Assembly (NCBI GenBank): GCA_023150835.1
Contig: JAKLKB010000035.1
Coordinates: 6,830 to 70,829 of the forward strand
Reading direction: 5' to 3'
Length of the DNA stretch: 64,000 bases
Source of the DNA: Myxococcota bacterium
GTDB lineage: Bacteria; Myxococcota_C; UBA6777
The notes beneath the pieces are model-generated. The model saw only the letters and a program-made list of their open reading frames with translations. It ran no database searches and was not told the origin of the DNA. A program made the translations under genes and the position numbers. Positions within the stretch are counted from its first letter, which is position 1. Each line of letters begins with the position of its first letter. Shown in pieces: positions 1 to 64,000 of this stretch.

Positions 1-618
1 GGTGGTTTTGCCGGACCCAGAGGTCCCAGCGAAGAGGTGGGCTTGCCCATCGCGAACGAGGCCCGAAGCATGGAGCAAGGCACCGCCAGAAGCGAGGAGT
101 TGGCGGTGGAGTAAGAATTTCCAGAAGGTTTGCACGACAGCACGAGCGGACTTGGGTAAAGGAGAGATCAAGCGCGCAGGGCCGAATTGTGGGACAAGAG
201 CGGCAAAGCGGGTGTGCAAGACCCACAAGCCATCGGAGGATTCTTCGACGTGAAGCATGAGGGAGTGTTGGGCGCTGGGCTGGGGGGCGAGTTGTTTTTG
301 TTCGGCGGCTTTTTCGTAGAGAGGTGTCAATTGCTCGAAAAGGGCGAGGATAGAGTGTTCGTATTTTTCTGTAAGTCCGGCACTACCGATGAAGTGGATG
401 GCCATGTCTGCGGGTTGCGGTTGGGGAGGGGAGAGGAATTTGTGTTGGAAGATATCGTCGAAATGGGCGTAGATGGTGTCGGCGAGTTCTTGGGCATGGA
501 GGGAACAAGAGGTTCCAGCGACCTGTAGGCGCAAAAACTCGGGGGGGCAAGGGGGAGGTTGGAGCAAGATGCGTTTGGCATCTTCGATAAAGGGTTGGCA
601 GAGGAAGGTGGTGGGCAT
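1..618 (-). CDS. HPr-kinase-like P-loop protein, 5' part only
   Basis: The reading frame opens with ATG at 618 and runs 206 codons to the window edge without a stop, so only the N-terminal part is present. The last residues, AGTSGSGKTT, form a Walker A loop. It is preceded by the LLHASGLVRDGQAHLFAG stretch typical of HPr serine kinase/phosphatase-like (PEPCK-fold) proteins. In such families this loop binds the phosphate donor. The first 170 residues have no motif I recognise. Stand-alone relatives often occur beside nucleotidyltransferase-like or PqqD-like proteins, and one such nucleotidyltransferase-like gene lies at 33006, far away. The catalytic residues beyond the P-loop are outside the window, so activity cannot be judged. 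Confidence 0.75.
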   Translation of the reverse strand, partial: MPTTFLCQPFIEDAKRILLQPPPCPPEFLRLQVAGTSCSLHAQELADTIYAHFDDIFQHKFLSPPQPQPADMAIHFIGSAGLTEKYEHSILALFEQLTPLYEKAAEQKQLAPQPSAQHSLMLHVEESSDGLWVLHTRFAALVPQFGPARLISPLPKSARAVVQTFWKFLLHRQLLASGGALLHASGLVRDGQAHLFAGTSGSGKTT

Positions 619-800
619 GAGGTTCTCGTTGTGTGGGGTTATAAGGAGCAGTCCACGGAAAGCACGGAAAAGTGAAAGAGGTCAAAGGCCATCAGAGAGC
701 GAAAACAAGTCGCACCTTGGGAAGGGCTTGCGCAAGCGCTATACCGCGCCACGCGAGAAATCGTACAGGAAAGAGAGATGAGGGGGGGGCTGTTGTGTCG

Positions 801-1742
801 TCAAGAGGCGGTCGTTTGGGAGAGGATCGCTTGGAGTGGGTTGGCGACATACGGTTGAGAGCAAAAGGAGAGTCCACATTTGGCGAAGTGGTGGGCGTTT
901 TCGGGTTCTTTGCGTCCGAGGCAAGCGCGGGCGAGGGAGAGGTAAAGTTCGGCGAAAAAGGGGTATTGGTGTTCGTCTTGTTGGCTGTAGGTGAGGGCGG
1001 CAAAGAAGGCGCTGGCTTTTCGGGAGATGCGGCGGTGGAGGGGGAGGTCTTTGCGGCCAGCTTCGGAGATACGGGCGCTTTCGATGAGCGCATCGAGATT
1101 TTCTTGGAGGAGAGTGCTGGCGCGTCGGTATTCGTTGCGAGCGAGGGCGATCTCGCCACGTATGGCGTCGAGGATGTAGCGGTGGGGGGGGCCGCTGGTG
1201 ATCTCTTCGGCTTCGCTGAGGGCGAGGTCGGCTTGACGTAGGGCGTCTTGGTTGGAGAAGCAAAGGGCGAACAGGCGGGCTTTTTGAGCGAGAAGCCCAG
1301 CACGAAGTAGCGAGGGTGGGACGTGTTCGAGGGCTTCATCGAGGATCTCACGGGCGCGTTGGGGATAGCCGAGGCGGCGTTCGAGATCGGCTTCCATACC
1401 CCAAACAAAAGCGGCTTCCATGCCGGTATCACGGGATTTTTGGAGCAGGCTTCGTGCAAGGGTTTCATCGGCTTCTTCGATGGCGAGTTCGGTTTGCATT
1501 CGCAGATACGCTTCATAAGGAAGCAACAGCCGCCAAAACAGCAGGTGTCTTCGAGCGGATCGAAAACGGCCTTGGCTGCGCAGTTTTCCGATATGCCGAT
1601 AATGCGCAAACACGGCCATGACCATCGGGAAAAGCAGCAAGATCCCGAGCAAAAGGCCATCAATCGGCAGCCGCAGACCATAAGAGAGAAAGACGATCCC
1701 CAAAAAAGGGAACAAGATAAACAAGAGTACACGAAAGAACAT
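801..1742 (-). CDS. membrane-anchored TPR-like protein
   Basis: A 313-residue protein with two hydrophobic segments at about residues 3-22 and 27-46. A long helical region follows, rich in the A/L/Y spacing of tetratricopeptide-like repeats, for example around LGYPQRAREILDEALEHVP and FAELYLSLARACLGRKEPEN. It is probably anchored in the inner membrane with a solenoid domain for protein contacts. The start at 1742 is preferred over longer options because AGGAAG lies six bases upstream and the hydrophobic segment begins there. It sits between the HPr-kinase-like gene and the oxidase/SDR pair, all on the minus strand but separated by repeat-bearing spacers. No enzymatic motif is visible. Function unknown. 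Confidence 0.7.
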   Translation of the reverse strand: MFFRVLLFILFPFLGIVFLSYGLRLPIDGLLLGILLLFPMVMAVFAHYRHIGKLRSQGRFRSARRHLLFWRLLLPYEAYLRMQTELAIEEADETLARSLLQKSRDTGMEAAFVWGMEADLERRLGYPQRAREILDEALEHVPPSLLRAGLLAQKARLFALCFSNQDALRQADLALSEAEEITSGPPHRYILDAIRGEIALARNEYRRASTLLQENLDALIESARISEAGRKDLPLHRRISRKASAFFAALTYSQQDEHQYPFFAELYLSLARACLGRKEPENAHHFAKCGLSFCSQPYVANPLQAILSQTTAS

Positions 1743-1767
1743 GCGATCTTCCTTGTGTGGGGTTTGA

Positions 1768-1972
1768 TGGCAAGCGGTCCCGTTGTTGGGCCACAGGGGG
1801 CTTCGGACGACGAAAACGAGAAAGATGCGACTGTAAAATGGCAAGCGGTCCTGTTGTTGGGCAGCCACAGGGGGCTGCCCCTACATCGGTCGCTCACACA
1901 ACGACGTTGTTTTTGTGAGTGGGATGGTTGCGGGGCTGTCCCTACGTAGGTCGCTCGCACGATGGGCGGATG
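1768..1972. repeat. dispersed hairpin repeat family A, compound copy
   Basis: The core at about 1860-1881 is a perfect 8-bp stem, GGGCAGCC paired with GGCTGCCC, followed by a CTAC...CGCTCACACAACG tail shared with the other family A copies. Two weaker partial copies flank it, at about 1776-1806 (a GGCAAGCGGTCC-type segment duplicated from the main copy) and 1931-1970 (GGGGCTGTCCCTACG). It lies between the DprE1-like gene and the TPR-like gene. Confidence 0.75.
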
Positions 1973-1977
1973 TTGTC

Positions 1978-3992
1978 TTATTCTTTTAACAGGCCGATGC
2001 GGTCGGCCAGATCGTTGGTGAGGATGCCCGCTGGATCGAGTTGGCTTTTGAGAGAGCGCAACTGTCGTAGGCGATCCGCAGGAAAAGAGCGTTTGAATTG
2101 GTTTTCTGTCAAGAGGCCGTCTTTGGCGAAATAAAATCGCCCGCCGTGTTGGAGGACGACTTCGGTCATCTCGTGGGCGAGTCGATGGAGTCGGCGTTGG
2201 TTGCGTTCGCGGACGGGGTAGTCGAGCGCAAAGCTGTATCCGTCCACGTTGTAGGACATCAAGAAAGGATCGGGGAGGTGTTTTTTGAGGACGGCCAAAA
2301 AAGGCGGGATTCCCGCTTTTTGTGACAAAAGGATCTGTTGCTCGAAGACTTGTCGTGCGGCAGCTTTGGGGACAAAGGTTTGGTATTGGATCAGGCCGCC
2401 CGGTTGGTAACTTTTTTGCCATCCCGGGACGTAATCCAGCAAGAAGTTGAATCCAGCGTGGCTTTGTCGGTACGGTGGGCGCGAGGCTTCGCGGCGGTCT
2501 GCGTAAAACTTGGCGGTGTTGACCAACCGCATCCCGGGCCGATGCAAGAACATCCACAGCCCCATCCACAGCATCGATTTGGGGACAACGCCGAGGAACA
2601 CTTCGGGGAGTTCTTGGTAAGAGAGTTTGAGCGTGTGGTGAGGGCGCTTGTCTTCGCCTTCTTGGAGGTTGCGTGCGACGTGCAAGGTTCCTCGCCCCAA
2701 CTGAAAGCCGGGCGCAAGCGCATCGACCCAGCCCACAAGGTAATCTTGATCGAGGTGTGCTTCCATCACGTCGATCATCTCTTGGATCGAGCGTGTCGAA
2801 AAGGTTTCGACCAAGACTTCGCCGCTGTAGACGCGCTTCATTTGCAATCGAATCCGCGTGATCACCCCCAATACTCCGCCTGATCCGATCACTCCATAAA
2901 AGACCTCGCGGTGTTGACTCGGCGAACACGTCAACAAGCGCCCATCCCCCGTCAAGACATCGATCTCCAAAACATGATCGCCGAGCGTCCCGTATTTGAA
3001 GCTGTTCTTTCCGTGTATATTGACGCCCAATCCCCCCCCAAGTGAGGTGCGCATCGTTCCGCTGACCACAGGCGGCCACCAACCATCTTCGAGCGTGTAG
3101 TGCCACAGATCCACAATGCGCACCCCCGGCTCAACATCGATCACTCCGTTGCTCGGATCCCACGCCAAGACCCGTCGCATCCGCGTCAAATCCAACAACA
3201 CACGATCTTGGCCGATACTGGCGTCTCCATAACTTTGTCCGCTTCCGCGCAACGTGATCTTGACCCCTTCTTCGTGGGCTCGCTCAAGGATCCTCTGCGC
3301 TTGCTCCACAGTCGTTGGGCGCGTCGCATACATATCCGCACCATGCGACATCCCCCATCCGCGCACCCGCTCCATCCGCGATGACAACACCAAACCACCG
3401 CTCAATAATGCTTGCTGCATCTCCCCTCCTTCCTCTGGACTCTGCATCTCCCCTCCTTCCTCTGGACTCTGCATCTCCCCTCCTTCCTCTGAACTCTGCA
3501 TCTCCCCTTCTTCCGCTGAACTCTGCATCTGCGCAATTTTCGTCTCTTCGTCTGGCTCGTTTGCCTCCGTATGCTCGGAGTGTGTTGTGGGTTCTTTTGG
3601 GGCGGTGGGTTGCGAAACGGGAGATTCCTGCGGGTCGTCGTACGAAGTGTGAAACTCGCGCTGGTCGTTTTCCGTGTTTTCCGTGTTTTCCGTGTTTTCC
3701 GTGTTTTCCGTGTTTTCCGTGTTTTCCGTGTTTTCCGTGTTTTCCGTGTTTTCCGTGTTTTCCGTGTTTTCCGTGTTTTCCGTGTTTTCCGTGTTTTCCC
3801 CGTGTTTTCCGTGTTTTCCGTGTTTTCCGTGTTTTCCGTGGGCTCTTTTGAGGCGGGATGGATGGGGGCGGAGTGGTTGAGTTGGCGGAGTTGGGCGTCG
3901 ACTTCTTCGACGGCGCGGGCGAGAAGTTCTTCTTGTGTTTTTTGGGATGGTGGGTTTTTGGGGGGTGATTTTTTCTTTCGAGAAGCAGCCAT
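1978..3992 (-). CDS. DprE1-like FAD-dependent oxidase, frame broken in 9-bp repeat
   Basis: The catalytic part (about 480 residues, 1978-3420) is a VAO-type FAD-linked oxidase. [13 protein letters not shown] is the FAD_binding_4 loop, and [17 protein letters not shown] with VLTGDGRLL closely match DprE1, the decaprenylphosphoryl-ribose oxidase. The natural start seems to be ATG 3992 (MAASRKKK) with AAGGAT eight bases upstream, 45 bases after the SDR gene. That frame enters an (ENT)n array and is lost at an 11-bp unit with two extra C at 3798-3801. Removing two bases restores exactly the frame of the oxidase. Between array and oxidase lie four 27-bp repeats (QSPEEGGEM). A start inside the repeats or at MQQALL (3420) could still give the core enzyme. 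Substrate is inferred only from the family. Confidence 0.75.
3416..3523 (-). repeat. 4 x 27-bp tandem repeat inside oxidase gene
   Basis: Four units at 3416, 3443, 3470 and 3497. The first two are identical and the fourth has several changes. In the oxidase frame each encodes nine acidic residues of the type MQSPEEGGE, forming a linker before the FAD domain. Confidence 0.9.
3667..3839 (-). repeat. 9-bp minisatellite, 19 units, one unit out of phase
   Basis: Fourteen perfect GTTTTCCGT units (plus strand) run from 3667. One 11-base unit, GTTTTCCCCGT, follows at 3793-3803, then four more perfect units to 3839. On the minus strand the array encodes ENT in the oxidase frame. A 9-bp unit change keeps the frame, but the two extra C do not. 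Confidence 0.95.
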
Positions 3993-4037
3993 GAGGTGAT
4001 CCTTTTGGGCGAGAGGCGAAGGTGTCGAGGGGGTGGG

Positions 4038-4808
4038 TTAGAAGGACATCTTGCGAAACAGGAAGCTGGGGATTTGGCGGATGATCCACATGATCGGTCG
4101 CCAGATGCCGGGGACGTAGACGATGTTTCGGCGAGCGTGGATGGATTTGGCGATGCGCATGGCGGCTTGGTGAGGTTCGAGGATAAAGGGTTGGTTTTTG
4201 AGGTGAGCGGTCATGGGAGTACGGACGGGGCCGGGTTTAACGGTGAGGACGTGGACATCGTGAGGGGCGAGTCGATTGCGGAGGGATTCGAGGTAGGTGT
4301 CAAGAGCGGCCTTGGAAGCGGCGTATACGGTGTTTCCGCGTCGTCCACGATCACCTGCGACCGAGCCGATACCGACGATGGTTCCGCGTTTGGTTTGGGA
4401 AAAGCGTTTGGCGGCTTCGTTGAGCCAAGCGATGGCTCCAAGGAGATTGATCTCGATGATCGATTGATCTTTGGTGAAGTCGAATTCATCGGGTGCGAGG
4501 GTGGGCATGATACCAGCGGCGTAGACGACGAGTTCAAGGCCGGGGGCTTGTTGGGAGATTTGTTGGAAGAGAGCGGGGATCTCGGCGTAGTGGGTGGTGT
4601 CGTGTGGGAAAGGAAAAGCGATGGGATCGGTGTGGCCTTGGTTGATCTCGGCAGCGAGTTTGCGCAACAGCTCGATGCGACGGGCGACGAGAGCGACGGC
4701 GTAGCCTTCTTTGGCGAGGTGACGGGCCAAGGCTTCTCCGATCCCTGAGGAAGCTCCGACAATCAACGCGACGGGGCGAGCAGCGCGCAACAGTGTTCCA
4801 CTTGTCAT
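4038..4808 (-). CDS. short-chain dehydrogenase, DprE2-like
   Basis: A 256-residue SDR. The Rossmann loop IVGASSGIGEALARHLA lies near residue 15, and NLLGA and a Ser/Tyr/Lys triad follow (GIGSVAGDRG then YAASKAAL). The C-terminal GIWRPIMWIIRQIPSFLF resembles DprE2, the partner that reduces the 2-keto lipid-linked sugar made by DprE1. Start 4808 has GGAG about seven bases upstream. A longer frame to 4919 is less likely, because its extra residues do not look like SDR sequence. The DprE1-like oxidase follows 45 bases downstream on the same strand, so an operon making an epimerised lipid-linked sugar is the simplest reading. The substrate is inferred, not seen. Confidence 0.85.
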   Translation of the reverse strand: MTSGTLLRAARPVALIVGASSGIGEALARHLAKEGYAVALVARRIELLRKLAAEINQGHTDPIAFPFPHDTTHYAEIPALFQQISQQAPGLELVVYAAGIMPTLAPDEFDFTKDQSIIEINLLGAIAWLNEAAKRFSQTKRGTIVGIGSVAGDRGRRGNTVYAASKAALDTYLESLRNRLAPHDVHVLTVKPGPVRTPMTAHLKNQPFILEPHQAAMRIAKSIHARRNIVYVPGIWRPIMWIIRQIPSFLFRKMSF

Positions 4809-5038
4809 CCGAATCTCCGATACGTAGGGGTTGATCAGGGTGATCCTTTGATCAAAAGGCATTGCTTTAACACAAACCGCACAAACAAGGGAGGGGCTTT
4901 TTCTTTGCTTGCTACGCAAGTCTTTTCATCTTGACGGCGGTGGTTGATTTTTCTATCATCGCCAGACACGCACCAAGAGTTGAAGCGTTTCGGATATTTG
5001 TTGATACGAGGGGTCTTCCCAAAACAAAGGAGGGTACG

Positions 5039-5875
5039 ATGTTGCTTCGTTGGTTGGGTGGTTTGGTGATCGTGATCGGGTTGCTTTTGGGGGGTGGAAG
5101 GGTTGCGCACGCGCAAGAGGATTGCGGGATCACGGGGTACACACAACAGGCTTGCCATGCGGAGTTTGTGCCGACGCGTCAGATGTTGGGTGGGGGAGTG
5201 CAGCAGTTGGTGTATCGCTCGAATGATGGGGCGATGGCGATTTATCGGGCGATTCCGCACAGTATGGTGGCCAATTATGCCGATCCGTTCAAGACATTGA
5301 TCGATCAGGCGCGGGATACGTTTATGAAAGATTGGCAATCCACGCCGAGAGAGATGTGGGTGAAAACAGTCGAGGGGATCGACTCTTTTGTGATGGCGTT
5401 CCCGGGGCAGCGTTTTGTTGCGGTGACACCTGTTCGTGCGGGATTTTTGATCGGGGCCTTTCAGATCCCGAGCCAAACAAGCCCGCTGTTTGTGTACCTC
5501 AAGCAAGAAAGACTGGCTCCGCGTGCGAATCCCCCGCAAATCAGCCATATCAGGCCGCGTTATCCGATGCAAGCCTCAGGTGGTTCTCAAGATTCGGGGA
5601 GTACGCAAGTCCCGGAAACGGGGGCTTTGTGGCGTTGCGATTCACAAGGGACGTACAAGATCTGCGAGAGAAGCAGCGGCTCGGCATGGGAGCGGAATTG
5701 TCGGAGTCGGACTTCGTCGGCTGTGGGTTTTGGGGCGTCTCGTTTGATGGCGCAGACCAAGGCGAATGGCAGTTGTTCGCATCACATGACGAAGATGATC
5801 TTAATTTCGAATATCGGTGGTGGGGGCTATCGGGTGTCGGGGTGCCGTGCGATCTCTTGTCGGCGCGTGCGCTAA
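5039..5875 (+). CDS. secreted protein of unknown function
   Basis: A 278-residue protein starting at ATG 5039 behind a strong AAGGAGG. It has a clear signal peptide: a hydrophobic core at about residues 5-20, and AHAQ cleaved before EDCG. The mature part has Cys pairs at its N-terminus (DCGITGYTQQACH) and several Cys in a Ser/Gly-rich C-terminus (WRCDSQGTYKICERSSG...), so disulfides in the periplasm are likely. No family recognised. It converges on the ABC ATPase gene, whose stop lies 16 bases past its own. An N-terminal extension to 4931 lacks a ribosome site and would hide the signal peptide. Confidence 0.7.
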   Translation: MLLRWLGGLVIVIGLLLGGGRVAHAQEDCGITGYTQQACHAEFVPTRQMLGGGVQQLVYRSNDGAMAIYRAIPHSMVANYADPFKTLIDQARDTFMKDWQSTPREMWVKTVEGIDSFVMAFPGQRFVAVTPVRAGFLIGAFQIPSQTSPLFVYLKQERLAPRANPPQISHIRPRYPMQASGGSQDSGSTQVPETGALWRCDSQGTYKICERSSGSAWERNCRSRTSSAVGFGASRLMAQTKANGSCSHHMTKMILISNIGGGGYRVSGCRAISCRRVR

Positions 5876-5891
5876 GGTCGGTGTGGGGGGG

Positions 5892-6941
5892 TTAGCGGAT
5901 GCGGGTATCTTCGACGACGCGGCCATCGACGAGGCGGATCAAGCGGTCTGCGCGTTCGGCAAAGTAAGTGTCGTGAGTGACCATAAGGAAGGCTTTTTGG
6001 GTGGTGAGGTTTAATTCGCGCATCAAGTTGAAGACGATCTCACCGCTCTTGCTGTCAAGGTTTCCCGTCGGTTCGTCGGCGAGAACCAAGACAGGATCGT
6101 TGGCGAGAGCGCGCAAGATCGCGACGCGCTGTTGTTGCCCGCCCGAAAGCTGGCTTGGTCGGTGAGAGATGCGTTCTTTGAGGCCGATCAATCCGAGTAG
6201 TTCGGTCATGCGGTGTCGGTTGGCCTCTTCAAAAGAGCGGCCACGCAAACGGCAGGGGATCAGGACGTTTTCGAGGACGTTGTATTCGGGGAGGAGGTAG
6301 TGAAATTGGAAGATAAAGCCGAGAAAGTCGCGGCGCATGATGGCGCGTTCATCTTCGGAGAGCGAGGCGGCATCTTTGCCACCCAAGAACACTTCGCCCG
6401 AAGTGGGGGTATCCAAGAGGCCCATGAGGTTGAGCAGGGTGGTTTTGCCAGAGCCCGAAGCACCGACGATAGCGACGAATTCACCCGGCATGACGCGCAG
6501 ATTGATATCAAAAAGAACTTGGGTGGTGACTTCGCCAAAAAAGCTCTTGTTGATGCCGCGCAGTTCGAGGACAGGCTGGTTGGGATCGAGGCGGTTGCTG
6601 GTTTCTTGCCAGAGGGTGGCGAGCTTTTTTTTGACGGCTTCCATGCTCTGATCGCCGTTTGAGACAAAGGGGCTTAAAGAAGCCTTGGCATCGGGGGATT
6701 CGATCGGTTTGCGTGTCCAAAATTGTGGTTTATGGAAAGCCAGTGCATCGGCTTGGATCTCTGGGGTGGAGGGCGGAGTGGCGTCTTTGGGATCGGGGAT
6801 CTCGACCTGTTCGAGGAGATCTTCGAGTGAGTCGGCGAGAACGGGGGCAGAAGATGGTGTTGCGGATGAATCGGAGTTCGATCGATTGTTTTTGTCGGAT
6901 GGTCGGGAGTTTTTGGATGGTTTGGATTTGATCTTGCTCAT
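5892..6941 (-). CDS. ABC exporter ATPase (LolD/MacB/DevA type)
   Basis: A 349-residue ATPase with Walker A GASGSGKTT at about residues 160-168, an LSGGQQQRVAILRAL signature and Walker B VLVLADEPTGNLDS. The NLDS after Walker B and the overall spacing are those of the MacB/LolD subgroup, which drives FtsX-type permeases. It carries an unusual polar N-terminal extension of about 120 residues (Ser/Pro/Asp-rich) before the nucleotide-binding domain. Its start is four bases past the permease stop and its GAGGAG site lies in the end of the permease gene, so the two are translationally linked. It is the last gene of the adaptor-permease-ATPase operon. Confidence 0.92.
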   Translation of the reverse strand: MSKIKSKPSKNSRPSDKNNRSNSDSSATPSSAPVLADSLEDLLEQVEIPDPKDATPPSTPEIQADALAFHKPQFWTRKPIESPDAKASLSPFVSNGDQSMEAVKKKLATLWQETSNRLDPNQPVLELRGINKSFFGEVTTQVLFDINLRVMPGEFVAIVGASGSGKTTLLNLMGLLDTPTSGEVFLGGKDAASLSEDERAIMRRDFLGFIFQFHYLLPEYNVLENVLIPCRLRGRSFEEANRHRMTELLGLIGLKERISHRPSQLSGGQQQRVAILRALANDPVLVLADEPTGNLDSKSGEIVFNLMRELNLTTQKAFLMVTHDTYFAERADRLIRLVDGRVVEDTRIR

Positions 6942-6945
6942 GGTT

Positions 6946-8202
6946 TTAGGCTCCTCGGATCACTTCGATGGGGTTGACACGCGAGGCTCGCCAAGCGGGG
7001 TACAAGGCCGCAAGGAGTCCCACCACCATCGCGATCAAGAAAGCGGTGAGGATGACGCTGGGTTTGACTTCGACAGAAAAGACACTGACCAAGCGCCCCA
7101 AGGTATCGCGGCGTTTAAAGGAAGTGAGGTAGTTTGCGAGGCCCATGCCGACGGCAGTTCCCATACAAGCGCCCAAGAAAGAGATGATCACGCCTTGAAG
7201 AGTGAAGACGCCGATGATCTGGGCGCGGGTGGCTCCCATGGCTTTGAGGATGCCGAGTTCGCGCATCTTGCTGACAACAGACATGATCAAGATGCTGGCG
7301 ATCCCCAGTCCTGCGGCGATGGTGGTCAATAGCAGGATGATGTTGGTGGTGACGTTTTGCGACTGCATGGCGGTTAAGAAGTTTTCGTTGTCTTCCATCC
7401 AAGAACGTACCTCGAAAGGCACACGCTGTCGCAGACGGACGGCCAGTCGTTTGGCATGGTAGATCTCGCCGATCTTGATGTAAAAGGCGGATATCGCGGT
7501 GGATAGGCCAAATAGCGATTGTGCATCGCGCAGCGGGATGTAGGCGGAGCTACGGTCGCGCATACGTGCGCCTGTGGCAAAGACCCCCGCTACGGTGAAT
7601 GTGACGCTTTCGGAGTTGGCGTTGACAAGGCGGACTTTGTCGCCGATCTGTACGGAGAGATCATCCGCGACACCGATCCCGATCACGATCTGCCCTGTGT
7701 TGAGGCCAAAGAATTTCCCGCCGATCAGCTTGTCTTGGATCTGGATCACTTTGTCGTACTCTTCGGGGACAACGCCTGTGATGCTTACGGCGGTAGGAAG
7801 GGCACCACGAAACAAAATGGCCTGTTCAGAAACAACGGGAACAACCGCCCGAACCAACGGATCAAAGGAAGCAAAGCGTTGCTCCCATGTGTTCCAGTTT
7901 TCGAGTTTGCGGATCTGATTGGACATCCTGAAGCTTTTGCCGATGTAGAGGGTGGGTTCGCCCTTTTTTTGGAGGGCGGGGATCTGCCAAGCGGCTTGGG
8001 GGATGCGCTCTTCGGGCAGGATCGTGATGTGTGGCATGGACTCCGTGATGGTGGTGGTAATCCGCGATTGGATCCCTTCCATCATCGTACTCAAGCCGAT
8101 GATCAGGGTTACGCTGATCATGACGATCCCCATCGTCAGTAAAGTTTGACCGATATTATGGCGCAGGCTGCGCAGCGCCATCGACCAAGCAAATCGATTC
8201 AT
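6946..8202 (-). CDS. ABC permease, MacB/FtsX-like
   Basis: A 418-residue permease. An N-terminal transmembrane segment (about residues 17-40) is followed by a large periplasmic domain of about 220 residues. Three C-terminal transmembrane segments begin near NIILLLTTIAAGLGIASILI, with KAMGATRAQIIGVF in between, the FtsX-domain hallmark. The protein ends PAWRASRVNPIEVIRGA, typical of MacB/LolC permeases that contact the ATPase. It works with the ATPase downstream and the adaptor upstream (60-base spacer). The separate ATPase resembles DevBCA-type systems rather than fused MacB. The exported substrate is unknown. Confidence 0.92.
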   Translation of the reverse strand: MNRFAWSMALRSLRHNIGQTLLTMGIVMISVTLIIGLSTMMEGIQSRITTTITESMPHITILPEERIPQAAWQIPALQKKGEPTLYIGKSFRMSNQIRKLENWNTWEQRFASFDPLVRAVVPVVSEQAILFRGALPTAVSITGVVPEEYDKVIQIQDKLIGGKFFGLNTGQIVIGIGVADDLSVQIGDKVRLVNANSESVTFTVAGVFATGARMRDRSSAYIPLRDAQSLFGLSTAISAFYIKIGEIYHAKRLAVRLRQRVPFEVRSWMEDNENFLTAMQSQNVTTNIILLLTTIAAGLGIASILIMSVVSKMRELGILKAMGATRAQIIGVFTLQGVIISFLGACMGTAVGMGLANYLTSFKRRDTLGRLVSVFSVEVKPSVILTAFLIAMVVGLLAALYPAWRASRVNPIEVIRGA

Positions 8203-8262
8203 CGAAGCCCTCTCTTTTGTGCAAAGACATCGGTAGTTTCGGCGATATGGAGATAGGCTCGA

Positions 8263-9552
8263 TTACCACATCCCACGTCCACCTCCTGCTTTGCCTGCTT
8301 TGGAGGCTTTTCGGTGATCCGTTTCTCCAGCGTTTTTGATGATCGAAAGCCGTAGGGGTTCGCCTTCGGCGATCTGTTGGGCGTCGAGCAGGACAGGGAT
8401 CTTGTCTGAAAAGTTCTCGATCACGATCCAGTCGGGGTTTTGCCCGCGCAACTGGACACTCAAAAGCCGCGCTCTTCGGCGATCAACGGTCATGACGTAG
8501 GGCTTGTTTTCGCGCATGATCAGGGCTTGGATCGGTAGGCTCAGCGATCCCGGCCAGAGCTTGGTTTGGATGCTGACGTCGACGGTGAGGTCGATGCGTG
8601 CGAAGTCGGGTGGTTTGACCAGCTTTAAGCGCAAGCCGATCACACCGCGTTTGGCGTCGACTTGGGGGCTAATGTGTTCAAGCTCGACCTGAAAGGGTTG
8701 TTGCTTGTAAGCGGGGGAGATGGCGATGGCGCGTTGTCCGGGTTGAAGCTGGGCAAGAGTGTTTTCGTCAGCTTCGGCAAAGATCTCTAAGCTCGATGGA
8801 TCGGAGATCATAAACAAGGGGGTGCCGATCGCGACTTGCTGTCCGAGGTTGACGAGGCGGCTGACGACTACGCCGTCGTATGGGGCGTAGATGATCATCT
8901 TGCGGGCTTGTTCTTGGAGCAGCTTGAGGGCGGATTCGGCTTCGGCCACGCGGGCGCGGGCGACTTGGACATCTTCGGGGCGGGGGATCTCGTGGAGTTG
9001 TTCGAGGCGGGCTTGGGCGGAAAGCACCATCGCTTCGGCTTGTTCTTTGGCAAAGGTCGCTTGATCGCGTTCGGCGGTGGAGATCGAGTTGCTTTTGAAC
9101 AGCTTGAGGGCTCGTGCAAGGTCGATCTTGGATTGGCGCAAACGGCTCTTGGCTTGGAGGATATCGGCTTGGGCTTGGTGGATCTGCGAAGGGAGGGCCT
9201 TGCGCTGTGTTTGTAGCAAGACTTGGCGGGCGGTCAGCAGGGCGTTTCGGGCTTGGCTCAAACGATACGGCAGATCCGATTGGTGCAATGTGACCATCTT
9301 TTGGCCGCGTTTGACGGTGTCACCTTCTTCAACCCAGAGCTTTCCGACTTGGGCGATGGATTCGGCGCTGAGCACGCTCTGGTTTCGAGCGCGCATCTTG
9401 CCTGTTGCCACGACAATTGACACCACATCTCGGACTTTTGCGTGGGTCGCAGGCCATCGTTGAGGCGGTCGCAAGGCCCAGTACAACACAGCGACCACAA
9501 CAGCCGCGATCCATCCATAACGTCGTATAATTCCATTCTTTCTTTCTGACAT
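8263..9552 (-). CDS. HlyD/MacA-family periplasmic adaptor
   Basis: A 429-residue membrane-fusion protein. One N-terminal membrane anchor (WIAAVVVAVLYWAL) is followed by a biotinyl-lipoyl half (VWVEEGDTVKRGQKMVTL-like), a long alpha-helical hairpin at about residues 100-230, and the second lipoyl half (YAPYDGVVVSRLVNLGQQV). A beta-barrel and membrane-proximal domain complete it. It bridges the inner-membrane permease to an outer-membrane channel. No TolC-type gene is in the window, so the exit duct must be encoded elsewhere. Start 9552 (MSERKNG) is chosen because it sits just before the anchor. An upstream start at 9636 would add 28 polar residues. Confidence 0.9.
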   Translation of the reverse strand: MSERKNGIIRRYGWIAAVVVAVLYWALRPPQRWPATHAKVRDVVSIVVATGKMRARNQSVLSAESIAQVGKLWVEEGDTVKRGQKMVTLHQSDLPYRLSQARNALLTARQVLLQTQRKALPSQIHQAQADILQAKSRLRQSKIDLARALKLFKSNSISTAERDQATFAKEQAEAMVLSAQARLEQLHEIPRPEDVQVARARVAEAESALKLLQEQARKMIIYAPYDGVVVSRLVNLGQQVAIGTPLFMISDPSSLEIFAEADENTLAQLQPGQRAIAISPAYKQQPFQVELEHISPQVDAKRGVIGLRLKLVKPPDFARIDLTVDVSIQTKLWPGSLSLPIQALIMRENKPYVMTVDRRRARLLSVQLRGQNPDWIVIENFSDKIPVLLDAQQIAEGEPLRLSIIKNAGETDHRKASKAGKAGGGRGMW

Positions 9553-9712
9553 GCTTCGTTCTCTTTTGTGGTTGTGCCGTGAGCGGGCTTCGTTTTGCGG
9601 AGGGTTTGACCTTCCCAACGACGATTTCTGCGGCACAAACTACTGGACATCGCTTTGGGATACAAGACACCTGTCAAGGAATGTAGTGTTGTTGTTTGTG
9701 CAACAGTGAGGA

Positions 9713-12700
9713 TCAAGGAGAGGCGGGAGTTTGTGTGGAGAGGATCTGTACGGCGCGTTGGAGTTGTGGGTCGCGGTTGTGGCGCTCGTCGTTGGGGGTG
9801 AGAGGGACTAGGACATCAGGGACAGCGGGTCCGTTTTCCATATTTTGGAGGGTGGGGAGCGCCCACCATCCGCGCAGCGGGACGCCAAAGAGCGAGCCAT
9901 CGCTGAGACGGACGCGGCGGGTGGAGATCACGCCGCCGTAGGTGGGCATACCGACCAAGGTTCCGAGTTTGAGGTTTTTGAAGGCATGCGAAAAGATCTC
10001 GGCGTTGGAGATGCTGCGTTCGTTGCACAACAGGATCACAGGCTTGGACCAGTAGTAAAAAGGCCGACGGAAGGCGGGATAGCCTTTGCCCGAGCCGCGC
10101 CATTGGGTGATCGCGTGTGGTTTGGGTCGGAACATCGTGAGGATGCGATCGGTGGTCCATCCCCCGCCGTTGTTGCGAACGTCCAAGACAAGGGCGTCTT
10201 TGCCGTAGGCATGGGCAAAAAGATCGCGTTCAAATTGATCGAGGCTTGGTAGGCCCATCGAGCGGATGTGGGCGTAGGCAAAGCGGCCTTTGCTCCATCG
10301 TGTGACGCGGCGGCGATTGCGTTCGACCCATGCTTCATAGCGCTGCGTGATCGCTTGGTGAAACGTGCCGCCGATGAAGGATACGTCGCGTTGTTTGCCG
10401 TCTTTTCCTTGCAATGTGAGCAATATCGGGCGATTGGCGCGCCATCGGAGCAGGCGATAGACGTTTTCGCTGCTGTGAAGGGGATTTCCGTCGATCGCCA
10501 ACAAGATGTCGCCTTTGTGAAGTCGTTGACGGTGGTGTGTGGCGGGTCCTTTGGGTCGGATGCGAGCGATCTTGAGTCCTTGTCCTTGGTGGTTGGGGTC
10601 GAAAGATACGCCAAGATCGGCGAGCGGCGTTTGTGGGGCTTGAGAGCGCGGAGACAACACGCCCAGATGGCTCGCAGCGAGTTCTCCGAGCATCATCAAG
10701 AGGATGTCATCGATCCCTTCGGAGGTGACGGCGTCGGGGAGCAGTTTTTTGTAGCGTTCGTAGGTTTTTCGCCAGTCGATGCCGTGAAATCGGGGATCAT
10801 AGAACCAGCGATCGAGCCAAGCCCACGCTTCTTTGAGTTTTTGGGCATGAAGGGCCGCAAGGTTCCAGCGGCGTTCGATCTGGAAACGCACAGGTTGGGC
10901 TTTTTTCTTTTTGCGATCCAGCGCAAAGAGTTGTCCTTTGGGGGCCAAAAAATAGAGCGTATGGTCTTTGCCCCACGCCATCGCATACGCAGGGCCTTGA
11001 TGGATCTGGACAAGCTTTTTGCCGAAGAGATCGACGGTGTAGATGCCCTTGGAGCGGCCTTTTGCGGCGAGATAGAAAGTGTCGCCTGTGGGGGAGGCCA
11101 AGATCTGATCGGGGCCTTCGGGGCCGGGGAGATCATTGACGGCGCGCAGACGAAAAGGCAGCCGCTTGAAGTGGAGTTGGATACGCGGTAAGCGTCCTTC
11201 TTTCGGGGGGATGGGGCGAGAGGGAGGGCGGGCGGTTTTGGTTTGTATGGTGGGTGTGGCAGTATTGGTTTGTATGGTGGGTGTGGCAGTATTGGTTTTG
11301 GCGGAGGATGGGGAAGTATTGGTTTGTATGGTGGGTGTGGCAGTATTGGTTTTGGCGGTGGGTGTGGCAGTATTGGTTTTGGCGGAGGATGGGGAAGTAT
11401 TGGTTTTGGCGGAGGATGGGGAAGTATTGGTTTGTATGGTGGGTGTGGCAGTATTGGTTTTGGCGGAGGATGGGGAAGTATTGGTTTTGGCGGTGGGTGT
11501 GGCGGTTTTGGTTTGGGCGGAGGGGTGCGAAGAGGGTTTTGGGTGCCAAGCGTGGAAAGTTGTGGAGGCTTTGAGATAAGCCGTTTGGGCTTGGAGTTGT
11601 TTTTTGTGTTGTTTTTTCCAGCGTTTGAGGGCGCGTTTGAGGGAGGGGTTGTCGCGTTCGTGGTCGTTGCGGTTGGGGAAAGCGTAGTGGATCTTGAAGC
11701 GATCATCGATGCCACGCGAGAGCCACGCCAAGACGCGACCGTTGTCGGACCAGACGGGAGAAAGGTCGATATCGGGGTGACGACTGAGATTGAGTGCAGG
11801 GCGCGATCCATCGGCCTTGATCAAAAAGACGTCGGTGTTGGACTCGTCGTCATCGCGCAGAAAGAGCAGCCACTTGCCGTCAGGAGACCAGAGGAATTCT
11901 TGGAGATTCCAGCCTTTGACGAGGGTGCTTTCTTGTCCGTCAAGGGTGCGCAAGACGAGATCGCCTTGACCGCGCAAGAAGGCGATCTGTTGGCCTGTGG
12001 GAGACCAACGGGGGGATTGTTCGTCGACTTGGGTTTGGAGCGGGTTGAGGCGTCGGAAGGGGATCTGGGCGGGGTGGCAAGCAAAGAACAGCCGAGGTTG
12101 GCCTTTTTGGTCTTTGCAAGTCGAAGCGACGAAGATCGCCTTGTATCCGTCACGATCGGAGGTGAACGCCAGCAAGCGGCCATCGGGAGACCAAGCGAGG
12201 TGTTGTTCGTGAGCAGGAGAGGTGGCGAGTGGACGAGCGATCTTGTCGGGATCTTCGGGTTGGATGATGTAGATATCGCCGCGTGCGACGAGTGCGATCT
12301 CTTTTCCGTTCGGAGAGACGGCGTATTCGGAGAGGGGTCCAGAGAGTAGTTCGCGGCGTTCTTGTGTGTGTCCGTGATCGCCGTCTGCAAGGAAGTGGAT
12401 GGGCAGCAGCGTTTTTTTCGCGGTGTCGTAGCGCAACAAGCGATCCCAGTAGGCGAGGACGACGTGCTGTTTGTTGTAGGCTGCATGGACGCTGCGAAGT
12501 CCCGTTTGGGTGAAACGTGTCCATTGAGTTTGCTGTTTTGTGCGCAGATCCATGACCCACAGGTCCATGATATCGCGGGTTTCTTTGCGAAAGACGATGC
12601 GGTGTTGATCCAACCAACTGGGCGAGTCACTGGTTTGGCCGAAGGTGAGGCGTTGGAATTGCTTTGTGGAAAAAGTGTACATCCAAAGGTGCCGATGGTA

Positions 12701-13267
12701 AGGCATCTTGTAGCGAGCGCGCCACCATCGCGGATCGCCTGAGACAAACAGTAGGCGTTTTCCATCGGGAGAGATCGCGGCATCGACGGCGTTGACGGAA
12801 AGCAGGGGCTTGGGCGTGCCGCCTGCAAGGGGGACTTGGTGCAAGGAAAACTTGCTGTAATAGGCCCAGTCGCGTTGAGAGCGAAACAAGACGGAGCGCC
12901 CGTCGGCACTCCAACCGACGGGGAGATCATCGGCATCGTGGAAGGTGAGTTGGCGGGGTTCTCCGCCTGTTGAGGGGACAACAAAGACATCGTAAGAGCC
13001 GGAACGACGGGAGGCAAAAGCGATCCAGCGTTCATCGGGCGACCAGATCGGGTGGCGATCTTCGGCGGGGTGGGCGGTCAAGCGGCGGGCGGTTCCACCT
13101 TGCGAAGAAGCCACCCAGAGATCGCCACGCCAACCGAAGGCGATCTGTGTACCAGAAGGCGAGAGACTGGGGTGGTGTACGACACGGACGGGCGTTCCAG
13201 CCCATCCTTCCTGAAGGGACAGCATGAACACCAGCCATGCTGTACCGAACCATCGCCATGTTTGCAT
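9713..13267 (-). CDS. tricorn-like S41 protease with beta-propeller and PDZ
   Basis: A 1184-residue protein with a signal peptide (FGTAWLVFMLSLQEGWAG). An N-terminal TolB/PD40-type propeller carries repeated blades of the SPDGKRLLFVSGD, SPDGRLLAFTSDRDG and SPDGKWLLFLRDDDE kind. A Thr/Pro/Ser repeat linker lies at about 586-676 and a second propeller follows. A PDZ domain lies near 886-970 and a C-terminal S41 peptidase core includes NNGGGWTT and SISNAEIFSHAF, with the likely nucleophile Ser near residue 1087. Tricorn-type proteases trim peptides. The signal peptide puts this one outside the cytoplasm. Start 13267 has GAGGT upstream. Confidence 0.88.
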   Translation of the reverse strand: MQTWRWFGTAWLVFMLSLQEGWAGTPVRVVHHPSLSPSGTQIAFGWRGDLWVASSQGGTARRLTAHPAEDRHPIWSPDERWIAFASRRSGSYDVFVVPSTGGEPRQLTFHDADDLPVGWSADGRSVLFRSQRDWAYYSKFSLHQVPLAGGTPKPLLSVNAVDAAISPDGKRLLFVSGDPRWWRARYKMPYHRHLWMYTFSTKQFQRLTFGQTSDSPSWLDQHRIVFRKETRDIMDLWVMDLRTKQQTQWTRFTQTGLRSVHAAYNKQHVVLAYWDRLLRYDTAKKTLLPIHFLADGDHGHTQERRELLSGPLSEYAVSPNGKEIALVARGDIYIIQPEDPDKIARPLATSPAHEQHLAWSPDGRLLAFTSDRDGYKAIFVASTCKDQKGQPRLFFACHPAQIPFRRLNPLQTQVDEQSPRWSPTGQQIAFLRGQGDLVLRTLDGQESTLVKGWNLQEFLWSPDGKWLLFLRDDDESNTDVFLIKADGSRPALNLSRHPDIDLSPVWSDNGRVLAWLSRGIDDRFKIHYAFPNRNDHERDNPSLKRALKRWKKQHKKQLQAQTAYLKASTTFHAWHPKPSSHPSAQTKTATPTAKTNTSPSSAKTNTATPTIQTNTSPSSAKTNTSPSSAKTNTATPTAKTNTATPTIQTNTSPSSAKTNTATPTIQTNTATPTIQTKTARPPSRPIPPKEGRLPRIQLHFKRLPFRLRAVNDLPGPEGPDQILASPTGDTFYLAAKGRSKGIYTVDLFGKKLVQIHQGPAYAMAWGKDHTLYFLAPKGQLFALDRKKKKAQPVRFQIERRWNLAALHAQKLKEAWAWLDRWFYDPRFHGIDWRKTYERYKKLLPDAVTSEGIDDILLMMLGELAASHLGVLSPRSQAPQTPLADLGVSFDPNHQGQGLKIARIRPKGPATHHRQRLHKGDILLAIDGNPLHSSENVYRLLRWRANRPILLTLQGKDGKQRDVSFIGGTFHQAITQRYEAWVERNRRRVTRWSKGRFAYAHIRSMGLPSLDQFERDLFAHAYGKDALVLDVRNNGGGWTTDRILTMFRPKPHAITQWRGSGKGYPAFRRPFYYWSKPVILLCNERSISNAEIFSHAFKNLKLGTLVGMPTYGGVISTRRVRLSDGSLFGVPLRGWWALPTLQNMENGPAVPDVLVPLTPNDERHNRDPQLQRAVQILSTQTPASP
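11241..11510 (-). repeat. 10 x 27-bp tandem repeat in tricorn-like gene
   Basis: Ten contiguous 27-bp units of three variants are interleaved in a non-periodic order. On the minus strand they encode TNTATPTIQ, TNTSPSSAK and TNTATPTAK. The mosaic order suggests unit shuffling by recombination rather than simple end-growth. Confidence 0.93.
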
Positions 13268-13671
13268 TGTTGACCTCACGAGGTTTGTGTGTGGTAGTGC
13301 GTCCCTTTTTGGGGCGCGCCATCCTACGCGATGATGTGGCTGTTCGCAATCATGGCGCAGCGTGTTGGAGGCCCGTGCAGCTTTTGGCGGGCATGGGGTG
13401 GCGGATGGAGGCGGGGGGAAAGAATCTTTTGGGTGGGCTTGCATCGAAGTCTTTGGTTCGTTAGGTTTGTGCGTTTCTTGGGTGAGCCTTTGTTTCTCCG
13501 TCTAGCCTTGTTGCCGATCGGGCCGCAGGGAGGGATGCTGCGTAAAGCGCGGCACGGTGGATCTCGAACGTCCCAAGCGCCTGTTTGTGCGGTAGGATGG
13601 GGAGATGAGAGACGTGTCGGGAGGGCGGGGGAGATGGTGTGGTGTGTCTTTGCGTGTAGGAGGTTTTGGGG
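13268..13671. other. intergenic region between divergent genes
   Basis: This spacer of about 400 bases separates the tricorn-like gene (minus) from the amidase gene (plus), so it must hold promoters for both. I see no clear sigma-70 boxes, palindrome, RNA gene or dispersed repeat in it. Confidence 0.5.
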
Positions 13672-15129
13672 ATGAACCCTTATGTACATTATTCTGCGAT
13701 GGAACTGGCACGGATGATCCGTGTGGGCGAGGTGACGTCGCGTGATGTGGTGGAGGCGCATATCGCGCACATCCAAAAGGTCAATCCGATCTTGAATGCG
13801 GTGGTGAAAGAGCGATTTGAGGCTGCGCGTAGCGAAGCAAAGGCAGCGGATCGACAGCGTCAAGAGAGCGATCCTGCGGGCTTGCCGCCGTTGCATGGCG
13901 TTCCATGCACGATCAAAGAGAGCTTCCAGTTGCGTGGGATGCCGCAAACCAGCGGGCATCATACGCGGCGAGAATGTTATCCCGAAGAGGACGCGATCAC
14001 GGTGAAGCGCTTGCGTCAAGCAGGGGCGATCCCGCTTGGTGTGACGAATGTTCCAGAGCTTTGTATGTGGATGGAGACCCACAACCAGATCTACGGGCGA
14101 ACGAACAATCCCTATGATCCGACGCGGATCGTGGGAGGGAGTTCGGGTGGCGAGGGGGCGATCGTGGGAGCGGGAGCTTCGCCTTTTGGTTTGGGATCGG
14201 ATGTGGGCGGATCGATACGTGGGCCGGCCTTTTTCAACGGTGTGTGGGGCCACAAAGGAACGGGTGGTTTGGTGCCGTCCTCGGGCCAATATCCGAGAGC
14301 AGAGGGGCGTGCAGGGCGTTTTCTTTCGACGGGGCCGTTGTGTCGGCGAGCGGAAGATCTGATGCCCTTGTTGCGGATCATGGCGGGTCCAGACGGCGAA
14401 GACGAAAGCTGCGAGCCGATGGAGCTTGGCGATCCTGCGGCGGTGGATCTGCGCGGACTGCGGGTCTTGGATGTGCGTGGCGATGGCTGGCTCAAGGTGC
14501 ATCCTGATCTTTTGGAGGCACAGGCGCGGGTGGCGCGTCATCTTGGGGAGCGTGGAGCGACGGTGATCCCCGCTTCGTTTGAAAAGCTCCGTCAATCGGT
14601 GCAGATCTGGTCGTCGATGTTGGGCGGATTTCAAGAACCCGCTTTGTTTCGCAAGCTGATGGGATTTTCACGCAAGCGCGATATCCTCCGAGAGTTGGCC
14701 ATGTTGGGGATTCGGCGCTCTCCGCATACGCTGCCTGCGTTGTTGCTGAGTTTGTTGGACGAGTTGAGTCACGCCTTTCCGAAGGCTACACAAAAAGCCA
14801 TCCAAGCGGGCTTATCGCTTCGTGAAGAGTTGCTTTCGGCGATGCAACCGATGGGGGTGATGTTGTATCCAACATACGTGCGCCCTGCACCCCGTCACCG
14901 CGTTCCGCTGACGTTGCCGATCCATTGGTCCTACACAGCGATCATCAACGTCCTTGAATTACCCGCCACACAAGTTCCTTTGGGATTGAATCAAGCGGGC
15001 CTTCCTTTGGGGCTCCAAGTGGTCGGGATGCCGCGTCAAGATCACGTGACGATCGCCGTTGCGTTGGAGTTGGAGCGCGCCTTTGGCGGTTGGGTGTTTC
15101 CCGAATGGCAGCGTCGCCTGTTTGCCTGA
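13672..15129 (+). CDS. amidase signature family enzyme (FAAH-like)
   Basis: A 485-residue amidase. The Lys of the Ser-cisSer-Lys triad is in PCTIKESF. The amidase signature runs through VGGSSGGEGAIVGAG to GLGSDVGGSIRGPA, holding both Ser residues, and the GHKGTGGLVPSSGQYP stretch is typical of fatty-acid-amide-hydrolase-like members. It hydrolyses carboxamides; the substrate cannot be told. Start ATG 13672 has AGGAGG eight bases upstream, which beats a TTG six bases earlier. No signal peptide. It is divergent from the tricorn-like protease and followed by a repeat-bearing spacer. Confidence 0.92.
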   Translation: MNPYVHYSAMELARMIRVGEVTSRDVVEAHIAHIQKVNPILNAVVKERFEAARSEAKAADRQRQESDPAGLPPLHGVPCTIKESFQLRGMPQTSGHHTRRECYPEEDAITVKRLRQAGAIPLGVTNVPELCMWMETHNQIYGRTNNPYDPTRIVGGSSGGEGAIVGAGASPFGLGSDVGGSIRGPAFFNGVWGHKGTGGLVPSSGQYPRAEGRAGRFLSTGPLCRRAEDLMPLLRIMAGPDGEDESCEPMELGDPAAVDLRGLRVLDVRGDGWLKVHPDLLEAQARVARHLGERGATVIPASFEKLRQSVQIWSSMLGGFQEPALFRKLMGFSRKRDILRELAMLGIRRSPHTLPALLLSLLDELSHAFPKATQKAIQAGLSLREELLSAMQPMGVMLYPTYVRPAPRHRVPLTLPIHWSYTAIINVLELPATQVPLGLNQAGLPLGLQVVGMPRQDHVTIAVALELERAFGGWVFPEWQRRLFA

Positions 15130-15212
15130 ACAAGCTGCGTACTGCGACAAGTCTCGGAGGAAAAGTGGATGTAAGGTTTAGAGGAAAAGTGGATTTTCGC
15201 GGCACGATGGTG

Positions 15213-15340
15213 TTGTGGGGTGCCACCCCACGCCCCGCCATAGGTCGCGGCCCCCTTGACCCCGTGTAGGCGAAGAGATCGATGGTTTTCCACCGGATGG
15301 CTCTGTCGCTCGCAACGGCTGCGAACACGGGTTTTTTTGT
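15213..15340 (+). repeat. dispersed repeat family B, copy 1
   Basis: It begins with the hairpin GTGGGGTG/CACCCCAC (8-bp stem), continues CGCCCCGCCATAGG, CCCTTGACCCCGTGT and GGCGAAGAGATC, and ends GCGAACACGGG followed by seven T. The same order of blocks recurs at 48296, and inverted at 35361 and 50258. Confidence 0.8.
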
Positions 15341-15399
15341 CCATACGTCACACCTAAAAGGTAGGATGTGCGCGGTAGAAGCAGGAAGAGAGAAAACCG

Positions 15400-17277
15400 A
15401 TGGCGAACGTTTCGTCGGCTCCACAGGAAAAGCCACCCTTGCCCCACGCAGCCGAAAAGGCCGATCCCAAGGGCCGTCCAGAACATTTAAAGGATACGCT
15501 GAAGCGACTTTTGAGTTTAGCGCGTCCCGAGAGCAAGACGTTGTTGATCGGGACGTTGTTTTTGCTGCTTGGGACGTTGATGGGTTTGGCTTATCCCCAA
15601 GCCATCCGCGTGATCATCGACACGGCATTGCATCCCGAAAAAGGGCAGGCTCGGATGATCGATCTGGCGGCGTTGGCGATGACAGCGATCTTTTTGGTGC
15701 AGGGGATCGCGGTAGCCTTTCGGTCGTACCTGTTTACGGTGGCGGGAGAGCGCATCGTCACGCGGCTTCGTCAGGATCTGTATCTGCGGATTATTCGACA
15801 AGAGATCGGGTTTTTTGATCAGCGCCGAACAGGGGAGTTGATCAACCGCCTCGCCTCGGATACGACGGTGCTCCAGAATACCGTGAGTGTGAATATCTCG
15901 ATGGCGCTGCGTTTTTTGGCCTCTGCGCTGGGGGCTGTGGCGTTGTTGTTGTACACTTCGCCGATCTTGACAGGGCTGATGCTGTTGGTGGTTCCGCCTG
16001 TGGCGTTGGGAGCGGTGTTTTTTGGTCGGACGATTCGAAAACTTTCGCGGGAGGCGCAAGATGCGCTTGCCAAAGCCAGCGAGGTCGCGGAAGAGACGAT
16101 CGGTGGGATTCGGACAGTGCGGGTGTATTCGCACGAACCCCAAGAGTTCAAGCGCTATAGCGCGTCGGTGGAAGAATCGTTTTCGATTGCGCGCCAACGT
16201 GCGCGTGCGACGGCGATCTTTAGTGGTGCGGCCTCGTTTGCGGCGTACGGTGCGATCGCGGTGGTGCTTTGGTACGGTGGTCGCTTGGTGATCGCCAAGC
16301 AGATGGGTGTGGGAGATCTGACGTCGTTTGTGTTGTACACGTTGTTGTTGGCGGTGTCGTTGGGGGCGTTGGGGGGATTGTGGGCCGACTTTATGCGTGC
16401 GGCGGGGGCGGGGGATCGGGTCTTTGCGTTGATGGATCGGATCCCTGAGATCCCGATGGACGAAGGCAAGGTACTCGACGAAGTACGCGCAGAGATGCGT
16501 TTTTCGGAGGTGCGTTTTGCGTATCCATCGCGTCCGGATGTGGAGGTGTTGAAAGGGATCGACTTGACTTTGCCGCGAGGTCAGATTATCGCGCTTGTCG
16601 GCCCTTCGGGAGGAGGAAAGTCGACCGTCGCGAGCCTGATGACGCGATTGTATGATCCGCTCCAAGGTCGGGTGCTGTTGGATGGATGTGATCTGCGTGA
16701 ACTAAACGCCTCGTGGTTGCGCTCGCAGATCGGGGTGGTGGAACAAGAGCCGATGTTGTTTTCTACCACGATTGCCGACAACATCCGCTATGGCGATCCC
16801 GATGCCACCGACGAAGAGGTCGAAGCTGCGGCCAAAGCCGCCAACGCTCACGATTTTATTCTACGCTTTCCGGAAGGGTATCGAACAGAAGTCGGAGAGC
16901 GTGGCGTGCAGTTGTCGGGTGGACAAAAGCAGCGTGTGGCGATTGCACGGGCAGTACTGAAAGATCCGCGTTTGTTGATCCTTGACGAAGCCACCAGCGC
17001 CCTTGATACAGAGAGCGAAGCTCTTGTCAAAGAAGCCCTTGAGCGCTTGATGAAGGATCGCACGACGTTGGTGATCGCGCATCGGCTTTCAACGGTCAAA
17101 GATGCCCATCGCGTCGTCGTGATCGCAGATGGGCAGATCGTCCAACAAGGCACCCACCAAGAACTGCTCGAACAAGAAGGCATCTATCTGCGTTTGGTGC
17201 AAAAACAATTTGCCGGTGAAGACCGTCCCCCCACGGCGCTCCGCAAAGCCTCTGCGGATGCCTCGGAGCAAACCTGA
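15400..17277 (+). CDS. ABC exporter, MsbA/ABCB half-transporter
   Basis: A 625-residue fused membrane-ATPase half-transporter. Six transmembrane helices span about residues 45-330. Walker A GPSGGGKST lies near 402, the LSGGQKQRVAIARA signature near 506, and Walker B LLILDEATSALD near 527. The coupling-helix region includes FFDQRRTGELINRL, as in MsbA, BmrA and LmrA. These homodimers flip lipids or hydrophobic drugs across the inner membrane. The first 40 residues are a soluble Pro/Ala-rich tail. Start 15400 has AGGAAGAG upstream. EF-G follows after 74 bases, but functional linkage is not implied. Confidence 0.94.
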   Translation: MANVSSAPQEKPPLPHAAEKADPKGRPEHLKDTLKRLLSLARPESKTLLIGTLFLLLGTLMGLAYPQAIRVIIDTALHPEKGQARMIDLAALAMTAIFLVQGIAVAFRSYLFTVAGERIVTRLRQDLYLRIIRQEIGFFDQRRTGELINRLASDTTVLQNTVSVNISMALRFLASALGAVALLLYTSPILTGLMLLVVPPVALGAVFFGRTIRKLSREAQDALAKASEVAEETIGGIRTVRVYSHEPQEFKRYSASVEESFSIARQRARATAIFSGAASFAAYGAIAVVLWYGGRLVIAKQMGVGDLTSFVLYTLLLAVSLGALGGLWADFMRAAGAGDRVFALMDRIPEIPMDEGKVLDEVRAEMRFSEVRFAYPSRPDVEVLKGIDLTLPRGQIIALVGPSGGGKSTVASLMTRLYDPLQGRVLLDGCDLRELNASWLRSQIGVVEQEPMLFSTTIADNIRYGDPDATDEEVEAAAKAANAHDFILRFPEGYRTEVGERGVQLSGGQKQRVAIARAVLKDPRLLILDEATSALDTESEALVKEALERLMKDRTTLVIAHRLSTVKDAHRVVVIADGQIVQQGTHQELLEQEGIYLRLVQKQFAGEDRPPTALRKASADASEQT

Positions 17278-17351
17278 TCTGACGGCCCATCGCCTTTTTA
17301 ATCACTCGCTCGTTCTCCCAAGACGGCTCTTTCTCCGAAGGAATCTGTGTT

Positions 17352-19412
17352 ATGAAGCAAGCTAAACAAGAACACGTCCGAAACATCGGGATCATCGCGC
17401 ATGTCGACGCTGGAAAAACCACGACAACCGAGCGATTTTTGTATTACACAGGAAAGACCCATCGCCTCGGTACGGTGGACGAGGGCAACACCACAACGGA
17501 CTGGATGGATCAAGAGCAAGAACGCGGTATTACGATTACTGCAGCCGTCGCGGACTGCCCTTGGCGTTATGGCGACACCGAGTACGATATCCATCTGATC
17601 GATACACCGGGGCACGTGGACTTTACCATCGAAGTCGAACGGTCGTTGCGGGTCTTGGACGGGGCGATAGTGGTGCTCGATGCGGTCGAAGGTGTGGAAC
17701 CTCAGACCGAAACGGTATGGCGTCAAGCAGAACGTTACAAAGTCCCGCGTCTGGTGTTTATTAACAAGATGGATCGGATGGGTGCGGACTTTGAGGCTGC
17801 GGTGGCGACCGTTGGAAAGCAGTTGGAGGCGCGTGCTGTACCGATCCAGATCCCGTGGGGATGTGAAAACGAATTTGTCGGATGTATCGACTTGATCCGC
17901 CAGATCGGACTGTATTGGACAGGCGAAGAGCTTGGGGCCAAGTTCGAGGAACGCCCCATCCCTGCCGAGCTACAAGGTGCAGCCGTCGCAGGTCGAGAGG
18001 CTCTTTTGGGCGCACTCTCCGACAACGACGACGAGTTGGCCGAGCTTTATTTGATGGAAGCGCCGATCTCCAACGAGCAGATCTACGCGGCTCTTCGCAA
18101 GCAGACCATCGCCAATGTGATCAAGCCCGTCCTTTGTGGGAGTTCCTTGCGCAACAAAGGCGTACAGCCGCTTTTGGATGCGGTGGCTTTGTACTTGCCA
18201 TCGCCGTTGGACATCCCACCCGTCGAAGGGATCAACCCCAACACAGGCGAGACCGAGCAGCGGATCAGCCGTGTCAAAGAACCGACCTGTGCGATCGTTT
18301 TTAAGGTGATGATGGATGAAGGCCGTCGCCTGACGTATTTTCGCGTCTATTCGGGGGCGATTAAAGAAGGTGACAACATCTGGAACGCAACACGTGGCGA
18401 CTTTGATCGTGCAGCGCGGCTGTACATGATGCTCGGTGGAAAAAAGATCGCGGTGGACGCGATCAAATCGGGGTTTATCGGTGCTGCGCGTGGGATGCGC
18501 ATCAGCATGACGGGAGATACGCTTTGCGACAAAGAGCGTCCGATCTTGCTCGAACAGATATCGAGCATGGAACCCGTGATCAAGATCGCCCTTGAGACCG
18601 AGTCGAGCAAAGATCGCGATCAATTGGTCGACTCTTTGAAAAAGCTTGCCGAAGAAGATCCCACATTCCGTTTTGAAGAAGACAGCGGCACAGGCCAGAT
18701 GTTGATCGCGGGGATGGGCGAGCTTCATCTTGATGTCTTGACCACCCGTCTGAAACGCGAGTTCAAGCTCGAAGGGCTGCGTGTGGGCCACCCGCAAGTC
18801 GTCTGCCGTGAAACGGTCACCCGCGAAGTGATCGTCGCAGAGATCTTTCAGCGTGTTCTTGAGGATGTGAAGCTGTTTGCGGGGGTTCGCTTGCGCATTC
18901 GTCCGATGCCAAGGGGCGAAGGCAATCAATACGTCTACGGTCTGCCTGCCGAACGTGAGATATCCCAAACTTGGAAGGATGCTCTTGCGGAGGGCGTGAA
19001 CTATGCTCTCGAAGGCGGTGGGCCAAACGGATATCCGTTGGTGGATACGCAAGTGACGTTGTTGGATATCACGGCCTCGGAAAACCCCGCAGAATCGACC
19101 CCGAGTGCTTGGAAAGCTGCTATCGCACAAGCCATGCAAGAAGCGATGAAGCTCGCTGCACCGATGACGCTTGAACCCCTGATGATGGCCGAGATCGTGA
19201 TCCCCAACGAAACGACAGGCGATATCATCGGCGATATCAACGCCAAACGCGCCATGATCCAAGCCATCGATCAACGCGGTGACAAGTCCGTGATCCGCGC
19301 CCGTGTCGCCTTGCGTGATATGTTCGGATACAGCACAGCTTTACGCTCCATGACCCAAGGCCGAGGCATCTTTACGATGCAGTTTGATTCTTTTGGCAAC
19401 TCGAACGAATAA
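17352..19412 (+). CDS. fusA: translation elongation factor G
   Basis: A 686-residue EF-G. The GTPase motifs are AHVDAGKTT (G1, about 16-24), ERGITI (switch I side), DTPGH (G3) and NKMDRMG (G4). Domains II to V follow, with MGELHLDV in domain III and the closing MFGYSTALRSMTQGRG of domain V. It moves tRNA-mRNA through the ribosome with GTP. It is not beside rpsL, rpsG or tuf, so it may be one of two paralogues (an EF-G2-type copy for recycling is possible). The sequence alone does not settle that. Spacing from the ABC gene is 74 bases. Confidence 0.95.
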   Translation: MKQAKQEHVRNIGIIAHVDAGKTTTTERFLYYTGKTHRLGTVDEGNTTTDWMDQEQERGITITAAVADCPWRYGDTEYDIHLIDTPGHVDFTIEVERSLRVLDGAIVVLDAVEGVEPQTETVWRQAERYKVPRLVFINKMDRMGADFEAAVATVGKQLEARAVPIQIPWGCENEFVGCIDLIRQIGLYWTGEELGAKFEERPIPAELQGAAVAGREALLGALSDNDDELAELYLMEAPISNEQIYAALRKQTIANVIKPVLCGSSLRNKGVQPLLDAVALYLPSPLDIPPVEGINPNTGETEQRISRVKEPTCAIVFKVMMDEGRRLTYFRVYSGAIKEGDNIWNATRGDFDRAARLYMMLGGKKIAVDAIKSGFIGAARGMRISMTGDTLCDKERPILLEQISSMEPVIKIALETESSKDRDQLVDSLKKLAEEDPTFRFEEDSGTGQMLIAGMGELHLDVLTTRLKREFKLEGLRVGHPQVVCRETVTREVIVAEIFQRVLEDVKLFAGVRLRIRPMPRGEGNQYVYGLPAEREISQTWKDALAEGVNYALEGGGPNGYPLVDTQVTLLDITASENPAESTPSAWKAAIAQAMQEAMKLAAPMTLEPLMMAEIVIPNETTGDIIGDINAKRAMIQAIDQRGDKSVIRARVALRDMFGYSTALRSMTQGRGIFTMQFDSFGNSNE

Positions 19413-19422
19413 TACGAAATCC

Positions 19423-19545
19423 GCCCGTTGTGTGATCGTCAAGAGGTAGGGGCAGCCCCCTGTGGCTGCCCAAGAACAGGGCGTCTGTGTACTCTCCTTT
19501 GCGTACACATCACTTGGGTATCGTACAAAGGCAGTCGGATCGACC
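19423..19545 (+). repeat. dispersed hairpin repeat family A, copy 2
   Basis: Reads TCCGCCCGTTGTGTGATCGT, then the 8-bp stem hairpin GGGCAGCC/GGCTGCCC at 19449-19471, then ACAGG-CGTCT and a tail of about 50 bases that matches copy 3. It fills the space between EF-G and the NUDIX gene, starting 11 bases after the EF-G stop, and could act as a transcript-end hairpin. Confidence 0.8.
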
Positions 19546-19571
19546 ACCATCTATCGCAACAGGGTGCCACC

Positions 19572-20177
19572 ATGAGCAAAGATGACGCAAAACTCGAAGC
19601 ATGGGAGATATTGGAAGAAACAGAACGCCAAGACCACAAGATCTTTCAGATCTACAAGCGCAAGGCCGCTCACCCTGATCTCCCCCAGCCGCATGACTTT
19701 GTGATCGTCGCTTGCCCCGATTGGGTGAATCTGATCGCTCTCACTCCCACGCAAGAGGCCATCTTGGTTCGCCAATATCGTCACGGAACTGCCAAGATCT
19801 CTCTTGAGATCCCGGGTGGGATGGTCGATCCCGGCGAGGAGCCCTTCGCAACGGCTGTGCGTGAGATGCGCGAAGAAACAGGATACACCTGCAAACAATG
19901 GTATCTGCTCGGTGTGGTTGAACCCAACCCTGCTTTCCAAACCAACCGATGTTGGACTTTTCTGGGCCTTGATGCTTGTTTGACGCATCCGCAAGCCCTC
20001 GATGGTAGCGAGATGATCGACGTTGAAGTCGCGCCCTTGACGACCCTTCCCCTGCGGATCGCCTCAGGCGAGATCACGCATTCTCTGGTGATCGCGGCCT
20101 TTTTTCACTACATCGAACGTTTCGGGGGATGGTTCCCCCCTTCGCCCCAAGCGCTTGCCGCTCTTTCTGCACTCTGA
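19572..20177 (+). CDS. NUDIX hydrolase, ADP-ribose pyrophosphatase-like
   Basis: A 201-residue NUDIX protein. The NUDIX box runs from PGGMVDPGEEPFATAVRE to MREETGY, with the metal-binding REEXGE-type Glu residues present. Layout and length fit ADP-sugar pyrophosphatases that split nucleoside diphosphate sugars. Start ATG 19572 follows the family A repeat, and only a weak AGGG lies upstream. The frame is open further upstream, but those codons come from the repeat itself and are not plausible protein. Confidence 0.9.
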   Translation: MSKDDAKLEAWEILEETERQDHKIFQIYKRKAAHPDLPQPHDFVIVACPDWVNLIALTPTQEAILVRQYRHGTAKISLEIPGGMVDPGEEPFATAVREMREETGYTCKQWYLLGVVEPNPAFQTNRCWTFLGLDACLTHPQALDGSEMIDVEVAPLTTLPLRIASGEITHSLVIAAFFHYIERFGGWFPPSPQALAALSAL

Positions 20178-20180
20178 GCA

Positions 20181-20295
20181 GAAGCGATCAAGGCGAGTTA
20201 TCGAGGTGATCGGTGAGGGCAAGGGAGCGGCGTTTGTCAGCGTGACGGAGGCCATCGAAGCGATCAAGGCGAGTTATCGAGGTGATCGGTGAGGG
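20181..20295. repeat. 39-bp direct repeat, two copies
   Basis: Two exact 39-bp copies, 20181-20219 and 20257-20295, start GAAGCGATCAAGGCGAG and end GATCGGTGAGGG. They lie just after the NUDIX stop, in the tail-to-tail spacer with the repeat-rich gene. Confidence 0.9.
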
Positions 20296-20308
20296 GGCTG
20301 TGGTGGGT

Positions 20309-20360
20309 GAAGAGGGATGGTGAAGAGGGATGGTGAAGAGGGATGGTGAAGAGGGGTGGT
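20309..20360. repeat. 4 x 13-bp tandem repeat, untranslated
   Basis: Four units of GAAGAGGGATGGT, the last with one change, sit 13 bases past the stop of the repeat-rich gene. The period is not a multiple of three, which fits its position outside any gene. Confidence 0.9.
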
Positions 20361-20372
20361 GAAGAAAGCGGA

Positions 20373-22190
20373 CTATTCTTCGGAAGAAGGGCTGTGTTTG
20401 TGGGAGAGGACATCGATGGCGAGGGGCATTTGGTCCCAACCGTTGGGTTTGTGTCGGTGGACTTGGCTGATCGCGTGGCGGAAGACAAAGAGTTCGATCT
20501 CTTCGTCGCAAGGGGTATCTTCGCAGTGGAGGAGCAGGCCGATCTGATAAGGATCGGACCAAGAGATGGTGCCACTGATCCAAGAGCCATCGGCAAGGCA
20601 GAGATAGACCGAGCCTTGGTCGGCTCGATCCCACGTTTGGTCTTCAAAGGTGGGCCGTTCGTTGGGATCGAAGGAAGGCAACTGGCGTGTTGCGTAGAGT
20701 TCTTCGTCGATGCGAGCGTTAGAGAGGACGGTATCGCGCCACGGTAGGGGGGCGAGGGCTTGCATCTCCAACTTGTGAACGCGGCGCTTTTTGCGAGATT
20801 TTCCGCGCACAATGCAATGGAAGACGTGGACTTCCATCATGCGGCCTTGGATGCGTGGGTCATTGACGCCCCAGATCCAAACGAGGTCTTTCGATTGCGT
20901 CCAGCTATCGAGGATCTGCGAACCCGGGTAATCGCGGGTGACATCCATGCGGCCTTCGAGGTAGGCTTTGCGCTTTCTGGATTGCTCGCGGCGTTTGCCT
21001 TGTTGGGCTTCGCGCAACTGCTTGAGCGTCCAGCTTTCTTGGTTGAGGCGGTCGGCGGTATTGATATCGATATGCGGATAACGCTCTTGAAGCTTGAGCC
21101 ACACTTGATAGCGTTGGCGGCGGTTTTCGTAGGCTTCGGCGCTTTCGTTGGGGCGAGGACGAGGGGGTTTGGGCGCATCTTCGGGCGATTTGGCTTTTTT
21201 GGCTTTTTTGCTTTTGCTGCCATCTTCATCATCGCGCTCGCGTTCGCGTTCGCGTTCCCGCTTGCCCCAACGCTCCTCTTGGCGGGGCCGCTCGGGTTCG
21301 CTAAAAGCCCGTTTTTTGGGGGGCGGCGGCGTGCGTTTGCCGACGCGGTAATTGCGATTGCCGTCGACGTCGTCTTCGTCTTGGACTTGTTCTGGCTCGT
21401 TGGGTTTGAACAAGTTATCGAGGACAGACAAGATCTTTTCGGAGCGACTGAGCGGAACGCCTGCTGAACCCGGTGCTTTGGGTCCCCAATCAGGGCCGCC
21501 AGAGGGGCGACTTGCGCCGTAAGCACCGCGAGATCCGTAGTTTCCATCGGAGCGAAGATCATCTAGCGGGACGCGTGCGCCTTGGCGTTCGGTGCGCTCC
21601 GCACGCTCGACTATCCGCATAGGTCGATCATTGCGGTCGCCGCGATCGCTTGCACTGCTTCGGTCGTTGCGATCGCCGCGATCGTTTGCGCTGCTGCGAT
21701 CGTTTGCGCTGCTGCGATCGTTTGCGCTGCTGCGATCGTTTGCGCTGCTGCGATCGTTTGCGCTGCTGCGATCATTGCGGTCGAAGCGGTCATTGCGGTC
21801 GAAGCGGTCATTGCGGTCATTGCGGTCGAAGCGGTCATTGCGGTCGAAGCGATCATTGCGGTCGAAGCGATCATTGCGGTCATTGCGGTCGCTTGGACTG
21901 CTGCGATCGCTTGGACTGCTGCGATCATTACGGTCGAAGCGTTCGCTGCGTTCGCTGCGTTCGCTGCGTTCGACGCGAGGAGCGGCAGCTTTGCGGATGA
22001 CTTTTCCCGAAGTTGCGAAGGTGTAGGGCAGACTGCCCATGACACGCAACTGTTCTTCTGCGACTTGGCGTTGTTGTGGTGTTGGATTCATGCGCAGTAC
22101 GTCGCGGTACGCCTCGACGGCGTTGTCCCGATCTCCCTGAGCCAACAATTCATTGGCACGCAACAGACGTTCGTATGCAGCCTGTGACAC
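20373..22190 (-). CDS. basic repeat-rich protein with N-terminal TPR-like helix
   Basis: A 605-residue protein starting with GTG 22190 behind AAAGGAG, seven bases away. Residues 1-50 look like one TPR (ANELLAQGDRDNAVEAYRDV). About residues 75-200 are a low-complexity array of RFDRND and RSSAND hexapeptides. A charged region rich in KKAKK and RERERERDDED follows, then a C-terminal region of about 200 residues (around LVWIWGVNDPRIQGRMMEVH and GSWISGTISWSDPYQIGLLL) that looks folded. The last part resembles a small beta-barrel such as an Sm/Hfq-like fold, with ISGTISWSDPYQIGLLL, but this is only an impression. The Arg/Asn/Asp repeats suggest RNA binding or a disordered assembly scaffold. Not recognised. 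Confidence 0.75.
   Translation of the reverse strand: MSQAAYERLLRANELLAQGDRDNAVEAYRDVLRMNPTPQQRQVAEEQLRVMGSLPYTFATSGKVIRKAAAPRVERSERSERSERFDRNDRSSPSDRSSPSDRNDRNDRFDRNDRFDRNDRFDRNDRNDRFDRNDRFDRNDRSSANDRSSANDRSSANDRSSANDRSSANDRGDRNDRSSASDRGDRNDRPMRIVERAERTERQGARVPLDDLRSDGNYGSRGAYGASRPSGGPDWGPKAPGSAGVPLSRSEKILSVLDNLFKPNEPEQVQDEDDVDGNRNYRVGKRTPPPPKKRAFSEPERPRQEERWGKRERERERERDDEDGSKSKKAKKAKSPEDAPKPPRPRPNESAEAYENRRQRYQVWLKLQERYPHIDINTADRLNQESWTLKQLREAQQGKRREQSRKRKAYLEGRMDVTRDYPGSQILDSWTQSKDLVWIWGVNDPRIQGRMMEVHVFHCIVRGKSRKKRRVHKLEMQALAPLPWRDTVLSNARIDEELYATRQLPSFDPNERPTFEDQTWDRADQGSVYLCLADGSWISGTISWSDPYQIGLLLHCEDTPCDEEIELFVFRHAISQVHRHKPNGWDQMPLAIDVLSHKHSPSSEE
21648..21968 (-). repeat. 18-bp tandem repeats encoding RSSAND / RFDRND
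   Basis: Two related 18-bp unit types are present. About five consecutive units of GCGATCGTTTGCGCTGCT lie at about 21690-21770. A run of GCGGTCATTGCGGTCGAA-type units follows to about 21900. Both keep the reading frame and encode hydrophilic Arg/Asp/Asn/Ser hexapeptides. Confidence 0.88.
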
Positions 22191-22641
22191 TCCCAGACTC
22201 CTTTGGTTTGCATGACGAGGACCACCCCAAACCCCCCCCGATAAATGGGGGTGCAGGCGACCTTCTCATGGATTGGCTTGTGAAACCCAAGTGCTTCAGT
22301 CTTGGACGACTGACGTGGTTGGATAGGTTCTTTGTCGACGGTTCAGATGTTTTTGGAATGTATCACTGTGCTTTCGCACAGCAACAACCCCTCGCCCTCG
22401 GTGATGACTCAATAACGTGCAGAAAACAATGCTCGGGGGCATACATACCAGAGCCTTTGACTTTTGGCAAGATAAAATCAATCAAAAAAAGAAGCAAACC
22501 TTTTTTGGCTTGACGCAGCGAAAAGGGACGTGCTACTTCCCGACGTCCTTTGTTGGGAATTGCACCCTCAAGCCGTTTTTGCGGTGTGTTTGTGTTGTGC
22601 GTGCAATTGAGATAGCGTGGTTTGTTGGGATGGAGTGTTGG
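22191..22641. other. intergenic region between divergent genes
   Basis: A 451-base spacer lies between the GTG-started repeat protein (minus) and cysK (plus). It holds a C-run/G-run hairpin around 22231-22252 (ACCCCC...GGGGGT) and a 6-bp hairpin TCAGTC/GACTGA at 22296-22313. I find no well-spaced sigma-70 promoter and no riboswitch or T-box that I recognise. Confidence 0.45.
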
Positions 22642-23568
22642 ATGTCGCGGATAGCCGACTCGCTTTGTGATCTTGTGGGCCGAACGCCGTTGGTGCATTT
22701 TTCGCGGGTCAGTCCGGGTCTTTCGGTGCGCTTGCTCGGGAAGCTAGAGAACTTGAATCCGGGGGCGAGCTTGAAAGATCGGATTGGTTTGGGGATGATC
22801 GAACAGGCCGAGCGTGCGGGGATCTTGCGAGCGGGCGGGGTGATCATTGAGCCGACATCGGGCAATACAGGGATCTCGCTTGCGTGGGTGGCGGCAGTCA
22901 AAGGTTACCGTTTGCTCTTGACGATGCCGGAGGGGATGAGCAAAGAACGCATCAAGATCCTGAAAGCCTACAACGCGGAAGTGATCTTCACTCCCCGTCA
23001 TTTGGGGATGCAGGGAGCCATTCAAAAGGCAGAAGAACTGGTGCGTGATCTCCCGGGTTCGTATATGCCCGAGCAGTTTAAAAACCCCGTGAATCCGCAG
23101 ATTCATCACGACACAACCGCCCAAGAGATCTGGGAAGACACGGATGGACAGGTGGATATCTTTGTGGCGGGTGTGGGGACAGGCGGAGTGATCTCGGGTG
23201 TGGGTTGGGGGTTGAAAGAGCGCAAGCCCTCGGTGCGGGTGGTGGCGGTGGAACCATCGCGCTCTCGGGCTCTTTCGGGGGGGCCTGTGGGTCCACACGC
23301 CATCCAAGGTATCGGCGCGGGGTTTGTGCCGGATGTGTATGATGCGCGTTTTGTAGACGAGGTGATCCCCGTCCAAGAGGAAGAGGCGACGCAAGGCGCA
23401 CGGATGCTTGCTACACGGGAGGGGATCTTGAGTGGGCTGTCTTCGGGGGCGGTGTTGTGGGCGGCTTTGCAGATCGCCAAGCGAACGGAAAACCAAGGAA
23501 AGACGATCGTTGTGGTGGTTTGTGACACAGGAGAGCGCTATCTCAGCACCCCGCTTTTTGATGATTGA
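22642..23568 (+). CDS. cysK: cysteine synthase (O-acetylserine sulfhydrylase)
   Basis: A 308-residue fold-type II PLP enzyme. The PLP Lys is in NPGASLKDRIG, the substrate-binding loop is PTSGNTGIS, and the phosphate-binding loop is GVGTGGVISG. It also has the C-terminal SSGAVLWAAL. These are CysK/CysM motifs, for making cysteine from O-acetylserine and sulfide. Start ATG 22642 is preferred over ATG 22630 because GGAG sits about six bases before it and the family begins near this point. The ALDH12-type gene follows after 71 bases on the same strand. Confidence 0.94.
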   Translation: MSRIADSLCDLVGRTPLVHFSRVSPGLSVRLLGKLENLNPGASLKDRIGLGMIEQAERAGILRAGGVIIEPTSGNTGISLAWVAAVKGYRLLLTMPEGMSKERIKILKAYNAEVIFTPRHLGMQGAIQKAEELVRDLPGSYMPEQFKNPVNPQIHHDTTAQEIWEDTDGQVDIFVAGVGTGGVISGVGWGLKERKPSVRVVAVEPSRSRALSGGPVGPHAIQGIGAGFVPDVYDARFVDEVIPVQEEEATQGARMLATREGILSGLSSGAVLWAALQIAKRTENQGKTIVVVVCDTGERYLSTPLFDD

Positions 23569-23639
23569 CACCGCTGCGTCATGGCTCCAAGATGGGCGGC
23601 GTTTCTTTCCTCATCTCTTATCCTGTAAGGAGGCCCGCG

Positions 23640-25226
23640 ATGTCCAAAGACGTATTGGCGTTTGCTACGCTTGATCCCAAAACGCTTTCAGGCGCAAAGC
23701 CCACACAGTTGTACAATCTTGTGGGGGGAAAGTGGACTTTACCACGTGAGAACAGCGATATCCCTGACCCGCTCAATGGTGAGATCTTCCTCAAGATGCC
23801 GAACACCCGCAGCGATGAGATCCAACCTTTTCTTGACAGTCTTGCAAGCTGCCCCAAAAGCGGCCTGCACAACCCCTTGAAAAATGTGGAACGCTATCGG
23901 ATGTACGGCGATATCTCGGCCAAAGCAGCGGCAGCGATCCGTCAGCCCGAAGTGGCGGACTTTTTTGCACGTTGTGTTCAGCGTGTGATGCCCAAAAGTT
24001 ACGCCCAAGCGATGGGCGAAGTGACGGTGGTGCGTTTGTTTCTGGAAAATTTTTCGGGCGATCAGGTGCGATTTTTGGCGCGTGGATTTAGTCATCCCGG
24101 CGATCATCTCGGCCAACAGAGCCACGGCTACCGTTGGCCATACGGCCCTGTGATCGTCGTGGCTCCCTTCAATTTCCCCCTAGAGATCCCTGCTTTGCAA
24201 CTGATGGGCGCTTTGTACATGGGCAACAAAGTGTTGATCAAAAATGCTTCGACGACCAGCATGGTGATCGAACAGTTCATTCGTTTGTTGCATCAGTGCG
24301 GGATGCCGATGGAAGATGTCGATCAGATCCATTGTGGTGGCCGTGTGATGGGCCAGATCATCGAAACGTCCAAAGCGCGTTCTCTTCAATTTACGGGAAG
24401 TGCGCCCGTTGCGGAACAGCTCGCGATCGCGACCAAAGGCAAGATCTTTATCGAAGATGCCGGATTTGACTGGAAGATCCTTGGCCCGGATTATACGCCC
24501 GAGAGGATGGACTACGTGGCTTGGCAGTGCGATCAAGATGCCTATGCCGCGAGCGGGCAAAAGTGCTCGGCACAATCGATCTTGTTTGCACACCAGCGTT
24601 GGGTTCAGGCTGGTTTGTTCGACCGTTTGCGCGCTCTTGCGGCGCGTCGAAATGTCGAAGATCTCACGATCGGGCCGATCTTGTCGGTCACCAACCAAGA
24701 GATGGACGAACAACGCGACAAGCTGCTCAAGATCCCGGGCGCGCACGTTGTTTTTGGTGGTGAGCATCTTACTGGGTATCCATTCCCCTCCATATACGGG
24801 GCTTACAAACCCACTGCGATCTTTGTCCCGCTGCCTGAGATCCTCAAAGAACAACACTTTGAAACCGTTTGCACCGAGATCTTTGCCCCGTTCCAAGTCG
24901 TCACCTCTTGGGAAGATCACCAACTGCCCCTTGTTCTCGAAGCTTGCGAGCGTATGCACTTGCACTTGACGGCTGCCGTCGTCTCCAACGATCCGCACTT
25001 TGTCCAACAAGTCCTTGCTCACACCATCAACGGAACAACCTACGCAGGGCTTCGTGCGCGTACTACAGGCGCACCGCAAAACCATTGGTTTGGTCCCGCT
25101 GGAGATCCGCGCAGTGCGGGTATCGGTACCGCAGAAGCCATCAAGCTTGTTTGGTCTTGTCACCGCGAGATCATCCAAGACATCGGCCCCCTCCCCAACG
25201 GCTGGACGTTGCCCCCCTCCTCTTAG
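23640..25226 (+). CDS. ALDH12-type P5C dehydrogenase (plant-like)
   Basis: A 528-residue aldehyde dehydrogenase. It matches, from memory, the plant mitochondrial delta-1-pyrroline-5-carboxylate dehydrogenase ALDH12A1 over most of its length. Shared stretches include GDQVRFLARGFSHPGDHLGQ, SHGYRWPYGPV, PFNFPLEIPALQLMGALYMG, VAWQCDQDAYAASGQKCSAQ and TTGAPQNHWFGPAGDPRSAG. The catalytic Cys is in GQKCSAQ. The usual ALDH ELGGK motif is replaced by EDAGFDWK, as in ALDH12. It would oxidise glutamate semialdehyde to glutamate in proline breakdown. No proline dehydrogenase is nearby. Start 23640 has AGGAGG at good spacing. Confidence 0.93.
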   Translation: MSKDVLAFATLDPKTLSGAKPTQLYNLVGGKWTLPRENSDIPDPLNGEIFLKMPNTRSDEIQPFLDSLASCPKSGLHNPLKNVERYRMYGDISAKAAAAIRQPEVADFFARCVQRVMPKSYAQAMGEVTVVRLFLENFSGDQVRFLARGFSHPGDHLGQQSHGYRWPYGPVIVVAPFNFPLEIPALQLMGALYMGNKVLIKNASTTSMVIEQFIRLLHQCGMPMEDVDQIHCGGRVMGQIIETSKARSLQFTGSAPVAEQLAIATKGKIFIEDAGFDWKILGPDYTPERMDYVAWQCDQDAYAASGQKCSAQSILFAHQRWVQAGLFDRLRALAARRNVEDLTIGPILSVTNQEMDEQRDKLLKIPGAHVVFGGEHLTGYPFPSIYGAYKPTAIFVPLPEILKEQHFETVCTEIFAPFQVVTSWEDHQLPLVLEACERMHLHLTAAVVSNDPHFVQQVLAHTINGTTYAGLRARTTGAPQNHWFGPAGDPRSAGIGTAEAIKLVWSCHREIIQDIGPLPNGWTLPPSS

Positions 25227-25648
25227 TGAGATCTGGCCTTCGACGGCGCTCCTCGATCACCAGATCCGGGCGCCCTCTTCTTCCCATCCTCTTCCCGCTA
25301 GGGCGCTATTTTCTTGCCTGCCTTTTTTCAGCTTTGACACAACGCGGCGCAGTTTCGCTCTACAACCCGATCTTGCTTCTTGTGCTTTGCCTGTTCTCAT
25401 GGCATCCTGCCCCCTCGTCACAAGGCAAGGGGTCGCTTCGCACGGGAAAACCATCGAAAAGCCAAGGAGTTCTCTTGGTCTCGTCGCCCTACGACCCGCT
25501 GTTTGGCTTCAAGAGGGCCTTGCCTCCGAAGTCGAACACTTCCCGTCAAAAAGTTCTCTTCAAAGACGCTTTTTCGCTTCGAGGACGGCCTTGCTTGCGA
25601 CCTCAACGACTTCTGCTTTTTCAAGCAGCCCTCTCAGGAGTCCCCGAC
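25227..25648. other. 422-base leader region, no gene seen
   Basis: The region between the ALDH12 stop and the zinc-ribbon gene. A 7-bp inverted repeat GATCTGG/CCAGATC at about 25230-25266 could end the upstream transcript. The rest is open in the frame of the next gene back into the ALDH gene, but its composition is not protein-like and a good start exists only at 25649. No RNA element recognised. Confidence 0.4.
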
Positions 25649-28600
25649 ATGATCTTGACGTGTTACCAATGCGGTCAAAGCTACGACCTTGCTGGATATC
25701 CTGCCGACTACGAATTCGCCTGCGTATGCGGTGCTTATCTTTATCATCCACAACATCCCCAATCTGCCGCCCAATCCCCCGCTGCTGCGGCCTCTTCTGC
25801 TTCGTATGATGGTTACAACGCCGGCCACTACGCTGCCTCGCACGCCTCGCAAACCAGCCTTCCTGCCGATTCGCCCTTTGCTGCCGAATCGCCCTTTGAA
25901 AGCTACAACCTCGATCTCGATGCCAGCGCCGAACAAGGTGATCAAACCAATTTCAGCGAAGGCACCGTCGTTCGCCAACAACCCACAAACCCCCATCAGT
26001 TCGTGGCGACCGAACAAATCTCCGCAGACATCGCCCAAGATCTGCTCAATCTGCGTGCCTCTTCTGGCCCGATATCTGGGCTTCCAACGCTTGAAAGCCT
26101 ACCGTTCGGCCAGCTTGAGTCTCTTGCTTCACCAAGCCCCTCGCAACAAGTGGATCTGGAGAAAAAAGAGCGCGAACTCCAACAAGCCCGCAACGACCTG
26201 CAAAAAGCAAAAGACACCCTCGCTGCTGTACAAAAATCTCAAGACGCTCTGCACAAACAACTCGATGACGCCAAAAAAGCCCTGCTTGAGGCACAGCAAG
26301 CCGCTGCTGTCCATGCAAGCAGCCCACCCCCACAAGATATCCCATCCCAAGCCGAGGCCGAGCAAGTCCGTAAAGAGCTCGAAGATCTCAAAGCCGTCTC
26401 CGAAAAAGATCGCCGCGAAAAAGAACGCGCACTCTTCTCCGAAAACAAACTCAAACGCGAGATCAAAAAGCTCGAAGAACAGATGGTAGAGCTTCAAAAC
26501 AAAAGCAACGAAGAAGCCCAACGTACTGAAGCTGCGAACACACTCGAATCCCTCCAACAACAGATCCAAGAACGCCAAGCGGATCTCAACGCCCTCCAAC
26601 AATCCATCCAAGACACCGAAACCCGTCACGTCCAACTCCTCCAAACTCAACAATCCATCCAATCTTCCATCGACGCCCTCACGCTCGAACAACAACAACA
26701 CACCCAAACTCGCGACGCTCTCCAAGCCGAGATCGAGCGCCTCCAGATCGCTGTCTCCCAACAGTCCGCCCTCCAAGAAGAAATCAGCGCCCTCCTCCAA
26801 CAAAAAGCCGATGCGCTCGCCTCCATCGAACAATCCCGTCTCCTTGAAGCCGAACTCGCACAACAACGCACCCAACTCGACGCATCGACCGCCGAGATCA
26901 CACAGCAACGCAGCGAGATCGCCGAACAACAACAACGCCTAAACGACCAAACCGCCGAAGCTTCCGCACGTGAGGAGTCGCTCTCCCAACGCGAAGAACA
27001 ACTCGCCCGATCCGAATCGCAACTCGCCGAGCGCGAACAAACTCTCCTCGCCCAACAATCCAAAACCCAACAAACCCTCGAAGAAGCCACTCAAGCCCGC
27101 GCCCAAGCCGAAGCCGCGACCCAAGCCCAACGCGCCATCTTGGAAGCCAACAAAGCTGTGGAGCGACAACTCGAAGAACGCCGCCTCGCCGCCGAACAAG
27201 CCGAGACCCAAGCCGAAGAACGTCGCCTCGTCGCCGAACAAGCCGAGGCCCAAGCCCAAGCCATCCTCGAATCCGCACAGGCCCAAGCTCAAGCCATCGC
27301 CGAAACCGCCCAATCCTCCGCTCAGGCACTCGTTGAATCCGCACAGGCCGAAGCCCAAGCCATCGCCGAAACCGCCCAATCCAACGCTCAATCGCTTGTT
27401 GAATCCGCACAAGCCGAAGCCCAATCCATCGCCGAAACCGCCCAATCCATCGCCGAAATCGCCCAATCCTCCGCTCAGGCACTCGTTGAATCCGCACAGG
27501 CCGAAGCCCAAGCCATCGTCGAAACCACCCAAGCCAACGCTCAATCGCTGCTTGAATCCGCACAAGCCGAAGCCCAAACCGTCGCCGAGATCGCACAAGC
27601 CCAAGCTGCGGCGGCTCTTTCTTCGGCCCAATCGGAAGCCCAAGCTGCGCTCGATTCAGCCCAAAACCAAGCCAAAACATCGATCGAATCGGCCCAATCC
27701 GAAGCCCACTCCATCCTCGAAACCGCCCGATCCCAAGCTGACACCCTCGTCTCTTCCGCACAGTCCGAGGCCCAACTTCTGTTCGCTGAAGCACAGCAGA
27801 TCAACGAAGAAGCCCTTTCTCTCCGAACTGCCGCACAAGTCGCTCACTCCGCTGCTCAACAAGCCACCCTCGAAGCCCAACAAGCCAAAGACGCCCTTGC
27901 TCTCGAACGCAAAAAACACGAAGAGATCCTCGCCTCCATCTCTCAAGAAAATATCCGCCAACAACAGCTTGTGGCCTCCCTTGAGCAAGAGAACACCGCA
28001 CTCGTTGCGGAACGTGAGACCCTCGAACAGACTCGTCAACAGCACCTCGCCGCCAAAGCGGCTGCCGAACAGTCCGAAAACTCTGCAAAACAACGCACCT
28101 CCGCTGCGAGCGAAGCCGAACAAAAAGCCTCTGCCCAAAAAGCAGAAGCTGAAAAAGCCCAACAGACCGCGAAAATCGAACAAGACAACGCTCGAAACCT
28201 ACTCGAACAAGCCCAAAAAGAACGCCGCACCGTCGAAGAGCGTCTCGCCCAGATCCAAGCCGCTATCCAAAAAGAAGAAGACACCCGCCAAGCCGCTTTG
28301 GCAGCCCAAAAAGAAGCGCAAAAAACCGCAGACCTTGCAGCAAAAGTCGAGGCTCAAAAAGCAGATGCCGAAAAAGCCCAACAATCGGCTAAGTCCGATC
28401 GCGACGCTGCACAACAAGAGCGCCGTGCCGCAGAGTCCGCCCTCGCCGAAGCCAAAGCCCTTCAAAAAGACCTTGAACGCCTTGGCGATGAACGCCAAAA
28501 ACACCAAACAGCCGAAAAAACCCTGCTCAGTACCAAACAAGCCACCGAACAAGCCATCCTTTCCTATCGGCGTGTTCGCCAACTTTCTGGTCTGTTTTTC

Positions 28601-29122
28601 GTCGGTGGCTGCTTGATGAGCCTCGCTGCTTTCTTGCTGTGGGTCTGGAAAGGCTCGACACAAGCCCGTTTTGATGCGCCGACTCACCGACAACAACACA
28701 TCGAACCCACTCGCAACGCCCCGCCCACCATCCACGAGAGCTTCCAACGCGATAACCCTCCTCTGCTCAACCCCCAAGATCCCGATGAATCACGCGAGAT
28801 CACTCCGCCTCAGCTTCGCCTTCGCACCACTCCGCCCCCACAGCGTGATGCTTCCGCTCCTTCGCGTGTTGTGCCTTCTCTAAAACGCGATGCTTCCGCT
28901 CCTTCGCGTGTTGTGCCTTCTCTAAAACGCGATGCTTCCGCCCCTTCGCGTGTTGTGCCTCCAACGCCTGCCAAAACCACACCTTTACGCCCGACACCAC
29001 GCCTTTTCTTGCCCCGTGTCCCCGCAGATCGACCGCTCGCGCCGACGATCCGAGCGCTACCTACTTCCAAGCCTACAAGCCAAAGCGCGCCTTCGCCGCG
29101 CCCCCCCGTCCCTCATCCATAA
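25649..29122 (+). CDS. zinc-ribbon, giant coiled-coil, C-terminal membrane protein
   Basis: A 1157-residue protein from ATG 25649 with AGGAG upstream. Residues 1-35 form a small zinc ribbon (CYQCGQSYD then ACVCGAYL). About 170-970 are an almost unbroken Ala/Gln/Glu coiled coil, with quasi-repeats AQAEAQAIAETAQS and SAQALVESAQ in the middle. A single transmembrane helix (LFFVGGCLMSLAAFLLWVW) lies at about 975-1000. A Pro-rich tail contains three 14-residue RDASAPSRVVPSLK repeats. Positive residues before the helix suggest a cytoplasmic coiled coil and a periplasmic tail. The architecture fits a long cytoplasmic scaffold or tether. No enzyme motif. Function unknown. Confidence 0.8.
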   Translation: MILTCYQCGQSYDLAGYPADYEFACVCGAYLYHPQHPQSAAQSPAAAASSASYDGYNAGHYAASHASQTSLPADSPFAAESPFESYNLDLDASAEQGDQTNFSEGTVVRQQPTNPHQFVATEQISADIAQDLLNLRASSGPISGLPTLESLPFGQLESLASPSPSQQVDLEKKERELQQARNDLQKAKDTLAAVQKSQDALHKQLDDAKKALLEAQQAAAVHASSPPPQDIPSQAEAEQVRKELEDLKAVSEKDRREKERALFSENKLKREIKKLEEQMVELQNKSNEEAQRTEAANTLESLQQQIQERQADLNALQQSIQDTETRHVQLLQTQQSIQSSIDALTLEQQQHTQTRDALQAEIERLQIAVSQQSALQEEISALLQQKADALASIEQSRLLEAELAQQRTQLDASTAEITQQRSEIAEQQQRLNDQTAEASAREESLSQREEQLARSESQLAEREQTLLAQQSKTQQTLEEATQARAQAEAATQAQRAILEANKAVERQLEERRLAAEQAETQAEERRLVAEQAEAQAQAILESAQAQAQAIAETAQSSAQALVESAQAEAQAIAETAQSNAQSLVESAQAEAQSIAETAQSIAEIAQSSAQALVESAQAEAQAIVETTQANAQSLLESAQAEAQTVAEIAQAQAAAALSSAQSEAQAALDSAQNQAKTSIESAQSEAHSILETARSQADTLVSSAQSEAQLLFAEAQQINEEALSLRTAAQVAHSAAQQATLEAQQAKDALALERKKHEEILASISQENIRQQQLVASLEQENTALVAERETLEQTRQQHLAAKAAAEQSENSAKQRTSAASEAEQKASAQKAEAEKAQQTAKIEQDNARNLLEQAQKERRTVEERLAQIQAAIQKEEDTRQAALAAQKEAQKTADLAAKVEAQKADAEKAQQSAKSDRDAAQQERRAAESALAEAKALQKDLERLGDERQKHQTAEKTLLSTKQATEQAILSYRRVRQLSGLFFVGGCLMSLAAFLLWVWKGSTQARFDAPTHRQQHIEPTRNAPPTIHESFQRDNPPLLNPQDPDESREITPPQLRLRTTPPPQRDASAPSRVVPSLKRDASAPSRVVPSLKRDASAPSRVVPPTPAKTTPLRPTPRLFLPRVPADRPLAPTIRALPTSKPTSQSAPSPRPPVPHP
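28844..28960 (+). repeat. about 3 x 42-bp tandem repeat in coiled-coil gene
   Basis: Copies begin near 28844, 28886 and 28928. Each encodes RDASAPSRVVP with an SLK link in the first two. They form the periplasmic Pro/Ser-rich tail. Confidence 0.9.
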
Positions 29123-29133
29123 ATACCCATCAA

Positions 29134-29170
29134 CAGACGGCCAGACTCGGATCGCTCTGGCTGTTTTTTT
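29134..29170 (+). terminator. intrinsic terminator after coiled-coil gene
   Basis: An 8-bp stem, CGGCCAGA (29138-29145) pairing with TCTGGCTG (29156-29163, one G-T pair), with a 10-base loop, is followed directly by seven T. It lies 15 bases after the coiled-coil gene stop and before the exonuclease gene. Confidence 0.8.
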
Positions 29171-29191
29171 GAGCAACATACCGAATTTCTG

Positions 29192-30052
29192 ATGAAAAAA
29201 CTCGAAGACCTCTACAGCCTCCCCCTTCGCCAAATCCCCATCGCTGTCTTCGATCTGGAAACGACAGGACTCCGCCCCCAAGTCGATGCCGTCTGTGAGA
29301 TCGGCGCGGTGCGCGTGGAGGCTGGGGCTTTGACGGAAACCTACTCCACCTTCGTTCAGCCCCAACGCGATATCCCCCAAGAAGTGATCGATATCCACAA
29401 CATCACTCCTGAGATGTTGACCGATGCTCCTTTGCTCGCGGAGGTCATGCCTCATTTTCTCGGATTCATCGGATCTTCGGTGATCGCAGGGCACAACATC
29501 GGCTTCGATCTGAGCTTTCTCCACGCGGCTTCTTTGCCTTGGGGTGTCGATCTTTACCAACGCCCCATCCTCGACACCGCTCACCTCGCCCGCAGACTTC
29601 TTCCCAAACAAAAAAGCTACGCTCTTGTCGCCCTCGCCCAACATCTCTCCCTCCCCTCGGGCTCTTTTCATCGTGCTCTTGATGATGCCCAAACCACCGC
29701 CCACTTGCTCTTACTTCTTCTTCATGAAGCCGAAAAGCAAAAGATCGATACCCTCGCTCAGCTCGAAAAAACCCATCCCTTCCCCGGAACTCCTCCCCCC
29801 ATCCATCAACAATCTCCCCCCCTCGAAAAAGACCTTTGGCTCGCCATCCAACACCAACAACAAGTCCTGATCCGCTACAGAAACGCACGCAACGAAGCGG
29901 TCGAACGCCAGATCTCCCCCGAACGCTTGATCTCCCCGTACCTCTATGCCTATTGCCATCTCCGACAAGAACACCGTTCTTTCCGCCTTGATCGCATCGA
30001 ATCCTATAAACTCCTTGAACCGACCACCTCCACCGATACCACCGAGCTTTAA
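29192..30052 (+). CDS. DnaQ-like exonuclease fused to a WYL domain
   Basis: A 286-residue protein. Residues 1-185 are a DEDDh 3'-5' exonuclease: VFDLETTGL (Asp, Glu), AGHNIGFDLSFL (Asp), and HRALDDAQTT (His, Asp). Residues about 215-282 match a WYL domain: LAIQHQQQVLIRYRNARNEA, ISPERLISPYLYAYC, and RSFRLDRIESYKLL. WYL domains bind ligands such as single-stranded DNA or nucleotides and occur in transcription factors, helicases and defence proteins. The fusion suggests a nuclease whose activity is gated by a nucleic-acid ligand, which is inference. Only a weak ribosome site precedes ATG 29192. The gene ends overlapping the anti-sigma stop by four bases on the opposite strand. Confidence 0.85.
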   Translation: MKKLEDLYSLPLRQIPIAVFDLETTGLRPQVDAVCEIGAVRVEAGALTETYSTFVQPQRDIPQEVIDIHNITPEMLTDAPLLAEVMPHFLGFIGSSVIAGHNIGFDLSFLHAASLPWGVDLYQRPILDTAHLARRLLPKQKSYALVALAQHLSLPSGSFHRALDDAQTTAHLLLLLLHEAEKQKIDTLAQLEKTHPFPGTPPPIHQQSPPLEKDLWLAIQHQQQVLIRYRNARNEAVERQISPERLISPYLYAYCHLRQEHRSFRLDRIESYKLLEPTTSTDTTEL

Positions 30053-30552
30053 GGCGAAGAGGGCGAAGACAAGGGCTTGGATGTTGGGACGATCGTATTT
30101 GTCTTGGGGGCGACGTGATCGCGGGAGGCGGCAGGGGCAGGGCTGCGTGGTGGGAGGGAAGTGCGTGATCGAGGCGCGGGGTTTTTGGACGAAGAGGTGT
30201 CGTGTTGTTGGACCAGAAGATAGAGAACGAGCATCAAGATCACGACGATGATTCCGAGGATCTCGTAGGGCATACGAAATTGGGGTTGTTGGTCGATGCG
30301 GGTGCGTTTTTGTCGGCGCACCTTTCGCTTGACTTTTTGCACGAAGTCTGAGGGGGCTTCGAGGGAAGGCAGGCGTTGCATAAGCGAGAGCGTCTGGCGC
30401 AAGCTTTCGAGTTCTGCGCGGATATCAGGTCTCTCTTGAAGAAGCGTCTCGACGACAGCGCGTTCGTCGTGGTCGAGATCTTCTTCGAGATAGCGGCTCA
30501 GCATCTCTTCGGTTTCCATGTCGGGGGGGAGGGTTGTTCGAACCACCGTCAT
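30049..30552 (-). CDS. membrane anti-sigma factor
   Basis: A 167-residue protein whose start overlaps the sigma gene stop (ATGA at 30549-30552), the usual sigma/anti-sigma coupling. The cytoplasmic part (MLSRYLEEDLDHDERAVVET, about residues 17-90) has the helical anti-sigma layout but lacks the HxxxCxxC zinc motif. One transmembrane helix (ILGIIVVILMLVLYLLV, about 98-115) leads to a periplasmic Ser/Pro-rich tail of about 50 residues. It probably holds the ECF factor at the membrane until a signal releases it, by analogy with RseA-type proteins. Confidence 0.82.
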   Translation of the reverse strand: MTVVRTTLPPDMETEEMLSRYLEEDLDHDERAVVETLLQERPDIRAELESLRQTLSLMQRLPSLEAPSDFVQKVKRKVRRQKRTRIDQQPQFRMPYEILGIIVVILMLVLYLLVQQHDTSSSKNPAPRSRTSLPPRSPAPAASRDHVAPKTNTIVPTSKPLSSPSSP

Positions 30553-31199
30553 CGATCATCTCCAAAGCGGCGACCTTGCTGGGGGCGGATGGAGGCTCCT
30601 GTGGCAAGGTAAGGTTGCATTTGTTGGCGCAAGGCGCTGCGTGCGCGGTGGAGCCGCGACTTGACGGTTCCGAGGGCCAAGCCCGTGATCTCGGCGATGT
30701 GTTCGTAAGGCAGGTGCTCGATATCCCGCAATACGAGGATAATTCGGTGTTCTTCGTCGAGCGCCAGCAACTCGCGTTGGATCAAGGTCTCCAGTTCGCG
30801 TCCCAAGAGTTGTTGTTCGGGGTTGGCGAGGGCCATCGAGACATGGGCTTGGATATCGGTCTCGGCAGTCTCGCTGATCTCTTGGGCTTTGTGAAAGTTT
30901 CGGCGGAACAGATACTTGAGGCGGTTTTTGCAGAGGTTGACGGTGATGCGGTACAGCCACGTTGAAAAAGCACAATCTCCGCGAAACTGTTCCAAAGATC
31001 GATGCAGCGTGACAAAGACCTCTTGTGCAAGGTCTTCGGTCTCTTCTGGAATGCCCAAGATGCGATGCACCAAGTTAAAGACGCGGTTTTGGTAACGCCG
31101 CACCAGCAAAGAAAAAGCGAAGTCTTCGCCTTTTTTGACACGACGAACCAACTCGTCATCCGAAAAGGCCGCTTGTTCTTCCACATTCGATGTCTGCAT
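30549..31199 (-). CDS. ECF RNA polymerase sigma factor (RpoE-like)
   Basis: A 216-residue sigma-70 family protein. Region 2 has YQNRVFNLVHRILGIPEETE, DLAQEVFVTLHRSLEQFRGD and FSTWLYRITVNLCKNRLKY. Region 4 has LRDIEHLPYEHIAEITGLAL and GTVKSRLHRARSALRQQ. It directs polymerase to stress-type promoters, released from the co-translated anti-sigma factor. Start ATG 31199 has AGAGGA upstream. The frame continues 11 codons to 31232 without a better start. Target promoters were not identified in this window. Confidence 0.93.
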   Translation of the reverse strand: MQTSNVEEQAAFSDDELVRRVKKGEDFAFSLLVRRYQNRVFNLVHRILGIPEETEDLAQEVFVTLHRSLEQFRGDCAFSTWLYRITVNLCKNRLKYLFRRNFHKAQEISETAETDIQAHVSMALANPEQQLLGRELETLIQRELLALDEEHRIILVLRDIEHLPYEHIAEITGLALGTVKSRLHRARSALRQQMQPYLATGASIRPQQGRRFGDDR

Positions 31200-31313
31200 C
31201 CGATCCTCTCGTGGTTTCGCCTCGATTTGCAAAGAATCTCAAACTGTTTCGCATCTTGGAGGGGATGGACACGACCGACTGAAAAAAGTTCCTCTCCAGA
31301 AGGCACGCCGCGA

Positions 31314-32819
31314 TCAAACTTTGGTGGCGAGTCGAATGTATTCGAGCAGCGTTGCGATGCCGAAGCCCGTTCCGCCACGGCGCAAGATCCCAAAGTCACG
31401 TTCGACATGCGCGGGTCCAGCGATATCCAAGTGCGCCCAGTTCACGCCTTCTTTGACAAACTCGCGCAAGAACAAGCCTCCCGCGATCGCTCCTCCCCAA
31501 CGCTCCCCAACGTTCGAGAGATCGGCGATGTTGCTTTTGAGTCCTTCGCGCACGTCTTCCAACAACGGAAGCGGCCAAAACGATTCGCCCACCTTTTCGC
31601 CTGCGGATTTGAGTTCATCGGCCATCGTTGGCGTGTTGCTCATCACGCCGGCGGTGTAGCGCCCCAGAGCGACCATACAAGCCCCCGTCAAGGTCGCCAA
31701 GTCGATCACATGGGTGGCTCCTTGATCACAAGCGTAGCTCAAGGTGTCACCAAGCACCAAACGCCCTTCGGCGTCGGTATTGAGGATCTCGACGGTTTTT
31801 TTGTTGTAGGCCGTCACCACGTCGTTGACGCGAAATGCCGCAGCACCCGTCATATTTTCGGCGGCTGCGATGTAGCCGTGTATCTCGAAGGGAGGCTTGA
31901 GTTGAGCGATCGCTTGCATCGCACCAAAAACAGCGGCTCCACCGGCCATATCCGCTTGCATCCCGTTCATGCTGGCAGCGGGTTTGATGCACAAGCCGCC
32001 CGAATCAAAAGTCAATCCTTTGCCGACGAGAGCGAGGACCATCGAACCTTTTTTGGGTTTTTTGGTGGGTTTGTAGACCAAGCGGATCAGGCGGCAAGGC
32101 TGAGCGCTACCCGCCCCAACAGCCAAAAACATGTGCATACCAAGTTCGCGCATCTGCGTGTCGTCTAGCACTTCGCAAACCAAGTGGTAGGCGTTGGCCA
32201 TCTCTTGGGCGCGCTTGGCAAATTCGGGGGGATGCAAGACACAAGGAGGTTCGTTGACGAGATCGCGAGCCGCAAAGATCGCGTCGAGGTAGATCTTGGC
32301 GTCATGAAAGGCATCTTTGAGGGCTTTGTTTTGGGCCGCGTTGGGTTTTTGTGGGCATTGCAGCCACAAGGATTTCAGACTGGCGGCTTGGGCATCTTTG
32401 GTTTTGTACGTCAAGAAGCGGTACGAGACCAAACCCGCCCCCATCGCGGCTGCAAAGGCTTGGGCCGCCCATGCCTCGGGTTCGTCTCCCAAGGTGATCG
32501 CAAGGCTGGTGGCTTTTTGTTGGTTGGCGGTTTCGGCGAGACTGGCGGCAAGGCTTTGCCATTCGGCGGGCTGGTTGGGCTTTTTGTTGCCCAATCCCAC
32601 AACCAAGACTTGCCGTGCAGCCAAACGGCCCATCGGCGTCAACAGTAGCCGTTGGCCTGCTTTTCCTTCGAATCCTTGGGCTTCTGCGAGATCTTGTAAG
32701 GGACCGCCCAGCGCGGTATCCAAGGCTGAAAAGCTATCATCTTTGTCTGTTCCGCCTACACACACCGCCAACATATCAACTTTGGCTTGGAGATCCTGCT
32801 CTGCGATCTTGAAATCCAT
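31314..32819 (-). CDS. pepA: leucyl aminopeptidase (M17)
   Basis: A 501-residue cytosol aminopeptidase. The catalytic domain has VGKGLTFDSGGLCIKPAASM with metal-binding Lys and Asp, MQADMAGGAAVFGAM, and the M17 signature NTDAEGRLVLGD. It removes N-terminal residues from peptides with two divalent metals. In some bacteria PepA also binds DNA. Start 32819 (MDFKIAEQ) has AAAGGAA upstream, better than a start at 32876. The sigma gene lies 114 bases downstream on the same strand. Confidence 0.95.
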   Translation of the reverse strand: MDFKIAEQDLQAKVDMLAVCVGGTDKDDSFSALDTALGGPLQDLAEAQGFEGKAGQRLLLTPMGRLAARQVLVVGLGNKKPNQPAEWQSLAASLAETANQQKATSLAITLGDEPEAWAAQAFAAAMGAGLVSYRFLTYKTKDAQAASLKSLWLQCPQKPNAAQNKALKDAFHDAKIYLDAIFAARDLVNEPPCVLHPPEFAKRAQEMANAYHLVCEVLDDTQMRELGMHMFLAVGAGSAQPCRLIRLVYKPTKKPKKGSMVLALVGKGLTFDSGGLCIKPAASMNGMQADMAGGAAVFGAMQAIAQLKPPFEIHGYIAAAENMTGAAAFRVNDVVTAYNKKTVEILNTDAEGRLVLGDTLSYACDQGATHVIDLATLTGACMVALGRYTAGVMSNTPTMADELKSAGEKVGESFWPLPLLEDVREGLKSNIADLSNVGERWGGAIAGGLFLREFVKEGVNWAHLDIAGPAHVERDFGILRRGGTGFGIATLLEYIRLATKV

Positions 32820-33005
32820 TTCTGTTCCTTTCTTCCTGTATTTCTCGAACGGTGCTGTTTCGCTGTGCTTTGACAACGGGTGACTGTTATGCTTTTTATA
32901 CGTGCGCTGAAACCTTGTCTATCGGAAAGATTGTTTTGCGCGATCAAACGAGGGAGCTTTTGCTTGGCGACAGGTCTGTCTTCTTCTTTGTTTTTGGCGG
33001 ACGAG

Positions 33006-34121
33006 ATGTGGTTGATGGCGTTGTGCTTTCCTGTGCGGCCCGATGCGCCGTCACCCTTCGATCTCGAAGCGATGGTCCGCCATCTGCCTTTGCCCGATCT
33101 TGCGCAGCTTTTTGAGCGTGCGCAACACGAACGCTTGTTGCCACTGTTGTCATGGAAGCTACAACATCCCGATGGATGGCCTTTTTCGATCCGAACGCAG
33201 ATACCACACCTCCCTGACGAGATCCGTCAACGCGCTCGCAGCGCCCTTCGCCAACAGCGAAAATCTGCGATGCTCCGAGAGGCTCTGCTACAGGATGTGG
33301 CCCATCACCTTCAAGTACTCGATACCCACGCGATCCTCTACAAAGGCTCGGCGTACGAACGCTCGTTGTACTCGGAACTTGGCCTGCGACCGATGGTTGA
33401 TACCGATATCATCGTACCGTCCTCCGCTTACGAGTCGTTATGCCATCGCCTCGAACAACACGGATATCACAGGCTGATCAAGCATTCTCACGAACAAAGT
33501 TTTCACCACCCGCCCACGGCAACCCTTCTTGATGTTCATCGGGCGCTTTCGCCCGAACAAGAGGGGCTTTTTGATGTCTCGGCGCTTTTTCCTTTGGGGG
33601 TGCCGCTGGGGGCGGCCCCTGCTTATTTGGTATTGCCTCCCGCGATGTTGCTGTTGTTGCATCTGTTTCATCTGCGCGGCAACGGTATGAATCCAATCGA
33701 GGCTCCGTTGTTGTCGGTTGTGGATCTGTTGTTGCTTGCCCAACGGGCGATAGAAGAACGCGAGAGATTGTGGGGGGATGCGCAGCGTTGGCGATGTGTG
33801 GGGCTGTTGCGTCTTGCCGATGCGTTGCTCCAAGGGCTTTTCTTGACGCCGCCGCTACCGCTTGCACCGACGTCTCGGTCACCTTGGGAAGCCTTGCAAC
33901 GTGTTGCCTTGCCCCGATTGTTGGCCTGTATCCGACAGGCCAAGCATCACGCTGAGGTGCCCCGCTCTAGTTTCCAAAGCCCGCAAGATCAAGCCTTACG
34001 GTCGTTGCTGCGTTTCTTTTGCTACGACACTCTTCCCGATCTGCTGCGCAGTCAAACCGCCAAGGCCATGCGGCTGCTCGCACGAACCCTCAAGGAGCGC
34101 GCAGCTCGTCGCGGTGGGTGA
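33006..34121 (+). CDS. nucleotidyltransferase-like protein (PF14907 type)
   Basis: A 371-residue protein. ILYKGSAYERSLYSELGLRP followed by MVDTDIIVPSSAYESL gives the KG...Y...G.R...D.D pattern of the 'uncharacterised nucleotidyltransferase' family. The Asp pair is the likely metal site. The N-terminal LARLFERAQHERLLPLL-type helices and C-terminal helical domain fit the family. The target is unknown. Relatives sit beside HPr-kinase-like and PqqD-like genes, like the partial gene at the left edge. The start is uncertain: ATG 33006 fits family length, and ATG 32889 is an in-frame alternative with equally weak ribosome sites. The 3' end overlaps the convergent Ppx-like gene by 32 bases. Confidence 0.8.
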   Translation: MWLMALCFPVRPDAPSPFDLEAMVRHLPLPDLAQLFERAQHERLLPLLSWKLQHPDGWPFSIRTQIPHLPDEIRQRARSALRQQRKSAMLREALLQDVAHHLQVLDTHAILYKGSAYERSLYSELGLRPMVDTDIIVPSSAYESLCHRLEQHGYHRLIKHSHEQSFHHPPTATLLDVHRALSPEQEGLFDVSALFPLGVPLGAAPAYLVLPPAMLLLLHLFHLRGNGMNPIEAPLLSVVDLLLLAQRAIEERERLWGDAQRWRCVGLLRLADALLQGLFLTPPLPLAPTSRSPWEALQRVALPRLLACIRQAKHHAEVPRSSFQSPQDQALRSLLRFFCYDTLPDLLRSQTAKAMRLLARTLKERAARRGG

Positions 34122-35106
34122 GCCGAAAATGAAAGTCGCGCTCACAGATGCCCGGCAACGCAAGGTAGATAAACACGCCATAACGCAAACCGTACCCGCA
34201 AACCGTCAAACGGTTGAGGTGATAGGTGCGCAAAAGGCTCTGGTATACGGGCAATCCGTACAACATCAACAGATCGTTTTCAAAGTCTTCTTGGCGTTCT
34301 TGATCTTCGGCGAGTTGGAGAAAGTGCTCGACAGTCATGTGGTTCGATTCGTAAAAATCGATCCGCGTGTTGATCAGGTATTGCATACGCTCCACAGTAA
34401 TCACTCGCCCGTGTTGGCGGCGGTTTCCGCGTACGCCTGTGATGTTGGTGATGGCCGACCCCATACCAAACGCCCGAGTCGGCGGTCGGTCGCGCAGTTC
34501 GGGAAAGAAGCTGTGTTGCGCGACTTCGCGTTCGATGTAACTCATGGCGCGACGATAGCTTTCGCCGACGCTGATGCGTGGGTTTTCCAAAAACAGGTTT
34601 TTGAGCAACACGCTTCCAAGTTCAAGGCTCCCAAGGCCCCAAAAGTGGAACCGTTCTTGGTTTAATTCTCCGCAAGATACTTCGGTGGAGCCTCCGCCTT
34701 GGTCGATCAACAAGACAGGTTGGCGCTTTTCGATCTCATGTTGAAAATGAAAAAAAGCCGAAAGCAGCGAAAGGTACGCCTCTTCTTCTTCTTCGAGGAT
34801 CGTCATCTGGATGCCCAGCACATCCTTGATCAGATCCAACAAACGCGAGCGGTTTCGGGCTTTGCGAAAGACGGCGGTTCCCACCAATACATACTGTTCG
34901 ACGTCAAAAGGCTCGGCTTCCCGAAGAAACCCTCGCAACACATCCAACGTGCGTTGGATGCCTTCTTCTCGCAGCTCGCCCTGCTCGTCGAAGTACTCGC
35001 CAACTTGTGTGAGTTGTCCAAAGTTTTTCCGAAAGCCCAGATCTGCGTCGTCGCCGATCAATAAGCGGGCTGCTCTTGTCCCTAGGTCAAAGACCCCGAT
35101 CCGCAT
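34090..35106 (-). CDS. Ppx/GppA-like phosphatase
   Basis: A 338-residue protein of the ASKHA-fold exopolyphosphatase/pppGpp phosphatase family. Phosphate loop 1 is MRIGVFDLGTRAARLLIGD, the VGTAVFRKARNR segment follows, the general base region is TILEEEEEAYLSLLSAF, and loop 2 is LLIDQGGGSTEVS. The family removes phosphate from polyphosphate or (p)ppGpp. It has the N-terminal Ppx/GppA core of about 300 residues without the extra C-terminal HD domain. Which substrate it uses cannot be told. Start 35106 has AAAGGAG at good spacing. Confidence 0.9.
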   Translation of the reverse strand: MRIGVFDLGTRAARLLIGDDADLGFRKNFGQLTQVGEYFDEQGELREEGIQRTLDVLRGFLREAEPFDVEQYVLVGTAVFRKARNRSRLLDLIKDVLGIQMTILEEEEEAYLSLLSAFFHFQHEIEKRQPVLLIDQGGGSTEVSCGELNQERFHFWGLGSLELGSVLLKNLFLENPRISVGESYRRAMSYIEREVAQHSFFPELRDRPPTRAFGMGSAITNITGVRGNRRQHGRVITVERMQYLINTRIDFYESNHMTVEHFLQLAEDQERQEDFENDLLMLYGLPVYQSLLRTYHLNRLTVCGYGLRYGVFIYLALPGICERDFHFRLTHRDELRAP

Positions 35107-35360
35107 GGGTGACTGCTCCTTTGCGCTACGAGAAGCCAAATCTTGCGAGTGCGAGGGAGACACACCTCCGCCTCACCTTTCGCGTCGGACACGCAAACAC
35201 GCGCCCGATCGCGCCCCACAAGCAAGGTTCATCGAAATAGCACAACGTCCCAAGAAAGGGAACCCCAAACGCAAGGCGTCGTAAAGTTGACAGCGCAAGG
35301 CGAGCGTGGCAGCGTCTTGCGTGAAACGTGTTTTCTTTCCTTTTCGGAGCAACGCAGTGG

Positions 35361-35490
35361 ACAAAAAACCCCGTGATCTGGTCATTTCTCGCGACAGAGT
35401 CGTTGGTTTGAAAAACGATGATCTCTTCGCCAACATGGGGTCAAGGGGCGACAGTCTATGGCGGGGTTTGGGGCCGTGCCCCATCCAACC
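35361..35490 (-). repeat. dispersed repeat family B, copy 3 (inverted)
   Basis: On the minus strand it carries GGGGCACGGCCCC, CCCCGCCATAG, CCCCTTGACCCCATGTTGG, CGAAGAGATC and CGACTCTGTCGC, the block order of copy 1. Here the terminal hairpin is altered to GGGGC/GCCCC. It lies in the 456-base spacer (35107-35562) between the divergent Ppx-like and FGE-fold genes, which otherwise shows no feature. Confidence 0.75.
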
Positions 35491-35562
35491 AACCCACTGC
35501 GTCCTCGAACCTTTGTGTCGGTCAAACGGCAGTCGAACATCCTGTTTTGGGAGGCAACGTTG

Positions 35563-36372
35563 ATGCAAAAACCCCGCGTGAGGCTTTTGGGGCGACGGTG
35601 GTTGGGATGGATGGGTTTGGTGTGGTTGGGGGCAGTATGGGGGCTGATGCAACAGGCCGATGGTGCGCCTTCTCCGTGCCCAAAGGAGATGAGCGAGATC
35701 CCTGCGGGGGCCTATATGCGCGGATCTCGGCAAGGTCGGCTCGATGAACAGCCTGTGCGCAAGATCCGCCTCCGTCGTTTTTGCCTCGATCGCACAGAAG
35801 TCAGTATGTCCGCCTATCGAAAGTGCGTACAGTCTGGACGTTGCAGCCCTACAGGAAAACCGCTCAACGATTATGCGGCGCTTCGCCCCGCCGTCTATGT
35901 GCATTGGCATCAAGCAGAAGCCTATTGCAAGGCCATCGGCAAACGCCTTCCGACAGAAGCCGAGTGGGAACGCGCTGCTCGTGCTGATCGTGTGGGGGCT
36001 TTGTATCCCCTCGACGGTCGGATATCTTGCGAACGCGCAAACTACGGTGCGCTTCCGACTTACCCTTGCGAGCGCGGGCACAGCAAAGTCCCCCAACCTG
36101 TCACCCGCTACGAAGCTGGACCCTTTGGTTTGCACAATATGGCGGGCAATGTCGCAGAGTGGGTTGCTGATTGTTACGTGCCAGATTATTATCGCGAAAG
36201 TCCGAGCCAAGATCCTGTGGCACGTTCCTGCTCACAAGATGCTGCGCGTGTGATCCGTGGTGGGTCTTTTTCTTCGCCCCTTCAAGATCTCCGCATCTCC
36301 GCACGAAAAGCTGCATGGGCATACGGGATCTTTTTCGATGTCGGATTCCGCTGCGCGAAAGATCTCCCCTAG
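35563..36372 (+). CDS. secreted FGE/SUMF1-fold protein
   Basis: A 269-residue protein with an N-terminal signal or anchor (WLGWMGLVWLGAVWGLM). It then has a formylglycine-generating-enzyme-type domain: SEIPAGAYMRGS, RRFCLDRTEVSMSAYRKCV, GKRLPTEAEWERAAR, NMAGNVAEWVADCY, RVIRGGSFSS and the closing DVGFRCAKD. True FGEs use two Cys to bind copper. The Cys here (at RRFCLD and several others) look structural, and the family is widely used for ligand or surface functions, so catalysis is uncertain. Start 35563 has GGGAGG about eight bases upstream. The tail-anchored motif protein follows after 74 bases. Confidence 0.88.
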   Translation: MQKPRVRLLGRRWLGWMGLVWLGAVWGLMQQADGAPSPCPKEMSEIPAGAYMRGSRQGRLDEQPVRKIRLRRFCLDRTEVSMSAYRKCVQSGRCSPTGKPLNDYAALRPAVYVHWHQAEAYCKAIGKRLPTEAEWERAARADRVGALYPLDGRISCERANYGALPTYPCERGHSKVPQPVTRYEAGPFGLHNMAGNVAEWVADCYVPDYYRESPSQDPVARSCSQDAARVIRGGSFSSPLQDLRISARKAAWAYGIFFDVGFRCAKDLP

Positions 36373-36446
36373 ACTTTGCACCTGCTTGTGTTCTCCTTCC
36401 CACCAGATCCTCCGCGCTCACTCTTTCCTTTTCGGAGACGTTCTTC

Positions 36447-39437
36447 ATGAGTCAGGATCAAGATCCAAAGGCCAAGCCTACTTCCCCCCCAAAACAAGAC
36501 AACAGCGCGATCTCTGCACTTGCGACGCTTGACTTTGGCGATATCTCCAAAGACCTCGACGATCTCTTCGGCAAGGCGGATGACCCGCTGTTCGGCGGAA
36601 CCTCCACCCAAGGCTCCTCTCTGTTGGATGATCTCTTCTTCTCTTCCACCAAAAAACAACAACCCCTTCCCTCCCCCCTCCCTGCTGATCTTTCTCCAAC
36701 TCCTCCTTCAAAAATCGATGCCTCTAAAGCCACTGATGTTGCGGCCTTTCCGCAAACATCACAAACCGCCGAAACTTCGGCCTTTCCGCAAACACCACAA
36801 ATCGCCGAAAATGCGGCTTTTCCGCAGGCATCACAAACCGCCGATACTTCGGCCTTCCCGCAAACACCACAAACCGCCGATACTTCGGCCTTTCCGCAAA
36901 CATCACAAACCGCCGAAACTTCGGCTTTTCCGCAGGCATCACAAACCGCCGAAACTTCGGCCTTTCCGCAGGCATCACAAACCGCCGAAACTTCGGCCTT
37001 TCCGCAAACATCACAAACCACCGATACTTCAGCTTTTCCGCAGGCATCACAAACCGCCGAAAATGCGGCCTTTGTACCTACCTCCGCAATCCCCACAGAG
37101 TCCGTCAGCGATACCTTCAAAACAACGGCTGCTGTAGCCTTCACCCCACACGCCAAAGATCCACAGTCCTTGTTTTTTGAAGACGCCTCGAAAACGACCG
37201 ATGCGATGGCTTTTGTGGACTTTGCACCGACACTTCAGCCACCGCCTGCGGCTTTTTCCAAGCCCGCGACACCGCCACCACCGCCTGTCGCTTTTTCCAA
37301 ACCCGTGACACCACCGCCTCCGTTTTCAGCGCCGCCATCGTCTCCGTCTTCTTTGTCTGCCATGTTCCCTCCCCCGTCGTCCGCCGCTTCGATCTTGCCG
37401 AACCTACCGCCCAAAGCAGCCGTTGCCTCGCCTACATTCAACTCACCTCCGCCCGCCCTAGAGCCTGTTGCGGAACCCTCCAAAAAACGCAGCATGGCCC
37501 AAACTATTGCTTTTGGCCCCGAAGATCTCGCCTCGTTGCGTTCGATTGCCATCGCTTCGGATACGGCGGCCCCTGCGCAGAGACTCTTTGAAGAGCAAGA
37601 TCACGCCGAAACGACGGCTCAGTCGGTGGTTTCTTCGGATAGTTCAGGGACACCGCCCTTTGGAAGCCTCACGGGAGGCCACGAAGCGAATGTTTCGATG
37701 CCCCCACCTATGCAGATGACGGGAACACCGGCTTTTGGTACACCATCGCCTGTTGAGCCGTCCGAACCGTCGTCTGCTGTTCGGCCTGAACCATCGCCAC
37801 CGATGCAAACGGCGGGAACACCGGCTTTTGGTACACCATCGTTTCCCGCTTCATCGGCTGTTCCTCCACCTGCGCAGATGACGGGAACACCGGCTTTTGG
37901 TACACCATCGTTTCCCGCTTCATCGGCTGTTCCTCCACCTGCGCAGATGACGGGAACACCGCCGTTTGGAACATTTGTAGGCGAACACGCCCACCGCGAA
38001 GCTACTGCCTCTCCTACGCAAACGACGCAATCGCCCGCCTTGGATGCCTCGACATTCTCCACATCGCCCGCCTTGGATGCCTCGCTTGCTGTGGCCCCAA
38101 CGACCGCCTCAGAAGTGACCAAAAAGCCCGAACGAGCGATGGCACAGACGTTGATGTTTGGTTTTGATGTCTCCCAAATCGAAGGGTTCCAAAAAGCCCA
38201 AGCTGCGATGACAAACGACAAAGAGGCTTCCAATGAGGCCACGTCGGCCATGCTTGCGATGTCTTCGGATGCGTCGGACGAAGTGCCTTTCGAGGTGGGC
38301 GACTTTGATTCGACGTCTTTTGGGGGGGCTTCTCCTTTTCGGCGAGAACCTTCGGAGGCTACGGATGCTGTGCTTGCGCCAATTCCGTCAGTTCCAACCT
38401 CTTCATTCCAAACACCACCCATGTCTTCTGCAAAACCTGAGATGAACAAGACGATGGCTTTTGGGATCCAGATCGGCGACTTGATGGGCAGCGGGTTTCC
38501 CGAGTCGACCCTCGAAGATATCCCAATGCAAGCCGTTCAGGCCGCTGTTCGCGAACGTGAGGCCCAGATCGCCAACCAAGAAGCCGCTGCAAGAGCGGCC
38601 TCTTCGGTCCCAAACGCTGTGTCTGTTTCAAGCAGCGATCCTCCGATGCCGCCGCAGCCTGCCGCCGCGCATCAAACCATCGCTTTTGGTGCGGAAGAGA
38701 TCGCCGAAGCCTTCAAAGCGCGAGCAGCGCGCATGAGCGAGCGCGAGGCCCAACAAACCGCCAAGCCTTCGCAACCACCGCCTGTTATGGAAAAGAAGCC
38801 AGCCGCCTCGCAAACCTTGATGTTCGGCGCAGATGACGTCCAAGCCGCCCTTCAACAACGCAATGTTTCGGAAAAGAAACCAGCCGCGTCACAGACGTTG
38901 ATGTTTGGTGCAGAAGATGTTCAAGCCGCCCTCCAACAACGCAACGCTCCTGCTCAAAAAGCCGAAGAACGGCCCGTTTTTGCTGTCACATTGGATCCCA
39001 ACGCCCCTGCGGCTCGATCTCTCCAAGACGGAGCGCCCATCGACTCGTTCTTTGATGCGCTCTTGCCTGCCCAAGCCATCGAACAAGCCGTGCAAGAACG
39101 CCTTGCTGCCCAACAAGCCGAACAAGCTGCTGCCGCTCGGCCTCCATCGCCCCCACCTCATCCCGGTGTTGCGGGTCCGATGGGCGGAGGCGCACCCACA
39201 AAGCCTGTTCATCCCGGTGTTGCCGGACCGACGGGCGGGGCCGCACCCATGCCTGCACCAGCGCCCAAACCATCGGCGCAGAAGCCACCCCCCCAATCCA
39301 CCATGCCGATGCGTCAACCCTCTGCCGCCCCCTCCGCCCCCACATCGAGCAAGATCCCCTTTGTCTTGGGAGCGGCGGCTGTGGTGTTGTTGTTGTTGTA
39401 TGTGTTGGGCTTTGTGTGGCCGGGCTTCTTCAAATAG
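36447..39437 (+). CDS. tail-anchored low-complexity protein with repeated TLMFG motif
   Basis: A 996-residue protein, mostly Pro/Ala/Ser/Thr and disordered. A motif of the form T-(I/L/M)-(A/M)-F-G-x-x-(D/E) recurs at least six times: AQTIAFGPEDL, AQTLMFGFDVS, NKTMAFGIQIG, HQTIAFGAEEI and two near-identical SQTLMFGADDVQAALQQR copies. A likely divergent one, ATLDFGDISKDL, lies near the N-terminus. An array of 12-residue FPQTSQTAETSA repeats occupies about residues 100-208. A hydrophobic helix (IPFVLGAAAVVLLLLYVLGF) ends the protein, so it is probably tail-anchored with the long part cytoplasmic. The spaced motifs look like multiple docking sites for one partner. Not recognised. Confidence 0.78.
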   Translation: MSQDQDPKAKPTSPPKQDNSAISALATLDFGDISKDLDDLFGKADDPLFGGTSTQGSSLLDDLFFSSTKKQQPLPSPLPADLSPTPPSKIDASKATDVAAFPQTSQTAETSAFPQTPQIAENAAFPQASQTADTSAFPQTPQTADTSAFPQTSQTAETSAFPQASQTAETSAFPQASQTAETSAFPQTSQTTDTSAFPQASQTAENAAFVPTSAIPTESVSDTFKTTAAVAFTPHAKDPQSLFFEDASKTTDAMAFVDFAPTLQPPPAAFSKPATPPPPPVAFSKPVTPPPPFSAPPSSPSSLSAMFPPPSSAASILPNLPPKAAVASPTFNSPPPALEPVAEPSKKRSMAQTIAFGPEDLASLRSIAIASDTAAPAQRLFEEQDHAETTAQSVVSSDSSGTPPFGSLTGGHEANVSMPPPMQMTGTPAFGTPSPVEPSEPSSAVRPEPSPPMQTAGTPAFGTPSFPASSAVPPPAQMTGTPAFGTPSFPASSAVPPPAQMTGTPPFGTFVGEHAHREATASPTQTTQSPALDASTFSTSPALDASLAVAPTTASEVTKKPERAMAQTLMFGFDVSQIEGFQKAQAAMTNDKEASNEATSAMLAMSSDASDEVPFEVGDFDSTSFGGASPFRREPSEATDAVLAPIPSVPTSSFQTPPMSSAKPEMNKTMAFGIQIGDLMGSGFPESTLEDIPMQAVQAAVREREAQIANQEAAARAASSVPNAVSVSSSDPPMPPQPAAAHQTIAFGAEEIAEAFKARAARMSEREAQQTAKPSQPPPVMEKKPAASQTLMFGADDVQAALQQRNVSEKKPAASQTLMFGAEDVQAALQQRNAPAQKAEERPVFAVTLDPNAPAARSLQDGAPIDSFFDALLPAQAIEQAVQERLAAQQAEQAAAARPPSPPPHPGVAGPMGGGAPTKPVHPGVAGPTGGAAPMPAPAPKPSAQKPPPQSTMPMRQPSAAPSAPTSSKIPFVLGAAAVVLLLLYVLGFVWPGFFK
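36745..37068 (+). repeat. 9 x 36-bp tandem repeat in TLMFG-motif gene
   Basis: Nine units of 36 bp encode FPQ(T/A)(S/P)QTA(E/D)TSA-type dodecapeptides. Variant units (QTPQIAENAA, QTADTSA) are interspersed, so unit order is mosaic. Confidence 0.9.
37795..37975 (+). repeat. two to three copies of a ~75-bp repeat in TLMFG-motif gene
   Basis: The block encoding GTPAFGTPSFPASSAVPPP and AQMTG occurs twice in near-identical form, and a third partial, diverged copy lies just upstream (TGTPAFGTPSP). A TPAFGTP core recurs within it, echoing the FG of the larger motif. Confidence 0.8.
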
Positions 39438-39448
39438 GGTTGGGATGG

Positions 39449-40909
39449 TTAGGGGGGATCAAGGCGGGTGCGGTGGGTGATGGGGTCGTCTTCCCAGTCG
39501 GGATCGTTGCCGACGAAGTAGTGAGCGGCGTATTGACGGCAGTTGAGGCGGGCGTCCATCTGAGCAAGCAGCGAAACCATCCCAAAGCCGATGCGGTTCA
39601 AAAAGACCGAGTCAGCGGGCATATTGAGCTTAAAGAGGTTGGGGTTTTCGGTGAACATCTTGCGGAAGGTGGTTTCGGGGCTGTGATCGGCAAAGATGAA
39701 GGGTTCATCGATCAGATAAGGCTCGTAGAGATAGCGCATCAGGTCGCGGAATGCCGAAGGATCGAACTTGACGCCTTGTTTGAAAAAGCCGATCTGGTAG
39801 GCCAATTGTTCCATCTCTTCGTATCGGTCGAGGTAAACAGCGCGACACATCTGAATCCAGAGTTTGCGCCGATCGTCGGGGAAATGCCGTGTGCATCCGT
39901 AGTCAAGGAAGACCACGCGGCCATCTTCGAGAAATAGGTAGTTTCCCGGGTGTGGATCGCAGTTAAAAAGCCCGTCAAGGTAAAAGGAACCCAGATAAAA
40001 GCGATAGAACAGGCGGGTGACGCGGTCTCTTTCGGTCTCGCTCGGTTGGGTGGCCAGCCACTCGTAAAAGCCCTTGCCTTGGTAAAAGGTGGTGGTGAGG
40101 ATGCGGCGGGTTGAATAGGCCTCGTGGACATGGGGGACGACGATCCAAGGGTGTGTTGCAAAGACTTCGGCAAAGCGGCGTTGATACGCGGCTTCTTTGC
40201 GGTAGTCGCATTCATCAAGGAAGCGTTCTTCGAGTTCTTGCATGATGGCCTTGGTATCGGTGCGAAAGAAAAGCATCTGTTGAAAGAGGCCGAGAAATTG
40301 GCCATTACGGAGATCAGCTTGCATGGCGTCTTCGATCCCGGGGTATTGGATCTTGACAGCGACGGGGGTTCCGTCGTGGAGGGTGGCGCGGTGGACTTGG
40401 CCGATGGAGGCGGCTGCAAGGGGCTTTCGTTCGAAGGAAGCGAAGAGGGCTTCGGGATCTTTTCCGAGTTCGTCGAAGAATTGGTCTTGGATCTGTTCCC
40501 AAGGCATGGGGGGAGCGTCGCGTTGGAGGACGGCAAGGGTTTTGCGGGCTTCGGGGGGCAAGACATCGCCGAGATAACTCAGCATCTGCCCAAGTTTCAT
40601 CGCGGCTCCGCGCATCTTGGAAAAAGTCTGTACCATTTGAAGTGCAAGGGCTTGTGCGGATTCTTGTTTGCGTTTTTCGTTTTCTTCGTCCGAAGCGAAG
40701 GCGCTTTTGGCTTTGTCGGAGAGCCAACGACTGCTGCTTGAGAGCGCGAATCGCGAGATCTGAAGGGCGCGTCCAAGGCGGCCTGTGCGCAGCTTTTCGC
40801 CTTCGGAATCAAGGGCGGCTTCCAAGGCCGCTCGGGTCTTTTCGTCGCTTTCCTCCAACAAGGGCCGAAGATGCTCGGGGATATCTTTGGGAGGGCGTTC
40901 TTTGGGCAT
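39449..40909 (-). CDS. ABC1/UbiB-family atypical kinase
   Basis: A 486-residue protein. The family KxGQ motif is in AAMKLGQMLSYLGD, the Ala-rich nucleotide loop in PLAAASIGQVHRATL, the ion-pair Lys in VAVKIQYPG, the catalytic loop in NCDPHPGNYLF and the metal motif in FLDYGC. UbiB/COQ8 proteins support ubiquinone or other lipid metabolism as ATPases at the membrane. Unlike UbiB, no C-terminal transmembrane pair is obvious. Start 40909 (MPKERPPKD) has GGAG upstream, and an upstream open frame to 41362 is not protein-like. It ends 11 bases from the convergent TLMFG-motif gene. Confidence 0.92.
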   Translation of the reverse strand: MPKERPPKDIPEHLRPLLEESDEKTRAALEAALDSEGEKLRTGRLGRALQISRFALSSSSRWLSDKAKSAFASDEENEKRKQESAQALALQMVQTFSKMRGAAMKLGQMLSYLGDVLPPEARKTLAVLQRDAPPMPWEQIQDQFFDELGKDPEALFASFERKPLAAASIGQVHRATLHDGTPVAVKIQYPGIEDAMQADLRNGQFLGLFQQMLFFRTDTKAIMQELEERFLDECDYRKEAAYQRRFAEVFATHPWIVVPHVHEAYSTRRILTTTFYQGKGFYEWLATQPSETERDRVTRLFYRFYLGSFYLDGLFNCDPHPGNYLFLEDGRVVFLDYGCTRHFPDDRRKLWIQMCRAVYLDRYEEMEQLAYQIGFFKQGVKFDPSAFRDLMRYLYEPYLIDEPFIFADHSPETTFRKMFTENPNLFKLNMPADSVFLNRIGFGMVSLLAQMDARLNCRQYAAHYFVGNDPDWEDDPITHRTRLDPP

Positions 40910-41189
40910 GATCAAGTCTCCATGTCGGTGTGGACGCAATCGATGGGATGAGGCTGATCCCCCACATCGTCGGTTTTTTGCGTGGAGAAGCAAGGTTTGT
41001 TCGGAAAGCAGTGGTTGTGGATCATCTGCGTTGTTGTCAAGCCCCGAGCCGTTTACGCTGTTGTCCAGCCCCAAATGGATGCTTCGTGCGGAAGGGCGTT
41101 TGTGAAGGAGGCACTCGAAGCGGGGGTTGGATCGTGATAGGTTGCGGCTTTTCGCGTGGTGTGTCGGTGTGGAGGAAGAGGAGGGCAAA

Positions 41190-43073
41190 TTGAGCAAGCA
41201 GAAACCGAAGTGGGCGTTTTGGCGCAAAGAGTCTGATCCGAAAAAGACGCCGTCGAAGGCGGCAGAGCAAGGGGGGCAAGGAGAGTTTTTGGAAGAGACG
41301 GTGGATCTGCGTCCAAAGTCAAAAGCAGGGGTGAAGCGCAAGTGGTGGCGGTTTTGGGTCAAAGATGAAGATCGCCTCTTGACGGGGAGTTTCCCAGCTT
41401 TTCGCGGGGATCAAGAGACGGAGCCGCTGGAGCAGCAGATGACGCAAAAGCTGCCCGCACTACCGCAGGACGCGAAGTCTGCGCAGACGATGCCAAAGGC
41501 CAAGAAAGCGTTTGATCCAAGCCAGCCGTTTCCGACGCCACCGAAGGCCGATCCAGCCGTCTTGTCGAAGGTTGAGGCGACAGAGGATCGCTCGGTGGCT
41601 GCGCAGGGATCGTCTGCGGACCCTGATGGCTGGTTTGCTTTGGCGTTGTTTTTGTTGATGGCGGCTTACTCTGTGCCGTTGTGGTTGGCGGGATGGTTGC
41701 CGATGGAGGACGCCCCGTTGCGGATGGGGGGGGCGGCGATCTTGCGCTTTTCGGAAGCGGGGACGTGGTTTGCGAAGCTGTTTGGGATCGAGGTGTTGTT
41801 TTATCTCAACGGTGCAACAGAAGGTTTGTTGGCGTTGTTGAGTGCGATCTTGCCTGCGCGGGTGGCGTTGTTGGTGTTGTTGCAGGGGTATGTGGTGGCG
41901 CTGCCGCTGGCGTTGGTGTCGTTGATGTCACGGGCGGGGTTGTCGCGTTGGAATGCGTTGTGGGGGTTCTTTTTCTTGTATCATGGGGCTTTTTTGTATG
42001 GTTCGTTGGGGGCGGTGTTGGCGATGCCGATCTTGTTGTGGGGAGTGGGGGGGATTTATGCTTGGATGGCGCGGGGTGAAGGCAGCGGTGGGCTGGTGCT
42101 TTTTGTGGCCTCTTTTTTGTTGATCCCGTTGGATCTGGGGATGTGGCTGATCTTTGTTGTGTTGGCCTTGATGTCGGCCTTTTTGTTGGGGGAGAGTTTT
42201 TTTGAGGGGATCAGTCATGTGGTGTTGGTGTTGATCTCGTCGGTGTTTTTGGCTCCTTGTGTGTTGGGGCTGTTGACAGCAGAAGTGCCGTTGTTGGGGT
42301 GGGATCGTGCCTCGGAGTGGTTTACGTTGGCCTCGATGTCGGAGCGTTTGGGATTTTTGCAGCAACAATCTTTTTTGTTGTTTCCGCCACCGTATGGCGG
42401 AGTGGTGGTGGGGGCGTTGGTGCTGTGGCTGTTGGGCGCGGTGTGGGGTGGATTGCGTCGGGGGCAGGAAGGATGGCGGCGACGGTGGTTTTTTCCGATG
42501 CTGACGGTGGGATATGGGGTGCTGTTGGTGTTGGCTCCGAAGGAGATCCGAGGCGTACCGTTGGAGCTTCATGCGGGTGTTGCGGTGTTTTTGTTGTTGC
42601 TTTCGACGTGGATGTCGTTCAAGCCGTATGGTGTGGGAGCGCTTTTGATCGTGCTGTGTGTGTTGTTGTCTCTTGGTGGGGCGGTGGTGGTGGCCGAAGC
42701 TTTTTGGCGTCATGGCCAAGAAGCCGATGCGGTGGCTTCTTTGGCGCAGCGAGTCCCCGCAAAAAAGCGATTGCTGTTGTGGCGGGTGGGAAGCGGTAGC
42801 CATCTTTCCGTGTCTTACGCGGCGATCGGTGGTTTGCATATGCTTGAAAACCAAGGTGGGGCGAATCTTCCGCAGCGTTCGATGCACTGGGGGCCGATCT
42901 ACCTGCGTCCCAAGCGATCTCTTCCGCACCCTGAGCGATCTTCGTTGCCTTCGCTACAAGGATGGGATTATCTGCTCACCCGAGTCCCAGATCCCGAAGT
43001 ATCCGCAGGGATCAAGCTTGTGTTGATCGAAAAAAAGCAGCGCTTTCGGCTGTATCTTCTGCATCGCAACTGA
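41190..43073 (+). CDS. polytopic membrane protein, possible GT-C-like
   Basis: A 627-residue protein starting with TTG 41190 behind AGGAGG at ideal spacing. Residues 1-165 are a soluble, basic/Pro-rich region. About ten transmembrane helices follow, from ALALFLLMAAYSVPLWLAGW onward, and a C-terminal soluble part of about 110 residues ends it. The first loop after helix 1 (PMEDAPLRMGGAAILRF) has acidic residues where GT-C glycosyltransferases keep a catalytic Asp, but this is weak evidence. Leu, Val and Trp are very abundant. Family not recognised. Confidence 0.7.
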   Translation: MSKQKPKWAFWRKESDPKKTPSKAAEQGGQGEFLEETVDLRPKSKAGVKRKWWRFWVKDEDRLLTGSFPAFRGDQETEPLEQQMTQKLPALPQDAKSAQTMPKAKKAFDPSQPFPTPPKADPAVLSKVEATEDRSVAAQGSSADPDGWFALALFLLMAAYSVPLWLAGWLPMEDAPLRMGGAAILRFSEAGTWFAKLFGIEVLFYLNGATEGLLALLSAILPARVALLVLLQGYVVALPLALVSLMSRAGLSRWNALWGFFFLYHGAFLYGSLGAVLAMPILLWGVGGIYAWMARGEGSGGLVLFVASFLLIPLDLGMWLIFVVLALMSAFLLGESFFEGISHVVLVLISSVFLAPCVLGLLTAEVPLLGWDRASEWFTLASMSERLGFLQQQSFLLFPPPYGGVVVGALVLWLLGAVWGGLRRGQEGWRRRWFFPMLTVGYGVLLVLAPKEIRGVPLELHAGVAVFLLLLSTWMSFKPYGVGALLIVLCVLLSLGGAVVVAEAFWRHGQEADAVASLAQRVPAKKRLLLWRVGSGSHLSVSYAAIGGLHMLENQGGANLPQRSMHWGPIYLRPKRSLPHPERSSLPSLQGWDYLLTRVPDPEVSAGIKLVLIEKKQRFRLYLLHRN

Positions 43074-43148
43074 TCGCGGTGGTTGGTGAACGAGAGGGGG
43101 GGGGCTGTCCGAAAGCGCCATCTCGATCGCAACGGAGCGCGGTGATCG

Positions 43149-44873
43149 CTAACCCGTGAAGGTATCGTTGGCGTTGGCTTTGGCGTGGATGTTGTCGACG
43201 TTGATCCCGGCTTCGTGGAACATATCGAGGAGGTTGAGTTTGTCGATGGCTTTGGAGTAGGCTTCGCGGACTTCGACGATACCGCGTTTGACGTAATCAA
43301 GAAGCACGTCGTTGAGGCACTGCATCCCAAGGGCGCGGCTGGTTTGCATGACAGTGGGGAGTTGGTGGATCTTGCGTTCGCGGATCAAGTTGGCGGCCCC
43401 GTGAGTGATCAAGAGGAATTCCATCGCGGCGATCCGTCCGCCTGCAACGCGACGAAGGAGTGTTTGTGAGATCACGGCTTTGAGGGAGTTCGAGAGCATC
43501 ATGCGGATCTGGTTTTGTCGGTCGCCTTCGAACTGGTCGATCATCCGGTCCACGGTACTCATGGCCGAGGAGGTGTGAAGCGTCCCAAAGACCAAGTGGC
43601 CTGTTTCGGCAGTTTCGATGGCGATGGCGATGGTTTCGAGGTCTCGAAGCTCGCCGACGAGGATGATATCGGGGTCTTCGCGCAAAGAGGCCCGTAGTGC
43701 GGCCTTAAAGGACTTGGTATGGACACCGACTTCGCGTTGGTTGACGAGGCAGCGCTTGTTGGGGTGGACGAATTCGATCGGATCTTCGATGGTGATGATA
43801 TGGTCGTCACGGACGCGGTTGATCAAGTCCACAAGAGCGCAAAGGGTGGTGGATTTCCCCGAACCTGTAGGCCCGGTGACGAGGACGAGGCCCTTGGAAA
43901 GGTGGCACAGATCGGTGATCGCCTTAGAGAGACCGAGTTGTTCGGCGGTGACGATCTCGGAGGGGATCAAGCGAAAGACAGCGCCAATGCCTTTGCGATC
44001 CATAAAGATATTGCAGCGGAAACGGCCTGTGGCTTCGAGTTCATACGCAAAGTCTGTGTCCCATCGCTCGGTAAATTCTTTGAGGTTGCGAGGGGGCATG
44101 ATCGGAGCAAGCAATTGAGAGACTTGTTCGCCTTGGAGGATGGGGATGTGATCGATGCGGCGCATCCGACCATCGACGCGGATCATGGGTTTTTCGCCGC
44201 TGGAGATATGAAGGTCGGACGCACGTTCGCGAACCATCAGTTTAAACAGGCGATCGATCTCACGGGGGGCGGAGTGATCGACGCTTCGCAGGGCGCTGAT
44301 GATGGTGCGTTCGCCTGTGCTCATCAGGTCTTTGTCTTCGCCGACAGCATGGCGAGGCGCGGTCGCAGGGGCTGGTTGCGCGAGTGTGTGGGCTTCGGAG
44401 CCTTGGGCCGCGAGGGCGGGTTTGAGCAGGCTTTCGCCGTTGGGGGGGAGGGCGGTGGTGGCGCTGAGGCTTCCCGAAGAACCTTGTGCGGGGATCGGTG
44501 AGTGGATGCCGGGCGTGCTGATGGGAGCGTGAAGGGCCGCGCTGTTGGCGGTGTTGCTTTCAGGGAGAAAGCTTTGGTGCAAGGTGAAGCGCGTACGGAT
44601 CTCGCCTTCGCTGAATCGGATCTGGCAGCGAAAGATCCCAAGGTTGGTTTGGTAGTCGACACGGATTCGCCCCGTTTCTTCGAGGGTTTGGCGTTCTGCG
44701 TCGGAGGCGATCTCGCGCAAGACGACCTGTAGCTCTTCGTTGGTGAAGACTTTGTCGAGCGTCTTGACTGTCTTTTGCTCTTGGAGGTAGGTCGGCGGAA
44801 CGCCTGCGTAGATATGAAGTTCTTCTGCGCGCTTTTCGGCGAGCGGCTTGAGGAAACGGTCTATCGTCGCCAC
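43149..44873 (-). CDS. PilT-family ATPase with extra N-terminal domain
   Basis: A 574-residue protein starting GTG behind GGAGA. About residues 215-560 are a canonical PilT/PilU: ASDLHISSGEKPMIRVDG, Walker A VTGPTGSGKSTTLCALV, the Asp box TIEDPIEFVH, Walker B SLREDPDIILVGELRD and the His box GHLVFGTLHT. PilT drives type IV pilus retraction. The first ~105 residues (FLKPLAEKRAEELHIYAGVP, TLDKVFTNEELQVVLREIAS, GIFRCQIRF) look like a second, diverged copy of the PilT N-terminal domain, joined by an Ala/Pro/Gly linker. The usual retraction motif region AIRNLIRE is seen as GAANLIRERK. No other pilus genes are adjacent. Confidence 0.92.
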   Translation of the reverse strand: MATIDRFLKPLAEKRAEELHIYAGVPPTYLQEQKTVKTLDKVFTNEELQVVLREIASDAERQTLEETGRIRVDYQTNLGIFRCQIRFSEGEIRTRFTLHQSFLPESNTANSAALHAPISTPGIHSPIPAQGSSGSLSATTALPPNGESLLKPALAAQGSEAHTLAQPAPATAPRHAVGEDKDLMSTGERTIISALRSVDHSAPREIDRLFKLMVRERASDLHISSGEKPMIRVDGRMRRIDHIPILQGEQVSQLLAPIMPPRNLKEFTERWDTDFAYELEATGRFRCNIFMDRKGIGAVFRLIPSEIVTAEQLGLSKAITDLCHLSKGLVLVTGPTGSGKSTTLCALVDLINRVRDDHIITIEDPIEFVHPNKRCLVNQREVGVHTKSFKAALRASLREDPDIILVGELRDLETIAIAIETAETGHLVFGTLHTSSAMSTVDRMIDQFEGDRQNQIRMMLSNSLKAVISQTLLRRVAGGRIAAMEFLLITHGAANLIRERKIHQLPTVMQTSRALGMQCLNDVLLDYVKRGIVEVREAYSKAIDKLNLLDMFHEAGINVDNIHAKANANDTFTG

Positions 44874-45042
44874 GTTGCTTTCTCTCCATGTCGTGTGCTA
44901 GGTTGCAAACCCGCGTGGAAGTTGCTTTTGTTGACGGCACTCTGGGGGCCGAGTATAGTCCCGAGAGGCTTCGTTGTGCAAGAGTCCCAAGCTGCGTCCT
45001 TCGCTTTCGTGTCGAAAAGAATCAGGCATCAAGGATGGTTTC

Positions 45043-45687
45043 ATGTCTAGCGAAAAACGCCGTGGTTGGAGTTGGTTATGGGGGAAGAAGTCCGAAGCAC
45101 CCCCTGCCTCTTTGGAAGACGTAAAAACTCCCCCTGCATCGGCTTCTCCTGCGCGTCCTGCCTCTGTTCAAGCCATCACCACACGCTCCGAGACACGGCC
45201 TCTTTCGATCGCTGGGGCAAACGAAGAGTCCCTCAAGACCAGCGAGCTTGCACAACTCCAACTTAAGCGGGTGGTGCGAGCTTCGAGTGGAGAGTTGGTG
45301 GCGGTGGACCCTTCGTCGATTCGGATCTTGTTGGCGCACATGAACACGATCACGCAGATCTTGTTGCGCGGACAACTCGAAGACATCGGGTTTTTGGTCG
45401 AATCGTGCGATGAATTGCAACAACTCCCATTGTACCTTGCGCGCTTTGGACCCCCTCGCCTTGTGATCTTTGAAGCGGCACAGATCCGCGCATCGCTCAA
45501 GTTCTTTCGTGAGCAGACTTATCCGCTTTTGCAAAGTGCGTCGCTGCCGAGCTTGTTGGTTGGGACGGGAAAACTGCCCGAGCAAGATGCCGCATGGCGT
45601 GGCTGGTTTCGCGGGGGATTCACGCTCGAACAAGATATCGACGATATCTTAAAGCAAGTGCGCAAGATGACCAACGCCAAGCTCTAG
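45043..45687 (+). CDS. degenerate receiver-like protein
   Basis: A 214-residue protein with AAGGAT before ATG 45043. The first ~85 residues are basic then Pro/Ala-rich (RGWSWLWGKKSEAPP). About 95-212 have the alternating strand/helix pattern of a CheY-like receiver: SSIRILLAHMNTITQILL, GQLEDIGFLVESCD and PPRLVIFEAA. The phospho-accepting Asp is missing (IFEAA), so phosphorylation is unlikely. It diverges from the PilT-family gene across 169 bases and could be a regulator of it, which is speculation. The fold assignment itself is tentative. Confidence 0.65.
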   Translation: MSSEKRRGWSWLWGKKSEAPPASLEDVKTPPASASPARPASVQAITTRSETRPLSIAGANEESLKTSELAQLQLKRVVRASSGELVAVDPSSIRILLAHMNTITQILLRGQLEDIGFLVESCDELQQLPLYLARFGPPRLVIFEAAQIRASLKFFREQTYPLLQSASLPSLLVGTGKLPEQDAAWRGWFRGGFTLEQDIDDILKQVRKMTNAKL

Positions 45688-45699
45688 TCGGGCCTTGCG

Positions 45700-46836
45700 C
45701 TATTGTTTTCCGAGGATTGTATGGGGAGCGGTTGGGGCGGTAGGAGCGGGGGTTGGGCGAGGCTTGGGCAGGGAGCGGGCATCGGCGACTTGGTTGGGAT
45801 CGAGTTTGAGTTTGTCGACGAGGTTTTTGTTGTAGATGCGCGCCCCTTCGAGATAATCGTTATGTTGGCTGACGATCAATGGAATGGCGGCGGCAAAGAA
45901 CACCAGTCCTCCTCCTGCGATGCTGAGGGGGATGTATTCTTGTTTGCGGAAGTCATCGCGGTTGACAAGGAAGAGATAGCCGCCAACGCCGATGGCAAGG
46001 GAGCCGAGGATCTGAAAGACGAGAGCGGTGGCTTGTTTGGCGGGGGCCGCGCTGATGGCTTTTTTGCTTTCGGGATCGCTGTTGAGTAGGTCTTCCATCT
46101 CTTTTTCACCGTAGCGACGGCGATTGATGCCGATGGTAAAGTATCGACCCGTCAGCGAGCTACCAAGCCAAGAGATGCGGTAGTCGAGATTGGCGGCGAG
46201 GTTGGGTTCGGGGATGCGGAGTTCGTAAGAGGCACCGCGCAGATCCGCAGGGAGTTTTTCAGCGATCTTGTAGCCGATGCGCTGTTGTCTCATGGTCTCT
46301 GTTTTGACAACCGTGTTCTCTTCGATGGTATAAGTTTGTGTACCGATCGCGATCTGTGTTCCTTTCGGAACTTCGGGCGGAAATGAACTGTCGTCTGTGA
46401 AGATGTTGTTGGGGGCCGCCATCCCACCGTTGCCTGAGTGAATGGTTTTCCATGCAACAGGGAAGGATCCTCGGATCTTGACGAAGACTTGGGGCTTGTT
46501 GCCCACGCGCAAACGAACCACCCGCGCAACGGTGTAGGCTCCACGATAGGGGCCTGAGTTGATATAGAGCGTGTCGCGGCCTCGCACGCCGGGGATCGGC
46601 AGCCTTCGATCGCGAAAGTATTGCGCCCCCGTGATCTCGCCATCTTTGCTGCCATGTTCCCATTTGAGGCGGCGCAAGGAGAACTCTTGTTTGCGTTCCG
46701 TCTCGTTACCTGCCATAAAGATCGTTGGGACGGGCGCTTTGGAGAGAGAACCCGTCACAGCACAACCTGTCTGGAGGAGGCCGAAAAGGGCAACGGCGAA
46801 AAGGGGCAACAGGTTTACACGTTCGCTACGGATCAT
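45700..46836 (-). CDS. lipoprotein with C-terminal membrane helices
   Basis: A 378-residue protein. The signal peptide ends in the lipobox GLLQTGC (Cys about residue 25). The middle has a beta-rich appearance (DTLYINSGPYRGAYTVARVV, GTQIAIGTQTYTIEENTVV). Two hydrophobic helices near the end (LVFQILGSLAIGVGGYLFLV and IAGGGLVFFAAAIPLIV) precede a Pro-rich tail, a layout common in outer-surface deltaproteobacterial lipoproteins with PEGA-like or SH3-like parts. I do not recognise the family. Start 46836 has AAGGAG upstream. Confidence 0.75.
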   Translation of the reverse strand: MIRSERVNLLPLFAVALFGLLQTGCAVTGSLSKAPVPTIFMAGNETERKQEFSLRRLKWEHGSKDGEITGAQYFRDRRLPIPGVRGRDTLYINSGPYRGAYTVARVVRLRVGNKPQVFVKIRGSFPVAWKTIHSGNGGMAAPNNIFTDDSSFPPEVPKGTQIAIGTQTYTIEENTVVKTETMRQQRIGYKIAEKLPADLRGASYELRIPEPNLAANLDYRISWLGSSLTGRYFTIGINRRRYGEKEMEDLLNSDPESKKAISAAPAKQATALVFQILGSLAIGVGGYLFLVNRDDFRKQEYIPLSIAGGGLVFFAAAIPLIVSQHNDYLEGARIYNKNLVDKLKLDPNQVADARSLPKPRPTPAPTAPTAPHTILGKQ

Positions 46837-46917
46837 GAACAGACGACTCCTTCCACAAACCAAAAACATCTTCGCCTTATCTCGTAGGATCCGAGCCTTT
46901 GGAGACCAAAAAGGGTC

Positions 46918-47670
46918 TTAAAGCGGCTCGTTCTTGAAAAGTTGCGCTTTGTTGTCGCTATTTTGGAGGGGATTGTCAAGAAGGATGTCGCGGATCACAT
47001 GATAAACTTTGGCCGAGGTCGCAAGGGCAGCGTGTCCACAGGGGATCTCGACATTGTGGGCTCCGTCAAGGCGGCTGCGCTCGGCAGGGCAAACGGCATC
47101 ATAGGTGCCTGCGATGGCGTGATAATTTGGGCCGATCGGAAGGGGGTCCGCTTGGAGTTCTTTGAGGAAAAAGTTGTCGGGGACCATCTGCCACACAGAG
47201 GGGGCCAACAAACCCATGACCGCGATCCCAAGCATCGTGATCCATGTGCCTTGGTGCGGTGTGCCGAGGGTGATCATCTTGCGTACAAATTGATGCCCGC
47301 TCAGCTTCTTGATGTAGTACATCCCGATCAATCCGCCCATGCTGTGGCCCACGACATCGATCTTTTCGAGATCCACCTCACGCAAGATCCGCTGGATCTT
47401 TTGGTGGATACGCAACGCAGAGCGTCGGATATCTCCGATGTTAAACACACCCAAGTCGATCGAAAACACCACAAAACCATCGCGCTTGAGCCGCAACTCC
47501 ATCGGCAACATCGCGCCGCGTGTTCCAAGAAAACCGTGAATCAACAAAACGGGCGGTGTATCGGGCGAAACACGATCATAAAAATCTCGCGACTGCAATG
47601 CGTTCCCGCGCTGGTACGTGTAGCGCAGATAAGTGATGATCTCGTTGATCTCTTCCAGAGAGATGTTCAT
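46918..47670 (-). CDS. alpha/beta-hydrolase lipase
   Basis: A 250-residue lipase-like hydrolase. The oxyanion stretch PVLLIHGFLGTRGAMLP, the nucleophile elbow VVGHSMGGLIGMYYI (Ser) and the TLGTPHQGTW motif of triacylglycerol lipases are present. The acid and His are likely in GTYDAVCP and PCGHAAL. No signal peptide, so it is cytoplasmic or uses another route. Start 47670 has AAGGAGG at ideal spacing. It lies between the lipoprotein and dtd genes on the same strand, with spacers of 81 and 111 bases. Confidence 0.9.
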   Translation of the reverse strand: MNISLEEINEIITYLRYTYQRGNALQSRDFYDRVSPDTPPVLLIHGFLGTRGAMLPMELRLKRDGFVVFSIDLGVFNIGDIRRSALRIHQKIQRILREVDLEKIDVVGHSMGGLIGMYYIKKLSGHQFVRKMITLGTPHQGTWITMLGIAVMGLLAPSVWQMVPDNFFLKELQADPLPIGPNYHAIAGTYDAVCPAERSRLDGAHNVEIPCGHAALATSAKVYHVIRDILLDNPLQNSDNKAQLFKNEPL

Positions 47671-47781
47671 TCTCGCCTCCTTGACGACGCTGTCTTTGGC
47701 GTCCTTGCCTTCGTTTCTCAATACGCTGTGGGGTCTTTTGTCTGCTTTGTCCTCGGTGGTTCGGTGCAGATCGTTTGCTTT

Positions 47782-48237
47782 TTACGGACGAGGAGGCTCG
47801 TTTTCTAACCAGATCGTCACAGGACCATCATTGCAAAGAGACACCTTCATGTCGGCCCCAAAGATCCCTGCCTCAATACGCACTCCCTCGATCTGACGGG
47901 CGATCTCGACCAATCGCGAAAAAAGCACACGCGCTTCTTCGGGCGGCATCGCTTCTCCAAAAGAAGGGCGCCGACCCTTGCGACAATCTGCGTACAACGT
48001 GAACTGGCTAACCAACAGCAACCCACCCCCTACCTCCAAAAGGGAACGGTTCATCTTGCCCGCTTCGTCTTCAAAGATTCGCAATTGCATGGCTTTTTGC
48101 AAGAGCGCTTGGCCGATCTCTTCTTGATCGCCCTGACCTAGCCCCACCAAGATCAACAAGCCGTGCTCGATCTCTCCAACGATCTTTCCTTCCACACGCA
48201 CGGATGCACTCGACACCCGCTGCAACAACATCCGCAT
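47782..48237 (-). CDS. dtd: D-aminoacyl-tRNA deacylase
   Basis: A 151-residue Dtd: it begins MRMLLQRVSSASVRVEG and has the catalytic signature LLLVSQFTLYADCRKGRRPS and the cross-subunit NDGPVTIWLE motif (normally GPVT). It removes D-amino acids (and Gly from tRNA-Ala) as translation proofreading. Length is normal for the family. Start 48237 fits the family N-terminus, with AAGGAG about eleven bases upstream; a second ATG lies two codons later. Confidence 0.95.
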   Translation of the reverse strand: MRMLLQRVSSASVRVEGKIVGEIEHGLLILVGLGQGDQEEIGQALLQKAMQLRIFEDEAGKMNRSLLEVGGGLLLVSQFTLYADCRKGRRPSFGEAMPPEEARVLFSRLVEIARQIEGVRIEAGIFGADMKVSLCNDGPVTIWLENEPPRP

Positions 48238-48295
48238 CCGCTCTTGGCTCCTTTTCTTTTTGAGAAGACTTCCGCATCTCAATGGTTTCGAGTGG

Positions 48296-48422
48296 CTGTG
48301 GGGTTGGAACCCCACGCCCCGCAAGGGAGCAAAGCCCCCTTGGCCCCGTGTTGGCGAACAGATCACTGTTTTTCCACTCCAACGGCTCTCGCTCGAACGG
48401 GTGCGAACACGGGGAGTTTTGG
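48296..48422 (+). repeat. dispersed repeat family B, copy 2
   Basis: Begins with the hairpin GTGGGGTT/AACCCCAC (8-bp stem), then CGCCCCGCAAGGGAG, CCCCCTTGGCCCCGTGTTGG, CGAACAGATC, CAACGGCTCTCGCTCGAACG and GCGAACACGGGG. It has the same block order and orientation as copy 1. Confidence 0.82.
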
Positions 48423-48427
48423 CAACA

Positions 48428-48545
48428 AGCCACACGATATCCAAACGATGTCTACACAAAAGCATCGTGCGTAGACGTCCTGTAATAGGGCAGCCACAGG
48501 GGGCTGCCCCTACGTCTTTACGATCACACAACGGGCGGATACCGC
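48428..48545 (-). repeat. dispersed hairpin repeat family A, copy 3
   Basis: On the minus strand it reads TATCCGCCCGTTGTGTGATC, CGTAGGGGCAGCC, the hairpin with stem GGGCAGCC/GGCTGCCC (48488-48510), then ACAGGACGTCTACG and a tail matching copy 2. It directly abuts family B copy 2. Confidence 0.82.
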
Positions 48546-48866
48546 ATCATACCTCTTTGATTGGGGGGCGCATCCTTGGCTTTAGAACGCACTGCTTTTC
48601 TTGCCTTCCCCAATCTACCCTGTTCTTCGTATCCGCTCCACCTGTTTTTCTTCCGCCACGCCCATCGCAAACCCACCCCTCCTTCTTTTTTGATCGCCAT
48701 TCGGTTAAAAAACGTTCTTTTTTATTGTTTGGTCGATTGATGCTAGGGGACCGATCGATAAGTGCAATCTTTCCCGACTCTCCGATATTTTGATCCTTGT
48801 GCGTCCAATCCGCCAAAAAACGCTCACGGCGCGGGAAACATTTTGGTACAACGATCTGTTCTCTAT

Positions 48867-48942
48867 AAAAAAACTAGGTAATGCCGCTGCTCTTGGTGAT
48901 CTCCTTGCTGTCTGTTTGGATCTTGCTAAGTCTAGTTTTTTT
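48867..48942. repeat. 11-bp perfect inverted repeat, 54-base centre
   Basis: AAAAAAACTAG at 48867-48877 pairs with CTAGTTTTTTT at 48932-48942. The T run at the end could make it a weak terminator read rightward (A-rich stem), or the pair may be two binding half-sites. Confidence 0.6.
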
Positions 48943-48990
48943 GTAGTGTTTATGGATTGTTTTAAAAAATGGAACAAGGTGAACCAAAAT

Positions 48991-49036
48991 AAAAAGTTCA
49001 AAAGGTCTTGAACTTTTTGAGCGCGTAGAGTATATA
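48991..49036 (+). promoter_or_regulatory. sigma-70-type promoter with palindromic operator at -35
   Basis: TTGAAC at 49008-49013, a 17-base spacer and TATATA at 49031-49036 form a near-consensus promoter 87 bases before the ECF gene start. A perfect 11-bp inverted repeat, AAAAAGTTCAA (48991-49001) and TTGAACTTTTT (49008-49018) with six bases between, has its right arm on the -35 box, as expected for a repressor site. Confidence 0.75.
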
Positions 49037-49122
49037 CGTCAAGTAAGAAAGAAATTGGTTCATGTTTGAACGAATGAACGATTTGATAAGATGTTGAACC
49101 AAGCAAAAGGGGAGAGCAAGCG

Positions 49123-49911
49123 ATGAATACAGCACTTTTGGCATACAATGAGGCACAAACGGTCGGGATTACGGACTTGAAAGCGTTGTTGCGCCCTCAC
49201 ATGAGTGGCCGAGGTGCAGTCGGTCGCGAATTGGATCGGATGCGCCGACATGATGTGTATGAAACGCTAACAGACACAGAGTTGGTTTCGTTGGTGACGG
49301 GCGGTCAGCGCGAGGCATTTGGCGAGCTGGTGTCGCGTTATCGCAGCAAAGTGGGTCGTTTGGCACTCAAGATCACCAAAAATGAGATCGACGCACAAGA
49401 AGTTGTGCAAGAAGTGTTTTTGAGCGCTTTTTCAAAGCTGGATTCGTTCAAGGGCACGGCAGCTTTTTCAAGTTGGTTGTATCGAGTGGCCGCAAACGGG
49501 GCGTTGATGTTGTTGCGATCGCGTCGTCGAGAAAACCATGAATCGTGGGATGATCTGCAACCGCGTTACGAAGCGGCTCCACAGGTGGCGTTGTCAACGT
49601 CGGCAGATTGGGCGACACAGGCCGATCGTGTTTGCGAGCGCAAAGAGATCATCCGTGTGTTGGGCGATGAGTTCGAGCAGATCCCGGAGCGTTATCGAAC
49701 GATCTTGATCTTGCGCGAGTTGGATGGTCTATCGAACCGCGAGATCTCGGATGTTTTAGGGATATCGGTGGCAGCGGTGAAGAGTCGCTTGCATCGTGCG
49801 CGGATCGCGTTGCGCAAGCGCTTGGTTCAGTATTGGCCGGAAGTTGCGGAGTTTGGTCTCGCGCACAACGACGAAGACGACAGCGAAGAGTGCGAGATGG
49901 ATCTGGATTGA
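49123..49911 (+). CDS. ECF RNA polymerase sigma factor
   Basis: A 262-residue sigma-70 family protein with AGGGGAGAG before ATG 49123. Region 2 has FGELVSRYRSKVGRLALKI, AQEVVQEVFLSAFSKLDSF and FSSWLYRVAANGALMLLRSR. Region 4 has FEQIPERYRTILILRELDGL and AAVKSRLHRARIALRKRL. It has an unusual ~45-residue N-terminal extension (NTALLAYNEAQTVGITDLKA) and an acidic C-terminal tail (DEDDSEECEMDLD). No anti-sigma gene is adjacent, so control may be by the palindromic promoter upstream or by the extensions. The AT-rich upstream region and lone position set it apart from the pair at 30049-31199. Confidence 0.92.
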   Translation: MNTALLAYNEAQTVGITDLKALLRPHMSGRGAVGRELDRMRRHDVYETLTDTELVSLVTGGQREAFGELVSRYRSKVGRLALKITKNEIDAQEVVQEVFLSAFSKLDSFKGTAAFSSWLYRVAANGALMLLRSRRRENHESWDDLQPRYEAAPQVALSTSADWATQADRVCERKEIIRVLGDEFEQIPERYRTILILRELDGLSNREISDVLGISVAAVKSRLHRARIALRKRLVQYWPEVAEFGLAHNDEDDSEECEMDLD

Positions 49912-49966
49912 GCGACGAGCGTTGCGTGCGTTTTGTCAGTGTTGTGATCGTTGTGGTGTTGTGAGC

Positions 49967-50126
49967 GCTGCGGTGGGTTGGGCATCGCTGCGGTGGGTTG
50001 GGCATCGCTGCGGTGGGTTGGGCATCGCTGCGGTGGGTTGGGCATCGCTGCGGTGGGTTGGGCATCGCTGCGGTGGGCTGGGCATCGCTGCGGTGGGCTG
50101 GGCATCGCTGCGGTGGGTTGGGCATC
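49967..50126. repeat. 8 x 20-bp tandem repeat, untranslated
   Basis: Eight units of GCTGCGGTGGGTTGGGCATC, two with a single T-to-C change, start 56 bases after the ECF stop. There are no spacers between units, so it is not a CRISPR array. Confidence 0.95.
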
Positions 50127-50257
50127 GTGTGGCGAACGTTGATCGATCGGCTGATGTATTTGGTGCGGTGGGGTGGGTGATTTGGAGGGGGAGTTTGCGC
50201 GAAGGTCTTGGAATGACGATGCGTCGTTTCTATAGTGGGTTGAGTTTCGCGGTGGGC

Positions 50258-50380
50258 AAAAAACCGTGTTCGCGCTCGTTCAAGCGGCAGAGTCGTTGGT
50301 GTGAAAAACGGCTGTTCGCTCCGTCGGTACGGGGTCAAGGGGGCAAAGCTCCCTTGTGGGGCGTGGGGTGAAACCCCACC
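50258..50380 (-). repeat. dispersed repeat family B, copy 4 (inverted)
   Basis: On the minus strand it starts with the hairpin GTGGGGT/ACCCCAC, then GCCCCACAAGGGAGC, CCCCCTTGACCCCGTACC, CGAACAGC, CAACGACTCTGCCGCTTG and GCGAACACGG followed by T's. It ends 127 bases before pspA. Confidence 0.8.
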
Positions 50381-50506
50381 AAGCCTTACCGCGAAACAGT
50401 CCACGTGCGACGGCGCATACGAGGCGGAAGGGTCAAAGAACAAGAACAGCGATTTGTGCCGTGGGTTCGAGTCAAAGCGGCACCGCGCAGACCGAGGGAG
50501 ACAGCG

Positions 50507-51274
50507 ATGGGTTTTTGGAAGCGGTTGGTTCGGGTGGTGAAGGCGAATCTCGGTAGTCTCTTGTCCAAGGCAGAAGAGCCAGAAAAGATGTTGGAGCAGT
50601 TGGTGGAAGAGATGCGCGAACAGCTCCAAGAAGCCAAGCGTCAAGTCGCGTTGGCGATCGGGGATGAGAAACGCTTGCACAAGCAATGGATGGAAGAAGA
50701 CAAGCAAGCCGAAACGCGGGAAAGCCAAGCGATGCGCGCTTTGCAAGTGGGCGACGAAGAGCTGGCAAAAGCGGCGCTATTGCGGAAAAAACAGCACGAA
50801 GAGTTAGCGCGTGAGTATCAAAAGCAGTGGGAGATCCAAAAAGAGGCGGTCGAAAAGCTCAAGACCGCGCTGCATGCGCTCAATCAGAAGATCGAAGAAG
50901 CCGCTCGCAAAAAAACGCTGTTGCTTGCACGCAAACAGCGGGCGGAAGCCCAACAAACCGTTCAACAAACGGTGACGGGTTTGAGCGATCAATCGGCGTT
51001 TGAGACCTTCGATCGGATGGCCGAAAAGATCGATGTGCTGGAGGCGCAAGTTGAAGCCAACCACGAATTGAGCATGGAGATCCAATCGCAAGATCTGGAT
51101 GCGCGTTTTCGCAAGTTGGAAAGCCAACATCCCGATGTCGACGATGCGTTGGCTGCATTGAAAGCCAAGATGGCTGCAAGCCCCAAAGCGGCCGCAAAAG
51201 AGCCTGTCCAAGAAACCGCCAAAGAGGCGGTCAAAGAAAAAGAGCGGGTAATGCGGGACGAAGAACGCTGGTGA
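50507..51274 (+). CDS. pspA: PspA/IM30-family coiled-coil protein
   Basis: A 255-residue PspA/Vipp1-like protein. The N-terminal amphipathic helix (MGFWKRLVRVVKANLGSLLS) binds membranes. The EEPEKMLEQLVEEMREQL stretch and a continuous coiled coil to about residue 215 follow. These proteins form ESCRT-III-like assemblies that protect the inner membrane. A ~40-residue Lys/Glu/Ala tail (KEPVQETAKEAVKEKERV) is extra. The last codons (DEERW and stop) are the first unit of a 28-bp tandem array, so the natural 3' end may have been altered. No pspF/pspBC nearby; an ECF gene is 600 bases upstream. Confidence 0.9.
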   Translation: MGFWKRLVRVVKANLGSLLSKAEEPEKMLEQLVEEMREQLQEAKRQVALAIGDEKRLHKQWMEEDKQAETRESQAMRALQVGDEELAKAALLRKKQHEELAREYQKQWEIQKEAVEKLKTALHALNQKIEEAARKKTLLLARKQRAEAQQTVQQTVTGLSDQSAFETFDRMAEKIDVLEAQVEANHELSMEIQSQDLDARFRKLESQHPDVDDALAALKAKMAASPKAAAKEPVQETAKEAVKEKERVMRDEERW

Positions 51275-51355
51275 GGTGATACGGGGCGAAGAACGCTGGT
51301 GAGGTGATACGGGGCGAAGAACGCTGGTGAGGTGATACGGGGCGAAGAACGCTGA
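51259..51355. repeat. 3.5 x 28-bp tandem repeat at pspA 3' end
   Basis: Units CGAAGAACGCTGGTGAGGTG plus ATACGGGG start at 51259, 51287 and 51315, with a partial fourth at 51343. The first unit encodes the last residues and stop of the PspA protein; the others are untranslated. Confidence 0.92.
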
Positions 51356-51425
51356 TGGTACGAGATCCGCCCGTTGTGTGAGCGCAAAACGTAGAGGCAG
51401 CCCCCTGTGGCGGCCCAAATACAGG
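51356..51425 (+). repeat. dispersed hairpin repeat family A, copy 4
   Basis: Reads GAGATCCGCCCGTTGTGTGA, CGTAGAGGCAGCCCCCTGTGG and CGGCCC, then ACAGGGCTGC. The stem has one mismatch compared with the other copies. It lies between pspA and the convergent lon gene. Confidence 0.78.
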
Positions 51426-51538
51426 GCTGCTACAGCAAATCGTGCCGACGTTTGGGGATGTTGTGAAGAGGCAGGGGGGAGTGCGGAGGAAGCGTTGATC
51501 GACCTGTTGAATCGGGGTTATTTGTACGCCGTCCAAAG

Positions 51539-53920
51539 TTAGGCTTCTGCGGAGGAAGCGTTGATCTCGTCGTTGTTGTTGGTGGTGGATTCCGAAGAGA
51601 TATCGCGTTCGAGGACTTCTTCGAGGGCGAGCTGCATGTCGTCGACGAAGCTGAACTCCATTTCATCGCGGGCTTCGGCGGGGACTTCTTCGAGATCTTT
51701 TTGGTTCTTTTTGGGGAGGACGACTTTGCGGATGCCGGCGCGGTGGGCAGCGAGGACTTTTTCTTTGATCCCGCCGACAGGAAGGACGCGACCGCGCAGA
51801 GTGATCTCGCCCGTCATGGCGACATCTCCGCGCACACGGCGGCCTGTGATCAGAGAGATGATCGCGGAAAGCATCGCAACACCGGCGCTAGGGCCTTCTT
51901 TGGGGATGGCACCAGCGGGGACGTGGATATGGATATCCCACGCTTTGTGGAAGTCGGCGGGGACACCGAGTTCTTTGGTGTTGGAGCGGATGTAAGCGAG
52001 TGCGGCTTCCGCAGATTCTTTCATGACTTCGCCGAGTTTGCCTGTGAGCGAGAGCTTGCCTGAACCGGGCATACGGGTGGCTTCGATGAAGAGGAGATCG
52101 CCCCCTGTGGGGGTCCATGCGAGGCCGGTGGCGACACCGGGCATACGGGTGAGTTCGGCGGCTTCGGGGAAGAACTTGACTTGGCCGAGGTAGTCGCCGA
52201 CTTGTTCGGTATCGATCTGATGGCCGGAATCATCGCCTTTTGCGACTTCGACAGCGATCTTGCGACAAACGGAGCGGATCTCTCGTTCGAGTTGACGGAC
52301 GCCTGCTTCGCGGGTGTAGCTTTCGACGATGTGCTTGATGGCTTCGTCGGTGATCTCGGCGTGTTTTTCTTTGAGTCCGTGATCTTTGACTTGTTTGGGG
52401 ACAAGGTGATCGGTGGCGATGTGGAGTTTTTCTTGCCACGTGTAACCAGAGAGTTCGATGATCTCCATCCGATCGCGCAAAGCGGGCTGGATGGGGTCGA
52501 GTTGGTTGGCGGTACAGATAAAGAACACGTTCGAGAGATCGTAGGAGACTTCAAGATAGTGATCGGAGAAAGCGTTGTTTTGCTCGGGGTCAAGGACTTC
52601 GAGCAGGGCGGAGGATGGGTCGCCTCGGTAGCTGGTGCCGAGTTTATCGATCTCGTCGAGGATAAAGACGGGATTGATGGTTCCGGCCTTGCGCATACCT
52701 TGGACGATACGTCCGGGTAGAGCGCCGACATAGGTGCGGCGGTGTCCTCGGATCTCGGCTTCATCGCGCACACCTCCGAGGGAGATGCGGATGAATTCGC
52801 GTCCGAGGGCGCGGGCGATCGAGCGACCAAGGGAGGTTTTTCCGACGCCGGGGGGGCCTGAGAAGCAAAGGATGGGGCCTTTTTTCTCTGGGTTGAGTTT
52901 GCGGACGGCGAGGTGTTCGATGATGCGTTGTTTGATCTTGTCGAGTCCGTAGTGATCTTCGTTGAGGATCTCGTTGACGCGATCGAGGTTGAGGTTGTCT
53001 TCGGTGGCTTTGGTCCAAGGGAGGTTGGAGAGCCATTCGAGGTAGGTCTTGGCGACCATGTATTCGGCTTGTGCGGGGTTCATGGCGCGCAAGCGGTTGA
53101 GTTCACGATCGGCCATCTCACGGGCTTCTTCGGGGAGTTCGGCATCTTTGAGTTTTTTCTCAAGGGTTTCGATATCAGCGGTCTTGTAATCGTCTTCGCC
53201 GAGTTCTTTTTGGATGGCTTTGAGTTGTTGGCGAAGAATGGTTTCGCGCTGGCTTTTGGCGACATCATCGCGCAGATGGTTTTCGATCTCTTTGCGCACC
53301 GACAGGACTTCTTTGATGCGACTGAGCATCTCGAGTGTGGTATCGAGGCGTTCTTTGAGATCGAAGGTGCTGAGGATCTTCATCTTGTCATCGAGAGAGA
53401 TGTCGAGCGTCGAAGCGATCATATCGGCGAGTTGGCCGGGTTCTTTGATCTCGGAGAGCATTTTTTCTGCGCCGCGTGGAAGTTCGGGCGTCAGTTTGAT
53501 CACTTCGCGGGCGACTTTGCGCAGCGTTTGATCGAGGGCGCTGAGTTGGAGGTCTTCTTTATCGCTTTGATCGTTGATGGTGGTGACTTCGGAGATCCAG
53601 TAGGGGTCATCGGTGAGGATGCGTTCCAAGACGATGCGTTGGATACCTTGGACCATCAAGCTGTAGGTGTTGCGGCCCGTTTTTTGGATCTTGAGGATGC
53701 GGGCAAGGGTCCCGATGCGGTAGAGATCTTCTTCGCTGGGGTCTTCGATCTCTGGGTCTTTTTGGGTGACGATCGCAAGCAGTGTCTCGGTGGGATCGGC
53801 TGCTTTAATCAAGGCGATCGACTTGGGACGCCCGACATTCAGGGTAATCACACCGCCGGGGAAAAAGACTCCGTTGCGTAAGGGGAGCAGCGGTAGTGAT
53901 TGCTGGCTTTCTATGGACAT
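51539..53920 (-). CDS. lon: Lon protease
   Basis: A 793-residue ATP-dependent serine protease of normal length. The N-terminal LAN domain spans about 1-200. Walker A GPPGVGKTS lies at 355-363 with VFILDEIDKLG as Walker B. The protease domain has PKEGPSAGVAML with the catalytic Ser near 676 and the Lys in KEKVLAAHRAGI near 719. It degrades misfolded and regulatory proteins. Start ATG 53920 has AAGGAGT upstream. A perfect 6-4-6 palindrome sits about 50 bases before the start, on the control side. The C-terminal tail is short and Ser/Asn-rich. Confidence 0.97.
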   Translation of the reverse strand: MSIESQQSLPLLPLRNGVFFPGGVITLNVGRPKSIALIKAADPTETLLAIVTQKDPEIEDPSEEDLYRIGTLARILKIQKTGRNTYSLMVQGIQRIVLERILTDDPYWISEVTTINDQSDKEDLQLSALDQTLRKVAREVIKLTPELPRGAEKMLSEIKEPGQLADMIASTLDISLDDKMKILSTFDLKERLDTTLEMLSRIKEVLSVRKEIENHLRDDVAKSQRETILRQQLKAIQKELGEDDYKTADIETLEKKLKDAELPEEAREMADRELNRLRAMNPAQAEYMVAKTYLEWLSNLPWTKATEDNLNLDRVNEILNEDHYGLDKIKQRIIEHLAVRKLNPEKKGPILCFSGPPGVGKTSLGRSIARALGREFIRISLGGVRDEAEIRGHRRTYVGALPGRIVQGMRKAGTINPVFILDEIDKLGTSYRGDPSSALLEVLDPEQNNAFSDHYLEVSYDLSNVFFICTANQLDPIQPALRDRMEIIELSGYTWQEKLHIATDHLVPKQVKDHGLKEKHAEITDEAIKHIVESYTREAGVRQLEREIRSVCRKIAVEVAKGDDSGHQIDTEQVGDYLGQVKFFPEAAELTRMPGVATGLAWTPTGGDLLFIEATRMPGSGKLSLTGKLGEVMKESAEAALAYIRSNTKELGVPADFHKAWDIHIHVPAGAIPKEGPSAGVAMLSAIISLITGRRVRGDVAMTGEITLRGRVLPVGGIKEKVLAAHRAGIRKVVLPKKNQKDLEEVPAEARDEMEFSFVDDMQLALEEVLERDISSESTTNNNDEINASSAEA

Positions 53921-53968
53921 GCGATGGACTCCTTCTTGGACGATGATGTATCGCAGCTCAGGTACCGT

Positions 53969-53984
53969 ATGATTCCATAATCAT
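53969..53984. promoter_or_regulatory. palindrome upstream of lon
   Basis: ATGATT, four bases, AATCAT: a perfect 6-4-6 palindrome 49-64 bases before the lon start, inside a longer imperfect symmetry bounded by GTAC on both sides. Possible operator. No heat-shock (CIRCE) match. Confidence 0.45.
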
Positions 53985-54386
53985 GGCTGTACGGGCCAAA
54001 TGAGAGACTTTGTTTGGGTGGTGGTTTTGTGGTGGTTCGTTCTTTCGGTGTTTTGTTTGCGAAGCGGGGTGGCGCTTCGTTGGGTTGTGTGGCTCCGTGA
54101 GGAGCCTAAGATCGGGCGCAAACACAACATCACCAAAAAAACAGCCCTTGTATCGGCTAGAAGCATAGTACCGAGGGAGGGGGGTGTCAAGAAAAGCAAT
54201 CCGACCATCATAGAAGGCTTCGCGACGCGCTGCAAGCCTTTTTTTTGGGCAGGTTGTCTCTGCGCTTGCCTAGGATGCCGAGGGAGAGCTTTTGGTTGCG
54301 TTTTTGGGTGTCAAGGGAGCCGCGCTAAGGTTGTGTGTGGGCAGCGCCCCACAAAAGCCGAGAGAGGCAGAAGTTCTAAACAAGAT

Positions 54387-54500
54387 AGGAGTTACGCAGT
54401 TGAAGAGGGAAAGCGTGAAGAATCAACCCGTTGTAGGGGCAGTTCGCGAACCGCCCGCGCCCTGACATGGGCCTTTTTCGTATCGAACTGCGTAAGTTCC
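54387..54500. mobile_element. MITE-like element with inverted ends and 9-bp direct repeat
   Basis: The terminal inverted repeats are GGAGTTACGCAGTTGA (from 54388) and TCGAACTGCGTAAGTTCC (54483-54500), matching over about 14 positions around TTACGCAGTT. The flanks carry the direct repeat AAACAAGAT at 54378-54386 and 54501-54509, as expected of target duplication. Inside is a hairpin GGGGCAGTTCGCGAACCGCCC (21 bases, 54436-54456 approx). No room for a transposase. The right flank touches the stop codon of the helicase gene. Confidence 0.7.
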
Positions 54501-54508
54501 AAACAAGA

Positions 54509-57088
54509 TCAAGGAGGCAAGAACGCGGATGGCGTTTGATGAAAATGTCGGAGTGCGCGCATGACTTCGTTTGTGGGGGCGATCAGACGGGGGCTTTCGG
54601 GGGGGAGTGCATCGAGAAAGACACTGCCATAACTTTTTTCGACGACGCGATTGTCGAGGATCAAGACGGTCCCTCGGTCTTGTTTACTTCGGATCAGTCG
54701 GCCAAAACCTTGTTTGAATTTGATGGTGGCGGAGGGTACGGTGTAGCGCAAGAAAGAGTTTTCACCTCGGCTTTCAAGGGCTTCGACACGCGCTTCGATC
54801 AGAGGATCGGAGGGGACGCGAAAGGGCAGGCGTGTGAGGATCACGTTGCACAGGGCGCGGCCTTGGACGTCGACGCCTTCCCAAAAAGAGTCTGTGCCGA
54901 ACAACACGCTGCGTTCTTCTTCGATCTTGCGTTGAAGCAAGATGTGACGGGGCATTTGGCCTTGACACAGCGAGCGGATATCGAGGCGTTCGAGGCGGGG
55001 AGCAAGGCGTTCGTAGAGAAAGCGCAAGAGTCCGAAAGATGTACAAAGCACAAATGCCCGACCATCCGAGATCTCAAGTGATCGAAAGATGATCTCGCAG
55101 ATCGCGTCTCGGAATTGTGGTGCATTGGGGCCGGGCAGATCGGTGGGTATCCCGATCAGGCTTTGCGTGGCGTAGTCAAAGGGAGACGGAAACATATCGC
55201 TAAACACCCGACTATCGGGAAGGTCTTGCATACCGAGGCGCTGTTGGAGGAAAGAAAAGTCTTTTTGTCCGGTGGTGAGCGTGGCCGAAGTGAGGGCGAT
55301 CGTGCCAAAGTGATCGTAAAGCATCTTGCTGAGGGGGGCTGCGACTTCGAGGGGGGCTGCTTGGAGGCGCAAGCGCCCATCGGCTTGGGTTTGGGCTTCA
55401 AACCATCGCACCAAGACGGCCTCGTCTTCGGCGTTTGGGTTGCTTTCGTCGGTCTCATCCTCCGAAAAAAACAGATCGAGCGAGGCGGCTGCGTTGCCGA
55501 GGCGATTGACCGCAGCGCCGATCTCCATCAAGGGGCTGCTCAGGTCTTTTTCGATGACCTTGGCTTGGTCTTCGACGTCGGCGGCAAACTTCATCAACCA
55601 CTGCAACAGATCGCGGATCTGTTGGCCCCAACCAAGCCCCATCTCGCGGATATCTTGCCACGGGCCTTGTTTGCGAAACGACGGAGTGACGCGGACTTTG
55701 ATCAGTTGTGGCGTGTTATTTTCTGCATCCACCAACAGGCTGCGGATGCGTTGCTCGATGCGAAGGGTGTTTTCGCGCAGTCGACGAACTTCGGGGATCA
55801 GCTTTTCAAACAGCGTCTGTTGGAGGGGGCCGACGCCTTTGATCTTGTGATGGTGTTCTTGAAGCAGGCCCCCGATCTGCCTCAACAGGCCGGTCTCTTC
55901 TTGTTTTTTGGTGCGCAGAAGTTTTCCGAGGCTTTGAAGCACACCAAAGGGGGTGATCTGAAAGCCCAAAAAGGCGCTTGCTGCGTCTTCGATATTGTGC
56001 GCTTCGTCCAGTACGATGCGGTGGTAAGGGGGCAACAGGGCGGGTGTATGGAAGTTTCCGCTGCTTTCGCGCAGGGCCAGATCCGCAAACAAGACGTGGT
56101 GGTTGGTCACGAGGATATCGGCGTCCGCTTGTTGGCGGCGAGCGATGTAGTAAAAGCAGCTTTTGTAATGTTCGCAGCGCATACGCTGACAAGCGTCACC
56201 GTCGGCTTGAAGGCGCGACCACAGCGCATCATCGGGCAAAAAGGATAGAGAGGACTTGTCGCCTGTGGTGGTGTTTTGCGCCCATTCATGGAGGCGATGG
56301 AGTTGCTTGCGTTGTTCTTCGTCTTGTTCGATCTGGAGTTCTGCGCCGACTTGGTGGACGCGACGGATGCAAAGGTAGTTGTTTCGGCCTTTGACGAGCG
56401 AGGCTGTGAAGGGGATATCGAGGACTTCTTGGAGGAAGGGGATGTCTTTGTAGAAGATCTGTTCTTGGAGGTTGATGGTTTTGGTGGAGACCACGACGCG
56501 CTCACGGTTGCGATGTGCCCAATAGACCGAGGGGATCAGATACGCGAGAGACTTTCCTGTGCCTGTACCTGCTTCGACCATGTAGAGGTGATCGTGGTTA
56601 AAGGCGCGCACCATCCCGCGCAACATGGCGATCTGTTCGTCGCGTTGCTCGTAGCGCGGAAGTTTTCGGGCCATCGGCCCTTTTGGACCAAGCAGTGCGG
56701 TGATCTCTTTTTCGTCGAGCGGAACGAGGCTTTCCGCTTCTTGCACGCCTTCAACGATCTGATGGGCGTGTTCTACTTGGTTATCGATCAGCAGATAGCC
56801 GATGCCCTTTTCGTCGAAGCGACGGGCGTATTCTTCGTCTTGTTGGGTAGGAAGCAGTTGAGCGTCTGCGTGGTTGTGAAGGACCACTTCGCCCGTTTTG
56901 GGCGTGGAAAACAGCAGCATCGGTGCGCGTGGGCCTTCCTTGCATACGGCCTTGACACGAGCGATCTTGCCGTTTTGGTCGAGCTGACCGACGAAATACG
57001 CCCCCGCTCCTTCGTTCTTTCGCAAGGCAGCCCGAAGTTTGGCGACCACTTCGTGGGTCATGTATTGATCGAGGGTCGGCAAGGCCAT
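54509..57088 (-). CDS. DinG/XPD-type helicase with possible N-terminal JAB-like domain
   Basis: An 859-residue superfamily 2 helicase. Walker A EAGTGTGKSLAYLIP, iron-sulfur Cys at NYLCIRR and DACQRMRCEHYKSCFYY, VTNHHVLFADLALR, the DEAH box IVLDEAHNIED, and C-terminal motifs GTDSFWEGVDVQG and QGFGRLIRSKQDRG mark the DinG/XPD group, which unwinds damaged or structured DNA. Residues ~30-130 precede the helicase and contain EVVLHNHADAQLLPTQQDE and GIGYLLIDNQ, which resemble the HNHP...P...D layout of RadC/JAB metal domains. The second His-Pro is changed, so catalysis is doubtful. The start is uncertain: ATG 57088 has AAGGAG directly abutting it, and GTG 57112 is an alternative. Confidence 0.9.
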   Translation of the reverse strand: MALPTLDQYMTHEVVAKLRAALRKNEGAGAYFVGQLDQNGKIARVKAVCKEGPRAPMLLFSTPKTGEVVLHNHADAQLLPTQQDEEYARRFDEKGIGYLLIDNQVEHAHQIVEGVQEAESLVPLDEKEITALLGPKGPMARKLPRYEQRDEQIAMLRGMVRAFNHDHLYMVEAGTGTGKSLAYLIPSVYWAHRNRERVVVSTKTINLQEQIFYKDIPFLQEVLDIPFTASLVKGRNNYLCIRRVHQVGAELQIEQDEEQRKQLHRLHEWAQNTTTGDKSSLSFLPDDALWSRLQADGDACQRMRCEHYKSCFYYIARRQQADADILVTNHHVLFADLALRESSGNFHTPALLPPYHRIVLDEAHNIEDAASAFLGFQITPFGVLQSLGKLLRTKKQEETGLLRQIGGLLQEHHHKIKGVGPLQQTLFEKLIPEVRRLRENTLRIEQRIRSLLVDAENNTPQLIKVRVTPSFRKQGPWQDIREMGLGWGQQIRDLLQWLMKFAADVEDQAKVIEKDLSSPLMEIGAAVNRLGNAAASLDLFFSEDETDESNPNAEDEAVLVRWFEAQTQADGRLRLQAAPLEVAAPLSKMLYDHFGTIALTSATLTTGQKDFSFLQQRLGMQDLPDSRVFSDMFPSPFDYATQSLIGIPTDLPGPNAPQFRDAICEIIFRSLEISDGRAFVLCTSFGLLRFLYERLAPRLERLDIRSLCQGQMPRHILLQRKIEEERSVLFGTDSFWEGVDVQGRALCNVILTRLPFRVPSDPLIEARVEALESRGENSFLRYTVPSATIKFKQGFGRLIRSKQDRGTVLILDNRVVEKSYGSVFLDALPPESPRLIAPTNEVMRALRHFHQTPSAFLPP

Positions 57089-57298
57089 CTCCTTCGTCTG
57101 CTGTGGGGACACTTCGTGGGCGTTGTAGCAAAGGCTTGGGTTCTAGCGTGACAGCAGCGGCCATCTTGTGACATCACCGCGCTTTTTTTCGGGACTTGTG
57201 TTTTTTGAAATGGGCGTGCAATAATGCAAGGTCTTTGATGCGGCTGTCTTCTAAGAGGATGAAAGACAAGTTGTTTTCGTTTAGCATGGGGCTTTGTG

Positions 57299-59158
57299 AT
57301 GAGAGCATTGATTCGTTTGATGATGTTTTTGTGTTCTTTGGCGGCGATCTCTGTCGCTGTGGTGGCCTGCCCAAGCGGTACGGGTGGAAATTGCACAAAG
57401 AATGAAGAGTGTACAGGGGGCCAGATCTGCAAAGACGGCAAATGCACCACCACAAGCAACGTTGAAAACGTCGGAGATACGGATGGAGATGGCGGTGGAT
57501 CGGACACGCCCCCACCCAAGCCTTGTACCGACGACTTCGATTGCCCAGAGGACAAACGCTGCGCCAACAAAGTCTGCGCCGATTATCCGGCCTCTTGCAC
57601 CAAAAACGAAGAATGCGGCTTGGGCCGTAGCTGTGTGGGCGGAAAATGCGGCATCACCACTTGCGAAAGCGATGTCCAATGTTCTACGGGAACCGTTTGT
57701 GATCTCGCCACCAAGCGCTGCAAAAAAGCCAAAACGTGCGAAAAGTCCGAAGACGACTGCGGTTCGGGCATGGTGTGTGACTCCTGTCGAAAAGTTTGCA
57801 CCGCCAAGCCCGCAGGGGCCGTCTGCAACGAAGACTTTAACTGCGATATCGACAAAGAGTTCTGTGACAAATGCGTTCGCGCTTGCAAAACGCGCAAAGC
57901 CCCTTGCCAGCCTTGTCTCGAAAGCCGCGAGTGTGGCGAAGAAAAAGACCTATGTGCGCCCTCTCAAAACGGCCAGCGCTACTGCGCTGTGGCCTGCCAA
58001 AGCGGCGCGTTTTGCCCCTCTGGATACAAGTGTGAAGAAGTCGATCATCCCGATAAATCAGGACAAAAAGTCAAACTTTGCTTCCCCGCCTCTGGAAACT
58101 GCGCCAGCCCGGGCGAATGCTCCAGCAGCGCCGATTGCAAAGGCAGCCAGATCTGCGACCCCAAATCCAAAACCTGCATCGCTGGCTGCAAAGACAACGC
58201 CGAATGCACCGAAGGCAAAAAATGCTGTCGTGGCCGTTGTACCGTTCCATGCGCAAGCAACAGCCAGTGCCAAGGCCAAGAAACCTGCACAGGCGGTTGT
58301 TGTAAGCTCGATGGCGAGTGCGAGACCAGCAAAGACTGCCCCGATAAAAACTACTGCAACCCCCAAACAGGCTTGTGTACGCCCGGATGTCTGCTTGCAA
58401 GCGACTGCGGCTTGCCTGATCCTCAAAAGTCCCGCTGTCGCTTCCTTTGCGAAAACAAGAAATGTGTCGAAGACTGCCGTTGTACCGACCAGCAGCTTGA
58501 TTGCGGGCCGATCCGTTTCTGCCCCAAAGACGACAACAACCCCGCCGAGATCAAGCCTTGCCGGAAACCCGAAGGCCCCACTTGTATCCGTTGCCAAGCC
58601 GATGCCGACTGTGGCTGCAAACAAGGCGATGATTGCAAGTTTGTCTGCACGCGCAAAGCCTGCCAAGCCGACGCCGATTGCGCTGGAATGCCCAACGGAG
58701 CGACCAGTTGCTACAACCAACGCTGCTCGACCAAACAAGTCTGCAACACCGACGCAGAATGTCCCGCAGGCGAAAAGTGCGAAAACAAAAAATGCGGTGA
58801 AAACTGCAACAACCGTTGCCTCGACCTCGGTCAAGCCGGTAAACGCTGCTTTACAGGCTGCGATCCCAAAGGAGACGGCAAAGAGTGCGCTTCGCGCCTA
58901 AGCTGCGTCGAACTCCTCCCCCAAGAAGCCCAAGGCCCGAAGTGCGAATTTGACGGAAAGAAACGCTGCAAAGTCGATGCAGATTGCAGCGGAAACACCC
59001 CACGATGCGGACCTGACGGCTACTGTAGCTCTTGCCCCTCTGGGCAGATCTGCCGTGGCTTCAATAAACTCGATCCACTCGATCTGATCTGTATCGCGGC
59101 TCCCCCCACCATGTGCGCCGATTTTACAGGCGCGATCTGTGAGATGGGCGGTTTCTAA
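57299..59158 (+). CDS. secreted cysteine-rich lipoprotein
   Basis: A 619-residue protein with a signal peptide whose lipobox is probably AVVAC (Cys near residue 24). The rest is an array of about 15 small disulfide modules of the form C-x-x-(D/N)-x-x-C-x-x-x-x-x-C-x-x-x-x-C, for example CTKNEECTGGQICKDGKC, CTDDFDCPEDKRCANKVC and CQADADCGCKQGDDCKFVC. Such Dickkopf/EGF-like Cys arrays are common on the surface of Myxococcota and relatives, where they are thought to act in adhesion or binding. A frame-identical GTG lies three bases earlier. Divergent from the helicase gene. Confidence 0.88.
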   Translation: MRALIRLMMFLCSLAAISVAVVACPSGTGGNCTKNEECTGGQICKDGKCTTTSNVENVGDTDGDGGGSDTPPPKPCTDDFDCPEDKRCANKVCADYPASCTKNEECGLGRSCVGGKCGITTCESDVQCSTGTVCDLATKRCKKAKTCEKSEDDCGSGMVCDSCRKVCTAKPAGAVCNEDFNCDIDKEFCDKCVRACKTRKAPCQPCLESRECGEEKDLCAPSQNGQRYCAVACQSGAFCPSGYKCEEVDHPDKSGQKVKLCFPASGNCASPGECSSSADCKGSQICDPKSKTCIAGCKDNAECTEGKKCCRGRCTVPCASNSQCQGQETCTGGCCKLDGECETSKDCPDKNYCNPQTGLCTPGCLLASDCGLPDPQKSRCRFLCENKKCVEDCRCTDQQLDCGPIRFCPKDDNNPAEIKPCRKPEGPTCIRCQADADCGCKQGDDCKFVCTRKACQADADCAGMPNGATSCYNQRCSTKQVCNTDAECPAGEKCENKKCGENCNNRCLDLGQAGKRCFTGCDPKGDGKECASRLSCVELLPQEAQGPKCEFDGKKRCKVDADCSGNTPRCGPDGYCSSCPSGQICRGFNKLDPLDLICIAAPPTMCADFTGAICEMGGF

Positions 59159-59175
59159 TTTGTTCGCGTGTGCCC

Positions 59176-59266
59176 CCCAAACGAACCTCCGCTTGACTTG
59201 TCCAGAACTGCAAGTCGCTTGCACTGGTCGCTCGTCAAACTCCCAAACGAACCTCCGCTTGACTTG
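59176..59266. repeat. 25-bp direct repeat, two copies
   Basis: CCCAAACGAACCTCCGCTTG plus ACTTG occurs at 59176-59200 and again at 59242-59266, within the 291-base spacer after the cysteine-rich lipoprotein gene. Confidence 0.85.
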
Positions 59267-59449
59267 CCCCGTCGTAGCCTCGCCTTCTTTCGCTTGGAAT
59301 GTCTCGGCAGATTCTTTGCGGTCTTTTTTCTCTTGTGGCACGAACGGATTGTGCTTATACAGGCCCACGCATCTTTGTTCTGTTCTCTACGCAGAACAGA
59401 GCGCTGTTTTGGGTGTTTTGCAAAAAGCCCCTAGCTGTCGAGGTTTTGA

Positions 59450-60487
59450 ATGATGGTCTCGATCTTTTGGCGTTTTCCTCGCTTGCTTTCGACCTTGGTT
59501 TGGCCGCACAAAGCGAAGCCGTTTCGCCGCTCCATGCGCAGGGTTGTGTGTTCGTGGATGCTCGGTGCTTTGTTGCTTCCGTGTCTTGCGGGTTGTCGCA
59601 AAGGAAGCCCCGAGCTTGGCTCAAAAGAGGCCCCCAACCCCCTCGTCGCGAAACAACTCATGGGGATCTCTGGCTCTCAAGTGGCCCGAAATGCCGCAGA
59701 GATGCTCAAAGGCGCGTCCGTTGATCCTGCCGTCATCAACAAAGCGATGGGCGGATTTGTCTATCAAGCCACCAGTTCCTACTCTTCAACGCGCAAATCG
59801 CGCACGGTAAAGTTCAGTGAAAAAGTTCACATCACACAACACCCCGAAGGGCCTTTTCATCTTCTTATGAACAACGACCAACAAAAGTCTGCCGAAGTCA
59901 TCTGGCACGCTGAAAAGCTGTATTGGCGCGGTAAAGGCCGCCCATTCCGTGTGACTTCGGAGGATGTGGAGATGGCGCGACGTTGGCAAGTCCGTAGTCA
60001 CGGACAATGGCGCGCCTTGGTCGCTATTTTTGGCGAATCGATCCAACTCGAAGATCAAGGTGAGGAACAAGTGGCAGGTCGTACCTGTCGGGCTTATCGC
60101 ATCACGCTGCGAAGCGTCACAGATGCTTCGTTGCCCGATATCCCCGAAGGTACGGCTTGGTCTGGTAAACTTCCTGAACACACACGCGGAAAAGCTGCCA
60201 ACAAGCCCCGCCTACCGTCGCAAGCCAGCGGAACCCTTTGTGCAGATCTCCAACTCGGTTTTCCGCTCAAAGTTAAGTTTCAAGGCCGTTATCGCGTCGG
60301 AAAAGACGAGGCTGATGTGGCTGTCACATTGGATGCCTCTTTTTCTCTCGCATCCTCCGAGCCGATCAAGCCCCCCAAGGCCGTCGTCGCCGTCTCGCGT
60401 GAACCTGAACCCTTAGATGCCTTTGCCAAAAAGAAACCCACCTTTTTTCTCGAACCGCCTGCACGCCGCCCAGAAGGAGGCCAGTAA
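59450..60487 (+). CDS. lipoprotein of unknown function, first gene of rsfS operon
   Basis: A protein of up to 345 residues with a lipobox LLPCLAGC. Start 59450 is chosen because GAGG lies six bases upstream, which gives a long basic leader (Arg/Lys-rich) before the hydrophobic core. ATG 59534 would give a shorter, more usual signal peptide but has no ribosome site. The mature part has beta-strand-like stretches (HITQHPEGPFHLLMNN, AGRTCRAYRITLRS) resembling outer-membrane carrier-type lipoproteins, though I cannot assign a family. The Pro-rich C-terminus ends 18 bases before rsfS, so the three genes are probably co-transcribed. Confidence 0.78.
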   Translation: MMVSIFWRFPRLLSTLVWPHKAKPFRRSMRRVVCSWMLGALLLPCLAGCRKGSPELGSKEAPNPLVAKQLMGISGSQVARNAAEMLKGASVDPAVINKAMGGFVYQATSSYSSTRKSRTVKFSEKVHITQHPEGPFHLLMNNDQQKSAEVIWHAEKLYWRGKGRPFRVTSEDVEMARRWQVRSHGQWRALVAIFGESIQLEDQGEEQVAGRTCRAYRITLRSVTDASLPDIPEGTAWSGKLPEHTRGKAANKPRLPSQASGTLCADLQLGFPLKVKFQGRYRVGKDEADVAVTLDASFSLASSEPIKPPKAVVAVSREPEPLDAFAKKKPTFFLEPPARRPEGGQ

Positions 60488-60505
60488 CCGCAGGCAAAAG
60501 GAGCG

Positions 60506-60946
60506 ATGCGTTTTATGGAGAAAGCTGTGATCGTACAACAAGCACAACAAGAACATACCCCCTCGACCTTGGACTTTGCGATGGACTTGGTTCATTGGGC
60601 CGAAGATAAAAAAGCCGAAAATATCCACCTCTACGAGGTCGGGGATCTTTGCTCTTACGCAGATTATGTCTTGATCTGTAGTGGAAACTCTGATCGCCAT
60701 GTCTCTGCCATCGCAGAAACCCTGCGCGAAGAAGGCAAACACGCGGGACATATACCACTCGGTGTCGAAGGCCTGCACAAAGCACAATGGGTCTTGCTCG
60801 ACTTTGGTGACGTCGTGATCCACATCTTTTTTGGGCCCGTGCGGGATTACTACGACCTCGACCGTCTGTGGCCTGCAAAAGCCAAGATCTGGTCGGGCGG
60901 TGAACCTGCTTCGACGCCAGAAAGCGAGGATGACGACGATCTCTAA
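60506..60946 (+). CDS. rsfS: ribosomal silencing factor RsfS
   Basis: A 146-residue RsfS/YbeB/Iojap protein: AMDLVHWAEDKKAENIHLYE, LCSYADYVLICSGNSDRHV, and GDVVIHIFFGPVRDYYDLDR with LWPAKAK. It binds uL14 on the large subunit and blocks joining with the small subunit in starvation. An acidic tail (ESEDDDDL) follows the core. AAAGGAG sits before ATG 60506. rlmH follows after 15 bases, the usual order. Confidence 0.95.
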   Translation: MRFMEKAVIVQQAQQEHTPSTLDFAMDLVHWAEDKKAENIHLYEVGDLCSYADYVLICSGNSDRHVSAIAETLREEGKHAGHIPLGVEGLHKAQWVLLDFGDVVIHIFFGPVRDYYDLDRLWPAKAKIWSGGEPASTPESEDDDDL

Positions 60947-60961
60947 AGATCGCGTCTCACC

Positions 60962-61432
60962 ATGAAGATCGCTATTCTTGTGATGGGTCGGCTCAAAGAC
61001 CGCTACCTCGAAGAAGGGATCGAGACTTATCTACAGCGTCTCCGTCTCTACTGCCCGATCGAATTGATCCGCCTCAAAGAAGAAAAAAAGCCCAACGCTG
61101 CAAGCGAATCGCGCTCTGTTCAGATCGAAGGTGAGCGCATCCTCGCCCAAGTCGGCGAAGGCGATACACTCATCGCGCTCTCCGAAGAAGGCCGCCGCCT
61201 TGACAGCCAAGCATGGGCCGCCACGATGCAAGCCTCCCTTGACGCTTGTCGTGGTCGCCTGTTGTTTGTGATCGGCAGCGGAGCCGGCCTTGCTCCCGAA
61301 GTCAAACAACGCGCCGATATCCTCTTGTCCCTTTCCCCCATGACTTTCCCCCACCAAATCGCGCTTCTGCTTCTCGCCGAGCAACTCTACCGCGCTTGGA
61401 CTCTCCTCAAAAACGAACCCTATCATCGCTAA
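60962..61432 (+). CDS. rlmH: 23S rRNA pseudouridine-1915 N3-methyltransferase
   Basis: A 156-residue SPOUT methyltransferase. Family marks are ALSEEGRRLDSQAWA, the knot FVIGSGAGLAPEVKQRADIL, LSLSPMTFPHQIALLLLAEQ, and the C-terminal NEPYHR that reaches the modified base. It methylates m3-pseudouridine 1915 in helix 69 with SAM. Follows rsfS in the same operon. Confidence 0.96.
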   Translation: MKIAILVMGRLKDRYLEEGIETYLQRLRLYCPIELIRLKEEKKPNAASESRSVQIEGERILAQVGEGDTLIALSEEGRRLDSQAWAATMQASLDACRGRLLFVIGSGAGLAPEVKQRADILLSLSPMTFPHQIALLLLAEQLYRAWTLLKNEPYHR

Positions 61433-61640
61433 ACATCCATCGCACCGACGCTGTTCTCCCCTCCTCGCCTGCTCTTCCCAATGCCTCGTCTTTTTTGTGG
61501 AGCAGTTGGCACACCTTTTCCATGAGGGCCTGCTGACGTCACATCTATCCGAGCAGACCGTTTTTACGCGAGTATGTGCAAAATGCTCGGAGCGTCCGCC
61601 CAAATCGCATTCCACAAACGTTCGTTCTCGGAGGTATCGC

Positions 61641-62612
61641 ATGGACCGGCCCACAAAACAACTTCTCGTCTCGCCAAACCATCCAACACAAACAACACCC
61701 CAGCCTGTCTTGTCTCGGGATCTGAATGTGCCGATTCATCGGTCTTTTCAACTCTTGCGTGAGATCGCATCGGGGCTGCGGATGTGCGGGGAAGGTTTGT
61801 TGGCGCTGTTGTATCCGCCGCATTGTGCGGGGTGTGCGGAGCCGTTGGTGATCGATCGTTCGGGAGACGTGCTGTGTGCGTGTTGCAAAGAGGGGTGTTG
61901 GTTGTTGCGTGATGTGGCGGTTTGTGAGCGATGTGCTGCGCCGATGCGAGAGGGCGAGCGTTTGTTTCATCGATGGCATCGGCGAGATCAGTCGATATCA
62001 TGGTTGGAAGACGAACCCAGCGAGAGCCATTCTGCGGCGTGGTGGGATGCCGCCAACGAGACGCGGGGTTGTTGTGTTTCGTGTCGAGGAGAAGGCGTGG
62101 GCGTCGAGCGATGCAGGGCATTCTTTGCGTATGCAGGGACGATCCGTGCGCTGTTGCGGCGTTGGAAGTACCAACGCGATCTCGACGCAGGGGAGGGCCT
62201 TTGTGCGATCGTTCAAAAAGAATCGGTCGTGTGGTCCGAAGCTCTCGGACAGTACGATATCTTGGTGCCTGTGCCGATGTCACGAAAGCGTTTGCGTTGG
62301 CGTGGTTTTCATCCTGCGTGGAGGTTGGCGCAAGCCTTGGGGGCAAATAGCCGATGCGACGGTCATCCTGAGATCTTGTTGCGTGCTCAAGAAGAGCAAA
62401 CCCAAGTGGGGCTGGATGGAGCAGCCCGTCGGACCGCGCTTGCGGGGCAGATCACGCTCGCACCTTGGGCGATGCAAAAGCTTCACAACAAACGCGTGTT
62501 GCTGGTGGACGATGTGATCACCACAGGCGCGACGCTTGCGGCGTGTGCAGAGGCTCTTCGCCTTGGATCTCCTGCGAAGGTGGATGCGATGGCCTTGTGT
62601 CGGGCGATTTAG
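61641..62612 (+). CDS. comF: ComF-family phosphoribosyltransferase-like protein
   Basis: A 323-residue ComF protein. After a ~45-residue leader, the N-terminal zinc-type Cys cluster is PPHCAGCAEPL with VLCACCKEGC and CERCAAPM. A second Cys pair, CCVSCRGEG, follows. The PRT domain has VPVPMSRKRLRWRGFHPAW and the PRPP loop VLLVDDVITTGATLAACAEA. ComF proteins help DNA uptake or recombination in competent species. It has GGAGG seven bases before ATG 61641. Separated from rlmH by 208 bases with no clear terminator. Confidence 0.93.
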   Translation: MDRPTKQLLVSPNHPTQTTPQPVLSRDLNVPIHRSFQLLREIASGLRMCGEGLLALLYPPHCAGCAEPLVIDRSGDVLCACCKEGCWLLRDVAVCERCAAPMREGERLFHRWHRRDQSISWLEDEPSESHSAAWWDAANETRGCCVSCRGEGVGVERCRAFFAYAGTIRALLRRWKYQRDLDAGEGLCAIVQKESVVWSEALGQYDILVPVPMSRKRLRWRGFHPAWRLAQALGANSRCDGHPEILLRAQEEQTQVGLDGAARRTALAGQITLAPWAMQKLHNKRVLLVDDVITTGATLAACAEALRLGSPAKVDAMALCRAI

Positions 62613-62622
62613 CGTTTTGGGG

Positions 62623-62865
62623 CTACAGGATCTCGAACTCTCGGCAAAAGATCAAGACGCGCCCGACGACGTGGTCTTCTTCAAAGTAGGCGCGGCGGTG
62701 TTGCGTGTTTGGGTAATTGTACAAGCAACGTCCGCCTTGTTCGGGTTGAAAAAAGATGCACTCTTCGCAACAAAATTGGAGGCGTAAGCGCTCCGCTTCT
62801 TCCAAAAAGAGCGCCGTCACAGGCCCTTGGAGAGGGGTAAAGGTGGGGGCTTGTTTGCTTGTCAT
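62623..62865 (-). CDS. small Cys-containing protein
   Basis: An 80-residue protein starting at 62865 with AAGGAG eleven bases upstream. It has QFCCEECIFFQPEQGGRC, HRRAYFEEDHVVG and ends VLIFCREFEIL: Cys-Cys-x-x-Cys, Cys, His and Cys could bind a metal. It resembles small uncharacterised deltaproteobacterial proteins ending FC(K/R)EFE, from memory. Converges on comF with a 10-base gap. Upstream codons to 63012 are open but not protein-like. Confidence 0.65.
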   Translation of the reverse strand: MTSKQAPTFTPLQGPVTALFLEEAERLRLQFCCEECIFFQPEQGGRCLYNYPNTQHRRAYFEEDHVVGRVLIFCREFEIL

Positions 62866-63035
62866 CGTCCAAAACGCTCCTTGGCCGGCTGTTTTTTTCT
62901 TTGGGTGTGGTGCCGCTGCTGTGGTATCTTCGGGCGGTGAGTGCGTGTGCTTTTCCCCGATCCATCGATACTCTTGGGGATCATATGATATCCGAGAGAT
63001 GTGTGATCGCAATGACGAGGCGATCCGCTGTGATT

Positions 63036-63105
63036 GCCCTGTTCTTGAGCAGCCCCCTGTGGCTGCCCCTACGTTTTGCGATCACACGACAGGCGGATTT
63101 CGTAG
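63036..63105 (-). repeat. dispersed hairpin repeat family A, copy 5
   Basis: On the minus strand it reads GAAATCCGCCTGTCGTGTGA, CGCAAAACGTAGGGGCAGCC and then the hairpin. Here the centre is inverted relative to copies 2-4 (GCAGCC-ACAGGG-GGCTGC instead of GCAGCCCCCTGTGGCTGC), as if the loop had flipped. It lies in the 479-base spacer (62866-63344) before the trypsin-like gene. Confidence 0.78.
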
Positions 63106-63287
63106 AAGCGGTCAATACGGATGTTGAAGCCTTTTGCGCATCCACGACACTTTGACCGATGCACTTTAACCAAGAGCCTCTCGTTCGATCAACTGTTTTG
63201 GGATGCGTTGTTGAGCGGGGTGGATCCCAAATCCTCGAAGAGCGGAACAACAGAAGCGATACAGGCGAATCCTTTCCTCGTAGCGTG

Positions 63288-63350
63288 GGTTAGAAAAGCG
63301 GGTGTTTGAGATGCGACGATGCGTTAGAGAAGTGGGTGTTTGAGATGCGA
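63288..63350 (+). repeat. tandem duplication of a gene start region (about 29 bp)
   Basis: GTTAGAAAAGCGGGTGTTTG plus AGATGCGA (from about 63290) is followed by GTTAGAGAAGTGGGTGTTTG plus AGATGCGA (from about 63323). Both copies end in an ATG-CGA start; the second is the actual start of the trypsin-like gene at 63345. Confidence 0.85.
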
Positions 63351-63935
63351 ACATTGCGATGGCTTCGTTGGTTTGTGCTTTGTTTTTTGGTTTGTGGTGT
63401 TGTGGGAGGGGTGCTGTTGGCGTGCGGGCAGGAACCCTTGGAGCAACGTCAACAGCCGATCATCGGAGGGAAAGAGGATCTGAGCCATCCAGCCGTTGGT
63501 GTGCTGACCACGAACACGTTCACGCCGTTTTGTACGGCAACACTGATCGCACCGCGTCTAGCGCTTACGGCGGCGCATTGTCTCGATATCGCCAAAGCAC
63601 TCAACCTCAAGCTGCGTTTTCGCATCGATCTTCCAAGCCAAGCTGCGACGGGCTTTGATCAACATTTCGTGGATGTCGAGAACACTTCTGTCCATGCCCA
63701 ATGGGCCCCCTCGACAATGTTTTTTGATCACGATATCGCCTTGTTGCGCTTTCGTGAAGCGATCCCATTGATCCAGCCGATGGCGTTGTATCCGAACGCG
63801 ATGGAGGGCGATTGGCTTCAAAAGCGCATTACAGCCATCGGTTATGGGCTGCTCCAAACGCGCCCCATTGGCATCAGGTTAAGCAATGACATCGGAAACA
63901 ACAAGAGGATCGGGAGTATTGTGTTGCCATGTTGA
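63345..63935 (+). pseudogene. trypsin-like lipoprotein, interrupted before active Ser
   Basis: A 196-codon frame: signal peptide with lipobox VLLAC (Cys about 27), then a chymotrypsin-fold domain beginning IIGGKEDLSHPAVG. The catalytic His is in LTAAHCLD and the Asp in DHDIALLRF. It stops at 63933-63935, before any GDSGGP, so the active Ser is absent from the frame. In the same frame after the stop, the last residues to the window edge read DFTIVTDDKGKSLK, which look like the stretch that usually comes just before GDSGGP. A recent nonsense or frameshift mutation (or sequencing error) is likely; the 3' part lies beyond the window. Confidence 0.7.
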
Positions 63936-64000
63936 CGGTCGTTTTCGACGCGAACTGATTTTACAATTGTTACGGATGACAAGGGAAAGAGCCTCAAGCG

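Follow-up and report, generated by a model that had tools for sequence, protein, structure and literature searches.

A DprE1-like oxidase gene behind a frame-broken repeat leader, with candidate internal translation starts

The window, by which we mean the whole stretch of 64,000 nucleotides analysed here, carries a reductase gene, an FAD oxidase gene and a gene for a TPR-type protein, with a repeat-rich leader ORF ahead of the oxidase. This genome (G000) was compared with a sister species (G001) and with family relatives (among them G002 and G004); the comparison set from the phylum comprised five genomes, and G000 was searched with patterns and region by region. The features at the locus are:

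4038..4808, minus strand: DprE2-like short-chain reductase, ATG 4808, gene 1 of the putative operon
3402..3992, minus strand: leader ORF from ATG 3992 to TGA 3402-3404, reading MAASRKKK..., (ENT)4 and then a frame change
3832..3846, minus strand: head of a dispersed element, AGAGCCCACGGAAAA (pattern match)
3667..3840, no strand assigned: 9-bp array of GTTTTCCGT / ACGGAAAAC, about 19 units (TRF)
3793..3803, no strand assigned: frame-changing 11-nt unit GTTTTCCCCGT inside the 9-bp array
3610..3669, minus strand: tail of the dispersed element, two diverged copies of the 30-nt module AACGACCAACGGGAGTTTCACGCTTCGTAC (alignment and module matches)
3415..3530, minus strand: 27-bp repeat, 4.3 copies, encoding EEGGEMQSP (TRF)
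3418..3420, minus strand: most likely main oxidase start, ATG 3420, as AAGGAGGGGAG-ATG (Shine-Dalgarno pairing, accessibility, homologue lengths)
ATG 3447 and ATG 3474, minus strand: extra candidate oxidase starts, with a weaker one at 3501
1978..3420, minus strand: DprE1-like FAD oxidase core, 480 aa (domain and structure matches, dN/dS)
801..1868, minus strand: TPR-type protein, gene 3 in the conserved order (weak TPR_2 match)
651..670, plus strand: short intergenic copy of the dispersed-element head, around AGTCCACGGAAAGCACGGAAAAG, without counterpart in the aligned sister sequence

The order reductase, oxidase, TPR-type protein is common to three genomes of the family, G001, G002 and G004. 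The TPR_2 match of the third gene is weak (2.2e-4, under the curated cutoff), and a related protein stands at the equivalent place in the loci L018 and L019. Scanning for promoters and terminators yielded counts near the shuffled level and no promoter on the minus strand.

The oxidase, taken as 480 aa from ATG 3420, contains FAD_binding_4 (PF01565, 1.4e-31), and its best NCBIfam model is DprE1 (NF053785, 3.3e-78, 263.9 bits, match 3-449 of 449). Among solved structures the nearest in sequence is again DprE1 (4aut, 4e-48); this full-length alignment covers oxidase residues 16-478, hence the domain needs no part of the leader to be complete. The IHGKN and FAKD/AKD motifs are common to the oxidase and DprE1. 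The reductase matches adh_short (3.8e-44) and the DprE2 model NF053786 (8.3e-41). As the oxidase stays under the equivalog cutoff of 500 bits and the reductase, with 140.3 bits, under that of 250, we file the two as a DprE1-like/DprE2-like pair that is not certified, and oxidation of decaprenylphosphoryl ribose is only predicted. The original prediction also called the gene DprE1-like; with its full-length matches the oxidase is, judged by its sequence, a relative of DprE1.

The 9-bp array (19.1 copies, 97% matches) is far beyond chance, as the reversed-pattern control gave 0 matches in every genome searched. Read on the minus strand from ATG 3992, the leader gives MAASRKKK, four ENT units and then GKTRKTRK... 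until the stop TGA 3402, and in this assembly it does not reach the oxidase. The oxidase frame is open from 1978 up to GTG 4089 and reads (ENT)n followed by the FAD oxidase. The original prediction had placed the loss of frame at the single 11-nt unit after (ENT)n, with coordinates and frames that proved right, and had noted that removal of two bases joins ATG 3992 to the oxidase frame, which holds on the sequence; one C more at this unit has the same effect. It had also taken ATG 3992 as the best start, with a ribosome site. The start is indeed present, but its Shine-Dalgarno pairing is weak (-5.4 kcal/mol) and the starts downstream are stronger.

These downstream starts lie in the 27-bp repeat, where the purine-rich Shine-Dalgarno sequence AAGGAGGGGAG stands directly before an ATG in the oxidase frame. 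The combination occurs three times, at ATGs 3474, 3447 and 3420, each pairing with the anti-Shine-Dalgarno sequence at -12.8 kcal/mol; of 450 in-frame ATGs taken from long open frames, no more than 1.1% pair as strongly. It should be noted that Shine-Dalgarno-like purine runs within coding DNA need not initiate. Compared with 16 other starts of the window (one of which, entered as 5040, sits one base off its ATG), ATG 3420 exceeds the best of them in pairing (-12.1 kcal/mol) and also in accessibility, its start region being unpaired at 0.91, while none of the others rises above 0.72. A set of about 60 homologues, drawn largely from other phyla, has its usable starts mostly 12-36 residues before a conserved Trp; ATG 3420 lies 21 residues before it and gives a protein of family-typical length. 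The sister species retains the 3420 start, likewise at -12.8 kcal/mol, and the 27-bp repeat is confined to the oxidase locus, with 4 units in this genome and 2 in the sister. The leader stop TGA 3402 lies 16-18 nt beyond ATG 3420, an arrangement in which coupled re-initiation may also occur there.

The sister species keeps the leader start as MASSRKKK, and the start region is conserved only there; the leader peptide matches nothing in Pfam and, beyond the sister species, has no clear relative. The leader repeat of the sister differs (ESEQSEHIEQ), and its fusion is interrupted by one in-frame TAA ahead of the oxidase, in a unit reading TAAAAC where GAACAC is usual. As these are two substitutions from the usual unit, slippage would neither create nor repair the stop. 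The two species of the genus have thus lost the connection between leader and oxidase in different ways, one through a +2 indel and the other through a TAA, and both breaks may be recent. The oxidase itself is 97% identical between the two species, and its 480 codons are intact in both, without stop or frame change. The core has a dN/dS of 0.065, with 58 synonymous against 14 non-synonymous differences (P about 2e-24 for synonymous excess), and is under strong purifying selection. In the same comparison the 38 codons at the leader start gave no significant constraint (4 synonymous against 6 non-synonymous, P 0.19). For the 13 codons between the array and the internal starts, read in the oxidase frame, the counts are 4 synonymous against 1 non-synonymous (P 0.012), and this synonymous excess hints at translation of the fused frame in former times, or until recently. 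Both G002 and G004 have a low-complexity extension in frame with the oxidase and lack a strong internal ATG, hence the fusion is likely the family state. We infer that this ancestral fusion became dispensable in the present genus.

The array has counterparts elsewhere in the genome. The core CACGGAAARCACGGAAA has 147 matches in G000, on both strands and in dozens of contigs, and 2 in the sister species, while three family relatives and the reversed control gave 0; many copies of one core thus lie at unlinked places. The copies open with AAGAGTCCACGGA, continue with AAACACGGAAA or the 30-nt module AACGACCAACGGGAGTTGCGCGCTTCGC, and then run into locus-specific tandem repeats. The head pattern AGAGYCCACGGAMAA was matched 28 times in G000 and once in the sister, with 0 matches of the reversed-pattern controls. 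Only 4 of the 28 heads lie inside an ORF of at least 200 aa, against 77% of random positions (a figure raised by antisense ORFs), and the element is found mostly outside genes. The tail at 3610-3669 aligns to another copy (L212, contig C99) over 60 nt without gaps at a score of 60, where 1000 shuffles reached at most 26 and the sister counterpart of the tail scored 20; the module AACGACCAACGGGAGTTTCACGCTTCGTAC has 15 matches in G000. Since both the head at 3832-3846 and the tail modules match other copies, the residues of the (ENT)n tract and those just after it are, on this sequence evidence, derived from the dispersed element. The 9-bp period had been considered as a sign of coding and was dropped, as 9-bp units also dominate the dispersed arrays (178 of 187), whose heads are mostly extragenic.

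Several further repeats were observed. The constant head AAGAGTCCACGGAAARCACGG is followed by different arrays at different loci (GAAGAAGAGG, GGGGAAGCGAA, AAAGGGGCAGG, GGAAAGTACGG and others; for example L145-L177 and L178-L207), and in compound copies (L131/L176 at C3:23848-24110, and L155 on contig C53) the 9-bp core is embedded in longer repeats and comes back at intervals of 77-91 bp. The window holds two more dispersed repeats of about 115-140 bp, at 15206-15343 and 19412-19525, with dozens of copies in the sister species. A short dispersed repeat of the CAGCCACAGGGGGCTGCCCCTAC type lies at 1850-1903; its matches in the sister coincide, on the opposite strand, with the family of 19412-19525. 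Minisatellites are also found within genes, at 11238-11524 (ORF 9713-13444) and 21625-21972 (ORF 20373-22190), with the frame kept relative to the sister.

On the above we consider it probable that the oxidase is translated from its own start or starts behind the array, with a dispensable leader and no need of a switch. Initiation would take place mainly at ATG 3420 with AAGGAGGGGAG, and the 27-bp repeat would have made the duplicate starts at 3447 and 3474. The stretch from ATG 3992 to this repeat would be a low-complexity, repeat-prone N-terminal leader, presumably once in one reading frame with the oxidase, as the extensions still are in the two family relatives, and holding a dispersed element made up of head, 9-bp array and 30-nt tail modules. 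A +2 indel in the array would have broken the fusion here and the TAA in the sister, leaving the oxidase unaffected, and ribosomes finishing the leader at TGA 3402 could re-initiate at ATG 3420. With strong in-frame starts downstream of the array, the oxidase would no longer depend on the leader frame.

On a first alternative, one fused protein would be made from ATG 3992, and the two extra bases in the draft assembly would reflect an error of sequencing or assembly, a caveat raised in the original prediction, or else a minority variant; this seems to us rather unlikely. It would agree with the fused extensions of the family relatives and with the synonymous excess of the post-array linker in the oxidase frame; arrays of 174 bp are longer than short reads, and repeats are where any assembler has most difficulty. 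However, collapse of 9-bp units cannot yield an 11-nt unit, and the sister leader is broken too, by a TAA two bases off the usual unit. Further, 14 window genes each aligned to the sister as one stretch in one frame over the aligned length, including the two ORFs with coding minisatellites (9713-13444 and 20373-22190), whose lengths differ by whole codons. The indels in the 26.5 kb aligned to the sister are mostly intergenic or in repeats, and the intragenic ones preserve the frame. As no frame change was found in the 14 genes, a random sequencing error at 3793-3803 is unlikely but possible. Phase variation, put forward as possible in the original prediction, would toggle the fused oxidase through slippage of the C run, as proposed there, or through further indels of the array, and this we regard as quite improbable. 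The longest relevant run is CCCC, so that the array has neither a long homopolymer nor a frame-altering unit, and a four-C tract is far shorter than the tracts known to switch by slippage. One C more, or two fewer, would restore the fusion, but the 9-bp units cannot shift the frame, and the same type of array is mostly intergenic elsewhere. The position of the array does fit, since contingency repeats favour the 5' ends of ORFs (PMC3899988). Against this, the sister is without this array and its leader is cut by a nonsense codon, and the internal starts would decouple the oxidase from the leader frame; given these in-frame Shine-Dalgarno/ATG modules downstream, it is unlikely that the leader frame decides whether the oxidase is made.

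Gene decay, with the fusion broken and no oxidase made, was another possibility named in the original prediction and might be read from the leader being interrupted in both species of the genus. The relaxed selection expected of a pseudogene is, however, not what the core displays, with 480 intact codons in both species, the dN/dS of 0.065 and the DprE1 motifs kept, and we find this reading highly improbable. Even less can be said for a ribosomal -1 recoding at ACG GGG AAA, with the Gly tRNA re-pairing on GGGG. Stepping back one base on the GGGG run of the 11-nt unit does lead straight into (ENT)n and the oxidase, but the sequence is no canonical slippery heptamer, no stimulatory element is shown, and the site is absent from the sister, where the lesion is a stop. 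Hardly credible at all is a fused protein starting upstream at GTG 4089, in the oxidase frame and inside the end of the reductase gene: the frame is open from 4089 to 1978, but the GTG has no Shine-Dalgarno site, overlaps the reductase and is followed by an Arg/Pro-rich, out-of-frame composition, and the oxidase frame of the sister is instead the MASSRKKK frame.

Translation from internal starts hence stays our preferred explanation, and the best reading of the setting is a DprE2-DprE1-TPR operon in which an intact DprE1-like oxidase is decoupled from its leader. In annotation, 3420 (or 3447/3474) is the start to assign to the oxidase, which should not be listed as a frameshifted pseudogene. 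The tandem Shine-Dalgarno/ATG module would be a simple route by which an enzyme could shed its N-terminal extension. The species-specific burst of the head-plus-array element (147 against 2 core matches) is also a natural experiment on the seeding of minisatellites in bacteria and their tolerance by genes. Tentatively, we speculate that a non-palindromic element of this lineage, in which the constant head AAGAGTCCACGGAAARCACGG precedes an array that varies by locus, repeatedly seeds new minisatellites, and that in the front of a gene it can add disordered protein or cut it off, while ribosome-binding sites from purine-rich repeats release the enzyme from its former leader.

There are precedents for internal starts, for repeats that break gene leaders and for interspersed repeats in bacteria. 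The pair resembles DprE1 (decaprenylphosphoryl-beta-D-ribose 2'-oxidase) and DprE2 in the full-length alignment, the best NCBIfam model, the adjoining DprE2-like reductase and the IHGKN/AKD motifs; it differs in an oxidase score of about half the equivalog cutoff, in the order reductase then oxidase, and in the low-complexity leader ahead of the oxidase. Bacterial internal (alternative) starts that give shorter isoforms likewise place a strong Shine-Dalgarno sequence and ATG inside a longer open frame, but here the start module is itself a 27-bp tandem repeat in 3-4 copies. Phase-variable contingency genes, for example of Neisseria (PMC3899988), have in common with this locus a tandem repeat near the ORF 5' end and a lost frame, and differ from it in that here the 9-bp unit keeps the frame, the tract is of four C, internal starts are present and the lesion of the sister is irreversible by slippage. 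In M. tuberculosis, tandem repeats vary in copy number in promoters (PMC12817950), and there too variants of tandem repeats can be overlooked or wrongly rendered in short-read assemblies; promoters are altered in that case, while here the repeat lies in a leader ORF. A search for the origin of the 9-bp repeat across phyla found no match in 195 genomes of one phylum and 3 of another, nor did a literature search on the repeat sequence; we could not match the head-plus-variable-array element and the tandem Shine-Dalgarno/ATG module to a described family and treat them as variants. Like Rickettsial palindromic elements and interspersed repeats of the REP type (PMC3733652), the dispersed element is short, non-coding and multicopy, with one copy in a translatable stretch; unlike them it has no palindrome that we could see, and combines a constant head with an array that varies from locus to locus. 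This dispersed element, with its shared head and locus-specific arrays, is a more unusual observation than the frame break.
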